Part shown: positions 1 through 64,000 of the stretch, one piece after another | How positions within the stretch are numbered: the stretch's first letter is position 1 | Layout of the letters: every line of letters starts with the position of its first letter | From: a virus | Strand: one strand, 5' to 3' | Virus record (IMG/VR): IMGVR_UViG_3300040801_001812 | Coordinates: 1-64,000 of that record | Length of the DNA: 64,000 nt | Notes under the pieces: model-generated | What the model saw: only the letters and a program-made list of their open reading frames with translations | The model's database searches: none | Told to the model about the DNA's origin: nothing | Position numbers and translations under genes: made by a program

Positions 1-315
1 CCACATCACCTTCATGCGGGTGTCACACTTAACGATGCCGCGTAAGCGCCTGATAACGTGCGGAGTCCAGAGGTTACCCCACCCACTATACGGCACATTC
101 GAGAAGGGAGAACGCCCCCTCAACTTGCCTCTTTCCCTCGACAGATAGCTGAACGGAGCGGTCCAACTCACGTAGGGATCGATATTTACGATAGGCCCCT
201 TGGACTTCCCCTTCTTCTCCCGCGAGCGGAACCTGGGCGGTGGTGGTTCGGGCACCGGCTCCTTCCTCAATTCGTGCACCGGAATACCATGGTCCTTACG
301 GTTGACTTGGCTCAT
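1..315 (-). CDS. Unknown phage protein, 3' end outside the window
   Basis: The reading frame opens at ATG 313-315 behind an AAAGGGG ribosome binding site and stays open for 105 codons to the window edge, so the C-terminus is missing. The product starts MSQVNRKDHG and has a proline stretch (PEPPPPRF), then a basic segment (RSREKKGKSKG), then a more ordered part containing NIDPYVSW and WGNLWTPHVIRRL. I do not recognise the family. It lies downstream of a terminator at 479-510, so it probably has its own promoter in 321-478. Confidence 0.6.
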   Translation of the reverse strand, partial: MSQVNRKDHGIPVHELRKEPVPEPPPPRFRSREKKGKSKGPIVNIDPYVSWTAPFSYLSRERGKLRGRSPFSNVPYSGWGNLWTPHVIRRLRGIVKCDTRMKVMW

Positions 316-320
316 CTCAT

Positions 321-478
321 AACCCCTTTGGTTCCAATACTTGCGGCGAATAATTCAGGTTATGTTAGTTAGGTTGAATAAGGGGGGCATAGTGACCAAG
401 GTTATCAGGGCGGATAAGGTATATTTTTATGTCCCCGACCCATCACTCCTCCTCCTTTGACGAAGATGTGACACTGTA
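321..478 (-). other. Intergenic stretch, probable promoter region
   Basis: About 160 bases without a gene lie between a minus-strand terminator and the start of the gene at 315. The stretch is richer in A and T than its surroundings (for example ATATTTTTAT near 421). No -35/-10 pair is convincing enough to place a promoter exactly. Confidence 0.35.
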
Positions 479-510
479 CAAAAAACCCCCACAGCCAAAA
501 ACTGTGGGGG
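479..510 (-). terminator. Rho-independent terminator
   Basis: A perfect 9-bp stem (486-494 with 502-510, CCCCCACAG/CTGTGGGGG) with a 7-nt loop is followed on the minus strand by six T residues. It closes the long minus-strand run that ends with the gene at 532-888. Confidence 0.9.
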
Positions 511-531
511 CTTCAATCTGCTCATCCAGAC

Positions 532-888
532 TTACACGGCTTCGAGAGCCTCCACACGCGGGTGATAGAGGTGCGGCTTGCGCCCCTCACCCTGATCGAC
601 CTCAACGAGGTAGTGGATACCATCGCGCCATGTCGGATCGAAACGGAGGCGGTACTTGTTCTTGAGCAGGTGGAAATGGCTGTTGCAGCGAGCCATGTCA
701 CGCGCCTTGGACACGGTCATATCAGGATCGGTCTCACGGAGGATGTTGATCATGCTCTTCTGAGACAGCTCGATCCACTCGTTCCGACACACAGCGACGA
801 TAACGCCCTGCTTCTCGACCTCATACCCGTTCGCCTGGGACGTCCACCGAACAGTCTGCCCCTCCTTGAATTGTGCCTTTGCTGCCAT
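532..888 (-). CDS. Conserved small phage protein, SH3-like N-terminus
   Basis: This 118-residue protein starts at ATG 888 behind AGAAAGGGG. A longer frame begins at 957 but would overlap the upstream gene and lacks a ribosome site. The N-terminus (FKEGQTVRWTSQANG, then KQGVIVAV) and the C-terminus (LYHPRVEALEAV) match a pattern I know from many phage proteins of unknown function that begin with a small beta-barrel-like segment and end LYWPRVSAL. No catalytic motif is visible. It is the last gene before the terminator at 479-510. Confidence 0.75.
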   Translation of the reverse strand: MAAKAQFKEGQTVRWTSQANGYEVEKQGVIVAVCRNEWIELSQKSMINILRETDPDMTVSKARDMARCNSHFHLLKNKYRLRFDPTWRDGIHYLVEVDQGEGRKPHLYHPRVEALEAV

Positions 889-892
889 TACG

Positions 893-1441
893 CTACCCCT
901 TTCTTCTAGGTGTGTAATACCGGTTGAATTTGCCGTCGTCCACGAGCCACACCTCACCTAGCGGACTACGGACTACCCAGTCTCCGTCATTCATGTACCG
1001 CTTGCCACCCCAATGGGTCTCAAGCAAGTACCTCTCTCCTACTTTCTTGATCTGGGCAACACAATCGCACATCGTGTGATCCCACTTGAACGCGCACACG
1101 GCGGTTGGCTTGTGAACCCACTCCTCCCAGGGAGGTTCCCCAACAAATATGACAGCCACCTTGTCCTCCGATTCCTTCTCCTCCGGGAGCGCCTGCGCTA
1201 TCTCCGAAGCCAATTGGATCAACAGTTCATCCGAGACACCATGGTTATCTTTTTGATGCTCATGGAGGTGAACCATCAGGTCACCTTTGTCGTCGAACAC
1301 CATATCGCTCTTGGTACCATCCGGTGCTTCATTGTAGCAACACCGATGGCAGACCCAAATCACACCATCGCCTTCACCACGCCTCTTCTTGAAGGTGGTG
1401 TAGACGTAAAGGAACGGAGTCGATACGAGGTAGTTACACAT
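893..1441 (-). CDS. Putative zinc-binding protein with CxxC and HLHEH
   Basis: The protein is 182 residues long from ATG 1441. It has CHRCC near residue 31 and HLHEHQKDNH near residue 59, a likely zinc site shared in style with the product of 4782-5087 (HLHEHEAAGH). The C-terminal half has WGGKRYMNDGDWV and no known motif. A promoter (1451-1479) ends only 9 nt before this ATG, so a downstream GTG at 1361-1363 with AAGG before it may be the true start, giving MIWVCHRC. Confidence 0.6.
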   Translation of the reverse strand: MCNYLVSTPFLYVYTTFKKRRGEGDGVIWVCHRCCYNEAPDGTKSDMVFDDKGDLMVHLHEHQKDNHGVSDELLIQLASEIAQALPEEKESEDKVAVIFVGEPPWEEWVHKPTAVCAFKWDHTMCDCVAQIKKVGERYLLETHWGGKRYMNDGDWVVRSPLGEVWLVDDGKFNRYYTPRRKG

Positions 1442-1450
1442 CTCGGTTAC

Positions 1451-1479
1451 ACCCTACTCAAAAACGCCGACACTGTCAA
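1451..1479 (-). promoter_or_regulatory. Sigma-70-type promoter for the gene ending at 893
   Basis: TTGACA (1474-1479), 17 bp, TAGGGT (1451-1456) on the minus strand. The -35 is a perfect consensus. Expected transcription start is near 1444, almost at the ATG at 1441. Confidence 0.5.
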
Positions 1480-1907
1480 CCCTTTATCTCCTTATACTTC
1501 GCCTTGGCGAAGAGCGCTCTCCTCTTCCACATATCACGCTCTGCTCTTAAACGGGAAACCAACTCCCGCCTAGTCTCTTCCCTCTTGGGGGTAGGCCACC
1601 CAGGACGTTTATCTTTCCAATCATCCTTGGGAACGGCTTTGTGGATGTGTGCCGCACGACCAGAGCGCGTGGGCCGAGTATCCTTTGTACGAACAATTCG
1701 ACCAAGACGCACAAGCTCTGTTACCCGCGTCGTACAACTATTAGGGATACCTAGATGGACATTGATCTCATCAGAGGTTGCCCCGTAGTCCCCCTGGGAT
1801 GCAATGAAGCGCCACACACGCTGCCGAAGATTCTTCGCAGGAGCTACCATGCTCTTAGCCGCAGCCTTACTGGTAACAGAACCCGGAGTGTACGGAAGCG
1901 TAGACAT
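1476..1907 (-). CDS. Winged-helix DNA-binding protein
   Basis: A 143-residue product from ATG 1907, preceded by GGAAGGG. Residues about 35-70 (GATSDEINVHLGIPNSCTTR, then VTELVRLGRIVRT) have the helix-turn-helix plus wing pattern of small phage regulators that replace a MarR or DprA winged-helix domain. The C-terminal 40 residues are strongly basic (RRELVSRLRAERDMWKRRA) and probably helical. A role as transcriptional regulator of the early region is inferred from the fold only. Confidence 0.7.
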   Translation of the reverse strand: MSTLPYTPGSVTSKAAAKSMVAPAKNLRQRVWRFIASQGDYGATSDEINVHLGIPNSCTTRVTELVRLGRIVRTKDTRPTRSGRAAHIHKAVPKDDWKDKRPGWPTPKREETRRELVSRLRAERDMWKRRALFAKAKYKEIKG

Positions 1908-1909
1908 CG

Positions 1910-2083
1910 TCAACCCTTCCTCACACGGTAGCCCTGCTTCTCCCACCAGACCCAAGGCTTCTCCTCTCCAGTCATGCCCTTCTGACGTTTCATAAAGCAC
2001 TCCTGTGCTTCAGTCTTCGACTTCCCCCTGGTAGCGGGGACTTCCTCGTTCGAGGACGGCTCAGAGACGAACCATTTCTTCAC
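1910..2083 (-). CDS. Small charged hypothetical protein
   Basis: 57 residues from a GTG start that overlaps the TGA of the upstream gene (GTGA), with AGGAG upstream inside that gene. The product begins with KKWFVSEPSSNEEV and contains KPWVWWEKQGYRVRKG. An ATG further upstream in the same frame would overlap the upstream gene more deeply. No family recognised. Confidence 0.55.
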   Translation of the reverse strand: MKKWFVSEPSSNEEVPATRGKSKTEAQECFMKRQKGMTGEEKPWVWWEKQGYRVRKG

Positions 2084-2427
2084 GAGACCTGCTCCTCGTC
2101 CAGCTTGTGATCGCCACACCAGTCATTTACATACACCACAGGGAACCCGCTCATGGTTGGCGCGTGCCTACGGCAGCGACCCACGATTGACGCCTCTTTC
2201 CCATCCTGCAACTTCACTATCTTTGGTACAAACCACATGCAGGTGTTACAGCGCATCCCGGCTGAACGATGTTTCCACGGATCTTTGTCAGTCATCTGAT
2301 CTGTCCTTTTCTTCTTTTCCCTTGCCATTTTCGTCTTCAAGTAGACTACATCTTCGTCAACCACACTAGGTTCCTTGAGACCGACCATCTTTAGAAAACA
2401 GGGCCATGCTACGCTACTCATCGCCAT
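2080..2427 (-). CDS. Small Cys-rich protein ending in WCGDH
   Basis: 115 residues from ATG 2427, with alternative starts at M34 and M46. The last half carries CNTCMWF, CRRHAPTMSG and NDWCGDHK, a spaced set of four cysteines seen in small phage proteins of unknown role. The product of 8414-8620 has the same signature (CGECWFF, CQRFPPLP, NWCGEF), so the two are paralogues. A structural zinc is likely; function is unknown. Confidence 0.65.
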   Translation of the reverse strand: MAMSSVAWPCFLKMVGLKEPSVVDEDVVYLKTKMAREKKKRTDQMTDKDPWKHRSAGMRCNTCMWFVPKIVKLQDGKEASIVGRCRRHAPTMSGFPVVYVNDWCGDHKLDEEQVS

Positions 2428-2600
2428 TTTGACTTACGACCCTTCTTAGCCTTACGGGCCTTTAATGCCCTTGCTATCAGCCATTTCCTATACTCGAATT
2501 GGTCAATAAAGACGACCATCCCAAACCGCATCGTCGGATGCCGTAACAAAAACAGTTCCGGTATAGAGAGTACTGGCTTAGCATTCTTGGACTCGGTCAC
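2418..2600 (-). CDS. Small basic hypothetical protein
   Basis: 60 residues. The C-terminal third is lysine- and arginine-rich (RALKARKAKKGRKSKWR). It overlaps the genes on both sides, as expected in a translationally coupled phage operon. No family recognised. Confidence 0.55.
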   Translation of the reverse strand: MTESKNAKPVLSIPELFLLRHPTMRFGMVVFIDQFEYRKWLIARALKARKAKKGRKSKWR

Positions 2601-3000
2601 CTTTCACCTTCGACCCAATCACACCAATACTAAAGCTGTCGAGATCCCACCCAAGGTTGATCCAAAGCTGAAGGGCCTTGCGTAGTGCATACGCACGAAG
2701 AAGAGCAGTATGGCCCTGCACAGAAGGCACGAGAACGGTATCCCCGGCGTACCGAGAGCGGTCTACGATACTATCCGCAGCCTTTCGGCCCAGCGCCTTC
2801 TCAAAGCGATCAGAGAACGAGCAAATAGCAATCGCCATAAGGGGCGAATTCTCGTGGGACACACGAATAGTGAACCCCCCGTTATGGATGTTCTTCTTGG
2901 CCTTCTCCCGCAGAGTAGCGGCCTGGGACCAACAAGAGAAGGTTAAGGGGCCGGTCAGGGCGGGTCCGTGAACATGGACGTAACGTACTTTGTTGCTCAT
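2578..3000 (-). CDS. Hypothetical protein
   Basis: 140 residues, mixed alpha/beta composition with no cysteine cluster, membrane helix or nucleotide-binding motif. The middle contains SDRFEKALGRKAADSI. Start ATG 2998-3000 overlaps the stop of the upstream gene. Family not recognised. Confidence 0.6.
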   Translation of the reverse strand: MSNKVRYVHVHGPALTGPLTFSCWSQAATLREKAKKNIHNGGFTIRVSHENSPLMAIAICSFSDRFEKALGRKAADSIVDRSRYAGDTVLVPSVQGHTALLRAYALRKALQLWINLGWDLDSFSIGVIGSKVKGDRVQEC

Positions 3001-3269
3001 CTGTCTCTCGCTCCCTTTCTGATTTGATCCATCGCGCCTTCATAGCCATGGCTCTTCCCATAGCGGTACTGGCGCATGAGCACGGCCTTTAAGCGGCGCA
3101 TCTGTTGTACTGGGTGACCGCTCCCACCAGCGAGGATGAAGTGGTACGTCCGCTCTAGGTCAAGTGAGAGATCGGGGTTGAGCTTGTCCAGCTTGTCCCC
3201 GAAGTCTTCACGCTCGGGCCACGAGGTGACCTTGAGTCGCTCTCCTTGGCCAAGATCGCCAGAACTCAT
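2997..3269 (-). CDS. Hypothetical protein
   Basis: 90 residues, soluble and charged. A glycine-containing segment FILAGGSGHPVQQM is not a P-loop. It overlaps neighbours by 4 bp on both sides, so it is translated within the same operon. Family not recognised. Confidence 0.6.
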   Translation of the reverse strand: MSSGDLGQGERLKVTSWPEREDFGDKLDKLNPDLSLDLERTYHFILAGGSGHPVQQMRRLKAVLMRQYRYGKSHGYEGAMDQIRKGARDR

Positions 3270-3469
3270 ACCCGCTCATCCCCAACTAGACATACGGCGT
3301 TGTAGTGGCGAAGGTACGACGGAGACTCGTCGTCTCCAACGAACGGGTTACCAACATCCTCCACCCGAGTGAGCTTGAAGTTGTGCGTGATGTTGGCGTC
3401 GGTGTGCAGGAGCACTTCCATCTGTCCATCATACCGATGCAGGATCTCGATCAACTCTTTAACGGTCAT
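3266..3469 (-). CDS. Small phage protein of the KELIEIL..Y type
   Basis: 67 residues from ATG 3469 directly behind GGAGGACAG; an upstream in-frame ATG at 3739 belongs to antisense noise. The start MTVKELIEILHRYDGQMEV and the acidic GDDESPSYLRHYNAVCLV end match a family of small phage proteins known only by sequence. A possible extended -10 (TGTGATATGAT, -10 at 3507-3512) lies just upstream, so it may head a sub-operon. Confidence 0.75.
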   Translation of the reverse strand: MTVKELIEILHRYDGQMEVLLHTDANITHNFKLTRVEDVGNPFVGDDESPSYLRHYNAVCLVGDERV

Positions 3470-3512
3470 CTGTCCTCCAATTAAATTCCTCGATGTCGTC
3501 AGGGTTATCATA

Positions 3513-3830
3513 TCACACGCGGTGGTTCCACGCACGACGAGCCATCTCCTGCGCCTTCTCGTGAGCCTCCCCCACGAACTTCCGGTACTCTCCCGTAGCA
3601 GGGGCGCTCGCATCTGCCTCGGCGTAGAGGGCATGAGGAACAAGAAGCCGTGCCCAATCCTCAACCTGCGCGTAGCAGTTCCGACACTGGCACACTGCCG
3701 TGACCTGAAGGGCCTTGGCCGTCTGATCGGCCTCCTCATCGGGGTAGATGTCGATGAACACTTCGCTCACCACGTGGACACCGATATGCTTAGACTCACC
3801 GCAAAACGGACAATGCCTCAACTCAACCAT
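3513..3830 (-). CDS. Lar-like restriction alleviation family protein
   Basis: 105 residues from ATG 3830, preceded by TGGAGGTAAC. It begins MVELRHCPFCGES, has a second pair CQCRNC near residue 50, and ends RRAWNHRV. This CPFCG ... CxxC ... A..WN.R order is that of the Lar family, whose lambdoid members modulate type I restriction in the host; most phage members are uncharacterised. Zinc binding by the four cysteines is likely. Anti-restriction activity is inferred from family only. Confidence 0.7.
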   Translation of the reverse strand: MVELRHCPFCGESKHIGVHVVSEVFIDIYPDEEADQTAKALQVTAVCQCRNCYAQVEDWARLLVPHALYAEADASAPATGEYRKFVGEAHEKAQEMARRAWNHRV

Positions 3831-3831
3831 G

Positions 3832-4002
3832 TTACCTCCAGAGACGCACAAAAATGATGATCAGGATGATGAGCAACAGGACCGCTCCACACCCAGAGTC
3901 GATGAGACCCACCACACCAATAAGCAGGAATATCCCGATAACAACAACGAAAACCTTGAACAACCAGCCGAGGATCTGCCCAATCTGCTCTAGCCAGTTC
4001 AT
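3832..4002 (-). CDS. Small two-helix membrane protein
   Basis: 56 residues, ATG 4000-4002 behind GGAGGTATT, stop TAA at 3832-3834. The sequence has two hydrophobic helices (GWLFKVFVVVIGIFLLIGVV and AVLLLIILIIIFV) separated by a short IDSGCG turn, ending in RLWR. Function unknown; an inner-membrane location is expected. The next gene's ribosome site lies within its last codons. Confidence 0.7.
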   Translation of the reverse strand: MNWLEQIGQILGWLFKVFVVVIGIFLLIGVVGLIDSGCGAVLLLIILIIIFVRLWR

Positions 4003-4226
4003 AATACCTCCGTCAACTCAGAGTACTCCAACCGAGCAATCCCGAACTCCGGGTACTCCCGCTCCGGATCAACCCCTATAGTGAGCTTGACCTTGTCCCC
4101 CACCTTCAAATCTTTCGGGAAGCATCGAAATAGATAATCCATGCACACAGTGTCTATACGCACGTACCGTGAGCAATCAGACCGCTGGACATGCGTAACA
4201 TGACTATTCCACGGTGTCTTATCCAC
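3999..4226 (-). CDS. Hypothetical protein
   Basis: 75 residues. The second half (KVGDKVKLTIGVDPEREYPE) looks like a small beta-barrel strand pair. It overlaps the membrane protein gene downstream by 4 bp. Family not recognised. Confidence 0.6.
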   Translation of the reverse strand: MDKTPWNSHVTHVQRSDCSRYVRIDTVCMDYLFRCFPKDLKVGDKVKLTIGVDPEREYPEFGIARLEYSELTEVL

Positions 4227-4602
4227 GGAGCCTCCTCGCTTTGATGGTGAAACGAGGCTTATCCTGCTTCATAGGGGAGGGTGCCTCAACGAGGTGGTAC
4301 CTGCCGTCGTTGGGCGGCTCATCGAACCCATCGATGTACCGGCAGACGTGACCGACAACGCGCTTCGCACGCTCCAACTCGACCAAGACCATCTCCATGA
4401 AGTCCAACTCCGAGTGCATCTCGAAGCGTCGTCCATAGATCCGGTCTTCGATCATGATACGCGCCTTGCCAATAGCGTCAAACGAGGCCATGACCTGCTG
4501 CTCGGCAGCACGCTTGTACGAACCATCCTTATTGCGGAAGTCCTTAATGACCGTTGGTTTCCCCTCGTGAAAAAACAGATCTTCAACCCGCATGTCATCC
4601 AT
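4219..4602 (-). CDS. Hypothetical protein
   Basis: 127 residues, charged and largely helical in composition (ELDFMEMVLVELERAKRVV). It ends with a basic tail (FTIKARRLRG). No recognised motif. Confidence 0.6.
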   Translation of the reverse strand: MDDMRVEDLFFHEGKPTVIKDFRNKDGSYKRAAEQQVMASFDAIGKARIMIEDRIYGRRFEMHSELDFMEMVLVELERAKRVVGHVCRYIDGFDEPPNDGRYHLVEAPSPMKQDKPRFTIKARRLRG

Positions 4603-4795
4603 TAAACACCCCCCAGGCCATCAAAGCACCATACCCGAGGAACATAGCCCCCAACGCCCCAATGAAGCTATAGAGGATACTCAGGAGCAAAAACGAAGTG
4701 CCCCTGATGAACCGCTCCTGTAGGTCCAGCTCTCTGTCGAACGAACTCCGGAACAGATAAAGCATGTAGTCTAGTGTTTCCTCAATCCACGGCAT
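4595..4795 (-). CDS. Small membrane protein
   Basis: 66 residues from ATG 4795, preceded by GGAGTGAAC; the longer frame from 4840 would run into the upstream gene. An amphipathic N-terminal half is followed by a hydrophobic C-terminal half (SFLLLSILYSFIGALGAMFL) able to form one or two membrane helices. No holin assignment is possible from this alone. Confidence 0.65.
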   Translation of the reverse strand: MPWIEETLDYMLYLFRSSFDRELDLQERFIRGTSFLLLSILYSFIGALGAMFLGYGALMAWGVFNG

Positions 4796-5087
4796 GTTCA
4801 CTCCTCGGGACCATGTCGTCGTCCCCAACGATCTCCTCAATCAGGCGTGAGTACGTATGTGCAGGAACCGTGTGGCCAGCAGCCTCGTGCTCATGGAGAT
4901 GACGTATCACCTCAGCAATGGTGTCGAAGGACTGGTCCCTGTGGATGGAGAAGTTACCCTCCACGGCACCTGTCTTCACGTTGACGCGTTCCAAGGGGGC
5001 CAGCCTACATGCACAGCAGTGGAATCTATCGTCCAGCCCAGCATAAACGTACACGTCACTATCAGAACCGAATCGACAATAAGCCAT
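4782..5087 (-). CDS. Putative zinc-binding protein with CCAC and HLHEH
   Basis: 101 residues from ATG 5087. It has HCCACRL near residue 24 and HLHEHEAAGHTVP near residue 63. The spacing of cysteines and histidines resembles the product of 893-1441, which suggests a shared zinc fold and common ancestry. Function unknown. Confidence 0.65.
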   Translation of the reverse strand: MAYCRFGSDSDVYVYAGLDDRFHCCACRLAPLERVNVKTGAVEGNFSIHRDQSFDTIAEVIRHLHEHEAAGHTVPAHTYSRLIEEIVGDDDMVPRSEHAVD

Positions 5088-5413
5088 CACTTCTTCCCCG
5101 ATCTCTTAGCCTTCTCGTAAGTCGCAATAGCCGCCCACGCCTCTTTTCCACCTGAAGTACTTGGGTGGGCACTGTGGAGAATCACATCATCCTTGTTAAG
5201 TGGACTAGGAGGTGGCTCCGGTAGCTCATCAGGATCCGTGATCAGCTCGTAACTGTTGTCCTCCAGGGCGGGGCCACCAATGCGGGTATAGGCATTACCA
5301 CCATCCACGAAGACGTTATGGCACAGGCACCACACGAAGTCGTGCCTGTGACGCGAGATAATGATCGACCCACACTTCTTGCAGCGGGCAGCGTTGACCT
5401 TAAGCTCACTCAT
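5087..5413 (-). CDS. Conserved zinc-ribbon protein of the HRHDFV..C type
   Basis: 108 residues. The N-terminus CKKCGSIIISRHRHDFVWC is followed by C and VDGG, a signature I know from a widespread short family in phages and bacteria (CxxCG..I.S.HRHDFV.C.C...DGG). Four cysteines and two histidines probably bind zinc. The proline-rich centre and basic tail (KRSGKK) are not conserved in that family. No function is known. Confidence 0.7.
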   Translation of the reverse strand: MSELKVNAARCKKCGSIIISRHRHDFVWCLCHNVFVDGGNAYTRIGGPALEDNSYELITDPDELPEPPPSPLNKDDVILHSAHPSTSGGKEAWAAIATYEKAKRSGKK

Positions 5414-5970
5414 AAGTCCTCCCTACCGAGAAACCACTCAACAACAGTTAACCCCACATCATCCAGGGCAACAAGACGCTCCAACAGCTCGGATACCAGT
5501 TGCATCTCGTGGTTACGGTAGAGTGAGTCCACGTAGACACGAGTTTCACCACGGTAGTTGTGGGCCATGTCTCGTTCATGCTGTTCTGCTCCCTTGCGGG
5601 TGAAGAACGCCTGCCTTGTCACCCACTTGTCGATGTAGAAGACCTTCTCCCACTGGTCCCAAACGATGGGGTCACCTTCTCCGTCATCCCAGTACTCTGG
5701 GTCCGAGTCGATCTCTGCCTGCTCCCCATAGCAATGGTCGTGGTCCAGCTCTTCGAGCTTGTCTACCAGATCACCATCCGCGATCCAGTTGTCGCACTCC
5801 GCGTTCATCCACACATAATTGTCATCCCCGTACTCGGGGTCCATACCCAAGATCCTCTCGCGCTCCTGCACGAGGAAGATGGGGTGGGCCGTACAGGCGT
5901 TGTCCTGAGTTGCGATAGACGCGAAGTGCTCCGCGATCTCCGCGAGCGGTGTTGGTACTTGATCAGACAT
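5410..5970 (-). CDS. Conserved phage protein with a TRKGAE..Y-type C-terminus
   Basis: 186 residues. The N-terminal part (AHPIFLVQERERILGMDPEY) and the C-terminal part (FFTRKGAEQHERDMAHNYRG, then RVYVDSLYRNHEM) match a pattern that recurs in phage early-region proteins of unknown function. The centre is very acidic. It is the first gene after a terminator and has a promoter at 6012-6040. Confidence 0.7.
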   Translation of the reverse strand: MSDQVPTPLAEIAEHFASIATQDNACTAHPIFLVQERERILGMDPEYGDDNYVWMNAECDNWIADGDLVDKLEELDHDHCYGEQAEIDSDPEYWDDGEGDPIVWDQWEKVFYIDKWVTRQAFFTRKGAEQHERDMAHNYRGETRVYVDSLYRNHEMQLVSELLERLVALDDVGLTVVEWFLGREDL

Positions 5971-5984
5971 CTCACCTCCAAATG

Positions 5985-6009
5985 AAAAAAGCCAGTGTTA
6001 TCCACTGGC
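5985..6009 (-). terminator. Rho-independent terminator
   Basis: GCCAGTG (5991-5997) pairs with CACTGGC (6003-6009) around a 5-nt loop, followed on the minus strand by six T residues (5985-5990). It ends the transcript of the gene at 6041-6475 and lies just past the -10 of the next promoter. Confidence 0.85.
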
Positions 6010-6011
6010 TG

Positions 6012-6040
6012 ATAGTATCACAGGTTTCGACGGTCTGCAA
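6012..6040 (-). promoter_or_regulatory. Promoter of the TTGCAG-N17-TACTAT type
   Basis: TTGCAG (6035-6040), 17 bp, TACTAT (6012-6017) with an upstream TG (TGTGATACTAT). The same arrangement with near-identical flanks is found at 13819-13847. Expected start is near 6005, inside the loop of the terminator hairpin. Confidence 0.65.
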
Positions 6041-6475
6041 CTAGACGAACTCGTGCCGCTCAGGGAGATCGGTAGGATCCGGTTCTTCCTCTTCCTGCTC
6101 TTCGCAGCACACGTCGCACGTACAGACCTTCTCCGGAAGCTCCAGTTCCTCGCCCCACGCAGCAAGGGCATCGGTTACCAACTTCTCATCCGCCTCACGA
6201 CGACGGCTATCAAGCTCCATATACCGAAACCCGTGATCAGCTAGAGTCGCTATCCGCTTGATGTTGTCGATGTTCTTGTCGATGAGGCTGATCTGGCTTT
6301 CCCACAGCTTGATGCGCGTTCTCTGCGCGTCCTGCGCCATCCTGATGAAAATAGAAAGACGGTCGTTGAAGTACCGAACACCTATCGACAGGAACAGACA
6401 CCAGAACACCACCACCACGATCATAAATAGAACGAGCACACTCGCCAGGATACCTGCCATCACTTGGGGGTCCAC
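6041..6475 (-). CDS. Membrane-anchored coiled-coil protein
   Basis: 144 residues. A single N-terminal membrane helix (ILASVLVLFMIVVVVFWCLF, residues about 9-28) is followed by a long helical region and a C-terminal acidic tail with CTCDVCCEE. The topology suggests an inner-membrane protein with a cytoplasmic helical domain. It could be a spanin- or Rz-like protein, but there is no lysis cassette around it. Confidence 0.6.
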   Translation of the reverse strand: MDPQVMAGILASVLVLFMIVVVVFWCLFLSIGVRYFNDRLSIFIRMAQDAQRTRIKLWESQISLIDKNIDNIKRIATLADHGFRYMELDSRRREADEKLVTDALAAWGEELELPEKVCTCDVCCEEQEEEEPDPTDLPERHEFV

Positions 6476-6476
6476 A

Positions 6477-6713
6477 CTACACCTCCTTCATCGCCTTCTC
6501 GGCACGACGAGCACTCACCCAATCCATCTCGTACTCGCCGTAGATGCCAACCTGCGCCAGTCCACATCGCTGACACGTACGGCGCAGGATAGGGATACTA
6601 GTCCCAGCGTAATTCCGATCATAGTCCTTGTACTCGAACCAGTCATGACCGTCCTTGTGGAACCAACAGGCTAACCTGCGCCCCACTCTACGGAGCCACA
6701 TCCGAACTCTCAC
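6477..6713 (-). CDS. Small basic zinc-ribbon-like protein
   Basis: 78 residues. Strongly basic N-terminus (MRVRMWLRRVGRRL), then HDWFEYKDY and RRTCQRCGLAQ. The single CxxC with a preceding HDW resembles several short phage and plasmid proteins of unknown function. Confidence 0.6.
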   Translation of the reverse strand: MRVRMWLRRVGRRLACWFHKDGHDWFEYKDYDRNYAGTSIPILRRTCQRCGLAQVGIYGEYEMDWVSARRAEKAMKEV

Positions 6714-6919
6714 ACGATCTCCTCGTCCAGCTCAGACATAGCTCGGTCCAACTCGTGTACTGCGTCTTCGAGGTCCACGTAGGCTTCCTCACACGTCTCT
6801 GAGACTCCCTCGCCCTTGCTCTGGAGCAGACCGACCACACGCTCTTCCGCGTCAACGATCTTCTCTTTCGCCGTGTTGATAGCGGTGGTGATACGCACGA
6901 TCTTCGGTGCACCAATCAT
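6710..6919 (-). CDS. Small coiled-coil protein
   Basis: 69 residues with regularly spaced leucine, valine and acidic residues (LEDAVHELDRAMSELDEEIV), compatible with a helical oligomer. Overlaps both neighbours. Function unknown. Confidence 0.6.
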   Translation of the reverse strand: MIGAPKIVRITTAINTAKEKIVDAEERVVGLLQSKGEGVSETCEEAYVDLEDAVHELDRAMSELDEEIV

Positions 6920-7296
6920 CAGAAGTCCCCTTCCACCTTCATAGGCTCATGATCTGGAGAGGCCCAATTACCCTCCTCCACACTGACCTGAGGCTCATTG
7001 GTGGGGATGCTTGGGTCGAGCATCGTCCTAGTGATCTCCTCGAAATAGAAACCCCCCTCAGGCTCGTCTGCGTCACCGTACGGCTCGATCCAGTTGACCT
7101 GCGCACCCTCGATGAAGGTGTAGTCCCACCCGTCTCTTGGGGTTCCGATACGCATCACAACGCCTGTGGGCGTATTGAGGAACTCGTGGTGGACCTCAAT
7201 CCCGGAGTCCGGGTCTCGGGCTAGCACGCCATCCCACGCAACAGCAGGGTACTTCGCTCGCATCACACGCACCTGTTTTTCTGTCATCTCTCCCAT
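6919..7296 (-). CDS. Hypothetical protein
   Basis: 125 residues. ATG 7296 was chosen because GGAGGA sits 6 nt upstream; two other in-frame ATGs lie within 6 nt of it. The central part (GIEVHHEFLNTPTGVVMRIG) looks like beta strands, the C-terminus is acidic. Family not recognised. Confidence 0.6.
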   Translation of the reverse strand: MGEMTEKQVRVMRAKYPAVAWDGVLARDPDSGIEVHHEFLNTPTGVVMRIGTPRDGWDYTFIEGAQVNWIEPYGDADEPEGGFYFEEITRTMLDPSIPTNEPQVSVEEGNWASPDHEPMKVEGDF

Positions 7297-7298
7297 GA

Positions 7299-7517
7299 TC
7301 ATTCCTCCGATTCTGCTATAAATTTTTCGAACCGCATACACGCCTCCGGGCACGGCACCAGGAGACCGCCCTCATCGACGTTAACCCCCCGGATAACGTC
7401 CAAGAACGCGTCGATGGTGAACCTCGGTTCTTTAGACGGGTGGCCACCGTATACCACCACGCAGTCATCATAGTTCTTGAACTGAAGACGCTCGTTGTAC
7501 TTGACCTCTTTAGGCAT
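7299..7517 (-). CDS. Hypothetical protein
   Basis: 72 residues from ATG 7517 with GAAAGGGGG upstream. It contains TIDAFLDVIRGVNVDEGG and CPEACMRFEKF. No recognised motif. Confidence 0.6.
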   Translation of the reverse strand: MPKEVKYNERLQFKNYDDCVVVYGGHPSKEPRFTIDAFLDVIRGVNVDEGGLLVPCPEACMRFEKFIAESEE

Positions 7518-8088
7518 CCTCGCCCCCTTTCGGTTCATGGACACACTTGATACACCTAACGACCTCTTCGACGAAACCATCCCAATTATGCGCCCACCCC
7601 AGCTCTCCTCCCCAGAGGGCATCGCTGATGGAGCACAGCCCATCTTGGATCTTACCCATGTCAGGCTCCATTGACCCTCCCCGGATCCTCTCTAACCGGG
7701 CGAGTACCTCTTCAGGGGTCATACGAATCAACTCCGTGTCGATGTCCTTACCCATCGGGATATCCTCAATGGTCATGTCCAGGCCACGGCGCTTATGCTT
7801 CACCACCCCGCGCTCGTCAGGCTCACCCCACTCGCGCTTCTTGTTGATGATGAGCTTGGCCTTCACACCTGTCAGGATCTCGTCCATGGTGAACCCCGCA
7901 AGACGCGATGCACCCATGAACAGCATCATAATATCGGCCCATTCGAGCAGATCACCTGGGGCCTTACGGGCTTCCTCAATCTCGTCCACCATATGGTGGA
8001 GCTTCGAGCCCACCGAACCGTGGATAAACGTGACATCCTGCCACGCACCCACCTCTTCCTGCACACGGGTGTACTTACTCTTCGACAT
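7510..8088 (-). CDS. MazG-like nucleotide pyrophosphohydrolase (DUF550 type)
   Basis: 192 residues from ATG 8088. The N-terminal 100 residues follow the DUF550 (dATP/dGTP diphosphohydrolase-like) pattern: WQDVTFIHGS, HHMVDEIEEA, DLLEWADIMMLF and VKAKLIINKKREW. The paired EIEE and EWAD acids are the metal-binding residues of the all-alpha NTP pyrophosphohydrolase fold. Such enzymes hydrolyse dNTPs to dNMP and pyrophosphate, in phages to adjust or clean the nucleotide pool. The last 80 residues are not part of that domain. No partner such as PurZ is visible in this window. Confidence 0.75.
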   Translation of the reverse strand: MSKSKYTRVQEEVGAWQDVTFIHGSVGSKLHHMVDEIEEARKAPGDLLEWADIMMLFMGASRLAGFTMDEILTGVKAKLIINKKREWGEPDERGVVKHKRRGLDMTIEDIPMGKDIDTELIRMTPEEVLARLERIRGGSMEPDMGKIQDGLCSISDALWGGELGWAHNWDGFVEEVVRCIKCVHEPKGGEDA

Positions 8089-8414
8089 CACTTATCCCCC
8101 CGGTTACAGAACTCCTGGTAGGCGTTATCGGCCTCCATCTTCGAGTCATAGAAGGAGAAGTCCTCCACCATGTGCACCAAAGGGACTACGTTCATGTGCT
8201 TGGGGTATGACGCTTTCATACCCTTGTTATCGAAGTTGTAGTACTCCACCAGATAGATGTCAGGAAGGAGCTGGCGAACAACCTGCCCTATGACGATAGG
8301 CGTTCGAGGGAGTTGCGTCTTCTCGATAGACGTCCACTTGATGAACCACACCCCCGTAAGGGTCTTAGGATCCTCGTGCTCAACCACGTCGTACTTCGGC
8401 TCTTTAGCTAGCAT
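8088..8414 (-). CDS. Hypothetical protein
   Basis: 108 residues from ATG 8414, overlapping the TGA of the upstream gene. Contains TGVWFIKWTSIEK and a C-terminal FYDSKMEADNAYQEF. Alternating hydrophobic residues suggest a small beta-rich domain. Family not recognised. Confidence 0.6.
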   Translation of the reverse strand: MLAKEPKYDVVEHEDPKTLTGVWFIKWTSIEKTQLPRTPIVIGQVVRQLLPDIYLVEYYNFDNKGMKASYPKHMNVVPLVHMVEDFSFYDSKMEADNAYQEFCNRGDK

Positions 8415-8620
8415 CACCAATCCCCGTCGAACTCGCCACACCAGTTGTCCTCATGAACAAGTGGCCCCTGGTCGGGCAACATGTGGTAGTTATCAGGTGC
8501 CGGGAGAGGGGGGAACCGCTGACAGATCCCCTTATCAGCAAGCCCCACGTCACCAAAGAACCAACACTCACCACACCGCTCATCGCCCCGGTCGCGTTTT
8601 GCGAACTTAGACTCGCTCAT
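8414..8620 (-). CDS. Small Cys-rich protein ending in WCGEF
   Basis: 68 residues from ATG 8620 (GGGAGG 8 nt upstream; another ATG lies 6 nt earlier). Cysteines in CGECWFF, ICQRFPP and NWCGEF repeat the order in the product of 2080-2427. The family is common in phages and has no known function. Confidence 0.65.
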   Translation of the reverse strand: MSESKFAKRDRGDERCGECWFFGDVGLADKGICQRFPPLPAPDNYHMLPDQGPLVHEDNWCGEFDGDW

Positions 8621-8828
8621 CGTCATCTCCTCCCAGGTCTAGTACTGCCGGGTTTCCTGTAGGCGTCCACCCACCTCCCTTGAACACGACGCTCGTAGGA
8701 TAGATCTTCTCGATAGGGTAGGAAGCGCCCACGCACCTCTTGCACATCACGAACTCAGGCATGGCAGAGGTGGGACGCCACTCGTCCTGCACGTGACCAC
8801 ACAGAGCGCACTTGTATTCCTTAATCAT
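8607..8828 (-). CDS. FmdB-like zinc-ribbon protein
   Basis: 73 residues from ATG 8828. Starts MIKEYKCALCGHVQDEW, then CKRCVG and VFKGGGWTPTG. Two CxxC knuckles plus a final F.GGGW segment are typical of the short FmdB/CxxC putative regulatory family, whose members are single zinc ribbons. The exact role is unknown. Confidence 0.7.
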   Translation of the reverse strand: MIKEYKCALCGHVQDEWRPTSAMPEFVMCKRCVGASYPIEKIYPTSVVFKGGGWTPTGNPAVLDLGGDDDERV

Positions 8829-9099
8829 CCCCAAGAATCCTGTCCAGCTTGAATAAGCCCTGCAAGAAATTCTTCGTAAGATGTCGATGGAACGGCTCGC
8901 ACCGTGCTCCAAGAACGTTAGGGGCCACGATGCCTTGTGGGTCGTCCGGGTCGTCATACTTGAAGAAGCACTTGGGCGTCCCACAAACACGATGGTAATG
9001 ACGGCAATCAGTGTGGCACTGAACACTGTCATCACCTACGGCCTCGGGCTGGATGGGGATCCCATCGGCGTATACCGAAATGACCTGCCTACGCTTCAT
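8821..9099 (-). CDS. Cys/His-rich hypothetical protein
   Basis: 92 residues from ATG 9099. Contains CHTDCRHYHRVCGTPKCFF and CEPFHRHL, so one or two metal sites are likely. Family not recognised. Confidence 0.6.
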   Translation of the reverse strand: MKRRQVISVYADGIPIQPEAVGDDSVQCHTDCRHYHRVCGTPKCFFKYDDPDDPQGIVAPNVLGARCEPFHRHLTKNFLQGLFKLDRILGDD

Positions 9100-9277
9100 G
9101 TCGCCGATCCCCCAACGCATCCCTGACCTTATCCTCGATCAAGGTGATCATGTTGGCCCGCTCCTGCTCCTCTTCCTGGGTAAGCAGATGACCGACCTGA
9201 TTCATCTCCCGCCACAGAGACGGAAGGACGGCGTGCATGAGCTTCGCCCACTCCTTACACTGTGCACAGTCGCTCAT
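9089..9277 (-). CDS. Small helical hypothetical protein
   Basis: 62 residues beginning MSDCAQCKEW. The rest is a helix-forming charged stretch (LLTQEEEQERANMITLIEDK). Overlaps both neighbours. Function unknown. Confidence 0.6.
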   Translation of the reverse strand: MSDCAQCKEWAKLMHAVLPSLWREMNQVGHLLTQEEEQERANMITLIEDKVRDALGDRRHEA

Positions 9278-9546
9278 TGACTAATCTCCCACATGTGCCG
9301 CTTCAAGCGTTCGAACCCCCGCTCTTCGGACTCCCGAGAAAACCCAGTATACTCACAGCGATCCACCCACACCCGGTGCACATCCCCGGTCTCTGAGTTG
9401 ACAGCCATGTTGATCACCCACCCGAAGAGGTGGAGCATACGGTTCACCCACCACAGTAGACCAGCCTCCTGAAACGCCTTCCACTTAGCTGCATCCTCAG
9501 CAGCCATGGGGATCTCGGGGAGCTGGTCCTGGTTGAAGACCACCAT
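9274..9546 (-). CDS. Conserved phage protein (GLLWW.NR.LH.FGW type)
   Basis: 90 residues; start at ATG 9546, 7 nt after GGAGG, with a second ATG 3 nt earlier. The block AFQEAGLLWWVNRMLHLFGW followed by INMAV and a CEYTGFSRESEERGF end matches a family widespread in phages and prophages that has no assigned function. Confidence 0.7.
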   Translation of the reverse strand: MVVFNQDQLPEIPMAAEDAAKWKAFQEAGLLWWVNRMLHLFGWVINMAVNSETGDVHRVWVDRCEYTGFSRESEERGFERLKRHMWEISQ

Positions 9547-10067
9547 CATTGGACCTCCGACACGTTGGTGATAGCCTGGAGGGCCAGCCTGAGGTCGCGA
9601 ATATGACCACTGAGCTGTTCGACCTGAAGGTGAGCGGCTCGGTTAGCCTGACGCTCATCCTCGATGACCCGCTGGAGAGTCTTGATGTCTGCCTCAAGAG
9701 ACGCAATCTGGCTCATCCCCCGCTCCCTCTCCTGCTGAAAGGCAGCGATCTCAAGGTCTTTATAGGCGAGCTTCTCCTGGTACTCGTCCGTCAGAGTCGC
9801 TATATCCTCCTGGTGTGTTTCAACCAACTCCTCGTACGTAGTCTGGTCTTCCCTGGGCGGAAGAGACGTGTGGTTGGGGTTACCCGCAACGATATGGATC
9901 ACCTGCCCAGGAATCGTGGTGATGTGATACTCAATCGGGTCAGACTCCGGGTCAAACTCCTCTAACAGCTCCTCGTCAATCATGAAGGGGTTGCGTTCCT
10001 CCATTTCTGGTGAAGAAGTCATCTCCTCAGCTCCAAGCGAACCACAACCACACCCATCCTTAATCAT
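9546..10067 (-). CDS. Coiled-coil protein
   Basis: 173 residues from ATG 10067 behind GGAGGAG. The first 60 residues are acidic and irregular with an unusual CGCG near the N-terminus; from about residue 75 to the end there is a continuous heptad pattern (QEKLAYKDLEIAAFQQERER, IASLEADIKTLQRVIEDE). Probably an elongated helical oligomer. Function unknown. Confidence 0.65.
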   Translation of the reverse strand: MIKDGCGCGSLGAEEMTSSPEMEERNPFMIDEELLEEFDPESDPIEYHITTIPGQVIHIVAGNPNHTSLPPREDQTTYEELVETHQEDIATLTDEYQEKLAYKDLEIAAFQQERERGMSQIASLEADIKTLQRVIEDERQANRAAHLQVEQLSGHIRDLRLALQAITNVSEVQ

Positions 10068-10107
10068 GATTTCTCCTCCTTTGTGTTCTTCATGTCATCC
10101 TCGTTCA

Positions 10108-10644
10108 TCACCTCGAAACCTCGAAGTCCTTAGCAAGCTGAGCGACACCATTACGCCACTCGGAGTCGGGCATCTCCAAGATGAGATCATGGATGGTGAG
10201 GGCTTCCTCGTTGTCGAAGTACTTGCGGAACATGGTGTGGATGCCCTCGGGCAGCAGCGTCCTGAAGTTCTCGTGCCACTGTTCATACTTACGGATGATC
10301 TCAAAGGCGTCAGTAAGCTCACCCTGAAGTCCGTCCAGAGCAGCCTGGTTACCGAGTGCCCACGACAAGAGCACGTTCACCATGTCGTGCATCCCCGCTG
10401 CCTCCTCGGGCACCATATCCTTGGGGATAGCATTCCGCAGGAGCTTGGTGGTCTTGCGGTTGGCGCTGATAATGGAACTCGTACGCCGGTCCAGATCAGC
10501 ATACTCACGGTCCCGTTGGGCGAGCTTCTCCTGTAGAAGCTCCACATCACTGTACTGCTCCATGGCAGAGTCGAGGATGTCGATGGCAGCAGCCAGGATC
10601 TGTTCGTTGTCGAATTCCTCGATGTACTGTTTCTTGTCACTCAT
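10108..10644 (-). CDS. Hypothetical helical protein
   Basis: 178 residues, acidic and mostly helical, with no cysteine. It starts MSDKKQYIEEF and ends with WRNGVAQLAKDFEVSR. No motif recognised. Confidence 0.6.
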   Translation of the reverse strand: MSDKKQYIEEFDNEQILAAAIDILDSAMEQYSDVELLQEKLAQRDREYADLDRRTSSIISANRKTTKLLRNAIPKDMVPEEAAGMHDMVNVLLSWALGNQAALDGLQGELTDAFEIIRKYEQWHENFRTLLPEGIHTMFRKYFDNEEALTIHDLILEMPDSEWRNGVAQLAKDFEVSR

Positions 10645-10891
10645 CGAACACCTTCACTCCCCCGAACTCCACCTTGATGGGATGGGTGTTCGGGACCACA
10701 ATCCCAGTAGTCGCTGTAAAGGTCTTGTGATCGATGAACCCAACAAGACCTGGGGAACGCCACCCGTTTGTACCAACGTGCGGCCTCTCCTCATCCTGAT
10801 GGATGTAGACTGTCTCCTCGGAGCCACAACCGGGGAGAGAACAACGATAGCTCTCTTGCTGAGTAACCCACCGCCACGTACGCTCACTCAT
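10637..10891 (-). CDS. Hypothetical protein
   Basis: 84 residues. A CSLPGCG element and HQDEERPH could form a metal site. The remainder looks beta-rich (TATTGIVVPNTHPIKVEF). Family not recognised. Confidence 0.55.
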   Translation of the reverse strand: MSERTWRWVTQQESYRCSLPGCGSEETVYIHQDEERPHVGTNGWRSPGLVGFIDHKTFTATTGIVVPNTHPIKVEFGGVKVFDE

Positions 10892-10903
10892 ACTCCACTC
10901 CCT

Positions 10904-11125
10904 TCAGCAGAACGGCGACTCTTCGTTGAGCCAGTTCTCGAACCACTCCAACATATCACGCATGTTACGCCACGTGTTCTCGTCAGAGTCGCTATTGCCG
11001 GGTACGCCCAACCAGTCGGTCAGGGCACACGCAGCTCTGAGATGCCCATAGGCGATCTCCACCTCACGGTGGGCCATACGCCTAAGCATCACTCCCTCAC
11101 TCATCGGATCGCGCAGTGGGATCAT
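10904..11125 (-). CDS. Hypothetical protein
   Basis: 73 residues, tryptophan-rich and acidic (NTWRNMRDMLEWFENWLNEE). It is the first gene behind the promoter at 11145-11173 and has a GGAGGA ribosome site. Confidence 0.6.
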   Translation of the reverse strand: MIPLRDPMSEGVMLRRMAHREVEIAYGHLRAACALTDWLGVPGNSDSDENTWRNMRDMLEWFENWLNEESPFC

Positions 11126-11144
11126 TAGTCCTCCAATCAGCCCG

Positions 11145-11173
11145 ATGGTATCACAGTTATCACTCGTTCACAA
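11145..11173 (-). promoter_or_regulatory. Promoter with a TACCAT -10
   Basis: TTGTGA (11168-11173), 17 bp, TACCAT (11145-11150) on the minus strand within the sequence TGTGATACCATC, which is shared with the promoter at 13819. It overlaps the end of the upstream gene (stop at 11160). Confidence 0.55.
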
Positions 11174-11510
11174 GCTGGAAGGACTGGTTGTCCTCGATAA
11201 ACGTAGAGCCGACCTTCCCCTCTCCACAGGCGTACATGTGCACCACGTATTTGCCATCATAGCCTACGAAGACACCCGAGTCGATAGAACAGAGACCGGC
11301 GTAGCGTTCCGTCAACTGCCCATCGGTGAGGACCAGCAACACCTTGTCGTTCTCGCAGTCCTCTGCCTCCATGATCTGGGTAGCCTGGGGCTTGATAGTT
11401 ACGCCCTCCTTCATCAAGTACGAAATGAAAACGACAAAAAGGATCGCCAAAACGACCGCGATCCAAACACCAACAACACCAACAACACCAATAAGATTTT
11501 CACGCGTCAT
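11160..11510 (-). CDS. Membrane-anchored hypothetical protein
   Basis: 116 residues. One N-terminal membrane helix (VVGVWIAVVLAILFVVFISY, residues about 12-31) is followed by a soluble domain with four cysteines (EDCEND, GLCSID, YACGEG). The domain could face the periplasm if the helix is a signal anchor. Confidence 0.6.
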   Translation of the reverse strand: MTRENLIGVVGVVGVWIAVVLAILFVVFISYLMKEGVTIKPQATQIMEAEDCENDKVLLVLTDGQLTERYAGLCSIDSGVFVGYDGKYVVHMYACGEGKVGSTFIEDNQSFQLVNE

Positions 11511-11526
11511 GACTCACTCCTCTTAG

Positions 11527-11814
11527 TCACAGTAGTTCTTTCTTGGCTTCTTCCAACATCTCGGCAGTAGCCTCGACATACGCCTCACGAGAACCACCGG
11601 GCCAAGGGGTGATCCTCACGTTATCCGCTTCCTTATCCCACGCACGCACCTTCGCACGCAAGTCAACGAGATCCTGTTGCGTAGTGAGGTGATCCATGGT
11701 CATGGCGTCCTTGAGGTCGTTGTTAATAGACCTGAGCACCTCCAACTTGTCGAGGAGTTCCAACACCTCTTCAGGTGTAGTGATGCCCCAACCCTCTAGC
11801 TCTGACCACTTCAT
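11527..11814 (-). CDS. Hypothetical helical protein
   Basis: 95 residues starting behind GAGGAGG. Charged with heptad-like runs (VLELLDKLEVLRSINNDLKD). Family not recognised. Confidence 0.6.
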   Translation of the reverse strand: MKWSELEGWGITTPEEVLELLDKLEVLRSINNDLKDAMTMDHLTTQQDLVDLRAKVRAWDKEADNVRITPWPGGSREAYVEATAEMLEEAKKELL

Positions 11815-11999
11815 TTGCCCTCCTCACTAGCTTGAAGGCTCTCCTCCAAGCACCTGAGAATCCACTCTGGTGTGAGCTGTGAATCCCCGCCCGCAATACC
11901 GCTGATAATGATGGCACACAGGTTCCTGATGTCCTGCTGGAGATCCTCCAGCTTGTCGGTGAGCAGTTCCTCCTCGGTCGGAAAGCGGGAATCAATCAT
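11811..11999 (-). CDS. Small hypothetical protein
   Basis: 62 residues, acidic and helical (EEELLTDKLEDLQQDIRNL). Overlaps neighbours by 4-8 bp. Function unknown. Confidence 0.55.
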   Translation of the reverse strand: MIDSRFPTEEELLTDKLEDLQQDIRNLCAIIISGIAGGDSQLTPEWILRCLEESLQASEEGK

Positions 12000-12195
12000 C
12001 TTTGATCTCCTCTACAAGAACATGAATCTTCCCGTCTTTGTGGTAAGGCACACCCACAATACCAACATTCTCCAAACGTGATCGAACCTCATTCAAATCC
12101 TCCCAAGGAACATCCTTGGCCCACTCCAACCACTGCTTCCACTCTTCAGGTGTACCGAATGCTTTCTCGGGGTGATCTTTGTCTATTGGTTGCAT
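11992..12195 (-). CDS. Small hypothetical protein
   Basis: 67 residues from ATG 12195 with GGAGAGGG upstream. Contains TPEEWKQWLEWAKDVPWEDL and ends in acidic residues. No family recognised. Confidence 0.55.
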   Translation of the reverse strand: MQPIDKDHPEKAFGTPEEWKQWLEWAKDVPWEDLNEVRSRLENVGIVGVPYHKDGKIHVLVEEIKDD

Positions 12196-12599
12196 GAGCT
12201 TTTGTCCCTCTCCTTGCCCCACGACGTCTGCTTGTACGTCTCGACGAAATCCTCAATAGCCTTCTCAATATCCCCCCAAGACGCCTCCAACTGGTTGTTG
12301 GCCTGCTCCAACAGGTGAACAGCATCACGGAGCATATCCTCCATCATAGCCGCTCTGAGCGCATCTAATGACTCGGTCTTCTGGCAGAGGTGTTTCCACC
12401 AATCCCGCTCCTTAGCCTCCAAGGAGTAGGGATCCTGAGCCATCTTCTTCCAGTAGTCCCTCTCCTGGGCAGTGATGCGGTGCTCCTCCGTGAGCGCACT
12501 CTCAAGCGTGTCGATGTAGTTGGCCAGCTCAGTCTCCTGGCTCGGGCTGAGCGTTCGGTATGGGTCGTGCAGGATGGACTGCCACTTCTCTTCACTCAT
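12183..12599 (-). CDS. Hypothetical protein, paralogue of the 13137-13439 product
   Basis: 138 residues from ATG 12599 (GGAGG 7 nt upstream). The start EEKWQSILHDPYRTLSPSQE followed by ELANYIDTLE has the same order as the 13137-13439 product (WQDRLRDPNCYISEGQ, IADYIDLIE), so both descend from one gene. The rest is a long helical, tryptophan-containing stretch. Confidence 0.6.
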   Translation of the reverse strand: MSEEKWQSILHDPYRTLSPSQETELANYIDTLESALTEEHRITAQERDYWKKMAQDPYSLEAKERDWWKHLCQKTESLDALRAAMMEDMLRDAVHLLEQANNQLEASWGDIEKAIEDFVETYKQTSWGKERDKSSCNQ

Positions 12600-12777
12600 G
12601 CTCATCCTCCTGGTGGAGCTTATCGTAGATCCGCTGAGCGGCCATGTAGAACTCATGGGCCTCTTTCTTCATGTCGTCACTCCAGTGAACGGCGTCCTCG
12701 TATCCGGGCCACCAGCCCAGCACGAAGCCGAGCACGTATCCCAGATCTTCACGGTTGACGGGCACTGTATCGCGCAT
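12592..12777 (-). CDS. Small hypothetical protein
   Basis: 61 residues with an aromatic N-terminal half (GYVLGFVLGWWPGYEDAVHW) and an acidic tail. Overlaps its neighbours. Function unknown. Confidence 0.55.
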   Translation of the reverse strand: MRDTVPVNREDLGYVLGFVLGWWPGYEDAVHWSDDMKKEAHEFYMAAQRIYDKLHQEDEHE

Positions 12778-12974
12778 CAGTCCTCCTCCACCCAGTCATT
12801 GGGGGAACATACTCTATCAAGATCTACGAGCACAGGCTTTGGGCGTATAAAGACTGCCCGTTGCACCGGAGGACCGCCTACCTCGGGCCACGATACCTCC
12901 ACCCTGTAACCAAGGGAGTACTTCATGAACAAGCTGGAATCCTGTGCGTCGAACGGGTCACTTAAGTAGCTCAC
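12777..12974 (-). CDS. Small hypothetical protein
   Basis: 65 residues from GTG 12974, 7 nt after AGGAGA inside the upstream gene. The N-terminus reads SYLSDPFDAQDS and the middle WPEVGGPPVQRAVF. No ATG fits the overlap geometry as well. Family not recognised. Confidence 0.55.
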   Translation of the reverse strand: MSYLSDPFDAQDSSLFMKYSLGYRVEVSWPEVGGPPVQRAVFIRPKPVLVDLDRVCSPNDWVEED

Positions 12975-13140
12975 GCTTCTTCTCCTCATAGAACTCGTCG
13001 TCAGGCCATTCAGCAAACCCGTAGTGGTCATCCTCCCACGTGATCCAGCCGTACTTACCCCCATAGTAGAGGAAAGCCGCATAGCCTAACCCCATAAGTA
13101 CGATGAACAGGAAAACAGCGACGATGGCGGTATCAATCAT
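12958..13140 (-). CDS. Small single-helix membrane protein
   Basis: 60 residues. An N-terminal helix (TAIVAVFLFIVLMGLGYAAF) is followed by a tyrosine- and acid-rich tail (YEEKKRELLK). Inner-membrane location expected; function unknown. Confidence 0.65.
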   Translation of the reverse strand: MIDTAIVAVFLFIVLMGLGYAAFLYYGGKYGWITWEDDHYGFAEWPDDEFYEEKKRELLK

Positions 13141-13439
13141 AGCATCCGACCAGTTATGGCGTAGTGACGTGCCTTGAGCTTCTCGATCTCCTCCATCAGG
13201 TCTGCGACCTCTTCGAGACCCGGATCCTCATCGAAGAGTTTTGCTGAGATACGCTCGATATCCTTCAGCTTATCCTCGTGAGACGAAGTATGATCCCTAC
13301 ACGTGAGAGAGATGGAACACACCGCAGAACGGGCATTGCCCATACGCTTCTCTATGAGGTCGATGTAGTCGGCAATCTCGCACATCTGCCCCTCAGAGAT
13401 GTAGCAATTCGGATCACGAAGGCGGTCTTGCCAGTTCAT
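13137..13439 (-). CDS. Hypothetical protein, paralogue of the 12183-12599 product
   Basis: 100 residues. N-terminal WQDRLRDPNCYISEGQ and IADYIDLIEKRMG align with the 12183-12599 product. The C-terminal part is helical and acidic (LEEVADLMEEIEKLKAR). Function unknown. Confidence 0.6.
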   Translation of the reverse strand: MNWQDRLRDPNCYISEGQMCEIADYIDLIEKRMGNARSAVCSISLTCRDHTSSHEDKLKDIERISAKLFDEDPGLEEVADLMEEIEKLKARHYAITGRML

Positions 13440-13633
13440 CATCGCTCCCTTGCTGCGCGGAAGGTGAAGTCGTCCGCTGCGTAGTCGTACTCGTCCTCAG
13501 AGAGGTCAATAATCTCGTCCATGCACCTGCCACAAAGCGCATACCGATTTCCATTATCGGCAACGTCGTCATGGTAGACCCCGCATCTTGGGCAGGCACG
13601 GAGCTTACTCGTTGAGTTCGCATGAGCTGACAT
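13439..13633 (-). CDS. Zinc-ribbon protein
   Basis: 64 residues from ATG 13633 with GGAGGA upstream, overlapping the upstream gene by 29 bp. CPRCGVYHDD and LCGRCMDE form two CxxC knuckles, followed by an acidic stretch. Likely a single zinc ribbon. Confidence 0.65.
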   Translation of the reverse strand: MSAHANSTSKLRACPRCGVYHDDVADNGNRYALCGRCMDEIIDLSEDEYDYAADDFTFRAARER

Positions 13634-13796
13634 CGATGTCCTCCAGATCCGATTCATGGATCTCTTCCCAGGCAACGTTGTCTGTGTCGAGGCGTGAGAA
13701 GTCGCCTGCGATCTCCATGGCTTCCTCTTCGGTATCTGCCTGGATGCAGATGGTCCCACGGCTCCTGTATTCAGCGTCAAACATGTATTCAGGCAT
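13605..13796 (-). CDS. Small acidic hypothetical protein
   Basis: 63 residues from ATG 13796, directly behind GGAGGACTAG. Starts MPEYMFDAEYRSRGT and contains QADTEEEAMEIAGD, the pattern of small phage proteins with a beta-alpha-beta fold. Driven by the promoter at 13819-13847. Confidence 0.65.
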   Translation of the reverse strand: MPEYMFDAEYRSRGTICIQADTEEEAMEIAGDFSRLDTDNVAWEEIHESDLEDIDVSSCELNE

Positions 13797-13818
13797 CTCT
13801 AGTCCTCCGATCTTTTTG

Positions 13819-13847
13819 ATGGTATCACGGTTTCTCAGGCTCTGCAA
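13819..13847 (-). promoter_or_regulatory. Promoter of the TTGCAG-N17-TACCAT type
   Basis: TTGCAG (13842-13847), 17 bp, TACCAT (13819-13824). The whole element GTTGCAGA...GAAACC.GTGATACCATCA is near-identical to the promoter at 6012-6040. It overlaps the last codons of the upstream gene. Confidence 0.65.
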
Positions 13848-14232
13848 CAGGCTTGAGGGAGATCGACGATCCACTCTTGGAGAACGACCACCAACCGTGA
13901 GCCATGCCACCCTCTACCCGCCTCACGAACTCGACGATGTACTCCATGTTGAGGTAGTAACGTGGAGGGCGCTCTCTCCCTGTGCCCAGCCTCTCCAACT
14001 CGAAGTAGGCAGCACTACGCCCCCTGTGCCAGTCGGTCAGCCTGAATGACGCCTCAAACACGGCATCCGCACTCGCCCAGAGGAAACGGGTGGGGTCGTT
14101 CAACTCATCGAATAGGTCGTCCGGGTCATAACCGTGGATATCCCTGACCATATCCCCCCTTCGCTTGCCATAGCGCTGGTCGGCGTTCTCGTCCATGATG
14201 TGAACGGGCACCATACGATTCCATTTCGCCAT
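13825..14232 (-). CDS. Hypothetical protein
   Basis: 135 residues, mixed composition, with YFELERLGTGRERPPRYYL in the centre and a C-terminal MAHGWWSFSKSGSS. The final codons contain the next gene's promoter. Family not recognised. Confidence 0.6.
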   Translation of the reverse strand: MAKWNRMVPVHIMDENADQRYGKRRGDMVRDIHGYDPDDLFDELNDPTRFLWASADAVFEASFRLTDWHRGRSAAYFELERLGTGRERPPRYYLNMEYIVEFVRRVEGGMAHGWWSFSKSGSSISLKPVAEPEKP

Positions 14233-14253
14233 AATCTACACTCCCATTCCGCC

Positions 14254-14601
14254 TTAGCTCCCCACAGGTTCGAAGTTGTGGGCGTTCCACTTGTACACGT
14301 ACATCGGGCAGTCATCCCCCCACTCCTCCATGAACTCCTGAGTGGGCTTAACCTCTACGATAAGCCCCAGGTCCAGCAGAATGTCGAAGTCCTCACAGAA
14401 CCCGTCCTCTGGTGGGCACGCCTGCTCAAGGAACTTACGGTGGGCGATAAGCTCACTGTAAATCTGATCCGCCGTAGCGATGACGCGCACGTCGGTACCA
14501 GCAGAGCTGCACCACTCCTCCAAGACCGTGATGCAGGCGTTCTCCTCTTCCAGCTTGGTGTCATACCCATCGGCGTGGGCATCTACCAGAAACTTAGGCA
14601 T
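14254..14601 (-). CDS. Hypothetical protein
   Basis: 115 residues from ATG 14601 behind GGAAGGAG. Begins MPKFLVDAHADGYDT and contains ITVLEEWCSSAGTDVRVIA. The N-terminus resembles a beta-alpha-beta fold. No recognised motif. Confidence 0.6.
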   Translation of the reverse strand: MPKFLVDAHADGYDTKLEEENACITVLEEWCSSAGTDVRVIATADQIYSELIAHRKFLEQACPPEDGFCEDFDILLDLGLIVEVKPTQEFMEEWGDDCPMYVYKWNAHNFEPVGS

Positions 14602-14839
14602 CAGGGTCTCCTTCCGTGTTCTCCACATGGGCGAGGATGCTGTTGACCTCCTCCGTGGTCAGATTGACAGACCAAATGCCCGCGAAGGCATCATTCTGCA
14701 CCCTGTCCTTAACCAGCCTCAAGAGACGCCTGGACTCATGCAGCTCCTCGGCAGCACGGCTGAGATGCTTAGCGGCCCACGGGCAGTCATCAGCCCCGTA
14801 GTCTCGGGCCTCTTCCCGCAAAAAGGTGACAACGTCCAT
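14594..14839 (-). CDS. Small helical hypothetical protein
   Basis: 81 residues. Helical N-terminal part (AAKHLSRAAEELHESRRLLR) and an acidic C-terminus. Overlaps neighbours. Family not recognised. Confidence 0.55.
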   Translation of the reverse strand: MDVVTFLREEARDYGADDCPWAAKHLSRAAEELHESRRLLRLVKDRVQNDAFAGIWSVNLTTEEVNSILAHVENTEGDPDA

Positions 14840-15543
14840 TATTCCTCCCCTTTAATGGCGGCGCGGAGCCGATCCGTCAAGCCCCCATACGAACCGCAGT
14901 TGTCCGGGTCCTGTTCTGCGTAGTCAACTGCCGGGAGGGACTCTTTAATGAGCCTCCGCGCCTCGGCAAGCTCGGCCTCAAGCTCCCGCACCTTCTCCTC
15001 GGCAGCTTCTTTCCGTTTCTTGATGATGGAGATGTAGGTGTAGAGATCGGTTGACTCTGCCGCCCGTTTATCAAATTTGCGGAGTATGGCGTTATCGTAG
15101 TCCGCTATTTCGTCCCGCGCCTCGGCAAGCTCCTGTTCTAGCACGGCGATGTGGTCGTCCTTCTCCACCTCGGCCCGCGCGAAGTTGGCGATGGTTTCAG
15201 CGTCTTCCTCGCGCCACTGTTTCAGCTCTTTCACCCGCGCCTCAAGCTCCGCGATGCGGTGAGATCCAGTGTACCCGGACGGCGGGAGCGGGAGCAGGTC
15301 TTTCGCCCCGCGCAACAATGCGGCGATAGCGGCGAACGGAGTTGCGGATCCATCGGGCGCAACTGCAATCCCGAGAGCTTCGTCAATCCTCCACCTGATC
15401 CTCCTGATGTCCTCCTCTAGCTCTTTCACCTGCGCCTCAAGCTCCCGCACCTGCTTTTTCAGTTCCTCCTCGCAACTGTGGTCACCCGGTTCATACATTT
15501 CCTTGCCACATACCGGACAGTAAACATGCCCCGGCTGCACCAT
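14839..15543 (-). CDS. Zinc-knuckle coiled-coil protein
   Basis: 234 residues from ATG 15543. A short N-terminal knuckle (YCPVCGKEM, then GDHSC) is followed by two coiled-coil stretches (ELKKQVRELEAQVKELEEDI; RELEAELAEARRLIKE) around a central glycine/proline segment. The repeated ELEA and ELAEAR heptads look internally duplicated. Probably a structural or scaffold-like accessory protein; function unknown. Confidence 0.65.
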   Translation of the reverse strand: MVQPGHVYCPVCGKEMYEPGDHSCEEELKKQVRELEAQVKELEEDIRRIRWRIDEALGIAVAPDGSATPFAAIAALLRGAKDLLPLPPSGYTGSHRIAELEARVKELKQWREEDAETIANFARAEVEKDDHIAVLEQELAEARDEIADYDNAILRKFDKRAAESTDLYTYISIIKKRKEAAEEKVRELEAELAEARRLIKESLPAVDYAEQDPDNCGSYGGLTDRLRAAIKGEE

Positions 15544-15728
15544 CACTCACCTCCGTCGATCTTCGCCAGCAGGGTGCAGATATCGTCTTCCAGCTTGATC
15601 GGCATGTCGGGACACGCGATCAGAAAACGACGCAACAACTCCACCGCCTCGTCGCGCTGGGCGCGGAGGCAGTCGATTTCGGACTCAAGACAACGCCTCA
15701 GTTCGATGCTGTTCATAGGTCGTCCCAT
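15543..15728 (-). CDS. Small helical hypothetical protein
   Basis: 61 residues from ATG 15728, behind GGAGGTGAG. One helical stretch (CLRAQRDEAVELLRRFLIAC). This resembles short phage proteins encoded next to coiled-coil proteins. Function unknown. Confidence 0.55.
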   Translation of the reverse strand: MGRPMNSIELRRCLESEIDCLRAQRDEAVELLRRFLIACPDMPIKLEDDICTLLAKIDGGE

Positions 15729-16048
15729 CACTCACCTCCGTCCCCATCTTGGGTCTGATCGTTCCCGCCTGGGTAGCGGCGGAGTAGTTTCTCGGGGGCG
15801 ATGTGCGGGTGGTGGTGATACATACATTCCATCCACTCCCGCGCCTCCTCAGCCCACGCCGCCATGCGTGCTGCCCAGACGGGGCAGAGGTCCGTGTGAT
15901 CACGATTAACCTGATCCCTGCGACAGAGCCAATCGACAGGGGTCTTGTCTGCCCACCGAAAAAAGTCATAGGCACACGGACACCCCGCATCGCAGTACGC
16001 AACCCCATCCACCATCCTCGGTTTGATGTCTGGCAATTCATTGCTCAC
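15728..16048 (-). CDS. Cys/His-rich hypothetical protein
   Basis: 106 residues from GTG 16048, 8 nt after a GGAGGAG ribosome site; the longer frame upstream is antisense to the acidic tail of the next gene and unlikely. Contains YCDAGCPCAYDFF and MYHHHPHIAPEK, so a metal site is plausible. Family not recognised. Confidence 0.55.
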   Translation of the reverse strand: MSNELPDIKPRMVDGVAYCDAGCPCAYDFFRWADKTPVDWLCRRDQVNRDHTDLCPVWAARMAAWAEEAREWMECMYHHHPHIAPEKLLRRYPGGNDQTQDGDGGE

Positions 16049-16052
16049 GTCG

Positions 16053-16385
16053 TCACTCCTCCTCCTCTTCCTCATCATCATACGAACGCTCACGCATGGC
16101 GTCAATGCGCTCATCACCATACGGCTCCATCTTGAACTCGTGAAGCACGTGCTCGCCCTGCCAGCATGCCCGTGTGGCATCCTTCTCCTCCTGCGTCTCG
16201 GCTGTGAAAGCATAAGATTTCTTGTGGTCGTCCTCCAGGCTATAAGGGTCGATATCCCCGAAGGCATCAACGAAAGCCTTGTGTTGTTTGGACGTCAGAC
16301 GGAGCTTGATCTCCACCCCATCCGAACAGTCCGATACGGATCTCACGCAAGACCACAGCATACGGATCACGTCTTTGTCGGTCAC
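16053..16385 (-). CDS. Acid-tailed hypothetical protein
   Basis: 110 residues. N-terminal VIRMLWSCVRSVSDC, then beta-rich KLRLTSKQHKAFVDAF. It ends in a run of eight acidic residues. Function unknown. Confidence 0.6.
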   Translation of the reverse strand: MTDKDVIRMLWSCVRSVSDCSDGVEIKLRLTSKQHKAFVDAFGDIDPYSLEDDHKKSYAFTAETQEEKDATRACWQGEHVLHEFKMEPYGDERIDAMRERSYDDEEEEEE

Positions 16386-16394
16386 CGTAACCTC

Positions 16395-16574
16395 CTAGTG
16401 CTTGGGGGCGTCGTAGGGCGAAGGCCCCTCCAGCATCTTCTCCAAATCGATGAACTGTCGTTCCGTCAATGTGATGGACAATGTCACCATTTTCGGAGCA
16501 CTAACATTATTCCACTTCTTGGTTGAAAACGCAAGGAACCACTCCATCCACCGCCGCTCTCTACTCTTAGCCAC
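16395..16574 (-). CDS. Small hypothetical protein
   Basis: 59 residues from GTG 16572-16574, which overlaps the last codons of the upstream gene and follows GGAGGAG. The product contains RRWMEWFLAFSTKKW and TLSITLTERQFIDLEKML. The spacing, overlap and ribosome site fit the neighbours, so I take it as real although it is short. Confidence 0.55.
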   Translation of the reverse strand: MAKSRERRWMEWFLAFSTKKWNNVSAPKMVTLSITLTERQFIDLEKMLEGPSPYDAPKH

Positions 16575-16776
16575 ACATCTCCTCCATTCCTTTCAGAATA
16601 GTGTCTATGTCCTCCAACTCCAGATGGATGAACCAGTGCTCAGCCTCATCCGAAATGTGAGGAGCCAAGGACGGCACACCACTATACAAATCTGCCATGT
16701 GGAACTGGGTGCGCCAAAAGCAACAACGAATGAACTGTATACGCTCACGCGGGCTGAGCTGAGCAAAAGGCATCAT
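16567..16776 (-). CDS. Small hypothetical protein
   Basis: 69 residues. Contains LSPRERIQFIRCCFW and a C-terminal LELEDIDTILKGMEE. Overlaps both neighbours. Family not recognised. Confidence 0.55.
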   Translation of the reverse strand: MMPFAQLSPRERIQFIRCCFWRTQFHMADLYSGVPSLAPHISDEAEHWFIHLELEDIDTILKGMEEMCG

Positions 16777-17150
16777 TTCTCGTGTGCCCCCTTCACCTGC
16801 TCAACAACATCCCCGAGCACCTCACTGAGGCAGGCACCCCCGTTGTAGAACTGCACAGCGTAGCTGATGCTGCCATCCTCGTTGAGCGTACCCTCCTCGA
16901 ATCCCTCGTCACCCAGGTCTCGATCATCCAACAACCAGATATCATCTCCGATAACGACGTACTTGTCGCGAAAATGGTCATGCTCAAGGAAGGTATCCAA
17001 CCACGTCATCTTCTTCCCGTTGTAACTCCACTCCCCCTGCGGGAGATGGTGGACCTTACAGAGGTACTCTGCCTTCTTCTCCAACGTGTTGTGGACCTTA
17101 CGGAAGGCCAGGGGCTTGATCGTACCGATGTGCGTCTCTGTGTGGCTCAT
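16773..17150 (-). CDS. Hypothetical protein
   Basis: 125 residues from ATG 17150 with AGGAGG upstream. Contains EYLCKVHHLPQGEW and WLDTFLEHDHFRDK in the N-terminal half and an acidic centre. Family not recognised. Confidence 0.6.
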   Translation of the reverse strand: MSHTETHIGTIKPLAFRKVHNTLEKKAEYLCKVHHLPQGEWSYNGKKMTWLDTFLEHDHFRDKYVVIGDDIWLLDDRDLGDEGFEEGTLNEDGSISYAVQFYNGGACLSEVLGDVVEQVKGAHEK

Positions 17151-17347
17151 ACGTCCTCCTTGAACATGTTCTCTACCAGCTCCTCTGCACGCACAATCGT
17201 CTCCACGGCAGCGCGTAACGTAGGCATTGAGCACTGAGTCTCGAATGAGTTCACTGTGTACACCCTCTGACGCTGCCCATCGACCAGATCGTTGCTCACG
17301 TTCTCCCAATGCTCCTCAAGCCAGTCGAGGATCTCCGTGTCGGTCAT
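17147..17347 (-). CDS. Small hypothetical protein
   Basis: 66 residues from ATG 17347. Begins MTDTEILDWLEEHWENVS, an amphipathic helix, and ends acidic. The in-frame upstream extension lacks a ribosome site. Family not recognised. Confidence 0.6.
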   Translation of the reverse strand: MTDTEILDWLEEHWENVSNDLVDGQRQRVYTVNSFETQCSMPTLRAAVETIVRAEELVENMFKEDV

Positions 17348-17697
17348 ATCAGCACCCAGTCCTTTCCTGTGCACATTACGGTCACCGCCTCGTGTGAACA
17401 GTTCTTGATGGTGATGCACCTACGACGATCCCACTCATGCGCGGGTGGAAGAGTAACGGCCCTATCGGTGATGACCACGTCGGTCATGATAGGTACTTCG
17501 TCTCCCTCCAAGTGGAGGAGTTCGTTCACGTCTGCCGAGGAGCACGTCCAGAGCGGTTCACCACCCAACAGCTCGGGGCTGACCTCTGTCTGGAGAGGTT
17601 GCTTACCGGCTGGGGGACTGAGCTTATCCAGCTCAATACCCGCCACAGCAGCAGCGGGCACACCAACGAGCGCCTGAAGGAATCCTCTACGGTTCAT
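17344..17697 (-). CDS. Putative Tat-exported protein
   Basis: 117 residues. The N-terminus MNRRGFLQALVGVPAAAVAG has the twin-arginine motif RRGFL followed by a moderately hydrophobic stretch, the form of a bacterial Tat signal peptide. The mature part is beta-rich with cysteines in LWTCSS, RRRCITIKNCSH and VMCTGKDW. Export of a folded protein by the host Tat machinery is unusual for a phage. No family recognised for the mature domain. Confidence 0.6.
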   Translation of the reverse strand: MNRRGFLQALVGVPAAAVAGIELDKLSPPAGKQPLQTEVSPELLGGEPLWTCSSADVNELLHLEGDEVPIMTDVVITDRAVTLPPAHEWDRRRCITIKNCSHEAVTVMCTGKDWVLI

Positions 17698-17700
17698 CGT

Positions 17701-17901
17701 CTACTCCCACTTGTCGAGGTACAGCTCACACGCTTCCTCGAAAGTATCCCTCCACACAAAGGCAACACGATCTCCTCCATCGGGGATACACACCCACCAC
17801 TCAAGATCCAAGTAGTAGATCTTCCGGTTCATGAACGCGGCTAAGAGCTTACGCAGGACGTTGATCTCGCTCTCTGCATCGTTGAAGTACTCGTTGAACA
17901 T
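17701..17901 (-). CDS. Small hypothetical protein
   Basis: 66 residues rich in aromatic residues (YYLDLEWWVCIPDGGDRVAF) with a helical end (TFEEACELYLDKW). This is the pattern of small phage proteins with a beta-hairpin and helix. Function unknown. Confidence 0.6.
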   Translation of the reverse strand: MFNEYFNDAESEINVLRKLLAAFMNRKIYYLDLEWWVCIPDGGDRVAFVWRDTFEEACELYLDKWE

Positions 17902-18254
17902 CAGACCTCTCTCCCTTCCATGTCATCGGTGATCGTATCGTCTACGTAGATAACCTCTGCCTTCTCGAAGAAGGGACAGTGATAGTCCGATGGGATGTTG
18001 AACACGAACAGGTTGTCGGGTATACGTGATGTACATGCTCCCCTGAGCACGATAGGTCCTACGTAGATGGGTTCATTGTCTTCGTTGTGCTCGATGGGGT
18101 CTGTCTCCTGGTCATAAACACTGTAATGACTACAGTTAGCACAAGACTCTCCTGGGGTCGTGGAACGGGCGGCTAGCTTAAAGTCTTTGTTATCAACTAC
18201 TTTGATCGGACCTATGTGAACAAGCACGGGGATGTCTGCTAATGGGTTATCCAT
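17901..18254 (-). CDS. Hypothetical protein, first gene after the TIGR locus
   Basis: 117 residues from ATG 18254, with GAGGA 8 nt upstream; an ATG at 18293 has no ribosome site. Contains SCANCSHYS and CPFFEKAEVIYVDD, four cysteines that could bind zinc. The promoter at 18297-18325 fits this start. Family not recognised. Confidence 0.6.
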   Translation of the reverse strand: MDNPLADIPVLVHIGPIKVVDNKDFKLAARSTTPGESCANCSHYSVYDQETDPIEHNEDNEPIYVGPIVLRGACTSRIPDNLFVFNIPSDYHCPFFEKAEVIYVDDTITDDMEGREV

Positions 18255-18296
18255 GATGGTATCCTCGTATTCTTCATTTGGTTGTAGGTACATGCA

Positions 18297-18325
18297 ATAT
18301 TAGTTGTAGATCCATATAAAATGAA
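18297..18325 (-). promoter_or_regulatory. Candidate promoter downstream of the TIGR array
   Basis: TTCATT (18320-18325), 17 bp, TAATAT (18297-18302). The -10 is strong and the -35 weak. Its place after the C-rich tract suggests that a new transcript starts here. Confidence 0.4.
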
Positions 18326-18344
18326 CTGGGCGTGAATCCAAGTG

Positions 18345-18442
18345 TTTGAGTAACCCTGGTTGGGGATTTGGTGGGTTGGGTTTTGGCTGACTTGGTGGTG
18401 GGGTGTGATGATGAGATGCGGTTGGTCCCCCTTAACGGGGGA
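18345..18442 (-). terminator. Candidate Rho-dependent termination region with hairpin
   Basis: Read on the minus strand, 18345-18415 has almost no G and abundant C (CCAACCCACC-like runs), the composition of a Rho utilisation site. Just before it lies a hairpin with 6-bp stem and TTAAC-type loop (18426-18442) without a T tract. This would end transcription coming out of the TIGR array. On the plus strand the same DNA is G-rich and could form a G-quadruplex, so the call is tentative. Confidence 0.4.
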
Positions 18443-18526
18443 TTATCTTGATGCCAACCGGGGTTTTCGTTGTTATATCTCATGGTGTGCCCCACTATGG
18501 TGTATTTCTGGGGGTTTGTCAACTGT

Positions 18527-19189
18527 TAGGGCACTCGGGGGGCATGTTCTTCGCTGATCTTGGTTCACTCGTCGAAGCTGCTCTTTTGGGACGTTGGTTC
18601 GCTCTATTCATTTGCTCTTCCAAGATCGTGGTTCACTCCTCAACAGGTGCTCTTCCTCTATTATGGTTCACTCCCACGCGCTGCTCTTCGATGTGTGTGG
18701 TCCACTCCGTACCTATGCTCTTCGGATGTGATGGTTCACTCGGTGGTATTGCTATTCACTTGCCGTGGTTCACTCTCTCCAGTCTTGCTCATCGGTCGAT
18801 TTGGTTCACTCTACCATTGTGCTATTCGTAAACCTTGGTTCACTCCGAGGAAGTGCTCTTCCTTTATTGTGGTTCACTCACTGAGGATGCTCTTCAGGGG
18901 TGATGATTCACTCTTGTACATTGCTACTCCCACGTCGGTGGTTCACTCCCGTAGTATGTAATTTCCCAACACAATGGTTCACTCCGGCTGGGTGCTCTTT
19001 TGGTTTTGTGGTTCACTCAGGTATCACGCTCTTCCTCGATTATGGTTCACTTGCCGTGAATGCTCTTCCACTCTACTGGTTCACTCGTCTACCGTGCTCT
19101 TCGCGCTCCGCTGGTTCACTCAAAAGAACTGCTCTACTCGAACCTTGGTTCACTCTTCATTGGTGCTCTACTCAATCCGTGGTTGATGG
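18527..19189 (-). repeat. TIGR-like guide RNA array (about 19 units of 34-36 nt)
   Basis: On the plus strand each unit is TGGTTCACTC, 8 variable nt, TGCTCTTC, 8 variable nt. Units begin at 18561, 18595, 18629, 18664, 18698, 18732, 18766, 18802, 18836, 18870, 18904, 18939, 18975, 19009, 19043, 19077, 19112 and 19146, with degenerate end copies at 18527 and 19180. Most units are 34 nt; a few are 35 or 36. The first repeat has only single-base changes, the second varies more (TGCTATTC, TGCTCATC, TGCTCTAC), and the variable segments differ from unit to unit. The period is not a multiple of three and no frame stays open. Alternation of two repeats with two spacers, the period, and a Nop/IS110-like gene next door match tandem interspaced guide RNA arrays. 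The minus strand, where the repeats read GAGTGAACCA and GAAGAGCA with UGA and GA elements, is the likely guide strand. Confidence 0.8.
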
Positions 19190-20026
19190 TAGCGTGGGCA
19201 CCCACTCACCGATACGCCAGTGGGCGTGTCCTGGGACATGCTCAAGGACGTACGGCACGGGCGGCTCCTGCTTCTTGAGGATACGACATGCTGCGGTATG
19301 GTAGTCAGAGAGGAAGAGCTTCACGACCCACCTACGCGCTCGTGCGTGAATGTGAGCGGGAGGGAGCTTACCCTCGGAGTACCACTTGTATGCCTCTGTG
19401 TCCTTGCCGATCTTGGTTGTGGCGAGCTTGTGCTCGGCTGCTTCCTTGAACGCTCCCTCCTCATTCTTCTTAATGAGTTCATCCTTGTAAGCACGGAAGA
19501 GGTGACCGTACTCGTCGTTGGGGTTATTCTGGACCTTAACGAAGGACTCACCGATCTTATAGCACAGCACCTTAAGGTCAGCATTCCACGGACGCTTCTG
19601 CCCCTTCTCCCATTTGGCTGTTGGGTTGAGGCCAGCGAAGGACCAGATGTGCCCAGCGGTGGGTGCCTTGTCGATGTCAATGTGAGCGATCAGTCCAGCG
19701 GCAATAACGGGACCGATGCCTGTCACCTCACGCACGGCTGCTCCCAGAGGATGGTTGGCTGAGAACTTGTCGAGCGCGGCCTTGATCGAGTTCTCAAGCA
19801 CGACAAGCTGATCGGTATACCACCCATGGAAGACGAACGGCTCGCCTGCGTCTTTCTGTGACCTACCCTGGTTGGCAGCGGCCTTGCGGAACTCCTGAAT
19901 CTGATAGTACTGGTCAACGAGGTACCGTGCCTCGTTCTCCTGCATCTCGGCAGCGGCCTTTCGTTGGTCAGTGGTCAGTTTACGGACGGCAATATCTTCG
20001 GGTGTCGCGAGCTGGGTGCTGTTCAT
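19172..20026 (-). CDS. tas: Tas-like (Nop/IS110-related) RNA-guided DNA-binding protein
   Basis: 284 residues from ATG 20026 behind GGAGGA. The centre, about residues 95-150, has REVTGIGPVIAAGLIAHIDI and IWSFAGLNPTAKWEKGQKRP, the helix-hairpin-helix block of the IS110/IS116/IS902 transposase C-terminal domain, which is related to the Nop domain of box C/D snoRNPs. The N-terminal 90 residues are helical (RKAAAEMQENEARYLVDQYY) and lack the DEDD RuvC-like catalytic domain of IS110. No HNH or RuvC is fused. The gene ends inside the last degenerate repeat of the adjoining array. In TIGR-Tas systems, Nop-domain Tas proteins bind short dual-spacer guide RNAs and direct sequence-specific DNA binding; nuclease-less forms are known. 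A plain IS110 transposase is unlikely because the catalytic half and element ends are missing. Confidence 0.75.
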   Translation of the reverse strand: MNSTQLATPEDIAVRKLTTDQRKAAAEMQENEARYLVDQYYQIQEFRKAAANQGRSQKDAGEPFVFHGWYTDQLVVLENSIKAALDKFSANHPLGAAVREVTGIGPVIAAGLIAHIDIDKAPTAGHIWSFAGLNPTAKWEKGQKRPWNADLKVLCYKIGESFVKVQNNPNDEYGHLFRAYKDELIKKNEEGAFKEAAEHKLATTKIGKDTEAYKWYSEGKLPPAHIHARARRWVVKLFLSDYHTAACRILKKQEPPVPYVLEHVPGHAHWRIGEWVPTLPSTTD

Positions 20027-20029
20027 GGA

Positions 20030-20257
20030 TTAGTCCTCCATCCAGATGGTGACGTATGGATTCTTGGGTTTAAGACCGCGTTTAATAAGGCGACCCCGCA
20101 CCCTGCTGCGTTTGACCTTAGACCGGGAGGTCTGTGTTTTTGGCTTTTTTGTGTCGGCAAAATCCAACACCTGACTAGCGGGACGTGGGTGCTCATCAGG
20201 TGCCTTGTCGCCATGGTCATCAGCAAACAGGATACGGGGTCTCCAGCAATCACACAT
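20030..20257 (-). CDS. Small basic hypothetical protein upstream of tas
   Basis: 75 residues from ATG 20257. N-terminal CDCWRPRILFADDHG, then a strongly basic stretch (KTQTSRSKVKRSRVRGRLIK) and the end KNPYVTIWMED. It lies 3 bp before the tas gene in the same direction. Basic charge would suit nucleic-acid binding, but this is inference. Confidence 0.55.
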   Translation of the reverse strand: MCDCWRPRILFADDHGDKAPDEHPRPASQVLDFADTKKPKTQTSRSKVKRSRVRGRLIKRGLKPKNPYVTIWMED

Positions 20258-20262
20258 CGTGG

Positions 20263-20511
20263 TTAGTTGATCGCTTCCTGATCGTCGAACGGGTTCATGT
20301 AGCGCATGAAGAAGCGAGCAGTGAAGGTGAGCGAGGTGAGGACCAGGGCTACTACGAGGCCCTTGGCCCACGACTTGACCAGGAAGCCAAGAACGGGCGA
20401 CTCGATGAAGTCCATGAACTGATCGAAGTACCCAGGCTTGGCGAAGAGATCTTCTTGATCCCCGTAGGTGTCGTACGCTCCCTGGCCAGTTTCAACGTCG
20501 AAGTCTATCAT
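20263..20511 (-). CDS. Small membrane protein
   Basis: 82 residues. Acidic N-terminus, then one hydrophobic helix (WAKGLVVALVLTSLTFTARF, residues about 48-67) and a short tail. Sits two genes upstream of tas in the same transcription unit. Function unknown. Confidence 0.65.
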   Translation of the reverse strand: MIDFDVETGQGAYDTYGDQEDLFAKPGYFDQFMDFIESPVLGFLVKSWAKGLVVALVLTSLTFTARFFMRYMNPFDDQEAIN

Positions 20512-20532
20512 GTGTTGTTTCCTTTCTGCTGG

Positions 20533-20838
20533 TTACTCGGTGTCCCAGTCTTCCATGTCGAAGTCATCGTCAGCCGCTTCGAGCATGTCATCGTCCTCCG
20601 CGAGGAGGTCAGCCGGTGACTTACCCTGGAGGGTAAGCTCGTTGTGGACGTTGTCCACGCCTGCGATGGTCTCAACGATACACTGGAGGATAGTCTCGTC
20701 GGCATCCCTCTTCACCGACCGGAGATCATCCCCGTCCTCAAGCTCCATGGTTATGGACATCTCACCCTTGATGGCATGGTACGGGGCGGGTTGCCACGTG
20801 TAGCTGCCAGTCACGGTGATCTCTTTGGTCTTGGCCAT
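20533..20838 (-). CDS. Acid-tailed hypothetical protein, first gene of the tas operon
   Basis: 101 residues from ATG 20838 (TGAGGGAGA upstream). Beta-rich N-terminal half (EITVTGSYTWQPAPYHAIKG) and a very acidic C-terminus (DDDFDMEDWDTE). It is about 16 nt downstream of the start expected from the promoter at 20861-20889. Confidence 0.6.
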   Translation of the reverse strand: MAKTKEITVTGSYTWQPAPYHAIKGEMSITMELEDGDDLRSVKRDADETILQCIVETIAGVDNVHNELTLQGKSPADLLAEDDDMLEAADDDFDMEDWDTE

Positions 20839-20860
20839 GGTTCTGTCTCCCTCAGATTTC

Positions 20861-20889
20861 ATAATCGCACATTATCGTGATGGTGTCAA
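20861..20889 (-). promoter_or_regulatory. Strong promoter for the tas operon
   Basis: TTGACA (20884-20889), 17 bp, GATTAT (20861-20866) on the minus strand. Consensus -35 and optimal spacing make this one of the best promoters in the window. No clear terminator lies between it and the TIGR array. Confidence 0.7.
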
Positions 20890-21245
20890 GGTTTTTGTAG
20901 GTGATCTTGTTGCTCTGGTGTGAGCATCTCCATGTCGTCGTCGAAGAAGTAGAAGACGTGCGGGTCCTCTCCTTCCCGTATGTCCTCGATCTTCTGGAAG
21001 ATCCAGGATGCGAGCCGGGACTGGAACTCCATGGTGTCACACGTTACGCACAGGAGCGTACGCCCCGCGAAGAGAGTGGGGAACGCCCAGAAGAGCCATC
21101 GCCCCAACCTCGTGTTGCTCAAGAAGCTGTCAAGACCAGGGTGCCACAGGGTGAGTGTACGAACGTACACCGGACGACCACAGTATTTCGCGTGGTCAAC
21201 CACGAAGTTCGACGCCCTATGCCACCCACGGGTGTCACTCTGCAT
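20886..21245 (-). CDS. Hypothetical protein
   Basis: 119 residues from ATG 21245 with GGAGAGG upstream. Contains NTRLGRWLFWAFPTLFAG, a hydrophobic stretch that is short for a membrane helix, and an acidic DDDMEML end. Family not recognised. Confidence 0.6.
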   Translation of the reverse strand: MQSDTRGWHRASNFVVDHAKYCGRPVYVRTLTLWHPGLDSFLSNTRLGRWLFWAFPTLFAGRTLLCVTCDTMEFQSRLASWIFQKIEDIREGEDPHVFYFFDDDMEMLTPEQQDHLQKP

Positions 21246-21567
21246 CGAGATCCTCTCCGTCAACGATCACGTTGACCTCGGCGTCCTTGCCCTCATGCTG
21301 AGAGGCGAGGAAATCCAGGATGGCCCGCCGTTCCTCCTCCACCTTATCCAGGTCGATATCGAAGAACTCGGCTAGGAGTTCATGGGGTTGGACTTTGGCA
21401 GGTGCCCAGTCCTCAATGTTTCTTCCCCCGTAGGAGTAGGAACGCAACTCGCAGATCGCGAAGCCCTTCTCCTCTACGAGGAAGTCAATGAACTGCCCAA
21501 TGAGGTTGGAGTCGCCAGCAACAGCCGTCAGCTTGTCACACTCGAGTGCATCAGGGTAGTCAGACAT
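21235..21567 (-). CDS. Conserved phage protein (KLTAV..S..IG.F..FL type)
   Basis: 110 residues. The block CDKLTAVAGDSNLIGQFIDF then KGFAICELR matches a known family of phage early proteins (KL.AV...S..IG.FLEWL..KGI.LCE). The following part ends LLAEFFDIDLDKVEEERRAI, also typical of it. No function has been assigned to the family. Confidence 0.7.
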   Translation of the reverse strand: MSDYPDALECDKLTAVAGDSNLIGQFIDFLVEEKGFAICELRSYSYGGRNIEDWAPAKVQPHELLAEFFDIDLDKVEEERRAILDFLASQHEGKDAEVNVIVDGEDLDAE

Positions 21568-21569
21568 GC

Positions 21570-22163
21570 CTACTCCTCATCGTACCCGAAAGCATCGAGA
21601 AGGAGTTCTCCGAGCTTTTCCTTCATCACACGGTTCAAGATGTAGGTAGGGAAGCACACGGCGTTCTTGACCTTGGTGAGGTCGGTCTCCTCCGTCACCA
21701 CATCAGCGGTGATAACCTGCACGAGGTCGGATTCCACACCCAGGGTCGTAGCGAGATGAACCCCGAGTTGGGACAGGCTACGATTCCTCACAAAACCCGA
21801 GAGGCTGTACTTGTCGAGGTACTCGATGGCAGTCATCATCCCCTCGGGGGAACTGGTGTACAGCTCCCGGTTGTTCTTCTCCCAGTATCCGATGCAACGC
21901 GGGGGGCCGTCCAGCAGGTTCGGGGGGCTTTCTGGCTCAGACTCCTCCTCATCGGCGAAGTCATCCACGTCCACGTTGATCCTGGTGTTAATAGGTTGAG
22001 ACACCTGGAGGGTCTCCAGCTTGTTGTGGAGAGAGGCTACCAAATCCGTTAGCCCGGTGACAGCGTTACTCAGGTCTGCGTTGTCCCTCTCAAACTTGGC
22101 GAGCAACTCCAGGGCGGCGTCTTCAGAGAGGGCAGGACGAGAAGTGGGTGTGTTTTCAGACAT
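21570..22163 (-). CDS. Hypothetical protein
   Basis: 197 residues. Helical N-terminus (LELLAKFERDNADLSNAV), an acidic linker around residue 75 (DDFADEEESEPESPP), and a C-terminal helical domain. The two-domain layout with an acidic linker gives no clear function. Family not recognised. Confidence 0.65.
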   Translation of the reverse strand: MSENTPTSRPALSEDAALELLAKFERDNADLSNAVTGLTDLVASLHNKLETLQVSQPINTRINVDVDDFADEEESEPESPPNLLDGPPRCIGYWEKNNRELYTSSPEGMMTAIEYLDKYSLSGFVRNRSLSQLGVHLATTLGVESDLVQVITADVVTEETDLTKVKNAVCFPTYILNRVMKEKLGELLLDAFGYDEE

Positions 22164-22204
22164 TTCATCTCCTTTTGCGGTACTAATTAATGATACTGAT
22201 ACAA

Positions 22205-22236
22205 ATACAACAACCCCACCTTACAGGAAGGTGGGG
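22205..22236 (-). terminator. Rho-independent terminator overlapping a promoter
   Basis: A perfect 9-bp stem (22214-22222 with 22228-22236, CCCCACCTT/AAGGTGGGG) with a 5-nt loop is followed on the minus strand by TTGTTGTATTTG. It ends the operon that finishes with the gene at 22276. Confidence 0.75.
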
Positions 22237-22246
22237 CCGGTGTCAA
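22218..22246 (-). promoter_or_regulatory. Promoter whose -10 lies in the terminator stem
   Basis: TTGACA (22241-22246), 17 bp, TAAGGT (22218-22223). The -10 is built from the descending arm of the terminator hairpin. Further A/T-rich sequence at 22165-22210 (TTGTTG, 17 bp, TTAATT) could act as a second promoter. Confidence 0.45.
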
Positions 22247-22275
22247 TAGATTACGGGGACAGTATCTCGGTTTTC

Positions 22276-22458
22276 TCAGTCCTCCAGGTGTTCCACAATA
22301 GGCTGTTCCTGCGGGTTCACCACACGCGACATGCCGGTGTCAAGGTCCTTGACCCTAAGCATCTGACCCCCGTTATCAGAGATGATGTCCTCAACGAGGG
22401 CGACTCGCTCGCCGCCTCGACTGTCACGCACAACGACTTTTTGACCTTCGTGATACAT
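22276..22458 (-). CDS. Small SH3-like hypothetical protein
   Basis: 60 residues. The pattern HEGQKVVVRDSRGG, RVALVEDII and MLRVKDLDTG suggests a small five-strand SH3-like barrel, as in KOW-like phage proteins. Last gene before the terminator at 22205. Confidence 0.6.
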   Translation of the reverse strand: MYHEGQKVVVRDSRGGERVALVEDIISDNGGQMLRVKDLDTGMSRVVNPQEQPIVEHLED

Positions 22459-22470
22459 AGGATCCTCCTG

Positions 22471-23178
22471 TTAGACGAGTTCGAGCTTCGGCTTGTCCTC
22501 GTCCTCTTGCGCCTCCTCTGCGGGTGCAGGCTTGGCAGGTTCTTCATGCTTGGCGAGTCCAAACTCCTTCGCGAGTGCATCGAGTTCTTCTTCCTCAAGA
22601 CCATCCGGATTGGCAGTCAACCACTGGGGTAGTTGGAATTGGTCCCCATTCACCTTACGGAAGCGACGGGGATTAGCGTTGAACTCACGAGCGTGCTCGA
22701 TGGCGTCCTCCATCTTGTAGGTGCCGTTCATGAGCTTCTCGTTAACCTCGCTCATAAAGTGCCCATGGGCCACGTGCTCCTCAATGAAACGTTCAAGACC
22801 ATACTTGGGCATCTCGCCCAACACACCTTCGACAACGAGGTCTTCGAAGAAACAGGAAACCGCGCCCTCAGCCGTTTGCGGTGGCACCGTGTCGTCCACC
22901 AGCCCAGTATCCTTATCCAAAGGCTGAGTGAGCAGCAGCCCAACGTGGTTAAGGTAGTCCATAAGACCATTGAACCGGGAGGCAAGCACACGATTCTGCA
23001 TAGCCAGTAGCTGGCCCTGTTGTTCAAGCTGCGAGATCATGCGGAAAAACGGATGGTTTTTCAATTGGTTCTCAGCAGCCACTTGTTGGGCGGCGATGTC
23101 GTCAGCGCCCGGAGCCTGCCCAGGCATGATGATCTTGCCACCACGATTGCGTACATCATTAGGTTTACGGATGCTCAC
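22471..23178 (-). CDS. Hypothetical protein
   Basis: 235 residues. N-terminal 60 residues low in structure and glutamine-rich (AAQQVAAENQLKN), a helical middle with FFEDLVVEGVLGEMPK, and a proline/alanine/glutamate tail (AKPAPAEEAQEDEDKPK). Family not recognised. It is directly followed on both sides by genes with little spacing. Confidence 0.65.
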   Translation of the reverse strand: MSIRKPNDVRNRGGKIIMPGQAPGADDIAAQQVAAENQLKNHPFFRMISQLEQQGQLLAMQNRVLASRFNGLMDYLNHVGLLLTQPLDKDTGLVDDTVPPQTAEGAVSCFFEDLVVEGVLGEMPKYGLERFIEEHVAHGHFMSEVNEKLMNGTYKMEDAIEHAREFNANPRRFRKVNGDQFQLPQWLTANPDGLEEEELDALAKEFGLAKHEEPAKPAPAEEAQEDEDKPKLELV

Positions 23179-24090
23179 TTAGTCCTCCTCGTCTTCTGCT
23201 TCTAGTAACTCTTCGACAGGATCGAGGTCAAGGTCCAGTGCGTCCTGGTCCTCATCCCCCGCCTTCAGCTTACGACGCGTCTTAGCCTTGGCACGCTGCT
23301 CTTCTTCCTCGGCTTCTTTGAGTTCCTCAAGATGGATGGTCAAAGCATCCAGAACGTCCTCATCAATGTCCTCCGGTCCCATGCCTGTGACGAACTTCGA
23401 AGCCGCCTTCATGTAGTCAGGAACGGCGCTAAGGATCTTGTCCAGCTCGGTCTGCCCAAATGTGGGTATCGCTGATGGGTCCTCGGTACCGTCAAGCCTG
23501 AGGTTCGATGGATGGGGATAGAACGCCTTGCCGTGTACACCGTAGGTGAGGGCACGGAATAGAGTCAACTTCATCTTCCACACGTCGAGGATAGTCCTGA
23601 TGATCAGGTACTCATCCTTCATCTTGTTCTCATCCGTCACGTCGGAGAGACGCTCATTGAGTGTGGTGAGCTGCTCGTTGAGGCCACGGTCGATATCGGT
23701 GATATACCGGCTCATAGCCTTGCGTGCGGCCTTCACAGCGTCCTTGTTGGCTAAGCGGGTCACCTGTCGCTTGAGGAACGTCCAGCGATCACGCTTCTGC
23801 CAACTACGCACCGTGTGGACATTGAGGTTGAACTTCTTCGCGATCTCGCTCGGCATCGCCTGCCCACTGATATACATGATCTTAGCCACATAGCGGACGG
23901 CGTCTGGGTACTTGTCGTACTCCTTCACAACCATCTGTTCCCCTGAGTTGGGGTCGATGATGATCTTATCCTTCCGCTTGCTCTTGATCGGGGAGCCGGT
24001 CTGCTTCTTCGGAGCCTTTGGTTTTGGTTTTGGCTTCGGTTTCGGCTTCGCTACTCCCTTACGTGTGCGCGATACTCCGCGTTTCGCCAT
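23179..24090 (-). CDS. HTH protein resembling a terminase small subunit
   Basis: 303 residues from ATG 24090. The N-terminus is basic with KPKPKPKPKPK and KAPKKQTGSPIKSKRKDK. A helix-turn-helix follows near residue 80 (MPSEIAKKFNLNVHTVRSWQ, then KRDRW), which is the DNA-binding element of many phage terminase small subunits. A long helical part and an acidic tail complete it. No large terminase gene is visible nearby, so a regulatory role is equally possible. Confidence 0.55.
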   Translation of the reverse strand: MAKRGVSRTRKGVAKPKPKPKPKPKAPKKQTGSPIKSKRKDKIIIDPNSGEQMVVKEYDKYPDAVRYVAKIMYISGQAMPSEIAKKFNLNVHTVRSWQKRDRWTFLKRQVTRLANKDAVKAARKAMSRYITDIDRGLNEQLTTLNERLSDVTDENKMKDEYLIIRTILDVWKMKLTLFRALTYGVHGKAFYPHPSNLRLDGTEDPSAIPTFGQTELDKILSAVPDYMKAASKFVTGMGPEDIDEDVLDALTIHLEELKEAEEEEQRAKAKTRRKLKAGDEDQDALDLDLDPVEELLEAEDEED

Positions 24091-24626
24091 CAATCCTCCC
24101 AACGCAACACAGAGTCGCCCAGATAGATGAGGTCATCAACCAACTCTATCCGACGCTCGTACACCCCGTGCATCGTATTTTCAAACGCCGCGATGAACCT
24201 TTGGACACCCGGCCAGTTGCGCTGCGCTGCCTTGAAGGCGGGCGCAAACACGCCACTACCAGACACGATAACCACCGCATCGAAGTTCGAGGCGTGAGAT
24301 ATGAAGTCCATCTGCATCATCGAACTGACAGTGCCCTTCCACTCATCGTCCTCATCGTACCCCTCTGGGAAATTGCGAACGCGCAGGGTATAGCCGGTAC
24401 GCTTAAGGAACTCGAAAAAGGCTTGGCCTTGGTACTTGGGCGTCTTGACCACGTATCCAAACACCGTAGTGTCCAAGTCATCCTCGACGTCGAGCAGGGA
24501 CAGATCAGCGACGTGTCGCTCGATTTCATCGACCAGTAGTGAGTAGTCGATACGACCTGTCTCGTGACTGAAGTTGCGGGAGCCGTAAAAGACATTCTGG
24601 ACATCAACTTGAATTAGAAGTCTCAT
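24090..24626 (-). CDS. NYN/PIN-like domain protein with altered active site
   Basis: 178 residues. Begins LLIQVDVQNVFYGSRNF and has FDAVVIVSGSGVFAPAFKAA near residue 115, the outline of an NYN (LabA-like) PIN-fold nuclease. In active members this block reads SGDGDF; here both aspartates are replaced (SGSGVF). Only the first Asp of VDVQN remains. It may bind RNA without cutting it. Overlaps the nuclease-like gene upstream. Confidence 0.6.
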   Translation of the reverse strand: MRLLIQVDVQNVFYGSRNFSHETGRIDYSLLVDEIERHVADLSLLDVEDDLDTTVFGYVVKTPKYQGQAFFEFLKRTGYTLRVRNFPEGYDEDDEWKGTVSSMMQMDFISHASNFDAVVIVSGSGVFAPAFKAAQRNWPGVQRFIAAFENTMHGVYERRIELVDDLIYLGDSVLRWED

Positions 24627-25233
24627 AAGTGGCCCCTAGTTGCTCGCAGAAATCTTGAAGCCCACCAGCAGGGTGCAAAGAAAGTAGCCTATCAAACTCA
24701 CTGATAATAACATACCCTTTGCGGTCTCCGGTGTCAAGTGCAACACGCATGACCGGGGTTGGGGCGAAAACGTCCTCCAGGGCATAATACAGGTCACGTT
24801 CCTCGCAACCCCAATGGATCCCGGTATTGATCCTCACGTCGTGCTCCCACGCAGCGAAGTAAACCCTGCGGAAGTTTTTGGTGAACACCAATAACGGGTG
24901 TCTCTTGTTAGAGATAAGGTTGTCGTAGGGGTGACACTTATCATGGGCGTCTTCTCTGAACCACGTCATGATCACCGAATCCGCACCCTGCTCCCAGACC
25001 TGCTTCCACGTCCAAGTCTCACGGTTACGACACTCGATAAACCACCGGAAATGTTCCAGCACTGGGGGCTTGATAATGAGGTCCCCACGCTCAACATGCC
25101 CCCCCGACATAGGTGTTCGGTGGATCAGGTTATGCTGATCTTTACGCGAGACGCCGGGGAGGAAGTGGTCAGCAAGTTGTTTTGCAATATCCAACTCGAA
25201 ACCGTTTCCTTTGGTCTTGGATTTCTTGCCCAT
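24604..25233 (-). CDS. PD-(D/E)XK nuclease-like protein
   Basis: 209 residues. The N-terminal half has KGNGFELDIAKQLADHF, SGGHVERGDLIIKPP and WFIECRNRETW, in the order alpha-Glu, GD, ECK-like of resolvase/endonuclease folds, with arginine in place of the usual lysine. Such enzymes resolve branched DNA or act as repair nucleases. The C-terminal half is not recognised. Lies in the recombination gene cluster. Confidence 0.55.
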   Translation of the reverse strand: MGKKSKTKGNGFELDIAKQLADHFLPGVSRKDQHNLIHRTPMSGGHVERGDLIIKPPVLEHFRWFIECRNRETWTWKQVWEQGADSVIMTWFREDAHDKCHPYDNLISNKRHPLLVFTKNFRRVYFAAWEHDVRINTGIHWGCEERDLYYALEDVFAPTPVMRVALDTGDRKGYVIISEFDRLLSLHPAGGLQDFCEQLGATYETSNSS

Positions 25234-25240
25234 AACTTAC

Positions 25241-25567
25241 CTACCTCTCATCCTTCTGAACATTGCAGAAGCCAATCCGCTGGTTGAAGTCGTCCTCCAC
25301 AACCTCGTACACCAACTCAGTGAGGGCCGCGTTAAAGCCCTCTTCATCGAACATGGTGCACCCATCGTCGGACTGGACAAAAGAGCAGATATCATCCGGC
25401 TCTTCTTCGGGGTCAAGTCCATCGAGATGGTCGTAGATAAGCTGGTCAATGTCGCTCCAGTCAATGGTGGTATGTAGCTGGCCGTGCCCGATGAACCCGT
25501 CGTCCACTTCCCACGAAACAACCAAATCCGTATGCGGGTCCACGTCACTGATGGTGAAATCAGACAT
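25241..25567 (-). CDS. Acidic hypothetical protein
   Basis: 108 residues, rich in aspartate and glutamate (HLDGLDPEEEPDDICSF). No basic patch. It could be a DNA mimic or protein-binding protein, but no motif supports a function. Confidence 0.6.
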   Translation of the reverse strand: MSDFTISDVDPHTDLVVSWEVDDGFIGHGQLHTTIDWSDIDQLIYDHLDGLDPEEEPDDICSFVQSDDGCTMFDEEGFNAALTELVYEVVEDDFNQRIGFCNVQKDER

Positions 25568-25569
25568 TC

Positions 25570-27546
25570 TTAGTTCCCTTCCAGAGTCGCTGCCCCGTTC
25601 TCCTTGGTTACCCTCATAACCTCGGGGAAAAGGGGCTTCAGATGCTCGTGATGGCTGATGACGATCACATGCCCCATCTCAGCCTCTTCAAGCGCGTAGA
25701 GAGCCTGCTGGACACCTGTGCGGTCCAGCCCGTCGAAGATCTCGTCACAGATCAGCAGGTTGCTCTCGAACACGCCCATGTCACGGAAGTATTCTATTAA
25801 GCCCAGTGTGACAGCAAGGTTGATTCTGTTGCGCTCTCCGGTGGAGTTGGCACCGTACACGGAGGAGCCTTTCGAGTTGACGGCACTGATCTGAATCGAC
25901 TCCTGCACCGTCTTACTCTTGGTCTCCTTGAACGCACGGAGACTCACCGTAAGATCCCCTCCGGTGAGTATGTTAGCGTATTTCTGGATACGAGCGGAGA
26001 TACGCGGGAGCACCGTCTCGATGAAGAGGCTCGGAACACCCTTCGGCCCGAACCCCTTCTTCCAGAACTCCAGGTTATCACGCACGATAACTGCCTGAGC
26101 GAGCTGGAGCTGAAGTTCGTCACGACGGTCCTCAGCATCCTTCTTCGCGTTCTTGGCAACCGTGTGCTCTTTCTTCGCCCGATCAATCAACGCTCGGCTG
26201 GTTTTGATCTTGGCGACTGTCTGTTCTTTCAGTCGCTTCGTGTTGTTGTAAGCGATCTCGGCCTCGTCTACCGCTTTTGACAACGCTTCGGGGGGCTTGC
26301 TTTTAACTTTAGCGTCCCGAATAGCTCCTCGAACAGCGTCTCTCTCAGTAATTGCTTTTTCAACATCGAGGGTGGCGGTGTCAAGCGCCCGTTTACGTTC
26401 CGACTCCAACTCTTCAAGAGCGCGTCGGTCTCGGTGTATCGCATCTTTGGCTTCCTTGGATCTCTCCTGATAGTCTGTAAGGTCGCCCTCGTGCGCGGCT
26501 TGCGTCTCTTGACCACATGTCGGACACTTCCCTTTGGCTCGCAGACTCTCAATCTTCGAGATCTGTTTGGTCAATAATGCGTGGTCTTGTTCTGACGAAT
26601 GAAGTCGCTCACGAGCCTCATCGATCTCCGAACTGTTGTAGTGAAGAGTGACTTTTTGGAGGTGAGCGTTGGCATTCACAACCGCCTGATCTGCTAGGTC
26701 ATACTCCTTCTCAAGAGCATCCAGATCTTCGGCAGCGTCCACCTCGAACGCCTCCAGTTTATCCTCGGCCATTTCCAACTGCTCAGCCATCTTGCTGAGG
26801 TCGCCTTTGAGGTCCTCCACCTCGGCAACCATCGCCTTGCTCTTCTTCAACTCAGCTTTAGCCTCGGCCTTCGCCCGACGCATTTGCTCAGTGTATTGAG
26901 TAATTGACACATCGAGGCGAGCGATATCCATGCCCAACTGCGTACACTTCGTGTCGGCCACCACCAGCTTCTTACCCACAAACTCCTGGGTCTCCGCTGC
27001 CACAGCCATGTCCACAAGATCAGAAAGGATGTCCTTCCGGGTTCGATCCGAGCTGGGAGCGAACAGCAGGGGGTACGCACCGTCGAGGAGCACGAGGTTA
27101 CTGAACTGGATAACGTCAATGCCCAGCGCCCCGTTGATGACGTCCTGAGCTTCCTTACCCGTGTACGTGGTGTGCGATCCCTTACTCGTGAGCAGGGGAA
27201 TGACGTCCACGTGCAACTTGTGCGAAGACATGGTCCGTTCCCGGCGTACAACATATCTATTGTCTCCGTCCTCGAAGGTTAGATCGACAACAGCCTTCTT
27301 CTCGCCCTCACGGATAACATGCTCAACGGTCAGGGACTTATCGATGGCCTGTCGGGTCGTCTCCCCATAGAGCGCCCACTTGATGGCCTCTGCGAAGCTG
27401 GACTTACCCGAGCCGTTATCATCCGCTGCTGTGCTGTCAAGGTTCCGACCCAAGAGCAACCGAGTGGCCTTATCGGAGAGGTCGTAGTCAATAACCTGCT
27501 CCAGGGCCATGAAGTTCTGGATGATGAGGTGCTTGAAAGTGATCAT
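25570..27546 (-). CDS. Rad50/SbcC-like recombination ATPase (gp46 type)
   Basis: 658 residues. Walker A NGSGKSS at about 44-50, two long coiled coils flanking a zinc hook CPTCG at about 341-345, ABC signature STGERNRINLAV near 567 and Walker B LLICDEIFDGLD near 600. Together with the Mre11-like product downstream it forms the complex that resects DNA ends for recombination-dependent replication. It is shorter than bacterial SbcC (about 1000 residues) and close to T4 gp46. Its stop overlaps nothing; its start overlaps the Mre11 gene by 4 bp. Confidence 0.92.
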   Translation of the reverse strand: MITFKHLIIQNFMALEQVIDYDLSDKATRLLLGRNLDSTAADDNGSGKSSFAEAIKWALYGETTRQAIDKSLTVEHVIREGEKKAVVDLTFEDGDNRYVVRRERTMSSHKLHVDVIPLLTSKGSHTTYTGKEAQDVINGALGIDVIQFSNLVLLDGAYPLLFAPSSDRTRKDILSDLVDMAVAAETQEFVGKKLVVADTKCTQLGMDIARLDVSITQYTEQMRRAKAEAKAELKKSKAMVAEVEDLKGDLSKMAEQLEMAEDKLEAFEVDAAEDLDALEKEYDLADQAVVNANAHLQKVTLHYNSSEIDEARERLHSSEQDHALLTKQISKIESLRAKGKCPTCGQETQAAHEGDLTDYQERSKEAKDAIHRDRRALEELESERKRALDTATLDVEKAITERDAVRGAIRDAKVKSKPPEALSKAVDEAEIAYNNTKRLKEQTVAKIKTSRALIDRAKKEHTVAKNAKKDAEDRRDELQLQLAQAVIVRDNLEFWKKGFGPKGVPSLFIETVLPRISARIQKYANILTGGDLTVSLRAFKETKSKTVQESIQISAVNSKGSSVYGANSTGERNRINLAVTLGLIEYFRDMGVFESNLLICDEIFDGLDRTGVQQALYALEEAEMGHVIVISHHEHLKPLFPEVMRVTKENGAATLEGN

Positions 27547-28673
27547 TCGTCGTCTCCCAGCATCTGGCGAACGAAGTCTTTGCCGAGCACGGTCAGCTCC
27601 CTCGCCCTGTCCTCGTTATCCACGTGCATATGCGCGTACGCCTCAATGGTGTCGTCGAGAGTCACTTGCCGGTCGTTCCCATCCTCATCCTCCAGATCAC
27701 CGAGTACTTCCTCGACCCGGCTACGGAGCTGGCTATCAAGCGGGATAGGCTTGACCACCACGTTGGTGAGCTGGTCCTTAAGTTCTTGAATCTCCTTGGG
27801 ATCTACGTCTGCGGGCAGGTCGATCCGGTAGTAGTCGGTGTCCTTGTTACCGGGGATACCATCAGGCGGAACGTCCCAATCTAGAATCTCGAAACGCGGA
27901 GCCACAGAGCGGGGAGTTTCGTGGAACGACTCCTCGTAGTAGCCGTGCTCATCGAAGTCGATGATCGTAACGCCTGGGGTGTAGGTCGCCTCACCAAAAT
28001 CGTGTTGCAGGGGCGCACCGATGTAGGTGATGTCCGCTCCCTTTATCTCTTGGCGCTTGTGGTAGTGCCCGGAGAAGACCGTGATGCCGTCTGGGATATC
28101 CTCTGGTTTAATCCCTCCGGGCGGCTCGAACTCATGGGCACCATGGACGGCCCCCTGGAATGAGTGGTGCATCAGGAAGATCCTGTTGATCACCTCATCC
28201 GATACGCGACGGTTCTTCATGTCACGTAGAATGGTATCGACAGGAACGCCATAGGAACACATCCAGAGAGCCGTGTGCTGTTTGATCCTGCGGTATCCCA
28301 ACCCCTCCACAAGAGAAAGGTTGGGACCGCCGAACCGCTGAGCCTCTCCACCCACAAACGGAACGATGGAATACTCGTTCCCGTCCATGTCGTGGTTGCC
28401 TGACAGGACGCCCACGAACCGCTTACCGCCCATGAGGTCGATCAGCGCCAGCTCAATCTGACCAGCGATGGGGGGAGTCAGAGTGCCGTGGTAGTGGGTG
28501 ATATCGCCCAAGATAAAGATCTGAGACACCTCCAACTCATCTGCCTTGGTGGCCCAGTACTGGAGGGTCTTCGTCACATACTCGCAACGGGAGTTCACGC
28601 CTGGGGTGTTCGTGGGCTTCCCAAATATCTTGTGATTGGCGAAGTGCGGATCCCCGATCAGCATGAGTTTCAT
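27543..28673 (-). CDS. Mre11/SbcD-like nuclease (gp47 type)
   Basis: 376 residues. Metallophosphoesterase motifs are present in order: GDPHF near residue 7, GDITHYHG near 57, SGNHDMDG near 95 and SGHYHKRQ near 200. These bind two manganese ions. The protein acts with the Rad50-like product as an end-processing nuclease. It is encoded directly upstream of the Rad50 gene (4-bp overlap), the order found in many phages. Confidence 0.92.
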   Translation of the reverse strand: MKLMLIGDPHFANHKIFGKPTNTPGVNSRCEYVTKTLQYWATKADELEVSQIFILGDITHYHGTLTPPIAGQIELALIDLMGGKRFVGVLSGNHDMDGNEYSIVPFVGGEAQRFGGPNLSLVEGLGYRRIKQHTALWMCSYGVPVDTILRDMKNRRVSDEVINRIFLMHHSFQGAVHGAHEFEPPGGIKPEDIPDGITVFSGHYHKRQEIKGADITYIGAPLQHDFGEATYTPGVTIIDFDEHGYYEESFHETPRSVAPRFEILDWDVPPDGIPGNKDTDYYRIDLPADVDPKEIQELKDQLTNVVVKPIPLDSQLRSRVEEVLGDLEDEDGNDRQVTLDDTIEAYAHMHVDNEDRARELTVLGKDFVRQMLGDDE

Positions 28674-28685
28674 ATCGCGTCCTTT

Positions 28686-29777
28686 CTACTCGAAGAACTC
28701 CTCGATGGTAGCACGATCAATGTATCGCTCTTCGAGTTTCTTGATGAGTCGTTCGCGGTCAGGCTTATCCATCGCCTTAAATGCCGCAGGGAAGCCCTTC
28801 TGCTGGAACGACTTGTCTGCACCCTCCATCTCGTAGTACGCGCCCTTCTGCGTAATCCACTCGATTTTCAGGAGGAGATCGAACAGAGACTTCCAACGGT
28901 CCCAGCCCGTATCGAAGATGAGAGGTACCACAGCCTTTTGGAACGGAGCAGCCAACCGGGACTTCTCCATCTCCATCGTGACCAGAAAGCCCTTACGGAC
29001 AGTTCCGGTCTTCAACCATGAACCCTTCCCCCGGTAGAGAACCAGACGGCATCCAGCGTAGTATTTGATGGCGATGCCACCCGTGCTGGTCTGCTTCTCA
29101 CCGAACATCACGCCGATGTTAGTGCGGGTCTGGTTGATCATGACGACGTAACACTCGGACTTGGCGATGGCGTCCTTCAACTTTTTGATGTTGACGCTCC
29201 ACGCCCGTGCGCCAGAGGCAACCTGGATCTCGCCATAGTCAGCCTCGTACTCAGCCTTGCTCGGTGAGGCAGCGATGCTATCCCACACGATAAGGACCTT
29301 GTCGCCCTTCTCTGGGTGCTTCTTGAGGTACTTCAAGGTGCTGTCGATAATCTGGCACCCACCCTCAATATGCTGAGGCTCAACCCAGACAACCTTGTCG
29401 GGGTTCACCCCAAACTCACGGAGTCGTTGCTCTGTGAAACCATGCTCGGTGTCCATCAGGACAACCGTTCCTCCTCGGGACTGCATCTCAGCCATCAGGC
29501 GAGCCGCCAGCGATGACTTACCCATGCCCTCACCCTTGGAGAACAGCTCGGTGATACGGCCAGCGGGGATGCCCCCGCCCAACATATCATCGATGTTAGG
29601 GAGTCCCGTGGGCAGGAACTTGGGAACCGTCACGACCGAACCAGCGTCGGTCATTTTGCTCACGTGAGACTCATTAATGCCTTGTAGATGTCCGATGATA
29701 TCTACGGTGAAATCAGTATCTTGGGAAGAAACGGGGGCAGTGTTACCTGCCCCCTTTCCCGACTTCGCACTAGCCAC
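28686..29777 (-). CDS. recA: RecA/UvsX-like recombinase
   Basis: 363 residues from GTG 29777 behind AAGGAGG. Walker A is GEGMGKSS (82-89); Walker B-type LIVWDSIAA and the RecA segment MINQTRTNIGVMFGEKQT with GGIAIKYYAG follow. It forms filaments on single-stranded DNA and drives strand exchange in phage replication and repair. Its gene lies between SSB and Mre11, as expected for a T4-style recombination module. The P-loop SKGEGMGKSS deviates slightly from the bacterial GPESSGKTT. Confidence 0.93.
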   Translation of the reverse strand: MASAKSGKGAGNTAPVSSQDTDFTVDIIGHLQGINESHVSKMTDAGSVVTVPKFLPTGLPNIDDMLGGGIPAGRITELFSKGEGMGKSSLAARLMAEMQSRGGTVVLMDTEHGFTEQRLREFGVNPDKVVWVEPQHIEGGCQIIDSTLKYLKKHPEKGDKVLIVWDSIAASPSKAEYEADYGEIQVASGARAWSVNIKKLKDAIAKSECYVVMINQTRTNIGVMFGEKQTSTGGIAIKYYAGCRLVLYRGKGSWLKTGTVRKGFLVTMEMEKSRLAAPFQKAVVPLIFDTGWDRWKSLFDLLLKIEWITQKGAYYEMEGADKSFQQKGFPAAFKAMDKPDRERLIKKLEERYIDRATIEEFFE

Positions 29778-29796
29778 GAAATCTTACCTCCTTGGC

Positions 29797-30816
29797 CTAC
29801 TTCTTGACGCGGGCCTTCCCACGCCGTTTCTTCTTCTCGACCACCGGGGCATCGTCGTCCTTGAGGGCCTCTTCGAGGTCATCAGTCAGACCGTCGTCGT
29901 CCGCGTCCTTCGCACGGTCGGCCTTAACCATGGCGGTAACGTCCACGATGTCGTCATCGTCGTCGTCATCCATCCACGAGTCATCGTCCTCATCATCGTC
30001 ATCAGACGACACCGTCGAGGTGTCTTCCTCGGTGTCGTCCTCATCGAAAGGGACATCGTCACCCACATCGTCGTCATCATCCGAAACTTCGAAATCGGTC
30101 TCGTCATCGAGCATGTCGTCCGACAGGAGATCGTCGTCATCAGCGGCATCGCCGAAATCATCAGCGACATAGCCCAGCCGGTCTTGGATGAGCTTGGTCA
30201 GCTCTTCCGCGCTCGGCACCTGAACAAGATCGAGGATCGGAGTCAGCTCGCCCAGCATGTCCTTGATGGCCTGAACTTTATCAAGCACCTTACGTGGCTT
30301 GGGAAGAGGCATGGCCGAGTAGGTCGTACTGAGACCCTGGCCGGTCTTGGTGACGCGGATATCCCGGCCCTTAACAGGATGGAGGATGTTCCCGAACGCC
30401 TCGGTATCAGCAACGATAGTACCGACAGCGGTGAACAGAGTGGAGGGGAGACGAACGACCTGAGGGCCTTTCTCCTCTTCCCCGCGCACGATGGCGCGGA
30501 CAAGGAACTGACGGCGAACAGAGACCTTCTGGGCCTCCTCGTTCATGCCGTTGGCGCGGAGTTCACTGACCATCTCACAGATGGGACAGTCGTCCTCGGC
30601 CCAATTGGTCTCGAAGGGGCAAAACACCGGACGCTTCTCCTCGACGTTGTAGTGGAACCCCACAGGGAGGAACCAGTCTTCAGAGTCGTCACCCGCCTTG
30701 GTAGCAGCGGGGAGGATCCGGATGTCGCACTTGCCATCAGGGAACTTGAACAGGGGAAGGAAGTTGGACTGTTGACGTTCACGGGTTCTACGCAGCGCTT
30801 CGGTGAGCTTACTCAT
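29797..30816 (-). CDS. Single-stranded DNA-binding protein (gp32 type)
   Basis: 339 residues. A zinc site like that of T4 gp32 is visible: His55, Cys66, Cys77 and Cys80 (GFHYN, FCPFE, DCPICE). The N-terminal 20 residues are basic (ALRRTRERQQ), as in the cooperativity domain. From about residue 215 the tail is extremely acidic (long Asp/Glu runs) and ends in a basic KKKRRGKARVKK. The acidic tail recruits replication partners in gp32. It leads the recombination operon with its own promoter and two upstream direct repeats. Confidence 0.85.
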   Translation of the reverse strand: MSKLTEALRRTRERQQSNFLPLFKFPDGKCDIRILPAATKAGDDSEDWFLPVGFHYNVEEKRPVFCPFETNWAEDDCPICEMVSELRANGMNEEAQKVSVRRQFLVRAIVRGEEEKGPQVVRLPSTLFTAVGTIVADTEAFGNILHPVKGRDIRVTKTGQGLSTTYSAMPLPKPRKVLDKVQAIKDMLGELTPILDLVQVPSAEELTKLIQDRLGYVADDFGDAADDDDLLSDDMLDDETDFEVSDDDDDVGDDVPFDEDDTEEDTSTVSSDDDDEDDDSWMDDDDDDDIVDVTAMVKADRAKDADDDGLTDDLEEALKDDDAPVVEKKKRRGKARVKK

Positions 30817-30836
30817 GGTACATTTCTCCTTGTACT

Positions 30837-30875
30837 GTTACGGGTTACTAATCGAGCTACAGGTTACGTGTTACT
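30837..30875 (-). promoter_or_regulatory. Two 13-bp direct repeats in the SSB leader
   Basis: GTTACGGGTTACT (30837-30849) and GTTACGTGTTACT (30863-30875), 26 bp apart start to start on the plus strand. They lie between the promoter and the SSB start codon. They could be a translational operator for SSB, as gp32 represses its own mRNA, or a protein-binding operator. Confidence 0.5.
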
Positions 30876-30895
30876 GATAGTTGTACAACGCCATC

Positions 30896-30924
30896 ACTAT
30901 ACCACAGGGGCTAAACCGTGTCTA
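30896..30924 (-). promoter_or_regulatory. Promoter of the SSB-RecA-Mre11-Rad50 operon
   Basis: TAGACA (30919-30924), 17 bp, TATAGT (30896-30901) preceded by TGTGG (extended -10). The expected start near 30889 gives a leader of about 70 nt carrying the direct repeats. Confidence 0.7.
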
Positions 30925-30927
30925 CCC

Positions 30928-31398
30928 CTATTTCGATTCTTTCGAGGTGCTTTTCACCATAGAGCGGAGACGGGCTTCGAGTTCTGCTCGCTGAGCAGAC
31001 CCGGAGGTGGCGAGGAGCGCGGATCGATCCTTGAAAGCCATCGCCATGGCCTTGAGGAACCCCACGTCGCGTTTCAACTTGTTGATTTTCAAAGATCCAT
31101 TATGAATCTCGTCGTTCTGAGCGATCATGGACTTGATCGCTGTCTCGGTCACCTTCGTTCCCGTATCCACTGCCTGTGCGCGGATAGCAGTATCGACCTC
31201 GGCAGTGCGGCGCTCGTGCCTCACCTGCTCATCAGCCAACTCTTGCTCCTTCATAACCACGAGAGACGACCACCACGCGAGCTTGGACGCCTGCTCCCCG
31301 ATCACGTCGAACACATGCTCGGGGTCGAAGTAGAGTTCGTCGTGGACATCGTACTTGACATCCATGGCCCCAACCTTCATTTTCACTTTCAGTCCCAT
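30928..31398 (-). CDS. Possible UvsY-like recombination mediator
   Basis: 156 residues. Helical, with LAWWSSLVVMKEQELADEQV, a basic RHERRTAEVDTAIRAQ, and TETAIKSMIAQNDEIH then GFLKAMAMAFKDRSALL. The tryptophan-pair plus helical repeat layout is that of small phage proteins encoded beside RecA and SSB that act as UvsY-type loading factors. The assignment rests on pattern and context; no catalytic motif exists to test it. Confidence 0.45.
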   Translation of the reverse strand: MGLKVKMKVGAMDVKYDVHDELYFDPEHVFDVIGEQASKLAWWSSLVVMKEQELADEQVRHERRTAEVDTAIRAQAVDTGTKVTETAIKSMIAQNDEIHNGSLKINKLKRDVGFLKAMAMAFKDRSALLATSGSAQRAELEARLRSMVKSTSKESK

Positions 31399-31415
31399 TC
31401 TGACCTCCTGACCTT

Positions 31416-31444
31416 ACCGTAGCACTACTGAGAGAGCGCGTCAA
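31416..31444 (-). promoter_or_regulatory. Promoter for the gene at 30928-31398
   Basis: TTGACG (31439-31444), 17 bp, TACGGT (31416-31421). It overlaps the last codons of the upstream gene. The GGAGG ribosome site of the next gene follows closely. Confidence 0.5.
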
Positions 31445-31682
31445 GCAAATTGGGATGTTGTCGGTATTTTCGAAGGTATGCTGTCACCTTACCGACGTTC
31501 AGAGCGAGCAGCGGTGAAGTCCTCACACCCTCGAAATGGCCGTCTCGGATCTCCTCCGCGATATGACCCAGCTTACGCACCAGCTTCCGCTCCTCCTCGT
31601 GCTTCCGCCTGCGTGCAGCTCTCCGCTTATCCGCTCGAATAGTCTTCTGGGCCACGTTACGATGCTTGCGATGCTTCTTCAT
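31425..31682 (-). CDS. Small strongly basic protein
   Basis: 85 residues. The first 40 residues are mostly lysine, arginine and histidine (MKKHRKHRNVAQKTIRADKR, then RAARRRKHEEERK). It could bind nucleic acid. The tail LRKYRQHPNLLDALSQ is helical. Sits between polymerase and the UvsY-like gene. Confidence 0.55.
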   Translation of the reverse strand: MKKHRKHRNVAQKTIRADKRRAARRRKHEEERKLVRKLGHIAEEIRDGHFEGVRTSPLLALNVGKVTAYLRKYRQHPNLLDALSQ

Positions 31683-31730
31683 CTATCCTCCAGTGTGGGA
31701 CGACCCGATCTGGCGCTCATGCACGATCAT
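31683..31730 (-). CDS. Possible 15-residue leader peptide
   Basis: A 16-codon frame (MIVHERQIGSSHTGG) starts at ATG 31730 with GAGGAG upstream, between the polymerase stop and the next gene. The ribosome site is good, but the frame is short enough to occur by chance. Confidence 0.25.
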   Translation of the reverse strand: MIVHERQIGSSHTGG

Positions 31731-31737
31731 AGTCTCC

Positions 31738-33225
31738 TCACATCACGTACTGTTCGTATTCGATCTCACCAGCAAGAACGACCTCCCGTGGCAATTCAAC
31801 CATATCCTTGAAGTTAGCCCCGATATCAGCTCCCACGCTCAGAGGTACGGGCGACTCGTCGAGCAGCCACTCCAGTCCAGGCGGGCGCTCCATGAGCAGG
31901 GTAACCGCAGGAATAACCGTGTTGACCTCTGCGGGCGGCACGCTGAAGATGATCGAATCATGGATGGTACCCAGGATTTTGGTCTGGTATCTGTTCTCGT
32001 GTAGCCACTGCCACACACGCGCAATCCCATAGAGAGTGATGTCAGCCGCTGCGCTCTGCACCGGAGTGTTCACCCCAATACGAGACTCACGGCCATCCTG
32101 TGAGGCAAAACCCTTCAACGTGATCGTGCGCCTGCGCCCGAATAGAGTCGTCACGCTGCCGGTCTGCTCGGCGTAGTCGATCATGTCCTCTCGCCATGCT
32201 GCGAACTGAGGGAAGGTGGCGAAGTAGTCCTCCATAAACTGCTCACCTTCCTCCTCTGTGAGACCAGCCTGTCGCGTGAGGCTAAGAAGGCCCATACCGA
32301 ACATCAGGCCAAAAGTGAAGGTCTTCGCTGCGGACCTCTTGCTCTTGTACTCTCCGTACTTCGGATGGTCGGTGTCAGCCAGCGCCTCAGCCATGTCATC
32401 ATAATCGAGCTTAAAGACTGACGCTGCGACCTGGGTGTGGAAGTCCCTACCCGACTTGAAGAACTCACCCATCTTTTCGTCTTTGGCATACATCCCCGCG
32501 ACCCGGACCTCAACCTGGCTCTGGTCAAGCTCGAACAAGATGTGCCCAGGAAGAGGAACGAACGACCGGCGAACGTCACTGCCAGCCAGACCAAGACCTC
32601 TCTTATCCTTGTCTCGCTTCGGGATCTGCTGAAGGTTGGGGTTCTTACAGGAGAGCCTGCCAGTTGCCGTGCCTCCCGACACACCAGCCGTATCCACGAC
32701 CTTAGCCAAGAAGTAGCTCGGGTGGACGCAGCCAGTGTGGGGAGAGTAGAACTTCAACATCGGTTCCCCGAACGAACTCAGCATCTTCTGGAAGTTACGG
32801 AGCACGAGCAGGTCATCACAGAACTGCACGCCCTCGTCTGCGAAATGCTGTAAGGACTCTCGATCTGTGCTCGGGGCATCAGTGGTTTTAGAACGCTTAA
32901 ATGGTTCCAACGACAGCCCTTTATCAGTCTGGATACCGAACAGGAACGCACCAAGCTGCTTCGTCGAGCCGAGGTTAAACGCCCCCTTACCCTCCAGCGG
33001 GATCTCGTGATGAGCCATGAAGTCCACCAGCTCGGGAGTTCCCATCAGCTTGTCCTTGTATTCGTTGAAGATACGCTCGGCGTCTGAGATGAAGACCCGG
33101 TGCTGCATCGGATCAAAGGGGAAGCCGGTGTCCTCGATCTCGACAAAGGCGTTTACCAACACCCGTTGATAATCTGCGAGCCAACGAAGACTGCCCCCCT
33201 CTGCCGTTGTGTCAAAACCTATCAT
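31738..33225 (-). CDS. Family A DNA polymerase, polymerase domain only
   Basis: 495 residues. Motif A ELDQSQVEVRVAG near 227, motif B RSAAKTFTFGLMFGMGLLS near 305 and motif C TIHDSIIF near 422 are intact. The 3'-5' exonuclease domain that precedes this domain in Pol I is absent; it is encoded separately at 33444-34694. The polymerase is the presumed replicative enzyme. Starts at ATG 33225 behind GAGGGTGAG. Confidence 0.9.
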   Translation of the reverse strand: MIGFDTTAEGGSLRWLADYQRVLVNAFVEIEDTGFPFDPMQHRVFISDAERIFNEYKDKLMGTPELVDFMAHHEIPLEGKGAFNLGSTKQLGAFLFGIQTDKGLSLEPFKRSKTTDAPSTDRESLQHFADEGVQFCDDLLVLRNFQKMLSSFGEPMLKFYSPHTGCVHPSYFLAKVVDTAGVSGGTATGRLSCKNPNLQQIPKRDKDKRGLGLAGSDVRRSFVPLPGHILFELDQSQVEVRVAGMYAKDEKMGEFFKSGRDFHTQVAASVFKLDYDDMAEALADTDHPKYGEYKSKRSAAKTFTFGLMFGMGLLSLTRQAGLTEEEGEQFMEDYFATFPQFAAWREDMIDYAEQTGSVTTLFGRRRTITLKGFASQDGRESRIGVNTPVQSAAADITLYGIARVWQWLHENRYQTKILGTIHDSIIFSVPPAEVNTVIPAVTLLMERPPGLEWLLDESPVPLSVGADIGANFKDMVELPREVVLAGEIEYEQYVM

Positions 33226-33240
33226 AGCCTACTCACCCTC

Positions 33241-33447
33241 TCACGCACAGTATAGCGGGATATCGATGAGCTTAGTCAGCAGAGCACATGCAGCAAGATT
33301 CTGGTCCTCTTCACTCTTACCGTGAGTGGCTAAGTAGGCTAGCACGTCTTCCCACAAATCATCCCTCTCAGCGTGTGCCGCCTCATAGTCTGTTTTTGCC
33401 AAAGACCTGATCCTGGCTATTCTATCGCCAATATCTTTAGGTGTCAT
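33241..33447 (-). CDS. Small hypothetical protein between exonuclease and polymerase
   Basis: 68 residues, helical (DYEAAHAERDDLWEDVLAYL). Overlaps the exonuclease stop by 4 bp. Its position inside the split polymerase operon suggests a replication accessory role, but nothing in the sequence shows one. Confidence 0.6.
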   Translation of the reverse strand: MTPKDIGDRIARIRSLAKTDYEAAHAERDDLWEDVLAYLATHGKSEEDQNLAACALLTKLIDIPLYCA

Positions 33448-34694
33448 GGGGCCTTAACCTCCTGCATAGCATCGCTGTGGAACGCCTCCCTGAACAGATG
33501 GCGCGTGACCACGATGTCCAAACAGCCGTAGGTGGTGAGTAGCTCGGGTGGCGCGTCATACGTCCCGTGCTCCTCGAAGTAGTCGTCCATTTTCTTCTCG
33601 TACCCGCCCAAGTCAGTGATCTGGTAGGCGATCTCCTTCAACGACAGCGGGGACTCCCCATGGATGTTCGCCCACAGCATCATAGTGTCTCGGTCGAGCA
33701 TACATTTGTCAACCCCAATTCTCCTAAGTCCTTTGAGGTCATACTTTCCGTTATGCGCGACGATCTTGAAGTACCGAGGGTGGAGCAGCTCGTTGAGCAT
33801 ATCCCGCATCTTACCCAGCCAGTTTGGGTCCGATCCGCCTGACCAGTGCTCGGACTGAAGGGGAAGAAGGTAGACGGGGTTGGTGTCGTTGGGGCTATTG
33901 GGTCCGCTTCCTTCGAGATCAACGATACCGAACTGGATACAGTAGACCTTGAAGTCGGCAGTGTACATCTCATCGTCCAGGGAAGAAGCCTCGATGTCGA
34001 TGGCGAGGTACTCACCCTTATGATCCCTGGTAAGCAGGCGTGCTACCTCCTTGAATTGGCGTGCGCTCTCGATCACGCGGAAGTCGAAGCGGTCCATCTT
34101 GGAGTCGTCCCAGTACGGCGAGCCTTCACTGGAGAAGACTGCCTTGGCACGACGGATGTCGGCTACCCAAGGATCCAACTTCGAGGGGGTGGATAGAACA
34201 GAGAAGGGGTGGTCTATTGCCATCACCTGCGCGGACCAGCCGTCTCCCTCGAACTCCTGCAACTTACCGTGCGTCTTAGCGATAGAGGCGTTGTTGCGGG
34301 TCACGGCGATCTGGGCGTTCTTCCCGAGCACGATGATAAGACGGGGCTTAAAACGGTTCAGCTCCTCCATCAAGTACCGGTCGGCGCACGTTTTCATGTC
34401 CTTCACCTTGATTTTGCCAGCCGGGTAGCACTTCACGGCGTTGGTAGCGAAAACGTCTCCGGTATTTCCGACAGAGAAACCCGCGTCCTTAAGAGCTTCG
34501 ATCACCAGCCTCCCCTGCTCATCAGCGAAGGAGAAGCCTCGCGGTGCCTCATCACGCGAGGGAGCGTCACCCACTATGACAACTCCCCCAGTTTTGTTCA
34601 GGTTGCCCCGACCCGAGATGCAGGTCACACCGTCCGTCTCGTGCAGTGGGCAGAGCGAGCAAGACCTGTTGTAGATTCCCTTCAGAAGACTCAT
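33444..34694 (-). CDS. Uracil-DNA glycosylase fused to a 3'-5' exonuclease
   Basis: 416 residues. The N-terminal 190 residues resemble family 4/5 UDG: cysteines 12, 15, 89 and 103 fit the [4Fe-4S] set, with GDAPSRDEAPRGFSF, IIVLGKNAQIAV and DHPFSVLSTPSK. The usual GEAPG..ED motif is altered. The C-terminal part is a DnaQ-type exonuclease: LAIDIEASSLD near 233, VAHNGKYDLKGL, and YGCLDIVVTRHLF. It would remove uracil and proofread for the polymerase encoded downstream. SPO1-type phage polymerases carry a similar UDG-exonuclease region in one chain. The ATG follows the -10 by only 6 nt, so the mRNA may be leaderless. Confidence 0.85.
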   Translation of the reverse strand: MSLLKGIYNRSCSLCPLHETDGVTCISGRGNLNKTGGVVIVGDAPSRDEAPRGFSFADEQGRLVIEALKDAGFSVGNTGDVFATNAVKCYPAGKIKVKDMKTCADRYLMEELNRFKPRLIIVLGKNAQIAVTRNNASIAKTHGKLQEFEGDGWSAQVMAIDHPFSVLSTPSKLDPWVADIRRAKAVFSSEGSPYWDDSKMDRFDFRVIESARQFKEVARLLTRDHKGEYLAIDIEASSLDDEMYTADFKVYCIQFGIVDLEGSGPNSPNDTNPVYLLPLQSEHWSGGSDPNWLGKMRDMLNELLHPRYFKIVAHNGKYDLKGLRRIGVDKCMLDRDTMMLWANIHGESPLSLKEIAYQITDLGGYEKKMDDYFEEHGTYDAPPELLTTYGCLDIVVTRHLFREAFHSDAMQEVKAP

Positions 34695-34700
34695 GAAACT

Positions 34701-34729
34701 AAGATATCATCAGGGTTAGTCATTGTCAA
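34701..34729 (-). promoter_or_regulatory. Promoter of the UDG-exonuclease/polymerase operon
   Basis: TTGACA (34724-34729), 17 bp, TATCTT (34701-34706). The -35 lies in the last codons of the upstream gene. The start codon at 34692-34694 falls where transcription would begin. Confidence 0.65.
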
Positions 34730-35036
34730 CGTCATCCCGCCAGTACTCGTCGTACTCGGCTTCAGACATCCGCTTGGGCTTCGTGAAGTCGTGACCGCAC
34801 TCCGAACAGGTGAGCGGGGGATCCTTGGGGTAGAACCCCTCGGTGCAGCTCCAATCGACCATGGCACAGAACCCAAGGGGTTCGCCCTCATCATCCCAGT
34901 CCTCGACCTCGATAAGGGCTTCGATGGTGGCCCGAATGACGATGGCCTCACTGTTGCACTCAGGACAGACCCACATGGGGTCTGTGACCGCAAGCCGATA
35001 CCGACCACCACCGTAATGGAACGCCGGGGAACTCAC
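34716..35036 (-). CDS. Zinc-ribbon protein, copy 1 of 3
   Basis: 106 residues from GTG 35036 overlapping the upstream stop (GTGA). VCPECNSEA near residue 23 and TCSECGHDFTKPKRMSEAEY near residue 76 make two CxxC knuckles. Shares layout with the next two genes upstream. Function unknown. Confidence 0.65.
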   Translation of the reverse strand: MSSPAFHYGGGRYRLAVTDPMWVCPECNSEAIVIRATIEALIEVEDWDDEGEPLGFCAMVDWSCTEGFYPKDPPLTCSECGHDFTKPKRMSEAEYDEYWRDDVDND

Positions 35037-35335
35037 AGCATCATCTCCTCGTCGAAGTCGTGGAGATCGACGAACCCTTCGTCCTCTTCCTCGGGTTCCT
35101 CAACGATCTTAACCTCGGTGAACTGGTGCTCACAGTCTAAACACCGGAACAGATGTGACGCGTTAGCAGAGAAAACAGCAAAGTCCTCGTACGTAACGTC
35201 TCCCCAGCCCACGGGGTTCCCATCAGCGTCAAACGCCGTAACTGCCGCGTAGGAACTCAACATGAAATGTTGATCAATCATCTCAGAACCACACTCAGGG
35301 CACACAAACGCGGGGTAGTTCTTGTACTCACCCAT
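35033..35335 (-). CDS. Zinc-ribbon protein, copy 2 of 3
   Basis: 100 residues from ATG 35335 behind GAGGAGCGG. VCPECGSEM near residue 11 and RCLDCEHQFTEVK near residue 64, with DADGNPVGWGDVTYEDFAV between them. The same order as copies 1 and 3. Acidic tail. Confidence 0.65.
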   Translation of the reverse strand: MGEYKNYPAFVCPECGSEMIDQHFMLSSYAAVTAFDADGNPVGWGDVTYEDFAVFSANASHLFRCLDCEHQFTEVKIVEEPEEEDEGFVDLHDFDEEMML

Positions 35336-35336
35336 G

Positions 35337-35678
35337 TCACCGCTCCTCGTCGGTCGGGGGACCAAGCAACTCGGTGAGGTTATCCAGTTCGATAGCCTTG
35401 ACCTCCTCCAACAGCTCCTCCACCGGCTTCGGCTCAAGGATGGCGTCGAGTTCTTCGTCGGTCATAACCAGCGGCTTTTTGAACTCAAAACCGCACTCCA
35501 CACAGCACAGGCGCAACGGCTTGACCTTGTAGTCTTCCCAAGAAACGTAAGATTCCCCAAACGCATTGGGTTCCAGGTTGTCATCAAAAGATGTCACATC
35601 AGTAGCAACATCCACCTGTGCCAACTCTTGGATCCCATCAGCGTAGCAAGCAGGACACACGTAGTTCTTATTCGGCAT
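35337..35678 (-). CDS. Zinc-ribbon protein, copy 3 of 3
   Basis: 113 residues from ATG 35678. VCPACYADG near residue 7 and LCCVECGFEFKKPLVMTDEE near residue 55, with SYVSWEDYKVKPLR between. Best conserved with copy 1 in the F.KP..M.E.E block. Function unknown. Confidence 0.65.
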   Translation of the reverse strand: MPNKNYVCPACYADGIQELAQVDVATDVTSFDDNLEPNAFGESYVSWEDYKVKPLRLCCVECGFEFKKPLVMTDEELDAILEPKPVEELLEEVKAIELDNLTELLGPPTDEER

Positions 35679-35679
35679 G

Positions 35680-35898
35680 TTAGTCCTTCCCTTTGAGGAT
35701 CCGATCCAGTTCTTCGATAGCCTCATGATGAGGGGATAAAGCCCCCTTGGGGGGCTTCACAGCGGCGTACAGCTCCTGTTGGGTTTTCGCGACCCGCAAC
35801 CCTGCTCGCATGATGTGAATGGTTGTCACGATGTCTTCAAGAGCATCCAACGCGTTCTCACGAGCCTCGTCGAGCTTCTTCGCGCTGACCTTCGGCAT
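35680..35898 (-). CDS. Small helical hypothetical protein
   Basis: 72 residues. Basic start MPKVSAKKLDEAREN, then helices; contains VKPPKGALSPHH. Overlaps its neighbours by a TGATG junction. Family not recognised. Confidence 0.6.
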   Translation of the reverse strand: MPKVSAKKLDEARENALDALEDIVTTIHIMRAGLRVAKTQQELYAAVKPPKGALSPHHEAIEELDRILKGKD

Positions 35899-36398
35899 CA
35901 GTCCAATGCCTCCTTTATCTTCTTCGTGACCTTGGCTGAGACATCCAGATCCTCATCAGTGACACCCGAGGTATCCAGAGCCTTCTCCTTCCGAGTCTTG
36001 GGCTTCGGGGGTGCCTTCTTCTTCGGAGGTGCCTTCGTGGTCTTCATCTGCAAGGATGGCGTAGCCTTCTTGCTCTTACTGCGCTTCTTCTTACGGCTGA
36101 ACACCGTGTCCCAAAACGCCATCGGTTGACCTTTCATGTCCTTGACTCCGTTGACGCACACCCACCGGAGAGGGCAGGTGAGTTCCACACCCTCGACCTC
36201 GAAGGTGATATCCTTGTCCGTAAACTCGGGCCAGTTAGACTGCGCCCATTCCCACAACTCCGCGCCCATGTTGGCCTTGTTCGTGTACTCACCCGTCACA
36301 GTGAAATCACGGTAGATCTTGAACTCCCCGTGAGACTGACCGGGGCCTTTGAGGTACACGGAACAGATGGCCTCCACGATGAACTTCTTCTTAGCCAT
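35898..36398 (-). CDS. Hypothetical protein with basic linker
   Basis: 166 residues. A beta-rich N-terminal 100 residues (KFIVEAICSVYLKG, YRDFTVTGEYTN) is followed by a strongly basic, proline-containing linker (KAPPKKKAPPKPKTRKEK) and an acidic helical tail. The KPK/PPK linker is like that of the 23179-24090 product. Function unknown. Confidence 0.6.
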   Translation of the reverse strand: MAKKKFIVEAICSVYLKGPGQSHGEFKIYRDFTVTGEYTNKANMGAELWEWAQSNWPEFTDKDITFEVEGVELTCPLRWVCVNGVKDMKGQPMAFWDTVFSRKKKRSKSKKATPSLQMKTTKAPPKKKAPPKPKTRKEKALDTSGVTDEDLDVSAKVTKKIKEALD

Positions 36399-36410
36399 CG
36401 AACCTCCTGA

Positions 36411-36725
36411 CTACTCTAGTTGCGCCTGCCGTGCCAGAGCGATAAGGGTTGCGAGGTTGATTCGGTTAACCAACATCTTTCCTTCCATGTCACGACGCCT
36501 CAAGATAACTACCAGCTCTTGGAAGCCGCCGTCAAGTGCTCGTTCGTCGATATGCTCACCAAATGCGTTGTCGAGCTTGGTCCCAACTACCTCGGCCTCA
36601 ACATCCTGCTCATCGGGTTCGTGCATGTCCAGCCTACACCCCTCCGTAATCCTACGCAAGTTGTCCAGGTGCAGGCGAAGGTAGCCGAGCACCCGAGCAC
36701 CATGCTCCGACTCCTTAACCGGCAT
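36411..36725 (-). CDS. Hypothetical protein
   Basis: 104 residues, charged (VKESEHGARVLGYLRLHLDN). The C-terminal part VVILRRRDMEGKMLVNRINL is basic. Family not recognised. Confidence 0.6.
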   Translation of the reverse strand: MPVKESEHGARVLGYLRLHLDNLRRITEGCRLDMHEPDEQDVEAEVVGTKLDNAFGEHIDERALDGGFQELVVILRRRDMEGKMLVNRINLATLIALARQAQLE

Positions 36726-36900
36726 CGCGTTCCTCCGTGATCGGGTCGAAGAACTCCCAGTCTTCCTCGAAGAGAGACTGATCTTCCTCGTAGTTCTTGA
36801 GGTTCATCTCGTAGACCACCCGGCACAGGTCATCCACACTCATAGCATCAACCACGATCTGAGCGAGCAACTTGCGGTTCTCGGCGTTGTACTCAGGCAT
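36715..36900 (-). CDS. Small acidic hypothetical protein
   Basis: 61 residues, helical N-terminus (NAENRKLLAQIVVDAMSVDD) and acidic end (FEEDWEFFDPITEE). Family not recognised. Confidence 0.55.
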   Translation of the reverse strand: MPEYNAENRKLLAQIVVDAMSVDDLCRVVYEMNLKNYEEDQSLFEEDWEFFDPITEERDAG

Positions 36901-36986
36901 CAGAGCCTCCCTAGTGCGCCTGCGAGATCCAGACAGTATTCCGTCTCTTGCTCAAGGTACTCGTCCGAAAACGGATCCTGTGTCAC
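36900..36986 (-). CDS. Possible 28-residue protein
   Basis: A short frame from GTG 36984-36986, which overlaps the upstream stop as GTGA, to a TGA that overlaps the next ATG as TGATG. The predicted product is acidic (FSDEYLEQETEYCLDLAGAL). Both junctions copy the coupling style of its neighbours, which supports translation, but the size leaves doubt. Confidence 0.4.
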   Translation of the reverse strand: MTQDPFSDEYLEQETEYCLDLAGALGRL

Positions 36987-37201
36987 CAGAAGTTCCCATT
37001 CTCACGGTTGATCTGACGAACCCGTTCGTTGACCTCGGACTCGCCCTGCGTGATCATGTCGGTGCCGATGTAGAGGGTGAGATATTCGTCCTCATAACAG
37101 ACGTGCATCTCCTCGCCCTCCTCGGCGCTGTCGTTCCACAAAGCCACTTGGTCCAGCAGTTCGGGACTGATCTGTTCGGGGTAGCTCTCTTCGTAGATCA
37201 C
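36983..37201 (-). CDS. Small acidic hypothetical protein
   Basis: 72 residues, acidic throughout (WNDSAEEGEEMHVCYEDEYL). Ends with RQINRENGNFW. Family not recognised. Confidence 0.55.
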   Translation of the reverse strand: MIYEESYPEQISPELLDQVALWNDSAEEGEEMHVCYEDEYLTLYIGTDMITQGESEVNERVRQINRENGNFW

Positions 37202-37608
37202 AGCATCTCCTCATCCCAGGCGTCGTCATCCACATCTTCGTCGGTGCAAAGCAAGTCTTCATCCTGGTAAGCCGGAAGGGCATCCTTCGGGATAGCCGCC
37301 ATGACATCCGTCTTACTCGGATCCTTAACGAAATACGGCTCGATCTCGGTCGGGGACTCCTCGTCCTCGGGATCCTGCACCATCTTCAACGCCACATCCC
37401 ACTGACCGACAGTCGTGCCCAAAAAGGCAAAGGGTACGAAGACGCCCGGTGACGGAGACATCGCTACCGCCCACCGGTACTCGTCACTGCCACTGGTATT
37501 GATCACAGGAACGACACACATGGTATCAGTGAGACCACGTGCGCCCTTGGACTCCAAAAGCATGATCAGAGCCTCTAGCTCTGCCTTGATCTTCCTTGGA
37601 ACTCTCAT
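37198..37608 (-). CDS. Hypothetical protein
   Basis: 136 residues behind GAGGAGATG. N-terminal helix (RKIKAELEALIMLLESKGAR), a beta-rich middle (RWAVAMSPSPGVFVPFAF) and an acidic tail. Family not recognised. Confidence 0.6.
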   Translation of the reverse strand: MRVPRKIKAELEALIMLLESKGARGLTDTMCVVPVINTSGSDEYRWAVAMSPSPGVFVPFAFLGTTVGQWDVALKMVQDPEDEESPTEIEPYFVKDPSKTDVMAAIPKDALPAYQDEDLLCTDEDVDDDAWDEEML

Positions 37609-38312
37609 GCGATCATCTCCTCTCCTTCAGACGGCAAATCATCAGGTTGGAGGAACGAAGAACCACGAATGGCCTCTTCCCTCTCTGCACGTTGCGCTTC
37701 AAAGATAGCACGTTCACGACGACGTTTCCGGGTAGCGACACCCTTCTTGATCGCTTCGCGCTTCCGACGCTCTTTCTCCTTGGCACGCTGTTTCGCGAGC
37801 CTTACGGCTCGCGTTCTTCCCGGCGTCCGGATATCCTCGATCTTATCCCCCCACTTGGCATCAACCACTTCGTCTGTTTCCAGAGCAAAGAGGAACTTAG
37901 GGAGCTTCAGACCATCGGGAGCCAAACCCAGGTAAGACTGGAGGTTATGAACGTTACACCAGAAGGCTTCCTTTGAGAGTTCCTCATGCCGCTCCTCGCT
38001 GGAGAGACGCTGCGCGTACTTGTACCGAATCAGGTACATATGGTGAGCAGTGTTCACACCCCAATCGTTCTTCCTCATGCAAAAACCGATAGTCGGGTGG
38101 TACACCGCGATCAGGGTCTCATAGCTGAAGAAAAAGATACCACCGAGGATTTTGATGCCCATGGTGTGGCACCCGTAGTTGTTCCGGGTGGACTGGCCGT
38201 TCTGCCACATCCCGTTGGAGCGATCTGCGTAGTCACCGTAGTTGAAGATCTCGATACCGCCGAACACCGAGCGTTCGAGCATACCAACGTCATACGTCTT
38301 ATGGTAGGACAT
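37605..38312 (-). CDS. Hypothetical protein in the MoxR/VWA operon
   Basis: 235 residues. The N-terminal 130 residues (HKTYDVGMLERSVFGGIEIF, then IFFFSYETLIAVYH) look globular and beta-rich. The C-terminal half is a long basic helix (KQRAKEKERRKREAIKKGVA). It lies 9 bp after the 301-residue gene, in one run with MoxR and VWA. Function unknown. Confidence 0.6.
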   Translation of the reverse strand: MSYHKTYDVGMLERSVFGGIEIFNYGDYADRSNGMWQNGQSTRNNYGCHTMGIKILGGIFFFSYETLIAVYHPTIGFCMRKNDWGVNTAHHMYLIRYKYAQRLSSEERHEELSKEAFWCNVHNLQSYLGLAPDGLKLPKFLFALETDEVVDAKWGDKIEDIRTPGRTRAVRLAKQRAKEKERRKREAIKKGVATRKRRRERAIFEAQRAEREEAIRGSSFLQPDDLPSEGEEMIA

Positions 38313-38321
38313 AGTACCTCC

Positions 38322-39227
38322 TCAGCAGAACATGTCACCATCGACATCGTCAAGGGTCACGAGACCCTCGCTAATGCCGAAGACCCCACCAGCATCGACC
38401 TTGACGAGCTTGCCGTCATCGGTCACCCGGTTCTGGACGAGCAGGGTACCTGTGAAGAGATCGTTGCTCCTCGTGGTACCCGTTGCCCGTGACATGAAGT
38501 AGTTAGCGAAGTCGGCCCCGAGTTCTCTGTCCGGGTCAGGACCGAACCGGAGGATCCTCGGGTACTTCTCGTCCCCAGACCGGGCTAAGTGCCCGGAGAT
38601 GAACGGGATCGCGTTGGTTACCAAGAAGAACAGGTAGTTTTTCGGTTGTCCATCCAACGACGCCCGCTCAATATCCTGGGGGACACCTGGATGGATGATG
38701 TTCTTCGGCGACGTCACCCAGTGCATCCCCTGCGGGGCACACATCCAGGTGTTCCCTCCCTGATGGGGAGGGACGCCAGTCGCGAAGAGAACTGTGCGCT
38801 TGGTTGCAACGTTAAGCTGGCGCATAACGATCTTGATGGCACTCGCACTCGGGGAGATACCACACCACTCAGTCACGAATCGCTTATCAGCGATCTTTTG
38901 GATACCGAGTTGACCGTAGACGGCCTCGCCCCGAGCCTCAACGGCCCGGAGCAGGTCATCGTTCGTCCGACCCAACTGACCAATCAGAAACGCGAACTGC
39001 TCGCGTTTGGAGAAGTAGTTATCCCCCTTGTTGATCCACGTTGGCGGGTTCCCTTTGTCCTCTCGGAAGACTGAAGGTGAGTTGACCTCGTACGTGGTGC
39101 GCTTAGCACCTACTGAGGTCACGGTTCGTGCGTCCAGCAAAAACTGTTCTCGGGAACCACCCAGCACAAACAGGGCAGTAACCTCGTCCAGTTGACCAGA
39201 CCGGGCAAACACCACGGAACTACTCAT
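38322..39227 (-). CDS. Unknown protein, MoxR/VWA operon member
   Basis: 301 residues behind GAGGAGG. No membrane helix or P-loop. Contains VLFATGVPPHQGGNTWMCAP and a C-terminal VKVDAGGVFGISEGLVTLDD that resembles a beta barrel. I do not recognise the family. It follows the 602-residue gene by 9 bp, so the four genes are probably one functional unit. Confidence 0.65.
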   Translation of the reverse strand: MSSSVVFARSGQLDEVTALFVLGGSREQFLLDARTVTSVGAKRTTYEVNSPSVFREDKGNPPTWINKGDNYFSKREQFAFLIGQLGRTNDDLLRAVEARGEAVYGQLGIQKIADKRFVTEWCGISPSASAIKIVMRQLNVATKRTVLFATGVPPHQGGNTWMCAPQGMHWVTSPKNIIHPGVPQDIERASLDGQPKNYLFFLVTNAIPFISGHLARSGDEKYPRILRFGPDPDRELGADFANYFMSRATGTTRSNDLFTGTLLVQNRVTDDGKLVKVDAGGVFGISEGLVTLDDVDGDMFC

Positions 39228-39236
39228 GAAACCTCC

Positions 39237-41045
39237 TCACATCATCTCATCGTCTTCGGTGACGTCGAACAAGTTGACCATGTCCGCCTCATCCATGAGG
39301 CCCGCAGCCATCTTCTTGGCTGTGGTCTTGGTCACCTTCTCGAATGCTTCTGTCAGATCACGGGTGCTCTTCGAGCAGAACGCTTCCGTGAACTTGAAGT
39401 CGTGCAGGATATCAGTCTGTTCGGGAAGCTCGTGAGCCGCTGCTGAGCTATGGAACGGAGCATCAGCCGGAGCCGCCAGACCGAAGAAGTTGGGCGTACC
39501 CTCGATGTCAAAAGCCAAGGACGACTGCACGTTGTGGATGGGAAGAACACCCGTGCTCGAACCGTTCCGAGTGGAACCCGAGTAATGGCTTGCCATCTTG
39601 TCGGCAAACGACTCACGGGAGATCACACCAGGGATGCTGCCATCGCGCATATCCTCCGGGGTAACAGACTCCATTACCGATCCGTTGAGGAAGTCTGCGA
39701 TGTTGCCGCTGTCGTCCTTTTCTCCGAAAAGGAACCGGAACATGGTCATGGCAGTCGGCAGGATGTTGCGCTCGGTTTCCGTCCCAAGGAACGATGGGGT
39801 CACATAGACCATGCTGAGGGTCTCAACGTACTGTCCTTTTGCGTTCTGACTGTACTTCCGACCCTGACCGCGAACCGGAGCCGTAGGGAACCCCCCGAGG
39901 TTGAATCCCACGGGGAACGGGCCACCGTAGGAAGTGGTAAACATGGGGAAATCGCGTTCCCAAAGCATCGACATCCCATACATGTCATACTTGGAAGCGA
40001 AACGGTTATGACCCCGGATACGCCGACCAGCACCGATGGGGTCCAAAGCAAACTCACCGACTCGGGTCGGCGGGATCTGTTCTCCAGCCTCACCGGCTTG
40101 GAAGTCGAATTGAGTGTTCCAGGCACAGTACTGAGTCGCTTGCGACCACAGAGCCTTGAACACATCCGAGAGCGACCGAAGGATGTCCGGTGGCTTACCC
40201 CACCGGCTCACGGAAGTGAGCTTGTAGGGCTGACCGAAAGGCACCGTGCGCTTGTGGCGACTGCCGGTCGAGCGAAGTCGGATCTGGTACGACATCATCG
40301 TGGGCTGAGTGTTGCACACTGCGTGGCGGACATCCGACCCAAGACGCTTCTTCGTAACCTGGGTGCCAGCAGGAACCAGCACGGGCAGGAGGAAGCAGAC
40401 CGGGGGCCAACCACTGAGGTTGGTCAACTCGTCCGAAGCCATGATGCCATAGGGCTTTTTGAAGGTGAAGACCACGGCCATCAGGGCGGCAACAGGGCCA
40501 CCCTTGAGGAACCGCTTCTCGTTACGAATAAAGGTCTCTGGGATGTCCCCTGTTTTGTGATAGATATGGCGAAGAACGTCACCCTGGAAGGAAGAACGGT
40601 TCTTCACCGGGTTGCCGTGGTCCATGTTCAGGGTAAGATCCGGCATAACGTGGAGCAGGTTGCCCATCCCCTCGGGAGCGAGGAGACAGTTCGGGTCCAC
40701 GTTGATGTGCTTGTTGGCGTTGAGGAAACGCATCACGTTGTCGAAGAACGCAGCGTTGTCACCGCCACCAGTCGGAGCCTTCCAAATCAAGGCATTGGCC
40801 AATTCGCTCTCACCCGTACCCAGCGTGAGCTGAGAGACGGGTCCGAAGACCGACATGGTCTCAGCGAAGTGACAGGCGTTAGTGAACGCCTGCTTGAACT
40901 TCGCCTCACCGTGCAGGATGTCGAGGAACCCATCCTTCTCGATCTTCGTCTTGGTGTCTCCGGACTTTCGGATGCACCCGGACATCAGAATCGAGAACGG
41001 GTCGAGGACGACTCCTGCGGTGGATTGCACCAATTGGGTGTTCAT
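39237..41045 (-). CDS. Large unknown protein, MoxR/VWA operon member
   Basis: 602 residues behind AGGAGGACC. Globular composition with no long coiled coil. Notable stretches are IWKAPTGGGDNAAFFDNV, VMPDLTLNMDHGNPVKNR and a C-terminal TDILHDFKFTEAFCSKST. I do not recognise it. Position directly downstream of the VWA/metallopeptidase gene suggests that it is a partner or substrate of the MoxR-VWA pair. Confidence 0.65.
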   Translation of the reverse strand: MNTQLVQSTAGVVLDPFSILMSGCIRKSGDTKTKIEKDGFLDILHGEAKFKQAFTNACHFAETMSVFGPVSQLTLGTGESELANALIWKAPTGGGDNAAFFDNVMRFLNANKHINVDPNCLLAPEGMGNLLHVMPDLTLNMDHGNPVKNRSSFQGDVLRHIYHKTGDIPETFIRNEKRFLKGGPVAALMAVVFTFKKPYGIMASDELTNLSGWPPVCFLLPVLVPAGTQVTKKRLGSDVRHAVCNTQPTMMSYQIRLRSTGSRHKRTVPFGQPYKLTSVSRWGKPPDILRSLSDVFKALWSQATQYCAWNTQFDFQAGEAGEQIPPTRVGEFALDPIGAGRRIRGHNRFASKYDMYGMSMLWERDFPMFTTSYGGPFPVGFNLGGFPTAPVRGQGRKYSQNAKGQYVETLSMVYVTPSFLGTETERNILPTAMTMFRFLFGEKDDSGNIADFLNGSVMESVTPEDMRDGSIPGVISRESFADKMASHYSGSTRNGSSTGVLPIHNVQSSLAFDIEGTPNFFGLAAPADAPFHSSAAAHELPEQTDILHDFKFTEAFCSKSTRDLTEAFEKVTKTTAKKMAAGLMDEADMVNLFDVTEDDEMM

Positions 41046-41054
41046 ATGGTCCTC

Positions 41055-43670
41055 CTATTCGGACAGTCGGTCGATGAGGCCCAAGAGCTTCTCCTGAATG
41101 TAGAGAGGAGCTGTCAGCTCCGTACCGTGCCCCGGAGGGAACATGGAGAGCAGCTCGTACGTGTTGTAGTAGTGCTTCACACCCTCGTCGCCCAGCCCGA
41201 GACCACCAATGTGAATCCCAGCCAATTCGATACGGCGGATGGCGTACTTCAAGAACCGAGACTGGAGATTCGGGTTACCGGCATACGGCAGACCGTCCGA
41301 CAGCACGATCATGACCTTCCGGTCTTCCTCACGTGCGATGATACGGCTCGCCGCCCAAAGGAGGGACTCACCGTCCGAGTTGGTATGCGGCTGGATGTTC
41401 TGTCCCTTGTAGGTGATGTTGGTGTGCTGGTTCATGGCGATCATCTGCGGCTCGGAACTCGTCCACGGATCGTCGAAGTCCTTGAAGAGGAAATTGACGA
41501 TGTCGAAGCAACGAGAGTAGTCCCGCGAATAACTGCCCCAACCAAGGCCAGGGATGTCCTTGGTGGTGTAGCCCATCACCGAGAACGGCACCTTGATCGT
41601 CTGAAGCAGACGAGCAATCGAACGGGCAGCAGCGTGAGCCACGGCGAACTTCGTGGCCCACTGCTCGTTCTGCCTCTGGAACATGAGTCCATTGATATGC
41701 GACTCCATAGACCCAGAGCAATCAATACAGAGCTGAACCACGACACCGTGACGGCTGGTCACTGTCTCGTTCCTACGGAGATAAAGTGGGCGACCGTGTG
41801 CCTTACCAGCCTTGATAGGCTGAAGCATCCGAGGGTTGACCCGGTTACCAGACCATGCCTTACCCGGTGCGCCCTGGAACTTCCCAACCAGCTTACGAGC
41901 AGCGGGACCGAGGGACGAGGGCATAAGCGTCCGGATAAAATTATCGTAGCGGGTGAAGATCGTGCTCTCGCCGATGAGAGCATTGAGGTCCAGACCCGCG
42001 ATGACGTGCGTAGCACACCCTGGTGTAAGTTTATCCAAGTACTCATCGGGCATACCCATGATGTCCTTGGCGTGCTCAATGACCGGAGAAGCACCACCGG
42101 AACTGTTGCCCCCACCAGGGGCAGCGGGGCTGTCGGAGGGGTCACCCTCTTCATCCAGGCCCCCGCCCTCGCGCATCAGCTCAGACATGTCAACCTTGGC
42201 GTCATCTACCCAGTCCATCACCTGATCGAGCGCGGCATTCCGCTTGTCGGTAGAATCAGACGCCTGACCTTCCTGGCCAGCCCCTCGGGAATCGCCTACG
42301 GCGTCTTCATCGTCGGCGTCCTCGCTACCTGAAGAAGACTCTCCGTGAGAGCTTCCGTTCGAGTGTCCTGGAGCCGGATCATCTCCTCCGGTCTCATCAG
42401 TGTCACCCGCTCCTGAGCCTCCTCCAGAGCATTGATCACCGTCCTCGCCATCAGATTCGGAAGATCCGTCTTCTTCATCATCGTCGCAATCGTCTCCGTC
42501 CAGAGGATCATCTCCTTCGTCGTCTTCGTCATCCTCGTCGTCGCGTCCTGCGCCTCCAGAGTCAGAGTCTTGTTCCTCCTCATCGTCTTCTCCAGAGCCG
42601 CCTGAAGGATCCTGATCCTCATCTGATCCCTCATCTTCGTCGAAGGGATCAAACTCGCCATCGTCATCTTCAGGTTCGTCATCGTCATCGTGATCGAATT
42701 CATCGTCGTCCTCGTCCTCCTCCTCATCATCGCGGTAGTCGTCGTACTTCGACTCCTGAGGGGTATCGCTGGGGGTAAAGTCGTCATCGAAGGGACTGAA
42801 CCCATTGCTGTCGCCCTGGCTCTGGTCCTCCGGTTGCTGCTGGCCTTCACCCTCACCGTCCTCGCCCTGTTCCTCATCGTCCTCCTGGGGAGCGTTGAGG
42901 TCGGGAAGAACCTTGTCAAGGATGCGGGTCATCGCCTCGTCGGTCAAACGACCCAGCTCTTCAGACGACATGGCGCAGACATCCGTGATGTCACCAAAGA
43001 CATCATCCGCAACATCACAAGCCCACTCAACGTGATCCGGAACCTGCGTACGGACGTAGTTCCGGTCCCGTGTGCCGTGCGTCCCACCAAGAAGGTGGTG
43101 CGCGTGCATCTCACAGACCCAGAAGGGGCTAAGCGGGATCTTATCCTGACCCCGCTCTTCTGCGAGATCCTTAGCCTGCTCGATGGTATCGACCACGAGC
43201 GTGTCGCACCCAGCGGCAATCGGACCACCGATGAAGTGCTTCTTCGAGCCAGGGAACTTGCGGACCATGAGTTGCTCAATCCGAGCGTCCTCAAGGAGGT
43301 TATGGAAGAACTTAGCCGCTTCGAGGATCTTGTCGGGCAGACCCCCGTAGCCACGCTCTTCGCACAGTTCCTTCATCTTGCTGTTATTGACGAAATCCCT
43401 GATCATAGGCTGAAGGGAAGGCGTGTAGATCAGGTGACCGGCCTCGTGGTCAACGTGCCACGAGACAATCAAGAGTGCTCGTGCGGACTTCACCGAGGAG
43501 GGAAGAACGATTTTCTTCTCCTCCATGACCGCATAGGGGTAAGGGGTGTTGGGGTCGATCACGACGGTGACACCGCAATCGGCCATGCCTGTCGCCACAC
43601 CCTGAAGAACCTGAGCGGTGGGAATCTTATCCCCAAACAAATCACGTAAGTGTTTAACACTCAGGCTCAT
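41055..43670 (-). CDS. CobT-like protein with metallopeptidase motif and VWA domain
   Basis: 871 residues. Near residue 75 is HEAGH, an HExxH zinc motif in WHVDHEAGHLIYTP, followed by FHNLLEDARIEQL, as in CobT-like and MoxR-partner metallopeptidase/VWA proteins. Residues about 260-480 are extremely acidic (Asp/Glu/Ser runs). The C-terminal VWA domain has an intact MIDAS motif, DCSGSMESH near 653, with a later VLSDGLPY. Such proteins work with a MoxR AAA+ ATPase in metal-chelatase-like or protein-remodelling machines. Its first 17 bp overlap the HNH gene, which supplies its GGAGG ribosome site. Confidence 0.8.
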   Translation of the reverse strand: MSLSVKHLRDLFGDKIPTAQVLQGVATGMADCGVTVVIDPNTPYPYAVMEEKKIVLPSSVKSARALLIVSWHVDHEAGHLIYTPSLQPMIRDFVNNSKMKELCEERGYGGLPDKILEAAKFFHNLLEDARIEQLMVRKFPGSKKHFIGGPIAAGCDTLVVDTIEQAKDLAEERGQDKIPLSPFWVCEMHAHHLLGGTHGTRDRNYVRTQVPDHVEWACDVADDVFGDITDVCAMSSEELGRLTDEAMTRILDKVLPDLNAPQEDDEEQGEDGEGEGQQQPEDQSQGDSNGFSPFDDDFTPSDTPQESKYDDYRDDEEEDEDDDEFDHDDDDEPEDDDGEFDPFDEDEGSDEDQDPSGGSGEDDEEEQDSDSGGAGRDDEDDEDDEGDDPLDGDDCDDDEEDGSSESDGEDGDQCSGGGSGAGDTDETGGDDPAPGHSNGSSHGESSSGSEDADDEDAVGDSRGAGQEGQASDSTDKRNAALDQVMDWVDDAKVDMSELMREGGGLDEEGDPSDSPAAPGGGNSSGGASPVIEHAKDIMGMPDEYLDKLTPGCATHVIAGLDLNALIGESTIFTRYDNFIRTLMPSSLGPAARKLVGKFQGAPGKAWSGNRVNPRMLQPIKAGKAHGRPLYLRRNETVTSRHGVVVQLCIDCSGSMESHINGLMFQRQNEQWATKFAVAHAAARSIARLLQTIKVPFSVMGYTTKDIPGLGWGSYSRDYSRCFDIVNFLFKDFDDPWTSSEPQMIAMNQHTNITYKGQNIQPHTNSDGESLLWAASRIIAREEDRKVMIVLSDGLPYAGNPNLQSRFLKYAIRRIELAGIHIGGLGLGDEGVKHYYNTYELLSMFPPGHGTELTAPLYIQEKLLGLIDRLSE

Positions 43671-44157
43671 CTACCCACCTCCAGGTCTTGCCGCGTTTGA
43701 TGTCAAATATGACATACTTCGATACTCCAAACATCCGACCAATCTCGGTCTGGGCATAGTGACCCTCACTTAACATGCGTTTTATCACCCACACAGCGAA
43801 CTGCGTAAGGACCGAACCGTGGCCATAGGCATTGCCGTGCCTGACCCTATCGCGCATGTTGTCTTTTGGGGTTCCCCAGTAGAGGTTGCTCAGACAGTTA
43901 TTCGAAACGTCGCCGTCCCGGTGACAAGCGAGCTTGTCACTGGGTCCGACGAACGCTTCGAGGACCAGACGATGGCCACGTACGCTCTTACGTACACCAT
44001 CGACGCAGAGCACATAAGACGCATAGCCATCCTTGTCGCGCTTAGGCTTTAGGATGCCTCCTGCTGTAGCGTGGCGTGTGATACTTTTCACATGCCCCTG
44101 GTTGCTGACTTCATAATACCCCTCGAAATTTACGACGGGTTGCCACAAGATTTTCAT
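43654..44157 (-). CDS. NUMOD4-HNH homing endonuclease
   Basis: 167 residues. N-terminal NUMOD4 (WQPVVNFEGYYEVSNQGHVK), HNH_3 core with GHRLVLEAFVG, CHRDGDVSNN and LSNLYWGTPKDN, and a C-terminal helix-turn-helix (IGRMFGVSKYVIFDIKRGK). Freestanding HNH enzymes of this type copy their own gene into related phages by cutting the target DNA. It sits between the MoxR gene and its VWA partner, where the two are otherwise expected to be adjacent, and ends inside the VWA gene. Confidence 0.9.
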   Translation of the reverse strand: MKILWQPVVNFEGYYEVSNQGHVKSITRHATAGGILKPKRDKDGYASYVLCVDGVRKSVRGHRLVLEAFVGPSDKLACHRDGDVSNNCLSNLYWGTPKDNMRDRVRHGNAYGHGSVLTQFAVWVIKRMLSEGHYAQTEIGRMFGVSKYVIFDIKRGKTWRWVDEPEC

Positions 44158-44167
44158 TTTTGCCTCC

Positions 44168-44212
44168 TTAGGCTACGAACAGGTCCCTCAGGTGTTTGAC
44201 GCTCAGTCCCAT
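44168..44212 (-). pseudogene. Remnant 5' end of the VWA gene
   Basis: ATG 44212 behind AGGAGG opens a 14-codon frame, MGLSVKHLRDLFVA, then TAA. It matches the first 12 residues of the VWA protein (MSLSVKHLRDLF) except for residue 2. This is the original start of the VWA gene, cut off by the HNH insertion, with the ribosome site still in place. Confidence 0.8.
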
Positions 44213-44221
44213 AAGAACCTC

Positions 44222-45202
44222 CTAAGCGTTCGCCTTTCGTGCCGGGTCGGCCAGAGCCTGCCTGTCGGCCAGCTCTTCCACAACGACCTTGTCCTTGTCG
44301 GTCGGGAGCTTCTGGAGGATGGTAGCCTCCAATGCCTGCGGCCCGAGGATCTGGAAGTACTTCGCGAAGTGAAGCACCATCCTAACGGACAGCGGAGCCG
44401 TCAGTTCATCCTGCCTCCACGCTGACAGCGTGGAATCGTAGAAGTTGACCACGGCTTCGACAAACTCGTCCTTGAGCTTGCGACCGCTGAACTCCACCTT
44501 AGAGAGAATCACTTTCATGTTCTTCGCGGGCAGCGGGTTCATCGGAAGAACGAGGTGGAACCTGTTGAGCTGGGCGAAGTTCTGCGAACCCGTACCAGCG
44601 TACAGCCCAGTGTCGTCACCCAACCCTCTGGTGTTGGCTGTTGCCACCACGATGCAGTCGGGGTGCCGGGGGATGAACTCATCCCTCTCTGAGAGGAAGA
44701 GACCGGGGTCGTGGTCCTCAAGAAGCCTCTGAAGGCCGATAGCCATCTCAGCCCTTGCGGCGTCCCACTCATCCAACACCACCAAACCGGGGCGTTGGAT
44801 CGCGTTGACGAGAGCCGTCCACTTCCAGCCATCGTCGTCCGGGTCGTTCTCGTTGATGAGACCGAAGTACCCGAACACCTCCGGTGAGCCAAGCTCACCA
44901 TGGAAGTTGATCCTGGTGACGGGAAGGTGGAGCTTCGCAGCCAACTGGGTCGGCAACATGGTCTTGCCAACCCCGGTCGGCCCCACCAAGAGGGCGTTGT
45001 CCCTCTCCTGAAGAACCAGGAGGAGGGAGATCACGTGCTCGGACGGGAACCTGTAGTACGGGTCCACGGCGGGCACAAGAGACCGGAGTCTCACATCCTC
45101 GGGGTCGCTCTCATCGAACGATCCCACGGGGATCTGGAGTTTCGCTGCGTTCTTCTTGAGAGCCTTGAAGACGGTGCCAGCGGCTACGGTTTTGACTTCC
45201 AC
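44222..45202 (-). CDS. MoxR/CobS-like AAA+ ATPase
   Basis: 326 residues from GTG 45202, 6 nt after AGGAG. Walker A GPTGVGKT (74-81), Walker B LVVLDEWD (139-146), and a MoxR-style GELGSPEVFGYFG between them, with a sensor segment IVVATANTRGLGDD. MoxR ATPases pair with VWA proteins encoded next to them. Here the partner is at 41055-43670. Promoter at 45231-45259. Confidence 0.88.
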   Translation of the reverse strand: MEVKTVAAGTVFKALKKNAAKLQIPVGSFDESDPEDVRLRSLVPAVDPYYRFPSEHVISLLLVLQERDNALLVGPTGVGKTMLPTQLAAKLHLPVTRINFHGELGSPEVFGYFGLINENDPDDDGWKWTALVNAIQRPGLVVLDEWDAARAEMAIGLQRLLEDHDPGLFLSERDEFIPRHPDCIVVATANTRGLGDDTGLYAGTGSQNFAQLNRFHLVLPMNPLPAKNMKVILSKVEFSGRKLKDEFVEAVVNFYDSTLSAWRQDELTAPLSVRMVLHFAKYFQILGPQALEATILQKLPTDKDKVVVEELADRQALADPARKANA

Positions 45203-45230
45203 GGTATGCTCCTATCGTTGGTTATCCGTG

Positions 45231-45259
45231 ATGTTATCCCAAGTTTCGATGCTTGTCAA
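45231..45259 (-). promoter_or_regulatory. Promoter of the MoxR/VWA operon
   Basis: TTGACA (45254-45259), 17 bp, TAACAT (45231-45236). Consensus -35 and good spacing. The GTG start is about 25 nt downstream of the expected transcription start. Confidence 0.7.
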
Positions 45260-45300
45260 GAATCCGGGGCGCACTCATTCGCGCAGATGATGACTGCCGA

Positions 45301-45546
45301 TCAGTCTTCCTCCCGGCTTACCGCCTCCTGTCTCCTCCGGTCCATGTTCACCATGGCCTGATCGAGCATGTCGAAGACTTCGTCCTTGGTGTAAGTACGC
45401 TCAGCCGCCCTCGTGTCCTTCTCAGACAAACGCTTGGCGTGAGACTTGCCAAGGCTTATCTCTCTGTTCTGCGTTCGGATGTCGTGTCGGAACCACAGAT
45501 ACAAGCACAGGGTAAGGGCGGCTACTAGCGCCGCAACCTCAATCAA
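45301..45546 (-). CDS. Small membrane-anchored protein
   Basis: 81 residues. An N-terminal helix (VAALVAALTLCLYLWF) followed by a charged helical region (AKRLSEKDTRAAERTYTKDE). A signal anchor with cytoplasmic domain is likely. Function unknown. Confidence 0.6.
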   Translation of the reverse strand: MIEVAALVAALTLCLYLWFRHDIRTQNREISLGKSHAKRLSEKDTRAAERTYTKDEVFDMLDQAMVNMDRRRQEAVSREED

Positions 45547-45974
45547 AGGTTGCTCCGGAGGTACTCATTCAAGTCCTCGGAGGACGGGGCGCAGGAGCAG
45601 CAGCACTCCTCATACGGGTCTTCTTCCGTGAAGGGGAACGCCTGCCGGATGCACTCACCGGCTTCCTCGATGAGAACACGATCCTCTTCGGCAAGAGGTT
45701 TCGTCTCCTTAAGGATCGGGGCACGGTCCATGAGGAGCTGCTCGCAGCCACCAGTGTACTCGTTCCAGTTAAGGACGAGTTCGGCGTCGGACATTGCCCA
45801 TGCCTCAAACCGACCCTTCTCGGACTGCACGATATCCAGTGCCTTACACTCGATGACGGCCCGGTTCTCAGAGATGTACACATCCGTCCCGTACTCACCA
45901 CGGTAGATCAGACACCACATGTATTCGATCATTCGGCCCTCCTTATAAGATAGAGAAACGTTCTCGATGGGCAT
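45543..45974 (-). CDS. Hypothetical protein
   Basis: 143 residues from ATG 45974 behind GGGAGG, overlapping the upstream stop (TAATG). The C-terminus has ECCCSCAPSSED, four cysteines in five positions, a possible metal site. The middle is acidic and helical. Family not recognised. Confidence 0.6.
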   Translation of the reverse strand: MPIENVSLSYKEGRMIEYMWCLIYRGEYGTDVYISENRAVIECKALDIVQSEKGRFEAWAMSDAELVLNWNEYTGGCEQLLMDRAPILKETKPLAEEDRVLIEEAGECIRQAFPFTEEDPYEECCCSCAPSSEDLNEYLRSNL

Positions 45975-46480
45975 TAAAACCTCCCTGTCGTCGTGCATTG
46001 CTCGTCATCCTCCGGGGTGCAGTAGCCCAGGTCCGGAGGAGTGTCCCTGGTCCCGATCCAGTTGAGGAGGTTCTCCCTCACCGGACGGAGCCAGGAGTTA
46101 GTTGTATGTACATCAAAATTCTCGTGGGTCACCACCATCGCTGCTCCGGAAAACCCACCGGGTTCCATCTTCTCGGACCACGAGGCCCACTCAAACCCGA
46201 TGACGTCATCGGGTCGGAACTTGGCCAGGAAGTCCATGAGGAGGGATCCAAGGTTGTCCGGGTCGAACCCGTGTTCGATAACCACCGTGATATCCGCGAT
46301 GATATCGTCGATTTCCGGGGGTTCGCCCTTGATGTCGGTGACCTCTGGGCGGAAGATCCAACCGGTCTCGTTGCACGTCTCCCGTGCCTCAATCCGCTTG
46401 GTCTCCTCCAAGAGCCAGTTGTACTCGTGATTGTGGATGTCCTTGAGGACGAAGCACGTGCGGGTGAAGCTATTCGCCAT
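45974..46480 (-). CDS. Hypothetical protein
   Basis: 168 residues from ATG 46480; the upstream extension is antisense-like. Starts MANSFTRTCFVLKDIHNHEY and contains IIADITVVIEHGFDPDNLGS. Family not recognised. Confidence 0.6.
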   Translation of the reverse strand: MANSFTRTCFVLKDIHNHEYNWLLEETKRIEARETCNETGWIFRPEVTDIKGEPPEIDDIIADITVVIEHGFDPDNLGSLLMDFLAKFRPDDVIGFEWASWSEKMEPGGFSGAAMVVTHENFDVHTTNSWLRPVRENLLNWIGTRDTPPDLGYCTPEDDEQCTTTGRF

Positions 46481-46700
46481 CGTAACCCTCGATGAGGAAC
46501 GCAGGGTCGCTACCCTGGGCCATAAGTGCCTCGGCGCACTGCTCCTCCGTGAGAGGAATGCAGCCACGGCACTCCACCTCACCAGAGCAATCACCTATGG
46601 TGATGGCCTCGTGGACGGCCTTGAGGTCATCGAAAATCGGGGGCTTGTCCCCCTCACTCAAGATCGAGACGCTCATGCGCGTCTTCCAGTACTTGGGCAT
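46470..46700 (-). CDS. Small Cys-containing hypothetical protein
   Basis: 76 residues from ATG 46700 with GAGGA upstream. Contains GDCSGEVECRGCIPLTEEQC, a cluster of four cysteines. A metal site is possible. Function unknown. Confidence 0.6.
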   Translation of the reverse strand: MPKYWKTRMSVSILSEGDKPPIFDDLKAVHEAITIGDCSGEVECRGCIPLTEEQCAEALMAQGSDPAFLIEGYDGE

Positions 46701-46939
46701 CAGTCCTCCTCGGGAACGATGTAGTCCTCTTCGACAAAGTAGTAGCCCTCCAGCCTGTGACGGTCCTGCCACTCGCTACCGCAGATCGTGCACTGCACGT
46801 TCTGGTAGATGAACTCGCCGCAGCGATCCAGGTTACTGAGAGCCGTAACCCCGTCCCGCTCCCCACACACGGGGCACCGAAGCCCCCCGGACTCAAGGTA
46901 CTCCTTCTCGGTCAGCCCGACGACTCGACGACCAGCCAT
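46700..46939 (-). CDS. Zinc-ribbon protein
   Basis: 79 residues. RCPVCGERDGVT near residue 21 and VQCTICGSEWQDRHRLEGYY near residue 49 form a typical four-cysteine ribbon. The last residues are acidic. Overlaps the upstream gene by TGATG. Confidence 0.65.
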   Translation of the reverse strand: MAGRRVVGLTEKEYLESGGLRCPVCGERDGVTALSNLDRCGEFIYQNVQCTICGSEWQDRHRLEGYYFVEEDYIVPEED

Positions 46940-47985
46940 CAGAGCTTGTCCTCTTTGAGACTCGAAGACAGCTCAGCGTTGGCGTGATCGGCGATCATCA
47001 GGAAGCGTTTCCGCTGACGAGAACGGAACTTGCTCTGGTCGATGGTCGCGCTGAAGGGGTTGTCTTGGATGGTCTGGGCGTAGTAACCACCCAAGAGGTG
47101 GGCCACCGCTGCCGAGTAGCGATAGACGAAGGTCTGAAGGATCTCAACCCGCTGCTCCCACGGCAGCTCAGCGAACCTGTCGAACAGCTTGACGTACATT
47201 TCGGTACGACGACGGTCCCACGCTCTCCACGACCGATGAATACTGCCCGACTTGGTGTATTTCTCCGGAGCCGGGGGAATGGTGATGTTGAACGCCTCTT
47301 CCATCTCAGGCATGATGCTCTTGTCGAGCAAGAGCTTCATGGAGAAGTTCCGAGAATCAACCTGCGACAACGTCGAAAAGTCATCGTAAGCCTCGGCAAG
47401 ACCATAGATCGCAGCATTCGGAACGCTGTACTCTCGGGAATACCTTCCGCAGAAGTGGTCCTTCCAACTGTGGTCGTCCGAAGTCACACATCGGGTCAGG
47501 TTACCAAGGGTGATACCCGAGTAGACCTTCCGGCGACAGCCGTATCGGGACACCTCGTCCAGCTCGACGACATGGCTGGTGACCATGTAGGCGAGAGCAG
47601 CGAAATAGTCCACGAACCGCTGGGAAGTGATCTTCCGGTGGGCGTGCTCACGAGCACGTTGAACCTCTTCCTCCCAATCGCAGAGACAATCACTCGCCAT
47701 CACGAGGGTCTCTTTACATACAGCGCCATCGTTGATGGCAGCGTCCAGGTCTTCGGCGAACATGTGGGTCGGATCCACGTTGACCACCAGAGCCTTGAAC
47801 CGGGTCTGATTGATGACGCTCTGCCGACCACACGAGTCCACACGGACCTTCGGGACAGCGACCCGCTCAATGATGCGGACAGGCTTCGCCGCCTCGATGG
47901 TAGCCCCACAGGACTGCCCGTTGTTGGGGTTGTATCCCTTGATGTAGGCGTAGGTCTCACCGGCTTTGACTTGATTGACGTACAT
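46939..47985 (-). CDS. Unknown 348-residue protein
   Basis: Soluble, with 9 cysteines scattered along the chain (GQSCGATIE, VDSCGRQS, SDCLCDWEEE). The C-terminal half is helical and basic (DQSKFRSRQRKRFLM). No recognised domain. It overlaps the 172-residue gene (TAATG). This is one of the larger orphan genes of the region and worth a structure search. Confidence 0.6.
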   Translation of the reverse strand: MYVNQVKAGETYAYIKGYNPNNGQSCGATIEAAKPVRIIERVAVPKVRVDSCGRQSVINQTRFKALVVNVDPTHMFAEDLDAAINDGAVCKETLVMASDCLCDWEEEVQRAREHAHRKITSQRFVDYFAALAYMVTSHVVELDEVSRYGCRRKVYSGITLGNLTRCVTSDDHSWKDHFCGRYSREYSVPNAAIYGLAEAYDDFSTLSQVDSRNFSMKLLLDKSIMPEMEEAFNITIPPAPEKYTKSGSIHRSWRAWDRRRTEMYVKLFDRFAELPWEQRVEILQTFVYRYSAAVAHLLGGYYAQTIQDNPFSATIDQSKFRSRQRKRFLMIADHANAELSSSLKEDKL

Positions 47986-48503
47986 TAGTGCCTCCAGTAT
48001 TCGGGCGGGTTGACGTTTCGGATGAAATTGCCACAGACATCTGCGATAGCTTCCTGCGGTATGTCGGAGAGGTCTTCGAGATCCGGGTCATCCGTCCGGA
48101 TAAGCTCAACGACCCAGGAGTGCAGACCGGTGCCGATGGTTGGCTTTTCCAAGAACACGGTCTTCATCACACGGTTCGTGTACCGGTCGTCCTGCACGCG
48201 CTCCGTCTTCGGACGACGAACCTTGAACCAGAACGTCCGTGACTCCCCGAGATCCTCTCGGGACATGGTGAACCAGAACTTCGACCCGAGTCGAATGGTT
48301 CCCGGCTGCGTCTCAAACTTAATCTTCGGGTTCTCAGGCTTACCCGTTTCCGGGTTCTTGGTCTGATAGCCTTTGGGCCAGAAGCACATGAAGTGGAGGA
48401 CCCTCTTGAGTTCATCCTCCGTCTTACGGAGTTGCTCACGCTTCTCCTCCAACTCTTTGTAGAGGACTAACGTGTCGAGCATCTTCTGCCGTTCTGCGTC
48501 CAT
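47985..48503 (-). CDS. Hypothetical protein
   Basis: 172 residues. A 30-residue N-terminal coiled coil (YKELEEKREQLRKTEDELKR) is followed by a beta-rich domain (TFWFKVRRPKTERVQ, then TGLHSWVVELI). Family not recognised. Confidence 0.6.
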   Translation of the reverse strand: MDAERQKMLDTLVLYKELEEKREQLRKTEDELKRVLHFMCFWPKGYQTKNPETGKPENPKIKFETQPGTIRLGSKFWFTMSREDLGESRTFWFKVRRPKTERVQDDRYTNRVMKTVFLEKPTIGTGLHSWVVELIRTDDPDLEDLSDIPQEAIADVCGNFIRNVNPPEYWRH

Positions 48504-48676
48504 CAGTCGTCCTCCGTCAAAACCCCAATCATGTCCGAAATTTGCTGGTACTGTTCCGACCCCTCAGCATAGCTGTTTTCCATGTAAGCAAAAAGCGCGT
48601 CTACAACATACGCAGCCTCAAGCTGCGTAAAACGAACTGTTTGCGCCCCATTCGACTCTACTTTGAGTGCTTCCAT
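48503..48676 (-). CDS. Small acidic hypothetical protein
   Basis: 57 residues, ATG 48676 behind AGGAGGTCAT, TGA overlapping the next ATG (TGATG). The product (LEAAYVVDALFAYMENSYAE) is helical and acidic. Good ribosome site and coupling make it credible. Confidence 0.6.
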   Translation of the reverse strand: MEALKVESNGAQTVRFTQLEAAYVVDALFAYMENSYAEGSEQYQQISDMIGVLTEDD

Positions 48677-48684
48677 ATGACCTC

Positions 48685-49212
48685 CTAGTTACAGTAGGCT
48701 ACAGCCCTACTGATCGCGTTCCCAGCCCCGATCAGCGAAAACGTGAAATAGGCAGTACCCCCCGAAAAGTAGTCCAATTCAATAGTCATGGATTCAAGGT
48801 TCATAACCCGATCTATGAAATCGCCCTGATCCAGAGGGATCAGCATCCGCTCACCCTTGGGCTGGGCGAAAGACATTTCGATCACCTCACTACCACCATA
48901 GTCCCACCGAACCCTCGTCTCCAGCCTGTAATCCGTGGCGTTGACAGAATACGTATCCTTGAGGGTAAGCCCCCCGTCGAAGTACAGCATGACCATCGGT
49001 TCGTAACCCGGATCCTTCCGGACGATGATCATAGCCTTAACATTTCTGTAGATGCCCTGAGTCAGTGAGGTCGGAGCGAAGGGTGACGCAGCGTAACACT
49101 GCTTCTCATTGGTCATGGGATCCTTCGATTCCTCAAAGGTCCACTGCGCGGAAGCGGTCGGGGTGATAGCGAGCAGGGCGAACAAAACGAGAACGAAACC
49201 GAACTTTTTCAT
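48685..49212 (-). CDS. Exported (Sec) hypothetical protein
   Basis: 175 residues. A clean Sec signal peptide (KKFGFVLVLFALLAITPTAS, cleavage after ASA) precedes a beta-rich mature domain with KQCYAASPFAPTSLTQG and a second cysteine near the end (AYCN). It resembles periplasmic IalB-like domains in style only. Downstream of a terminator, so independently transcribed. Confidence 0.65.
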   Translation of the reverse strand: MKKFGFVLVLFALLAITPTASAQWTFEESKDPMTNEKQCYAASPFAPTSLTQGIYRNVKAMIIVRKDPGYEPMVMLYFDGGLTLKDTYSVNATDYRLETRVRWDYGGSEVIEMSFAQPKGERMLIPLDQGDFIDRVMNLESMTIELDYFSGGTAYFTFSLIGAGNAISRAVAYCN

Positions 49213-49227
49213 GCTACCTCCAGGTAG

Positions 49228-49260
49228 AGAAAAGGGGGCTATCCCGATGGATAGCCCCCT
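49228..49260 (-). terminator. Rho-independent terminator
   Basis: A perfect 11-bp stem (49234-49244 with 49249-49259, GGGGGCTATCC/GGATAGCCCCC), 4-nt loop, then TTTTCTC on the minus strand. Ends the transcript of the gene at 49288. Confidence 0.9.
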
Positions 49261-49287
49261 GGTTGATGTTGCGCGACAGGCTACGAC

Positions 49288-49854
49288 CTACAGGTCGAAG
49301 TCGTCATCCTCGTCGAGCATCTCGTCGTCCTCTTCCTCGTCGTCGTCCGAGGAGTCGTCCTCGTCGGTGACGGTGAAGACGTTGAGCCACTCGTCCCGGT
49401 CGCCCCAGTTGTTGTCGATCTGGTCGAAGGTGGTGAGGAGGAAGGACTTGCCCTTCTCCTTGGCGAAGGTGAGACCCTTGAGGGTCAAGCTCGACAGGAA
49501 GTCGAGCTGCTCCTCGGTCGGGACGTCGAGGTAGTAGTACACCGCGTAGCACTCGTTGTCGTTGCCGCTCACGGGGTGGACGTTCTTCTTCTTGTCGGTC
49601 CACTCGGCGGGACGGCGACGGGCAGCGAAGCCCAGAGCCGTGAGCTTGTCGTGGACCTTCTTGGTCGGCACGCCACCGAACAACACGTAGGTGTTGATGA
49701 TGGTACCGTCGCTCTTGGTCTCGATCATGAAGTACCGGGTGTCCAAGATGAACGGACGAGGGTTCTGACCCGCGAACTTCGCACCCGCGATGGCCTTCTG
49801 GACCCACTCGTTCACGTAGCGGACGGTGTACTTGCGATTTTTCTTCTCAGCCAT
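49288..49854 (-). CDS. Hypothetical protein, probably highly expressed
   Basis: 188 residues. Globular N-terminal 160 residues (RYVNEWVQKAIAGAKFAGQN, then ECYAVYYYLDVPTEEQLDFL) and a long acidic tail (DSSDDDEEEDDEM). The codons end mainly in C or G, more strongly than in neighbours, and the gene has its own promoter and terminator, which suggests high expression. Family not recognised. Confidence 0.65.
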   Translation of the reverse strand: MAEKKNRKYTVRYVNEWVQKAIAGAKFAGQNPRPFILDTRYFMIETKSDGTIINTYVLFGGVPTKKVHDKLTALGFAARRRPAEWTDKKKNVHPVSGNDNECYAVYYYLDVPTEEQLDFLSSLTLKGLTFAKEKGKSFLLTTFDQIDNNWGDRDEWLNVFTVTDEDDSSDDDEEEDDEMLDEDDDFDL

Positions 49855-49872
49855 GGTGACCTCCTGGTCTGG

Positions 49873-49901
49873 TTCGTATGGTTGACAACCGGTTGCATCA
49901 A
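49873..49901 (-). promoter_or_regulatory. Promoter for the gene at 49288-49854
   Basis: TTGATG (49896-49901), 17 bp, TACGAA (49873-49878). The spacer contains the palindrome CAACCGGTTG, a possible operator. Confidence 0.45.
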
Positions 49902-49914
49902 GACCACTGACGGC

Positions 49915-50190
49915 TCACTGCTTGAAGCGAGTCGTCAGAGCGATGGTGACGTTGTCACCAATATCCTGCTCGGGCTTGTCCCGATCCGGGTAGATCTCGT
50001 CGAGTTCCCGTTCGAGCATCTCTTCGAGACAGTCGGCGATGTCCGCGTTGTCACGGGTGAGGACCGCACCCAGGGGGATGCGGAAGGTGACCTGCACGAC
50101 GCCATCCTTGATGGATTCGAGAGCTTCGAACTTCTCCAGGTTGAGGGCGATCTCTTCGTCGGTCAAGTTGTGGGTCAGATTGACAGGCAT
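49915..50190 (-). CDS. Hypothetical protein
   Basis: 91 residues from ATG 50190, behind AAGGAGA. Starts MPVNLTHNLTDEEIALNLEK and contains VVQVTFRIPLGAVLTRD. Beta-rich second half. Family not recognised. Confidence 0.6.
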   Translation of the reverse strand: MPVNLTHNLTDEEIALNLEKFEALESIKDGVVQVTFRIPLGAVLTRDNADIADCLEEMLERELDEIYPDRDKPEQDIGDNVTIALTTRFKQ

Positions 50191-50200
50191 ATCCTTCTCC

Positions 50201-51031
50201 TTAAGCGCAGTTCGCGGCCACACGGATGTCCAACGCCTCAGCCTCCTCCTCCAGCACACGCTGGCGGGGGAAATACCGACGAGTGGGGTCGTTCTCGAAG
50301 TAGATCTGACGACGCAGCTCCAAGATGCGATCAAGGAGCTTCGCTTCCAAATCGGTGAGGACCGTCGCTGGTGGGTGGTTCTTGAGACTGTCGATCATCT
50401 CGGTGGCACCCGCGATGACGTCGGTCATCCCGTAGAAACCGAAGCACGATTCGAGATGGTTACCCCGGTCGTCCTCGATCACGTAGCCGTAGACCTCTCC
50501 TCGGATGTACCGGTCGTAGATGTCCACCTCGGTCTGAAGCTGCATCTCAGCGCAGACCACCAACTCCTCATCGGAAACCCCGTGCTCAGAGGGGATACCA
50601 GCTTGCTCCGGGGTCATGAAGATGAACCCGACCTGCCCACTGTCCCACGGACAGGAGAAGCCTCCGGTGTTCATGGTGATACCGGAGTGGTCGTAGAGGT
50701 AGAGCGGGAGGACGATGAAGTTGCACTTCTGGGCATACTGGTACAGCTCCCCAGGAGTGGCGTAATCGAGATCCCAGCGGTCATCGGCCTTCGGGGAGGA
50801 CCAGATAGCCTCCTTGAGAACCTGGACACCGTCCTTGTCCCCCAGGTTGTACCTGGAGTGCCAGCACACCATCGTGCCCATCGGTTCCCAGTCTCGGGGA
50901 GACTCGGGATCCTCATCGCGGGTGATCCGGACCTTGACCTTCAGGTCCTTCAGGTACGTATCCCCGAAGTCCAGATTGTACGGGTTGGGGTCCAGATTGT
51001 ACGGGTTGGGGTTCTCAGGATTGCGAGCCAC
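50201..51031 (-). CDS. Conserved phage/plasmid protein (HSG...CPWDSGQVG type)
   Basis: 276 residues. The N-terminus carries a tandem repeat (NPYNLDP twice). The core LYLYDHSGITMNTGGFSCPW then DSGQVGFIFMT matches a family found in many phages and mobile elements with no known function. C-terminal region helical and charged (LLDRILELRRQIYFEND). Confidence 0.7.
   Translation of the reverse strand: MARNPENPNPYNLDPNPYNLDFGDTYLKDLKVKVRITRDEDPESPRDWEPMGTMVCWHSRYNLGDKDGVQVLKEAIWSSPKADDRWDLDYATPGELYQYAQKCNFIVLPLYLYDHSGITMNTGGFSCPWDSGQVGFIFMTPEQAGIPSEHGVSDEELVVCAEMQLQTEVDIYDRYIRGEVYGYVIEDDRGNHLESCFGFYGMTDVIAGATEMIDSLKNHPPATVLTDLEAKLLDRILELRRQIYFENDPTRRYFPRQRVLEEEAEALDIRVAANCA
50970..51011 (-). repeat. 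Two perfect 21-bp tandem repeats
   Basis: The 21-bp unit at 50970-50990 is repeated exactly at 50991-51011. It encodes the two NPYNLDP heptapeptides at the N-terminus of the 276-residue protein. Copy number could vary between related phages. Confidence 0.85.
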
Positions 51032-51034
51032 AGG

Positions 51035-51349
51035 TCACCAGCCCTTCTGGTCGGAGTAGACCCAGTACACACCCGTGGCGATGGAGCGGACGGCCCAGGC
51101 GACGGTCTCGTAGACCTCTTTCGCCTTGTTGTAGGTGCAGAGACGGAACAGCTCCTGGCTCTCCGAGAGGTTCGGGGGGCGCGACTCGGCGCGCACGATG
51201 GAGAGCCTACGACGCTCGATAGCCCCACGGCGCATCTGCGCTCGGTACGGCTTACCGTTGAGCCACTCAGGTGCGATCCCCAGCTTGTCGCGGAGCTTCG
51301 CCACCTCGTGAGTCGTCAGTACGGCGGTTCCCTTGGTCATCTTCTTCAT
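51035..51349 (-). CDS. Hypothetical protein
   Basis: 104 residues behind AAAGGA. Basic N-terminal half (PYRAQMRRGAIERRRLSIVR) and a helical C-terminal half ending in YWVYSDQKGW. Family not recognised. Confidence 0.6.
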   Translation of the reverse strand: MKKMTKGTAVLTTHEVAKLRDKLGIAPEWLNGKPYRAQMRRGAIERRRLSIVRAESRPPNLSESQELFRLCTYNKAKEVYETVAWAVRSIATGVYWVYSDQKGW

Positions 51350-51439
51350 GGTGTTGTCCTTTCAAGGTTTTCTTATTGGTTGCTTGATCGGCTCTTTGAC
51401 TCTCGGGCAAGACGAAGCCGAACCCTCCGTCTTCAGTCA

Positions 51440-51823
51440 TCACACAGGGCGTGTGACGCCACCGCACTTCGGGCAGACACCCGAAGGCATAGTCATCAGC
51501 TTGGACAGCGACTCCAGGTCGATATCCGGAAGCATCTCCGGACGACCGCAGATCGTGTCGCAGTCCTCACAGAAGTGGAACTCCTGGTCGGCATCGAAGT
51601 CGTCGGCCTCTGGATCGATGACATCCATGAACATCTCAGGGGCTTCACCATTGGTGATCCGAAGACCGTTGTGCGCCCAGAACATGGAACTGAAAACGTG
51701 ACCAGTGACCACGCCATCGTTCTCATGCCACTGCGTGATGAAGTCCTCACGCTCTGGGTGCCAGTTGTAGGTCAGCAGGCTGTCCACAGCCGCGAAAAAC
51801 TGGATCATTCCGACATCAACCAT
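51440..51823 (-). CDS. Zinc-ribbon-containing hypothetical protein
   Basis: 127 residues. CEDCDTICGRPEM and GVCPKCGGVTRPV give two cysteine pairs near the C-terminus. N-terminal part acidic with aromatic residues. Family not recognised. Confidence 0.6.
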   Translation of the reverse strand: MVDVGMIQFFAAVDSLLTYNWHPEREDFITQWHENDGVVTGHVFSSMFWAHNGLRITNGEAPEMFMDVIDPEADDFDADQEFHFCEDCDTICGRPEMLPDIDLESLSKLMTMPSGVCPKCGGVTRPV

Positions 51824-51834
51824 CGTAATCCTCC

Positions 51835-52581
51835 TTATCGAGTCACAACGTTAGTCAAGACCATCCGGTCGTGCTCATCACTGTACACCCATGCCTGCCC
51901 ATCCCTCACGGGTTCCAACATGCAGTGTAGCTCCCGTACATCACCGAGATGCCACTCGGTTCTTCCACAGCGGTTGTAGCCTTTCTGAAAGACAGAACGT
52001 ACGTAAAATTTCGGGGGGAATTCCTCCATCAGCGCCAGCCACGGTACGTCGAGTTCATAGAACTCCCGGCTGAAGGGGACCGTATCATAGGCCGTGTACC
52101 GATCTTCATCCCAAAACCAGACCTCCAGGTACCAGTTCTCCGGCTCAGGGAAATTCGCAGTTTCCCAGTGGAAGGTGACCTGAGTCTCTTTCATCCCGCT
52201 GTACAGGATATGATCGGGGATAGTGTAGACCTCCATGTCCACGGTGCCCTCGTTGGGGCAGATCGGGACAGGGTACACGTCGTCGGCGGCATAGACGACA
52301 CCGAAAGACAGAAGCAAGGCAAGGATGAAGCAGACGAAAGCGGAACGGCGCATGTTGACCTCCTCGTAGGACGGTTCGGGTGCTCGCTCATCGAGCACCA
52401 TCAGTACATCTTGGACAGCGATGGTACCGTCAATCAGGTTCTCTTCGATGGCGTCACGGAGAACCTGATTGGACTCCCACCGATAGGTGGCGAACCCGTA
52501 CAGACCAAGTACCTTGTCACACTCCTCACGGTGGAGTTGGGAAACGATCTCACGGGCGTCCTCTCGGTGCATAACGTTCAT
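51835..52581 (-). CDS. Two joined proteins: cytosolic segment and Sec-exported domain
   Basis: One 248-codon frame. Residues 1-75 (REIVSQLHREECDKVLGLYG; DAIEENLIDGTIAVQDVLMV) look like a small cytosolic phage protein. At Met77 (52353), after a perfect GAGGAGGTCAAC ribosome site, the chain restarts as MRRSAFVCFILALLLSFGVV with a Sec signal peptide and AYA-type cleavage site. The mature domain has DVYPVPICPNEGTV and two further cysteines. Either a stop codon was lost between two genes or the internal start makes the exported form independently. Confidence 0.6.
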   Translation of the reverse strand: MNVMHREDAREIVSQLHREECDKVLGLYGFATYRWESNQVLRDAIEENLIDGTIAVQDVLMVLDERAPEPSYEEVNMRRSAFVCFILALLLSFGVVYAADDVYPVPICPNEGTVDMEVYTIPDHILYSGMKETQVTFHWETANFPEPENWYLEVWFWDEDRYTAYDTVPFSREFYELDVPWLALMEEFPPKFYVRSVFQKGYNRCGRTEWHLGDVRELHCMLEPVRDGQAWVYSDEHDRMVLTNVVTR

Positions 52582-52829
52582 TTGGCCTCCTTCTCACCTG
52601 AAGAACGGTTGGCGAACGTCTCACGGTACCAGTTCAGAGCCGCGACCAGCCACTTGTCTTCAGCGTAGAAGACATCTGGGTGTTCCTCACTGGGTCCGTG
52701 CGATCCTCCGTAGGACGTCACGGCGTTCTCGATGATCTGCCCCACCCGGAGCATGGGGAAGTCGTAACACGCCTCTGTAAGAGCCGCGATGACTTCCAGG
52801 TGATCGGATTTCATGGTGGGTGCACCCAT
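52578..52829 (-). CDS. Conserved phage protein (LR.GQII.N type)
   Basis: 83 residues behind GGAGG. The block DFPMLRVGQIIENAV and PDVFYAEDKWLVAALNWY matches short phage proteins of unknown function (RFGQ...N, D.FYV.D..L). Overlaps the downstream gene by 4 bp. Confidence 0.65.
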   Translation of the reverse strand: MGAPTMKSDHLEVIAALTEACYDFPMLRVGQIIENAVTSYGGSHGPSEEHPDVFYAEDKWLVAALNWYRETFANRSSGEKEAK

Positions 52830-52838
52830 ACAGACCTC

Positions 52839-53588
52839 CTAGTCTTCGTCAAGGAAGGCGTCGAACTCCATCTCCACGAACTCGTCGCTACCGACGATGG
52901 AGTCCTCGGGGGAGAGCAGCTTGCAGGTCAGCGTACCGGCACGCGCACGCTTCTCGTACTCCTTGACGAGGGATTCGGCCTCCTCCTCAAAGTAACCCAG
53001 GTTGCCCATGATGGAGTGTACGGCCTCCTGCCGTCGATTCACCACGTGGGACATCGCATCCCACGGCGGAAGAGCACTGTTGATGGCTCGCTTCTCAGCG
53101 GGCGTGAGGAGATCCTCGGGGATCTCGTCCTCCTTCATCCAGCGGGGACGCTGGTCTTGCGCCAGAGCGGGGACTTCTCCTCTCTTGAAAGCGTCGATGT
53201 ACGTCTCGACGTACTCCTTGGCCTCCTTGAGGCCCATGGTGTAGCCAAACCGCTCAGCGGACTCAGCGCGACACCACTTGATCGCCTGGATCGTCTTGAC
53301 GTCCCCCAAAGGGTTGCTTTGGGTCCTGACGCCCTGAAGCCACTGCTTCACCTCGTCGGAGAACCAGTCCTCAGCGTTACCGAACGTCTTATCCCGCTTC
53401 TCGTCGAGACGCTCGATCAGGACCTCGATGTTGCCCCTCAGCGTGTCGAGCTGATGCCGGGTCATCCGGTAGATGAGGACATCGCGGATGAAGGCGTACA
53501 CCTCCGTGCTGCTCATCCCCATGCCCTCTTTTTCGAGACGACTTCCGGTGTCCGTTCCACGGATCTCAAACGTCGTCGAGTCGATCAT
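52839..53588 (-). CDS. Unknown protein with an L7/L12-like segment
   Basis: 249 residues. Residues about 98-130 (KTIQAIKWCRAESAERFG, then YTMGLKEAKEYVETY) resemble the C-terminal domain of ribosomal protein L7/L12, which has the KI..IK..R..TGLGLKEAK..VE pattern. The rest is charged and helical. An interaction with translation factors would be a guess. Confidence 0.6.
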   Translation of the reverse strand: MIDSTTFEIRGTDTGSRLEKEGMGMSSTEVYAFIRDVLIYRMTRHQLDTLRGNIEVLIERLDEKRDKTFGNAEDWFSDEVKQWLQGVRTQSNPLGDVKTIQAIKWCRAESAERFGYTMGLKEAKEYVETYIDAFKRGEVPALAQDQRPRWMKEDEIPEDLLTPAEKRAINSALPPWDAMSHVVNRRQEAVHSIMGNLGYFEEEAESLVKEYEKRARAGTLTCKLLSPEDSIVGSDEFVEMEFDAFLDED

Positions 53589-53589
53589 C

Positions 53590-53772
53590 CTAAGCTCCTT
53601 TCTGGACGCACTCCGACGCGCAACTCCTGAGTACAGTAGAGGCTTCGCCTCGGATCAGCACATCCTGAATCTTCTGCTGCGCGGCAGCATCTGCTCCTAC
53701 AGCGGGGTCAACGAGCAGTACTTGAGTGGACGAGTCGCGCCCTCCTTTCTGGCCGAGTAGAAATCGGATCAT
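53590..53772 (-). CDS. Small hypothetical protein
   Basis: 60 residues from ATG 53772 with GAGAGG upstream, overlapping the next gene by 65 bp in another frame. Contains VLLVDPAVGADAAAQQKIQD and a cysteine-containing tail. The deep overlap makes the start uncertain. Confidence 0.4.
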   Translation of the reverse strand: MIRFLLGQKGGRDSSTQVLLVDPAVGADAAAQQKIQDVLIRGEASTVLRSCASECVQKGA

Positions 53773-53911
53773 CCTCTCGCAGTCTTTCCAACACACGCAG
53801 TGCCTCCTTCAGAGTCTCGCGTTTCAGGACGCTACGAGAGGGGAGAGTGCGCCTCACACATTCGCCTTCTCGGGATTTCCGACGACGCTTGCTTCGCTGC
53901 TGAACGGTCAC
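53708..53911 (-). CDS. Small basic hypothetical protein
   Basis: 67 residues from GTG 53911, overlapping the upstream stop as GTGA. Highly basic (QQRSKRRRKSREGECVRRTL) and then helical (LKEALRVLERLRED). May bind nucleic acid. Its end overlaps the gene at 53590-53772. Confidence 0.5.
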   Translation of the reverse strand: MTVQQRSKRRRKSREGECVRRTLPSRSVLKRETLKEALRVLERLREDDPISTRPERRARLVHSSTAR

Positions 53912-54333
53912 CAGCCGATGGTTCCACCGAAGCTGATGTACCCACTGGAGCCTCCAGCCCCAACAGGGTACACCACAGCGCCACCAGTCACGAAACCCCC
54001 ACCGAAGGGTCTTCGAGCGATGTACGCACCCCCGTAGTACGGTACCGGCCTCGGACCACAGGGTGGTCCAACAATCGGGCCGGTTGCCCGAACGGGTCCA
54101 GTTCCCCAGCGCATGGGGAGCCTGGAGTAATGGCGGGTGTCAACACCCACGTAGCTGTTGTAGTCGTGCCGAATGGTCCCATTCGGAATGGGACCGGGCT
54201 GAGCCGGGATGCCGTAGACCGGCGCGTCGATGACCATGTGGGTCTGACCCACTACGACCTGAGCTTCGGCCTCGGGGGCTGAGATGATGGCCAGAGCCAT
54301 CACGACGAACAGAACGGACCAGAGTTTCTTCAT
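53908..54333 (-). CDS. Exported glycine/proline-rich protein
   Basis: 141 residues. Sec signal peptide (KKLWSVLFVVMALAIISAPE, cleavage near AEA). The mature part is rich in glycine, proline and tyrosine (GPPCGPRPVPYYGGAY; RPFGGGFVTGGAVVYPVG), like low-complexity cell-envelope proteins. Function unknown. Confidence 0.65.
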   Translation of the reverse strand: MKKLWSVLFVVMALAIISAPEAEAQVVVGQTHMVIDAPVYGIPAQPGPIPNGTIRHDYNSYVGVDTRHYSRLPMRWGTGPVRATGPIVGPPCGPRPVPYYGGAYIARRPFGGGFVTGGAVVYPVGAGGSSGYISFGGTIGW

Positions 54334-54359
54334 GCGGGTTCCTTCCTTGTGAGTCTAGC

Positions 54360-54617
54360 TCACCACTTGCGGAGTTTGTATTCACCGGGGCCTCTGCCAT
54401 CAATCTGACGATTGATCTCATGACAGAGGTACTCCAGCTCGCGGATGTCCTCGTCGAGACGTTTCACGTCTTCTTCCTCGACGGCGTCTTGCCGGGTATC
54501 CAGCATCGCGTTGTGGGTACGCGTTATGGCACCGACGAGCGTGTTGAGCGTCTCGTGGTCGATCCTGAGGATGAACGATTGCCCTTTTGGGGCTTGGGTC
54601 AGGAACGTGAAGTCCAT
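54360..54617 (-). CDS. Small helical hypothetical protein
   Basis: 85 residues. The end has EEEDVKRLDEDIRELEYLCH, a helical charged stretch. A short palindrome (GTGAG/CTCAC) follows its stop. Family not recognised. Confidence 0.6.
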   Translation of the reverse strand: MDFTFLTQAPKGQSFILRIDHETLNTLVGAITRTHNAMLDTRQDAVEEEDVKRLDEDIRELEYLCHEINRQIDGRGPGEYKLRKW

Positions 54618-54618
54618 A

Positions 54619-54879
54619 CTACTCCTTTCTGTCCTTCTTCAGGGCCTCATTGAACCCACCCCGAGATCCGGGGCACCCGCACCCACAGAAGTTGGGTGCC
54701 CCACAAGTGTGGCAGTAGCCACACGAATCGTGACCCGGACGTCCTTCCTGCCAGCAGAGGATACGCTCGATGTTATCCTGATAGTCCAGGGGACCGAACT
54801 CAGGATGCTGGGCGTACCACTCCACGACAATCTGGGGAACATCCGAGATGTTGAACAGCGGATCAATCACTTTCGTCAC
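54619..54879 (-). CDS. Cys-rich putative zinc protein
   Basis: 86 residues from GTG 54879, 7 nt after GGAGG and just after the upstream stop. Contains the dense cysteine cluster CGYCHTCGAPNFCGCGCPG. Probably binds one or two metal ions. Function unknown. Confidence 0.6.
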   Translation of the reverse strand: MTKVIDPLFNISDVPQIVVEWYAQHPEFGPLDYQDNIERILCWQEGRPGHDSCGYCHTCGAPNFCGCGCPGSRGGFNEALKKDRKE

Positions 54880-54881
54880 AG

Positions 54882-55115
54882 CTACGCCTCCGTGTCGCAG
54901 ATGGGGCACGGCTCATCGTCGAGCCACTCGTCGATGAAGTCGTTGAAACGAACCATCGCCCCGGTTCTGGAGTCGCGGTACTCCATTGCGGTTTCGGTGG
55001 AGAAGCGCACGTTCCAGAAACACGTGCACTCCTGGCAGTGGACGCGGACCACGGTGTCCAGCGTTCCGTCGTCGATGAGAGTGTACTCCCGGTCCTTGGT
55101 AACCACGTGTGCCAT
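54882..55115 (-). CDS. Small zinc-binding hypothetical protein
   Basis: 77 residues from ATG 55115 behind AAAGGA. HCQECTCFW near residue 26 and PCPICDTEA at the end form two CxxC pairs. Function unknown. Confidence 0.6.
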   Translation of the reverse strand: MAHVVTKDREYTLIDDGTLDTVVRVHCQECTCFWNVRFSTETAMEYRDSRTGAMVRFNDFIDEWLDDEPCPICDTEA

Positions 55116-55135
55116 ATGCAAGATCCTTTCCGAAA

Positions 55136-55152
55136 CCCTCCATGCAGGAGGG
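55136..55152 (-). promoter_or_regulatory. Leader hairpin CCCTCC-TGCAT-GGAGGG
   Basis: A 6-bp perfect inverted repeat (CCCTCC at 55136-55141-type arm, GGAGGG at 55147-55152) lies between the terminator at 55159 and the next gene. The same hairpin core recurs near 56533-56547 and 56808-56822. Confidence 0.5.
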
Positions 55153-55158
55153 CTTCGA

Positions 55159-55186
55159 AAAAGAGGAAGGGGCCGAAGCCCCTTCC
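55159..55186 (-). terminator. Rho-independent terminator with UUCG loop
   Basis: GGAAGGGGC (55165-55173) pairs with GCCCCTTCC (55178-55186) around TTCG (read on the minus strand), followed by TCTTTTTCG. It ends the transcript of the gene at 55200. Confidence 0.88.
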
Positions 55187-55199
55187 ATCGTATCATCGA

Positions 55200-56015
55200 C
55201 TAGAAGTCGAGGATGTCGTCGAAGGCGTTCTGCGAAGCGACCTTGGCGTTCGCGGCCTTGGACAGCTCCTGCTTCTCCTCGACCTTCTCGGTCCAGATCG
55301 GCACCGCCGACTCGGGGCAGTTGGTGGCGTCGGCGAGGCGACGAACCGGCGATCCCTCGTCGGTGGTCTCACCGGCCCAGACGATGGCGTCGGTCAGAGC
55401 AACGCTGTGCTCGCCGTAGACACCGAGCACGAGGAACTGGAACCGCGACCACTGGTGGCGGGTCTCGCCGTTCTCGGGCTTGCGGCCCTTCTTGACCACG
55501 ATGCCGACACCCTTGGGCTGGAACTCGGGACGGTCGTCGGCGTACTTGCCCTTGACGACGGGCGGGAACTTCGCCGAGATGTCCTTCTGCATTTCGGGGT
55601 TGATGTGCTCCCACGGGAGGACGTACACCGACTCGTCGGCGATGTTCGGGCCGAGCACCTCGGCCCGGTGGGCACGGAACGCCTCCAGGGTGAACATCCG
55701 GCAGCACCGGGTCGGGAAGCGGAAGACCGGCTTTCCGTCCTTCTGGATGGGCTTACCGTTCTTCCCGAACTTCACGAGGTTGGCCTTGGTGCAGCCTTCG
55801 TCGGCGAGCTGCTTCCGGCTCCCCTTGGAGCTGATGACGGGACCGTACCCCGAGAGCTTCGCGGTCGCCCGCAGGATGCTCGTGAACTCCTCGACGGAGT
55901 CGGGGTTGCAGATGTAGTTCCGCTTCACGGAGGTGCAGAAGCCCTTCAGGGTCTTCTCGACGTGCTTGCGGAAGGTCTCGAAAATGGCGATCTGGGTCTT
56001 GGTGAGCTTGGTCAT
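55200..56015 (-). CDS. Unknown protein, probably highly expressed
   Basis: 271 residues from ATG 56015, whose ribosome site sits in the hairpin 56022-56036. Basic (FETFRKHVEKTLKGFCTSVK) with a central VKKGRKPENGETRHQW. Codon third positions are almost all C or G, as at 49288-49854, and the gene has its own strong terminator. Family not recognised. Confidence 0.65.
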   Translation of the reverse strand: MTKLTKTQIAIFETFRKHVEKTLKGFCTSVKRNYICNPDSVEEFTSILRATAKLSGYGPVISSKGSRKQLADEGCTKANLVKFGKNGKPIQKDGKPVFRFPTRCCRMFTLEAFRAHRAEVLGPNIADESVYVLPWEHINPEMQKDISAKFPPVVKGKYADDRPEFQPKGVGIVVKKGRKPENGETRHQWSRFQFLVLGVYGEHSVALTDAIVWAGETTDEGSPVRRLADATNCPESAVPIWTEKVEEKQELSKAANAKVASQNAFDDILDF

Positions 56016-56021
56016 ATCAGT

Positions 56022-56036
56022 GCTCCTTTCAAGAGC
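56022..56036 (-). promoter_or_regulatory. Ribosome-site hairpin GCTCTTGAAAGGAGC
   Basis: On the minus strand GCTCT pairs with GGAGC around TGAAA, so the AGGAG ribosome site of the 271-residue gene is partly inside a stem. An identical 15-mer precedes the gene at 56367-56474. Suggests translational control. Confidence 0.5.
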
Positions 56037-56096
56037 GGTTCGTTCGTCAGTAAGCATTGCGGAGAAACTGTGGATAAGGTCCGCGTTAACCGACGC

Positions 56097-56366
56097 CTAG
56101 GACAAGGTCATTGCGATCTTGCCATCGGGGTGCTTCCAGAGCATCAGCTCTCTCTGCGACCCCTTGTCACCGTAGATCACGGTGACGACATGATCGAAGG
56201 TGATGGGATATCTGGACACACTCAGACGCGCAGATCCTTGGGCCAAGACATAGGTCCGGACGACTTCAGTGTCCTCCATGACCTGCCCGTGCGCTTGAGC
56301 GATCTCCGTGAGTCGGTCGATGAGGTCTGAGGGGGTGAATGAGCCGACTTCCTTCAGGAAGTCCAT
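56097..56366 (-). CDS. Small hypothetical protein
   Basis: 89 residues. Helical N-terminal half (DLIDRLTEIAQAHGQVMEDT) and beta-rich C-terminal half (YPITFDHVVTVIYGDKGSQR). Family not recognised. Confidence 0.6.
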   Translation of the reverse strand: MDFLKEVGSFTPSDLIDRLTEIAQAHGQVMEDTEVVRTYVLAQGSARLSVSRYPITFDHVVTVIYGDKGSQRELMLWKHPDGKIAMTLS

Positions 56367-56474
56367 CTACTCACCCAGCACCGCGTTGGCGAGCTTGCTG
56401 TAGAGGTCGATGGCGTACCAGAGGCCCACCCAGTAGATCACTACACGAAACACGTTCTTTGCGAGGTCGTCCAT
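56367..56474 (-). CDS. Small single-helix membrane protein
   Basis: 35 residues, ATG 56474. The helix FRVVIYWVGLWYAIDLY spans the middle of the chain. It follows the hairpin-sequestered ribosome site at 56480-56494. Function unknown. Confidence 0.55.
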   Translation of the reverse strand: MDDLAKNVFRVVIYWVGLWYAIDLYSKLANAVLGE

Positions 56475-56479
56475 ATGTG

Positions 56480-56494
56480 GCTCCTTTCAAGAGC
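56480..56494 (-). promoter_or_regulatory. Ribosome-site hairpin GCTCTTGAAAGGAGC, second copy
   Basis: Identical 15-mer to that at 56022-56036, again placing AGGAG in a short stem 5 nt before an ATG. The hairpin with the 6-bp CCCTCC/GGAGGG stem lies about 45 nt upstream. Confidence 0.5.
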
Positions 56495-56532
56495 AGGTTA
56501 CGGTTAACGATAAGCGAGCGACACCTATGCTG

Positions 56533-56822
56533 CCCTCCCGCAGGAGGGCTTAAAGGAGGCTCTACTTGAGGAGCGAGGGGTGGACGGTCTTCGGCACCCG
56601 GAGGACCGGCTTGCCATCGGTGGCGATGACGAGCACCGCGTTGGCTGCGGAGTTGAGTCGCTGGTTCTCGCCGCGCTGCATCGGGCGAACCTGCCCCACG
56701 GTCTCCTGGCCGTAACGATTCTGCGAAGCGAACACTTTACCCTTGAACATACCAAGTTCCTTTCTGGTTCGGTCGTTGACGATACGCGAAGGGACACCTA
56801 GCGAACCCTCCCGCAGGAGGGT
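56533..56822 (-). repeat. Related hairpin leaders flanking the 62-residue gene
   Basis: At 56533-56547 and at 56808-56822 the minus strand reads CCCTCC-TGCG-GGAGGG with shared flanks (GAGCC.CCTTT upstream, AGGTGTC downstream). The two copies bracket the small gene at 56562-56750. The shape suits a transcript-processing or stabilising element, as no T tract follows. Confidence 0.5.
56562..56750 (-). CDS. Small basic hypothetical protein
   Basis: 62 residues. FKGKVFASQNRYGQETVGQV, then VLVIATDGKPVLRVPKT. C/G-ending codons. Sits between two hairpin leaders that resemble each other. Function unknown. Confidence 0.6.
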   Translation of the reverse strand: MFKGKVFASQNRYGQETVGQVRPMQRGENQRLNSAANAVLVIATDGKPVLRVPKTVHPSLLK

Positions 56823-56834
56823 TCAAAGGTGGCT

Positions 56835-57284
56835 CTAGGCAAGAGCGAGCCGGATGCGAGCAATGCGCTTGGTGCGCTTGGGAGCCTTGGCAACGCACTC
56901 CCGAACGTGGGGGTCTTTCGACCACAGGATGTCGTCGTCGATCCAGCACTGGCAGAGCGCCTCGGTGAGCACGTGGTGGCACTCCTGGAGGCGCGTGAGC
57001 TTGTCGTTCGCCTCGGAGGCGAGCTTCGCTTCCTCGGGGCCTCCGGTGTTGTAGGCGGCGAGGTCAGCGCGAGCCGCGTTGATGGCGAGTTCGACCCGAC
57101 CGTAGAGCTTGCTGAGCGCCTCACGGCTCAGGTAGCCGTTGGACTCGCGCTGGGCGAGGATGCAGCCGGTCCCCCGGCTCATCGAACGCTTGAACACCTC
57201 GCGGATTCCGGGGAGGTTGTGCCGTGCGCCCTCAACGATCTTTTTCGAACCCTTGACTTCGTAGAGTGCTTGAACGTAATACAT
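56835..57284 (-). CDS. Hypothetical protein
   Basis: 149 residues from ATG 57284 behind AAAGGA. Basic helical protein (FKRSMSRGTGCILAQRESNG; RVELAINAARADLAAYN) with a basic end (RTKRIARIRLALA). Codon use like its neighbours in the hairpin-leader group. Family not recognised. Confidence 0.6.
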   Translation of the reverse strand: MYYVQALYEVKGSKKIVEGARHNLPGIREVFKRSMSRGTGCILAQRESNGYLSREALSKLYGRVELAINAARADLAAYNTGGPEEAKLASEANDKLTRLQECHHVLTEALCQCWIDDDILWSKDPHVRECVAKAPKRTKRIARIRLALA

Positions 57285-57836
57285 GACCAAATCCTTTCTG
57301 GTTTTGAGGGCGCACTTCTAGGCGCTCCAAGCCGCACAAGCGACGAGGGAATTCCCGGCGCAGGAGTAGCTGTGCCCTCTGTTGATAGGTAGACAGACGA
57401 CGACGCGTAGAACTACCCTATAGGGGTAGTGAGACACACCCGGTACCGGGGTACAGGTACCCCGGATCTCCTCGGTGACGAGGTGTGGGCGTGACTCTCT
57501 CTGGAACTAGCTTACAAGATTTTCAGGTTTTTTTATAAATCGTTGATTTCAAAGGATTTAATCAGCCAAAAATACCCTTGTTGAGACGCTATCTCGCAAC
57601 ATTTTCGAGGGTATTTTCGATCAAATTCCCGAAAAATCCCTAGGAAAACCTTAGGGCATCTGTACCCGCGATTCCCAGAAACGACGTAATTTCCCGGCCA
57701 AAACAGTCCCAGGAGCTGTTCTGGGACTACCGGGATCACTCGCGGGATGACGCATTTTGAGGCTCCCAGAAGAGTTATCGAGAAATCACCCCGAAAGCGG
57801 TTTATTAGACAGGCGCTATCGCCCATAGGAGCATCT
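57285..57836. other. Dyad-rich noncoding region between divergent gene sets
   Basis: About 550 bp lie between the minus-strand cluster and the plus-strand genes. It contains GGGAATTCCC (57347-57356), CTACCCTATAGGGGTAG-like dyad near 57413, GGGGTAC/GTACCCC near 57447, an A/T-rich tract (TTTTTTTATAAATCG near 57530) and a hairpin AGTCCCAG/CTGGGACT at 57707-57730. It must hold promoters for both sides, and its dyads plus A/T tract also fit a replication origin. No gene is convincing in it. Confidence 0.5.
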
Positions 57837-59402
57837 GTGACCCAGCCCGAGAACCACCTACGCAACTGGAGACACCAGACACTCGCGAATAGCGAGTATG
57901 ACTACAGGTCTGAACAGCACCCAGTAAAGCGGCAAGTCAAACATTCAAAGCATTTAGCCAAGGATGCTGCCTTTAGAGGTATGGATCTCGTAACCGGAAA
58001 TATCAGAAGCCGCATTTCAGGGGCTGTCGCGGATAAGGTCATTCATACTGGTGGTAAGGTCAAAGACCGACTCACCCCAAGGAGCAAGAAGAAGATGCAA
58101 CACGACAACGTTGAAGAAGGACTGGGCACTATTGCTGTGCAGGCTGGGCGCAGTATGCTGGCTTCCCGTGCTGGGCAACGCGCTGCTGCCTCCCGTGTGG
58201 GCCAGATGGTCAGCCGTACTCGCGCTGCCTACCAGAGGAACCCCGCTGCCTTCCGTCGTCTCGCCAAGATGAAGATCAAAGCCGCTCCCGGTGCCCTCCA
58301 CAGGAAGTACCGTGTAGGAAAAGTAGCCGTTAAACGGTCTGCTGTCGGTATGAAGGTCCGTGGAGCCAATCGGAAAGTTATGGGCACCCTTAACAGACGT
58401 CGTGCTGCGAAAGAAACTGCTCGTGCTGCACTCCGTAAAACGAACCCCGTACGCGCCGGGATAAATGACACAACTCGGGCTATCTCACGAGATATCGCTA
58501 CCGGCGTTGCTACCGACACAGGCGTCCGGGTTGCCATGCACCACGTTCAAAAGAAGCTCCCCCAGGAGTCCTTCACCGAGATCATTCGCAATCACCTCTG
58601 GGAAGCGAACAGTAACTTCACACCTGCTCAAATGGGCGCTGCCATGAAGAAGTACGCAGCCAGCAAGAACACACGCCCTGCCCGTAAGACCCAGTTCGGT
58701 AGCCACCACATCGACAACGCGCATGTCGCGCATCTAAGGAGCGGTCACATGTCAGGTAAGAGTCACAACGCCCAGTCCTTCAAGATCAACCAGAAAACGA
58801 AAACCAACGTCTCCGACAGTGTCAAAGAGATGGCGGCTACGATCTACGAGGATCAGGTCGTTAACGAGTGGGCACCTCTGGCTATTGGGGCTGCTCGGAT
58901 GATCGGCACTTCCGTCGCAACTGACGCTGTCATCAAGGGCGGGTCTAAGGTCGCTAATAAGCTAAAGAGAAAGCCCCGTGTCCGACGTATCGGAGAAGGG
59001 TGGGACGCCTTCGATCTCCGGGGCCACAAAACGCTTGGTAAGCCCCAACGCGCTATGGGCGGTGTGAAAGCCGGTCTCGCGATTGGTGGTACTCTTCTAG
59101 CGTCAAGGTATGCTGGTAAGAAAGTCGCTGGTGCCCTCATGAAGCGCGACAAAAAGCTCGCTGCGAACGCTGAGAAAAACCACGCCTCGAACGTGAAACG
59201 TATCGCCAAGAAGATCAAAGACAACCCCGACCAACCTATCCGAAATCGCATCCGCATGAAGGGCCTAAAGACCTCTGCAAAATACCGCGACTACTCTTCG
59301 AAGATGCTCGGGAAGGCTCAAAAACGATTAGATCGTAAAGCAGCGAAGGCCGCTCGTAAGAACGAGAAGCTGAAGAAGCGGCTCGCCAAACTCGGGGCCT
59401 AA
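57837..59402 (+). CDS. Large basic Ala/Lys/Arg-rich protein
   Basis: 521 residues from GTG 57837, 5 nt after AGGAG; an upstream in-frame ATG at 57747 lacks a ribosome site. The chain is rich in lysine, arginine and alanine (SRAGQRAAASRVGQMVSRTR; KRLDRKAAKAARKNEKLKKR), with several alanine/glycine helices that recall membrane-active or DNA-condensing proteins. Residues about 270-330 are histidine-rich. It could be an internal virion protein that packs or delivers DNA. One of two genes on the plus strand. No family recognised. Confidence 0.7.
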   Translation: MTQPENHLRNWRHQTLANSEYDYRSEQHPVKRQVKHSKHLAKDAAFRGMDLVTGNIRSRISGAVADKVIHTGGKVKDRLTPRSKKKMQHDNVEEGLGTIAVQAGRSMLASRAGQRAAASRVGQMVSRTRAAYQRNPAAFRRLAKMKIKAAPGALHRKYRVGKVAVKRSAVGMKVRGANRKVMGTLNRRRAAKETARAALRKTNPVRAGINDTTRAISRDIATGVATDTGVRVAMHHVQKKLPQESFTEIIRNHLWEANSNFTPAQMGAAMKKYAASKNTRPARKTQFGSHHIDNAHVAHLRSGHMSGKSHNAQSFKINQKTKTNVSDSVKEMAATIYEDQVVNEWAPLAIGAARMIGTSVATDAVIKGGSKVANKLKRKPRVRRIGEGWDAFDLRGHKTLGKPQRAMGGVKAGLAIGGTLLASRYAGKKVAGALMKRDKKLAANAEKNHASNVKRIAKKIKDNPDQPIRNRIRMKGLKTSAKYRDYSSKMLGKAQKRLDRKAAKAARKNEKLKKRLAKLGA

Positions 59403-59404
59403 TC

Positions 59405-59950
59405 ATGCGTACAGATAGTTCTGATGCCGTCTTCCGTGTCCTCGAAGAGGGGCGCGTGATTGGTACCTTGAGAACCGCCCACAAGGGCTACAAGGTCTTC
59501 TCCGGGCACAAGGCCCAGGCAGCGAAGGCTGTTGCTGCTCTAGCGGCTACGAGGGCTGTCTACCGCTACGGCGAGAAGAAGGTCATGGTCCGCAACCCCG
59601 CTCTTGCTCGTGACCATGAAGCTACCGCCCGTGCGATGTCCAAGATCCACGCCGACAAAGCCCTCAAATCAAAGAACTTCATCAGCCGTAGGTTCCACGT
59701 GAAACGGGCTGGTGGGTACGCCAAGGGTGCTAAGAGATACGCCGGTATCGCGAAGCTCGGTGACAAGAAAGCCGCCTACCACAACGCGAAGATCCGTAAG
59801 GGCCTCAAGCGTTGGGCACACGTCAACGAGGGCGTGAGACTAAGACTAGCCAAATCCGCTATCTCTTCCTTGAACCCCGTTGCTCACCTCAGCTCAGCCA
59901 GAAAAATTGGCAAGAAAATCGGAGCTAAAGTTATTGGCAAAACGGTATAG
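59405..59950 (+). CDS. Basic Ala/Lys-rich protein
   Basis: 181 residues starting 3 bp after the previous stop. Short N-terminal beta hairpin (FRVLEEGRVIGTLRTAHKGY) then lysine/alanine helices (HKAQAAKAVAALAATRAVYR). Similar charge and composition to the 521-residue protein, so the pair probably act together. Ends convergently with the primase gene, overlapping it by 20 bp. Confidence 0.7.
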   Translation: MRTDSSDAVFRVLEEGRVIGTLRTAHKGYKVFSGHKAQAAKAVAALAATRAVYRYGEKKVMVRNPALARDHEATARAMSKIHADKALKSKNFISRRFHVKRAGGYAKGAKRYAGIAKLGDKKAAYHNAKIRKGLKRWAHVNEGVRLRLAKSAISSLNPVAHLSSARKIGKKIGAKVIGKTV

Positions 59951-60950
59951 GCCACTCCGGAACAGACACCGAGGCCGCATTTTCGAATGCGGCCTTTAGT
60001 GTTTCTGGAGACACGTCATTCGGATCCCCATCCTCCAGGTAGACATACCTCGCTGGCAACCCCGCCCCCATGCTAGCCATGGACGCCTTGGCATCAGCGT
60101 CCAAGCAGATGTACACCTTCTCGATCTCGCGCTCCTTGATCACCGACCGGTGATACTTGTGCAAGTTCTTACCGAGAAGGGGAACCGCAGGGATCCCCGT
60201 GTGCTTCATGATGGACCACGCATCGAAGGGTCCTTCACACAGGGCGATAGTTGTACCTACAACTAAATGCTCATTGATCATGGAGACCTTCGCCGAATAT
60301 CTGGTGTACCTCGACGATGAATGGAAACTCTTCGTCTGCGGGTTAGGTAGAATCGACCGTGTCGTCCAGAACGTGAGTTCCCTACCGAACCTTCCGAGAC
60401 AAGGGATGAAGATATGCCCGTGGTATGGAGACCCAAGGTGGTAGCAGAAGTGCAGCCTATACCGATGGATATCCTTACGTGTCACGCCCCTGCCCTCAAG
60501 GTAGTCGTACGCTCGGGCATAGAGCTTCTGTGCCATCTTGTTGGCCCACGGCTCAGGGTTCCCGTACAGAGGACGAACGCCTGTAGGGAACACACAGGGC
60601 TGCTCTGGGGTCCACAGATGATCCTGGGGCTTCTCCTTAGGCTTGACCACGGGTTCGAGGTCTGAGAGCGTAGGAGACTTGTCCTTGCCGATCAGAACGG
60701 CATCGATATCCCGCTTCTTGATGGCCCCGATGTCCTTCAGGTGATAGAGGAACTTCGAAGTCGGTCCACGCTCCCCACAGACCCAGCACTGGAAGACGCC
60801 CTTATCCGGGTTGACAGCACACTTCTGCTTATCCGTCCCGCAGAAGGGACAGGGGACCATGAACTCGGATCCCCCGCTCACCACCTTCACGTCGGGCCAT
60901 AGGCGCTCGACGAGCTGGGCCATGACTCTTGGTCTTGATGCTCTCGCCAT
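59931..60950 (-). CDS. DNA primase
   Basis: 339 residues. N-terminal CHC2-like zinc ribbon with Cys34, Cys37, Cys55 and Cys58 (CPFCGTDKQKC, FQCWVCGE), then a middle domain and a TOPRIM-like part with ALCEGPFDAWS near 235 and KVYICLDADAK near 285. It makes RNA primers for the replicative helicase encoded upstream. Its start overlaps the helicase stop (TAATG). Its 3' codons contain a plus-strand terminator. Confidence 0.88.
   Translation of the reverse strand: MARASRPRVMAQLVERLWPDVKVVSGGSEFMVPCPFCGTDKQKCAVNPDKGVFQCWVCGERGPTSKFLYHLKDIGAIKKRDIDAVLIGKDKSPTLSDLEPVVKPKEKPQDHLWTPEQPCVFPTGVRPLYGNPEPWANKMAQKLYARAYDYLEGRGVTRKDIHRYRLHFCYHLGSPYHGHIFIPCLGRFGRELTFWTTRSILPNPQTKSFHSSSRYTRYSAKVSMINEHLVVGTTIALCEGPFDAWSIMKHTGIPAVPLLGKNLHKYHRSVIKEREIEKVYICLDADAKASMASMGAGLPARYVYLEDGDPNDVSPETLKAAFENAASVSVPEWPIPFCQ
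59973..60005 (+). terminator. Terminator for the plus-strand genes, inside the primase gene
   Basis: GGCCGCATT (59973-59981), TTCG loop, AATGCGGCC (59986-59994), then TTTAGTGTTTC. A perfect 9-bp stem with a UUCG tetraloop, 23 bp after the plus-strand stop. It lies within the last 22 codons of the convergent primase gene. Confidence 0.8.
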
Positions 60951-62350
60951 TATGGACCCTGCGTTCCCATGGCACCCGTGAAGTTACCGCCCGAAGACCT
61001 ACGTGTCTTCGTCTTGACGACGAGACCTTTGGCACGAGCCGTGTCCTCGTCAAACGCCTCGAACTGCATGATCCTGAAGTTCGGCTTGATCCAGACCTGT
61101 TTGTTGGCAGGTCCGAGACGTGTCTTAGCGATGTGGAGACGCATGATCTCCTTCTTCTTCTCAGCCTTGGTTTGGCTGATATTAACCATGAGATCGAGGG
61201 GAAAGACCTTACCGAAGGAACCGGAGATATCGTCCATATCGACTTCCTCCTTGTTCATACCTCCTCGGTTGGTCTGATCGGCAGTCCATATGGCCGTCTG
61301 GTACTCTCCAGCGAGACCACGAAGCATCGCGCAATTCTCTCCGAGGGCTTCCCACTGATCCTTGTAGTTGCCCACCATCTTGAGCAACCCGAAGTAGTCT
61401 ACGAAGAGCGCATCGAGGGTCACACCTTCCTCCTCACGGAGACGGCGCATGTACTCCTCGATCTGGTGGATGCTGATGCTCTTGGTCGGATAGTACTGGA
61501 CGTAGAGGGCACCCGGCTTGATGCCCGTGCGTTGGTACGCCTTCACGACGCCCTTAGCCACCTTCTTCGAGGCGACCGGGAGTACGTCAATAGGGATACT
61601 CGTATTATGCGCGTCCATCCGGTCCATGATCTGATCCTCGTCCAACTCCAAGGTGATGAAGCCGACGTTGAATCCCTGCACGGACGCAGCCACAGCGAGC
61701 TGGCCCAAGAGAGCACTCTTCCCATGCCCTGACGCCCCCATGAGCATCGCCAGTGCCTTCGGGGGAACACCACCTCCAATGAGGTCGTCGAGAGCATCCA
61801 TCCCCGTGGAAATCCGCATGTCCTGTCGTGCGGCCCGACGCTTGAGACGTTCGTTCGTGTCCGTCCAGTACTCGGTGAGGGGTGTCTGCTCACTGCCCGT
61901 GATCCTCGCCTTCGCGAAGAGTTGAACGACCTCGTCGTACTCACCCGCGTCCACGAGGCCACTCACCTGTGTGGCAGCGACGTACATGTGATGGACGGTG
62001 ATGGCGTCGAAGAGCCGCTTCTTCACCCGCTTAGGGGAATACTTGTCGTGCTCCCACACCTCGTTGAGGGCATCGATCACGGCCTCGGTCTTCTCGTCAT
62101 CGAGGTTCCCATCCTCACACGCGAGCTTGACCTCACTCTCCAACTCGTGAAACCGGGGGCGTTCCCCGAACTCTTCAATGAAATTCTTAAAGACCTGGAA
62201 AACCACGTCAGTGTCCGGGTCATTCTCGAAGAAGTCTTCGGGGATGTCAGCCACCACGGACTTGGCTGCGATCTTGTCCTTCAGCAGATAGGCGAAGGCG
62301 TCACGCTTAAAGTTGGGGTCAAGTAGTTTTAGGTTGTGTTGTTTGGCCAC
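60950..62350 (-). CDS. Replicative DNA helicase (DnaB type)
   Basis: 466 residues. N-terminal helical domain, linker, then RecA-like ATPase with Walker A GASGHGKS (205-212), a Walker B-type LDALFVDYFGLL near 310 and an arginine-finger region LHIAKTRLGP near 415. It unwinds DNA at the fork and works with the primase encoded immediately downstream. The C-terminal 30 residues are basic and glycine-rich. Confidence 0.9.
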   Translation of the reverse strand: MAKQHNLKLLDPNFKRDAFAYLLKDKIAAKSVVADIPEDFFENDPDTDVVFQVFKNFIEEFGERPRFHELESEVKLACEDGNLDDEKTEAVIDALNEVWEHDKYSPKRVKKRLFDAITVHHMYVAATQVSGLVDAGEYDEVVQLFAKARITGSEQTPLTEYWTDTNERLKRRAARQDMRISTGMDALDDLIGGGVPPKALAMLMGASGHGKSALLGQLAVAASVQGFNVGFITLELDEDQIMDRMDAHNTSIPIDVLPVASKKVAKGVVKAYQRTGIKPGALYVQYYPTKSISIHQIEEYMRRLREEEGVTLDALFVDYFGLLKMVGNYKDQWEALGENCAMLRGLAGEYQTAIWTADQTNRGGMNKEEVDMDDISGSFGKVFPLDLMVNISQTKAEKKKEIMRLHIAKTRLGPANKQVWIKPNFRIMQFEAFDEDTARAKGLVVKTKTRRSSGGNFTGAMGTQGP

Positions 62351-62351
62351 T

Positions 62352-63473
62352 CTATCTCCTCCTTAAATCCCTCACGGGTACCTCGCTCCCATCCATACGT
62401 CGAGGAGCACCTGTCCCGTACGTGAAGTACAGTAGCGTATCCGGATGCGCTTTGTCTATGGGGTTCACACGATCTTCGATGTCAGATATGACATGTTCGT
62501 CCAGGGGATCCTTACCCTCGGCGATAGCCTTCCTGAACTCTTGCACGCGTTTGTAGTCCACATCCGACAACCAGTCGTAATCAGGGTCAGCGACCATAAG
62601 GGTCTTGTAGGGGGGTTTCATACCGCGATCCCGAAGACTCTGAAGCTGTTCCATAGACTCTTGGAATGTCTTCTCCCGCCCATCCTTGAGCGCGTCGTGG
62701 AGCGTCTCCAGGGCCGCGTACACCTCCTGCTTGGTTGCCCCTGCGTAGCCCCCACGCTCAGCCACAACAGCGTAGCAGCGAGCCAGGGACTCCGAGGTAC
62801 GGATAGCTGACCGGCGCAGGTAGAACGGCCCCCAGTGTGCGGGATTCCCCCAGTACTGCTCTTCCGTCCTACGAGACCGTGCTGAACACCAACGGCCCAC
62901 ACGCCTGTCCACTGCTGCACCCGCGTCCCACGCACCCTGGTCCACCTTCCCCTGAAGGATGAAAGAAGAGGGCGTGAAGTCCAACTTCAGGAAGTCATCC
63001 AAGAACGCCTGACCGTGCTCACAGATGAACTTGAGGCTGGGGTAGCTCCACCCAGGTTGGGCCTGAACATCGCGCCACTTCCCTGTCTTCACACGGGCGA
63101 TGGCACGAAGCGCACGCTGACCGGAGTCGGCATCCCCCTCGGCGATGAACATCTCGAAGATGAACGCCATGAAGTTCTCGGGATCCTCGACCTCCGAGAG
63201 CTGCTCAGCCAGATCATAGAACTCCTTGTAGTAGAACTTGGACTTCCGGAAGTCGGTCTTACCCGGCTTCATGTTGATCCGACGCATCCCACGTGGGTTC
63301 TTCTTGTAGTGGTAGTAAGGGGTGTCGTTGTACCGCTGGTAGACGATGTCGAAGTAGGTCTTCAGCAGCCGCAGGACGATGCACTCCGTCTCGTTCTTGC
63401 AGTAATCGTAGTCATCGTCCAGCAGCGCGTACGGTGGGGGATCGTAACCCCCGAACATCGTGCTAATCGACAT
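62352..63473 (-). CDS. Unknown replication-cluster protein
   Basis: 373 residues from ATG 63473, overlapping the upstream helicase stop. Contains DYDYCKNETECIVLRLLKTY, KLDFTPSSFILQGKVDQGAW and a C-terminal VADPDYDWLSDVDYKRVQEF. No recognised domain. Its place between SF2 helicase and DnaB suggests a role in replication such as helicase loading, which is inference only. Confidence 0.55.
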   Translation of the reverse strand: MSISTMFGGYDPPPYALLDDDYDYCKNETECIVLRLLKTYFDIVYQRYNDTPYYHYKKNPRGMRRINMKPGKTDFRKSKFYYKEFYDLAEQLSEVEDPENFMAFIFEMFIAEGDADSGQRALRAIARVKTGKWRDVQAQPGWSYPSLKFICEHGQAFLDDFLKLDFTPSSFILQGKVDQGAWDAGAAVDRRVGRWCSARSRRTEEQYWGNPAHWGPFYLRRSAIRTSESLARCYAVVAERGGYAGATKQEVYAALETLHDALKDGREKTFQESMEQLQSLRDRGMKPPYKTLMVADPDYDWLSDVDYKRVQEFRKAIAEGKDPLDEHVISDIEDRVNPIDKAHPDTLLYFTYGTGAPRRMDGSEVPVRDLRRR

Positions 63474-64000
63474 GGTCAATCCTGTAGAAGAAGTTCTCAC
63501 CCTCGTAAACCTTCAGACGCTGACGGTCATGACGCTCGGTGTACTTGTTGCCGTTGGTGAAGTAGTCACGGACGACTAGCTCACCATCGCCCTCCTTCCT
63601 CCGAAGCCCCCTGCCGATGCGCTGCACCGCAGCAACATACGCCTTCCCCCCGCCCACCAGGAAGAGGAGGTTAACGCTGGGGATATCGATGCCCTCGTCA
63701 GCGATCTTGGTCGTGATAACGCACTGAAGATCCCCACGACGGAGGCGTTCGAAGGAACGAGTGACTTTCTTGCTGGACGACTGCCCCGACACCACCTCAA
63801 ACGGGCGGTACCCCAACTGGCGCTGGAGTGGACGAGTCAGCGCGTTCAGCTCCTCGTAGATGGACTCGGCCATCTCGACCGAGTTCCCCGTCAGCACGAG
63901 CATACGTGTGTTGGGTTCCATCAACGCGGCACGGATATCACTTGCGATTTCAACATGTCGATCTGTGTTTGAAACTAAAAGTTCTTTTCTCGCCGTTTGA
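63463..64000 (-). CDS. SF2 helicase, C-terminal part (start outside window)
   Basis: The frame enters from the window edge and runs 178 codons to its stop. It shows helicase C-domain motifs: LVLTGNSVEMAESI, CVITTKIADEGIDIPSVNLL and the motif VI block AAVQRIGRGLRRKEGDG. This is the UvsW/DEAD-box-like superfamily 2 pattern. The N-terminal Walker motifs lie beyond the window. Such enzymes remodel branched DNA in phage replication. Confidence 0.85.
   Translation of the reverse strand, partial: QTARKELLVSNTDRHVEIASDIRAALMEPNTRMLVLTGNSVEMAESIYEELNALTRPLQRQLGYRPFEVVSGQSSSKKVTRSFERLRRGDLQCVITTKIADEGIDIPSVNLLFLVGGGKAYVAAVQRIGRGLRRKEGDGELVVRDYFTNGNKYTERHDRQRLKVYEGENFFYRIDHVD

Follow-up and report, generated by a model that had tools for sequence, protein, structure and literature searches.

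A TIGR-TasA-type locus with a 34-nt dual-spacer unit in a phage genome

TIGR loci are already known in phages, and TasA with 36-nt RNAs has already been published (PMC12045711). In the TIGR-TasA system of Flavonifractor plautii, FpTIGR, a solo Nop-domain protein adjoins a dual-repeat array (Faure et al. 2025, PMC12045711), and the same arrangement is seen in the locus described here. TasA is the commonest and the least understood Tas type. The locus lies in a stretch of 64,000 nucleotides, positions 1 to 64,000 of IMG/VR record IMGVR_UViG_3300040801_001812, which we call the window. We put the probability that it is a TIGR-TasA system at roughly 0.93.

The source record of 139,526 bases encodes tail sheath and baseplate genes together with DNA polymerase, SbcCD-like proteins, a DnaB-like helicase and RecA, and we therefore regard it as a myophage. 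A search with the stretch 25000-49999 found no near relative among deposited phages, and a search of IMG/VR with the phage's SbcC protein found no close relative for an empty-site comparison. Two further features of the window are recorded for completeness. A CobT-like VWA-domain protein (41055-43670, minus strand, PF11775) is encoded near an AAA ATPase (44222-45202, minus strand, PF07728), the two forming a CobS/CobT-like pair. Homology to DNA polymerase (phrog_17) is split over the minus-strand frames 31738-33225 and 33444-34694, 218 bases apart; these could be distinct genes, or an inserted element may divide one.

A solo Nop-domain protein and its array

The initial annotation proposed a TIGR-Tas system of the nuclease-less kind in a phage, and that identification stands on the NCBIfam match, the TasH/TasR fold, the lack of an HNH or RuvC match, the anatomy of the array and the arrays of the homologues. 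The 284-aa protein scores 200.5 bits against the NCBIfam model TIGR_Tas_endo (NF052498, cut-off 100). By sequence it matches TasR (1.1e-13), deposited as PDB 9MTY (PMC12045711), and TasH (1.6e-10). A profile of 32 family members strengthens these matches to 2e-24 and 4e-16, respectively, and aligns solely to the Nop part of each protein. The predicted structure (mean pLDDT 85, pTM 0.81) is related to Nop proteins, as the fold check called for initially was meant to establish: the best PDB matches in Foldseek are TasH (21kl) and TasR (9mty), with E values of 2e-7 to 4e-4, and the IS110 recombinases IS621 and ISCro4 rank behind them. No HNH or RuvC nuclease was matched in Pfam or NCBIfam, and the short N-terminal part leaves no room for a nuclease domain. 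Because the nuclease domain is absent, the protein is TasA, the solo Nop form, and the word "endonuclease" in the NCBIfam name is a family label. Searches with Rfam and PADLOC returned no match.

Table 1. Features of the TIGR-TasA-type locus, in window coordinates.
Feature	Position	Strand	Source
Small open reading frame ending 3 nt before tasA	20030..20371	-	ORF list
tasA, encoding a solo Nop-domain Tas protein of 284 aa; residues 97-137 form a helix-hairpin-helix block	19172..20026	-	NCBIfam, Foldseek, Pfam
TIGR array, 19 dual-spacer units	18532..19184 (5' to 3' from 19184 down to 18532)	-	Unit parse; strand by homologous arrays
5' half edge repeat AACCA, array start, inside tasA coding end	19180..19184	-	Sequence
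Spacer A of unit 1, CGGATTGA, gives tasA TGA stop	19172..19179	-	Sequence
3' half edge repeat GAGTG, closing the array	18532..18536	-	Sequence
G+C hairpin about 90 nt past array end, possible transcript end	18426..18441		Terminator-like scan

Parsed unit by unit in the sense of the gene, the array (Table 1) contains exactly 19 units, each reading 5' to 3' as edge repeat GAGTGAACCA, spacer A, loop repeat GAAGAGCA and spacer B. The first reading, of about 19 units with repeats of 10 and 8 nt, 8-nt spacers and a period of 34-36 nt, is thereby made exact, and its bounds of 18527-19189 are corrected to 18532-19184 with the minus strand as the sense strand. The strand follows from the homologous arrays, which have the same orientation as their tas genes; the coding strand of one of them, L002, carries the identical edge repeat GAGTGAACCA. 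The 10-nt edge repeat, which reads TGGTTCACTC on the plus strand, is present in 18 full copies spanning 18561 to 19155, and 14 of the 18 are exactly GAGTGAACCA. Their spacing is 34 nt in 12 cases, 35 nt in three and 36 nt in two, giving a modal unit of 34 nt. The 8-nt loop repeat is more variable, with the consensus GAAGAGCA exact in 8 of 19 units and the others mostly one base off; the loop of unit 7, at 9 nt, is odd among the units. Spacer A is 8 nt long in 16 of the 19 units and spacer B in 18. These sizes agree with TIGR arrays in general, where the two repeats measure 8-12 nt and the spacers about 9 nt, or 8 nt in SpTIGR. Both kinds of repeat have GA...CA ends, which are box C/D-like. The 5'-truncated edge repeat at the array start is typical of TIGR arrays (PMC12045711), which commonly have truncated edge repeats at both ends, as here. 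From this anatomy a guide of 34 nt is predicted, compared with the published length of about 36 nt, and the 36 nt assumed at the outset is replaced by that value.

The regularity of the array exceeds that of shuffled sequence. Over a stretch of five units, 19 columns are conserved at the window locus (L007) versus 9 in its shuffle, and the top periodic-conservation score among 88 shuffled loci was 13 columns. No copy of the edge repeat, exact or with one mismatch, is found outside the array within the 64-kb window. The array is absent from the output of Tandem Repeats Finder, as expected of repeats so short and interrupted. A CRISPR array, which has near-identical repeats of about 25-36 nt with long spacers between them and cas genes, was considered and rejected, since here the repeats are 10 and 8 nt, the spacers are 8 nt and the adjoining gene encodes Tas and is not a cas gene.

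Spacer A of unit 1 contains the stop codon of tasA, and the 3' end of the gene and the array therefore overlap by 13 nt. The small frame upstream, for which no match was found in Pfam or PHROG, probably belongs to the same transcription unit as tasA; since it ends 3 nt before the gene, it is likely that one transcript carries gene and array. No intrinsic terminator by consensus was found downstream of the array on the minus strand. The hairpin past the array end is reported by the terminator-like scan on the plus strand only and lacks a T-run on the minus strand. TIGR-Tas arrays are typically followed by a Rho-independent terminator, a feature that is not defining.

Arrays of the wider family

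A scan from the single sequence found six relatives. With a profile built from the alignment, relatives were found to be encoded in 526 IMG/VR stretches, and 80 of these were fetched. Dual-repeat arrays could be parsed at 74 loci, the window included, with 1,228 units in all; these counts include near-duplicates and are uncorrected for the parser's mixing up of edge and loop where the two differ by two bases (L025, L035 and L042). A dual-repeat array, oriented like the gene, adjoins most of the fetched homologous genes on their upstream or downstream side. Edge and loop repeats of the family arrays have GA...CA ends in common. Arrays thus stand beside dozens of homologous genes, in line with what the initial annotation would require of a genuine system. 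The period is 36 nt nearly throughout the parsed loci, the exceptions being L031 (35 nt), L086 (37 nt), and the window and L041, both with 34 nt. The L041 array (3414-3954), with a 34-nt unit and the loop GAACATCA, is the sole parsed locus that matches the period of the window. In a tree of 32 members these two 34-nt loci fall apart, with weak support near the window (0.49-0.84), and the short loop therefore probably arose more than once.

Distant relatives are encoded by Mycobacterium phage Euphoria (L012) and Gordonia phage Morrissey (L013), where they are annotated as hypothetical protein or transposase; no regular dual-repeat array was seen at either locus. Upstream of the Morrissey gene (L013, 2629-2951) are irregular GACCA...ACCCA repeats, which may be a TIGR array of the stem-loop type. 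A TasA that is 54% identical is encoded on a Bryobacterales MAG contig (L014, 6001-6756), and no array was detected within 3 kb of it. A search of plasmids returned nothing.

The edge repeats of the family preserve a stem. Ten distinct edge repeats share the form GA-XY-GA-Y'X'-CA, in which XY pairs with Y'X' in an inner stem of two pairs, and departures from it fall at fixed positions (central GG and end G in L003, end G in L058, start GT in L072). All 20 cells of the inner stem are paired (100%), 8 of them changed on both sides; none of 500 shuffles was as high, and slid versions reached at most 60%. Loop repeats are paired in 54.5% of cells, a contrast that is favoured by construction because the parser told edge from loop partly by this same inner pairing. 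Judged from sequence, edge-stem covariation of the kind published for TasR is also present in the TasA clade.

Sister arrays (L063/L080/L064/L078, L092/L094 and L039/L065/L071) have whole A-B units in common, in the same order, and differ by internal gain or loss of units and by occasional single-base changes in spacers. There is no sign among them of polarised, one-ended growth. The sharing of whole units indicates that the unit behaves as one module, which fits one unit giving one guide.

The search for natural targets

In the published TIGR system, the two spacers of a guide pair with different target strands, A with one and B with the other, at a gap of 0-2 (PMC12045711). Our own derivation from 8-nt 3' overhangs gives a target layout of B, gap and reverse complement of A, and both layouts were searched. 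The 19 spacer pairs of the window have no match in the phage's own 139.5 kb at up to one mismatch in either layout, and with two mismatches there are 4-5 matches versus about 5 for shuffled pairings. When 1,013 distinct family pairs were compared with 0.8 Mb, there was a slight excess at gap 2; it was rejected because it was gone against 2.25 Mb of contigs from TasA phages. Against this 2.25 Mb, about 1,000 family pairs gave as many exact and one-mismatch matches as shuffled controls did at every gap, and the family had no exact self-target. The silencing of host or rival-phage genes that had been suggested for the locus is therefore not confirmed by the spacer-pair search in phage genomes, which stayed at the level of chance.

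One conserved pair provides a lead. The pair GAAAGTCG/GCGTTCAA is retained in L025, L035 and L042, three arrays that differ in other respects. When conserved pairs were scanned through IMG/VR with a reversed-layout control, and with the mixing up of edge and loop corrected for this pair, it was found in the expected layout with a 1-nt gap at the start of one gene in 29 contigs (L216 and 28 further loci). The product of that gene begins MATPMRSTDFRSIVEPILNE and is capsid-like in our own reading, made without comparison to a family model. The biggest gene cluster in the other four scans of the collection had 9 members, versus 29 here, and no other conserved pair scanned in IMG/VR gave a comparable cluster. 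The other spacers of the three arrays have no match in the phages with the capsid-like gene. Because these sibling spacers miss the same phages and other pairs lack such a cluster, we treat the match as a lead only; it is possible that the matches are chance hits to one well-sampled gene family. It would be a bold and rather improbable conclusion that the family's TasA guides are aimed at the starts of structural genes in other phages and silence rivals without cutting.

Function, alternatives and comparison with described systems

A mechanism can be proposed by analogy with the characterised TasA, TasR and TasH, from which guide processing, DNA binding and the absence of cleavage are carried over. 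The minus-strand transcript would contain tasA first and then the array. Dimers of TasA would bind the box C/D-like GA...CA ends of the edge and loop repeats, and a host RNase would cleave each edge repeat halfway along. This would yield as many as 19 guides, each about 34 nt long, with half an edge repeat at either end and spacer A, the loop and spacer B between them in that order. That such guides silence host or rival genes is plausible, and the most likely role is a block to transcription or replication, directed at host genes or at a competing element.

It is very unlikely that the guides act instead on RNA or on the phage's own genes, in a snoRNA-like or autoregulatory manner. The Nop fold is found in box C/D snoRNPs as well (PMC12045711), TasA has no catalytic domain and the target searches found no foreign DNA targets, all of which would suit such a role, yet the phage's own genome holds no paired target at up to one mismatch, its two-mismatch count equals that of shuffled pairings, and the family has no excess of self-targets. 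Less probable still is a decayed locus that has gone out of use. The variable loop repeats and the odd loop of unit 7 could be taken as signs of decay, but the 284-aa frame is intact, is 39-57% identical to its relatives and keeps the family's invariant residues, the edge repeats are mostly exact and half edges are retained at both ends.

The least probable reading is an IS110-family transposase, or its remnant, with a bridge RNA. Labels of this kind come from Pfam Transposase_20, whose match is confined to residues 97-137, and from PHROG 4285, and relatives are annotated likewise; a Nop/RNA-binding fold is also common to IS621, ISCro4 and the window protein. However, the IS110 model of NCBIfam (NF033542) gives the protein 28.8 bits against a cut-off of 140, whereas the TIGR-Tas model passes. 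With 284 aa, the protein is without the N-terminal DEDD/RuvC-like domain of IS110, its gene is accompanied by 19 dual-spacer units and not by a single bridge RNA, and TasH and TasR are closer in fold than the IS110 recombinases.

As a TIGR-TasA system, the locus is of limited novelty: systems of this kind have been described before (PMC12045711, 2025) and are found very commonly in phages, and only the 34-nt unit is new. The understanding of TIGR-Tas is unchanged by it; a natural target would change that understanding. What the locus provides is a clean, self-contained example of TasA in a myophage. The 34-nt unit with an 8-nt loop is shown to exist, in two loci, and the family survey of 1,228 units can be used by others.

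Among described systems, the IS110 recombinases IS621 and ISCro4 have in common with the window protein an RNA-binding Nop-like domain, and differ in having a DEDD catalytic domain and a single bridge RNA. TasR resembles the window system in its Nop fold and covarying edge-repeat stem, but its boxes are UG/CCA and it carries a RuvC nuclease, whereas here the boxes are GA/CA and RuvC is lacking. TasH of Salicola phage CGphi29 (SpTIGR), the closest fold match in the PDB, is likewise phage-borne with 8-nt spacers but bears an N-terminal HNH nuclease that the window protein lacks. FpTIGR and the window array both have two short spacers per unit and half edges at both ends; FpTIGR has 9-nt spacers and a 36-nt unit, whereas the window array combines 8-nt spacers and an 8-nt loop in a unit of 34 nt.

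Follow-up and report, generated by a model that had tools for sequence, protein, structure and literature searches.

An HNH endonuclease gene in the start of a phage VWA gene, with a diverged replacement of the severed codons, as a probable natural counterpart of home-and-rescue

The fungal mitochondrial mobile open reading frame (mORF) with a foreign C-terminus is the nearest known kind of element to the one described here. Such mORFs carry foreign C-termini in Allomyces atp6 and in Glomus atp6, atp9, cox2, and nad3; in Glomus atp6, the inserted and native ends are 63.5% identical in DNA, and a foreign origin was proposed (PMC3630166). Free-standing homing endonucleases of the HNH (mob) and GIY-YIG (seg) types are known from T-even phages, in which co-conversion of flanking sequence is typical (PMC2988022); the main text of that review contains no occurrence of 'duplicat'. 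Engineered home-and-rescue gene drives, such as HomeR, have also been described (PMC7968924). A partial literature search found no phage or bacterial precedent for the arrangement reported below, and no gene-start version of it.

This study concerns a 64-kb stretch of viral DNA (the window), in which an HNH gene lies in the start of a VWA gene together with a diverged replacement of the 12 codons that it appears to have severed, an arrangement that is very probably a natural counterpart of home-and-rescue. As in the fungal mORFs, an endonuclease gene in a coding sequence is accompanied by a replacement gene end, with the native end displaced behind, and the fungal layout equals that of three further cases in which a C-terminus is replaced (SpikeBT, Pseudomonas endophytica, and L188). 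In the window it is the N-terminus that is replaced, so this locus falls outside the C-terminal mORF type. The fungal elements are mitochondrial, encode LAGLIDADG or GIY-YIG enzymes, and are C-terminal only, whereas the present cases occur in phages and prophages, encode NUMOD4-HNH enzymes, and replace gene starts too; a start replacement needs a new ribosome site, and the native start can drive the endonuclease gene. The T-even mob/seg system is similar in its intron-less phage HNH genes, overlapping neighbours, and probably coupled translation, but the T-even endonucleases are described as intergenic or gene-splitting (mobE in nrdA of Aeh1 and mobA in gene 60). HomeR is similar in that a homing element in a target gene restores the function of that target; it is CRISPR-based and man-made, whereas in the phage cases a short gene end is replaced and the source appears natural.

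The initial annotation had stated that the HNH gene separates MoxR from its VWA partner, and both the gene order and the domain matches agree with this (Table 1). The HNH protein contains NUMOD4 (PF07463, 3.2e-13) and HNH_3 (PF13392, 6.7e-7) in one polypeptide, the combination that characterizes the NUMOD4-HNH family, and matches phrog_59 (2e-47); it is the only NUMOD4 gene in its own 139.5-kb record. The HNH gene ends 17 nt into the VWA gene, and the proposal that its stop overlaps the VWA start while the HNH gene supplies the ribosome site is in line with the 17-nt overlap and with GGAGG at 43682-43678. As the stop of the remnant overlaps the HNH ribosome site, termination-reinitiation is possible. 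The ends of the inserted element are ambiguous by 1-2 nt, and by comparison with the HNH-free L005, L006, and L007 the empty site reads GACCTGTTCG joined directly to GGGATAAG.

Table 1. Features of the VWA locus in the window.
Feature	Position	Strand	Basis or remark
VWA / CobT-like gene, 871 aa, in frame thanks to the rescue start	41055..43670	-	Pfam CobT_C 4e-16
Recoded VWA start copy (rescue end), MSLSVKHLRDLFG	43634..43670	-	26/37 nt to remnant, 11/12 residues
Inserted element (inferred): leader, HNH gene, and recoded VWA start	43634..44175	-	comparison with HNH-free L005/L006/L007
HNH homing-endonuclease-like gene, 167 aa	43654..44157	-	NUMOD4 + HNH_3, PHROG 59
GGAGG within the HNH gene, ribosome site of the restarted VWA gene	43678..43682	-	sequence
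Ribosome site AGGAGG of the HNH gene (TAAGGAGG)	44163..44168	-	overlaps remnant stop TAA; sequence
Native VWA start remnant, 14-codon ORF MGLSVKHLRDLFVA followed by a stop	44168..44212	-	native part nt 1-37 (44212-44176)
AGGAGG, native ribosome site for the displaced start of VWA	44218..44223	-	sequence; layout as in HNH-free L005/L006
MoxR stop	44224-44222	-	overlaps native VWA ribosome site
MoxR-like AAA ATPase gene, upstream neighbour	44222..45202	-	Pfam AAA_5 9e-12, PHROG 249

The middle of the VWA protein contains a long acidic low-complexity stretch rich in Asp/Glu/Gly/Ser (42300-42900), which is also present, though poorly aligned, in L005 and L006. A gene similar to the one downstream of VWA (39237-41045) is found in the same order in both of these relatives; together with MoxR and VWA, it seems to form a conserved cassette of three genes in these large phages.

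The remnant and the VWA restart share 11 of their first 12 residues, with Gly2/Ser2 as the exception, and their DNA is identical at 26 of 37 nt with a longest common run of 6 nt. Of the 11 codons in common, seven are spelled differently for the same amino acid (S4, V5, L8, R9, D10, L11, F12), exactly as had been noted initially; the accompanying description of a 14-codon remnant with an intact ribosome site that repeats the first 12 VWA residues also stands, with one residue different. In the six-frame translation of the window, SLSVKHLRDLF was matched at 11/11 and 10/11 at these two places only. The next-best match reached 6/11, so the repeat is real and a chance origin is ruled out; misassembly is ruled out as well, since it would not give a synonymously different copy. 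The rescue codons are A+T-rich for this genome, in which TTA makes up 1% of Leu codons, and their third-position G+C (GC3) is 0.36 versus 0.82 in the remnant.

HNH-free relatives were found via MoxR, namely L005 (67% identical) and L006/L007 (64%), and the VWA protein is 55% identical over its length to that of L005. In all three, the MoxR stop, the ribosome site, and the VWA start are directly joined and run on into the VWA gene, which bears out the initial view that the HNH gene is an insertion. The HNH gene is absent at this site in L005, L006, and L007 and no NUMOD4 occurs elsewhere in their records, a sporadic presence that is characteristic of the NUMOD4-HNH homing family. Concerning the identity of the native copy, L005 shares the 5' context of the remnant (TAGGAGGTTNTTATG). 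Where the copies differ (nine sites in nt 7-37), L005 agrees with the remnant and the restart in a ratio of 6:3, and L006 in a ratio of 5:2 with two sites matching neither; over nt 22-37, beside the insertion point, L005 matches the remnant at 15/16 positions and the restart at 10/16. The initial expectation that HNH-free VWA starts would match the remnant was thus supported by the context and by most informative sites, but not by the three of nine (L005) and two of nine (L006) that fit the restart; no relative carrying the recoded start without the HNH gene was found among L005 and L006/L007. As the codon test used nine sites per relative, was only moderately lopsided, and relied on distant relatives (MoxR 67%/64%), codon evidence alone gives moderate support to the remnant as the native start, whereas synteny supports it strongly. 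Since both the synteny of the relatives and most of the informative sites match the remnant, the remnant is taken as native and the restart as having come with the insertion.

No empty VWA allele from the same species was found. With the whole VWA protein as a query, viral contigs yielded nothing beyond distant partial matches, since the query patterns lay partly in the acidic repeat; the VWA N-terminus alone gave no match, and no phage record matched either. A degenerate DNA pattern for VKHxRDLFG revealed no relatives beyond L005-L007, and its other matches were rejected as unrelated proteins containing VKHLRDFFG.

Based on these comparisons, an HNH homing endonuclease gene has been inserted in the VWA coding sequence 12 codons from its start, as part of an element made up of the HNH gene and a 3'-terminal replacement of the 12 severed codons. 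What remains of the old VWA start is a short ORF that would lead ribosomes on to the HNH gene; the full VWA protein is restored by the replacement start, whose ribosome site lies inside the HNH gene. The replacement is a diverged copy, probably from the VWA gene of another phage. In its general form, such an element sits inside a gene, close to one end, and carries a diverged version of that end, so that the protein is kept while the endonuclease gene takes over the native signals. With an exact copy, the insertion site would be restored next to the HNH gene and a direct repeat would be available for deletion; a diverged copy avoids both. Because 11 of 37 bases differ, the replacement in the window would not simply rebuild the insertion site, and the rescue copy probably escapes both recutting and the recombination with the old start that would delete the element. 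We infer from this arrangement that the endonuclease cleaves the native site but not the rescue copy, and that the element spreads by homing; it is plausible, as proposed initially, that the divergence protects against self-cleavage.

The same anatomy, with distinguishable native and rescue copies, recurs in other phages. Approximately 220 related HNH loci (junction sets of 108, about 19, and 80) were screened by comparing the translated sequence before and after the HNH gene at the junctions only, with permuted locus pairs as the null. The null maximum was 37 in the 108-locus set (mostly bacterial contigs, plus phage records) and 42 in the 80-locus set (viral contigs); the about 19 further bacterial loci had no null of their own and were judged against both maxima. 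This design replaced a first, loose screen for end duplications, which was swamped by G+C-rich low-complexity matches, and an alignment of nine diverse HNH proteins was rejected as a scan query because it was too divergent. Seven further cases, comprising four gene starts and three gene ends, either exceeded the permutation null or were borne out by a relative, giving with the window eight cases in unrelated genes (five starts and three ends). The replaced stretches are short, spanning about 12 to 54 codons.

Besides the window, the start cases are a Corynebacterium prophage gene (statistic 45.7, null maximum 37), terL of a Bacillota prophage (L174/L181; 106.2, judged against the nulls of the other sets), lysin B (L240; 92.6, null maximum 42), and a gene identified by reading as a YqaJ-like exonuclease (L196; 54.9, null maximum 42). 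The end cases are the helicase of Mycobacterium phage SpikeBT (73.6, null maximum 37), which already stood out among the 15 phage/viral loci first examined, the gene of L188 (53.5, null maximum 42), and a P. endophytica prophage gene (L077), whose statistic of 29.0 is at about the 99th percentile of the null and which was counted because of its comparison with phiAH14a and not on the null. At the window and these seven loci, two copies of a gene end flank the endonuclease gene and the native copy is displaced, the arrangement of a gene-end-carrying mobile ORF. Most of the screened HNH loci had no detectable end duplication.

The native and rescue copies were settled by HNH-free relatives in three further cases, the Fromanvirus helicase, the Pseudomonas prophage gene, and lysin B. 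In every one of these comparisons, the displaced copy is the native end, and the copy in the working gene moves with the HNH gene. The SpikeBT helicase ends with ADPSGRLYAELKFKGETMSIKDYG; a second copy, ADPSGRLYAELKFDGSKMEIKDF, forms the end of the HNH ORF that follows. The displaced helicase end matches HNH-free relatives at 65/72 (Bxb1), 67/72 (Niza), and 66/72 nt (Paraselene), versus 50/67, 51/67, and 50/67 nt, respectively, for the rescue end of the working gene; the other three helicase relatives point in the same direction. The rescue helicase peptide was present in full in nine of 1010 matching records, all of which carry two copies and an HNH-bearing neighbour. An HNH-free record with the complete rescue peptide, which would have spoken against the initial interpretation had it been extended to SpikeBT, was not found among these 1010 records. 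For the P. endophytica prophage gene, the HNH-free phage phiAH14a agrees with the displaced end at 48/48 nt and with the working-gene end at 27/48 nt.

For lysin B, the displaced start matches that of the HNH-free Brocalys at 37/54 aa and 119/162 nt, and the restart at 29/49 aa and 83/147 nt; the restart is nearer to lysin B of another lineage (Bora 40/54 aa) and to that of Hlubikazi (43/54 aa). The rescue end of lysin B thus belongs to the element and appears to be foreign, derived from another lysin B lineage, in which case its divergence need not have been selected. Hlubikazi, like Leozinho, has an HNH gene between lysins A and B. In both Mycobacterium phages (L267 and L268, respectively) the HNH gene overlaps the lysin B start, and in Leozinho the MRID... 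segment before the HNH gene resembles a native start of lysin B that has decayed.

In the Corynebacterium, YqaJ-like, and lysin B cases, the HNH protein continues in frame from the native start, and in the window and in terL the HNH gene re-initiates behind the remnant. In L054, L196, and L240, the HNH ORF opens with the native start of the host gene, which runs in frame into NUMOD4; therefore, annotation will assign the N-terminus of the host gene to the endonuclease. In the Bacillota prophage L181, the terL rescue copy behind the HNH gene meets an in-frame TAG at nt about 4292-4330, directly ahead of the continuing Walker A sequence (GGS*SAGGGKS), which may mean either a broken terL or a scar.

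Concerning the role of the divergence, it is possible, though we would give it only a minor share of our confidence, that it chiefly prevents loss of the element by direct-repeat recombination rather than recutting. The longest exact runs between the copies, measured in four cases at 6, 10, 6, and 8 nt, are short for homologous recombination, but this is compatible with cleavage resistance too, and the two cannot be separated by sequence. Slightly less likely again is the strong form of the initial interpretation, in which the element would have duplicated the start of its target gene, after which synonymous changes that abolish cleavage were selected. The shared codons in the window differ only synonymously, and four of the changed ones adjoin the insertion point (L8, R9, L11, F12), a pattern that would fit selection for a resistant copy. 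However, the lysin B rescue start from another lineage required no recoding, the rescue copies of other cases also change amino acids (five codons in SpikeBT, five in P. endophytica, and four in terL), and the low GC3 of the window rescue codons is as expected of a foreign donor. A foreign origin of the window rescue start is therefore the favoured reading on the lysin B and GC3 evidence.

Doubling of the start at insertion followed by divergence of both copies in place would also leave two starts, but such drift is very unlikely. The remnant is too short for a functional VWA protein and should gather amino-acid changes under drift, yet its codons 3-12 are intact at the protein level while 9/30 bases differ between the copies; in P. 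endophytica, all of the divergence is on the rescue side, and an equal distance of HNH-free relatives from both copies, tested in the closest cases, was not seen. NUMOD4-HNH genes often sit in group I introns, but a self-splicing intron with the repeat as exon mimicry is scarcely credible here, since the window gave no Rfam group I/II intron match (E up to 1) and none of the other scanned loci gave one at the gathering threshold. In addition, the rescue copy brings a start codon and a ribosome site of its own, and splicing would render it superfluous.

Homing endonucleases are thought to persist in conserved genes via introns, inteins, or a position beside the gene. The phage HNH elements would represent a third solution, purely at the DNA level, by carrying a diverged replacement of the severed gene end, and would thus be a natural parallel to home-and-rescue gene drives. 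Whether home-and-rescue is a standing strategy of intron-less phage HNH endonucleases, which would aim at conserved sites close to the ends of genes, bring along a diverged replacement end that resists cleavage, and so persist in indispensable genes with neither intron nor intein, appears to us evenly balanced. Resistance of the target by sequence divergence would be directly testable in mycobacteriophages with and without the element, such as SpikeBT and Bxb1. Further, in some phage genes, the 10-50 codons at the start or at the end would have a history different from that of the remainder.
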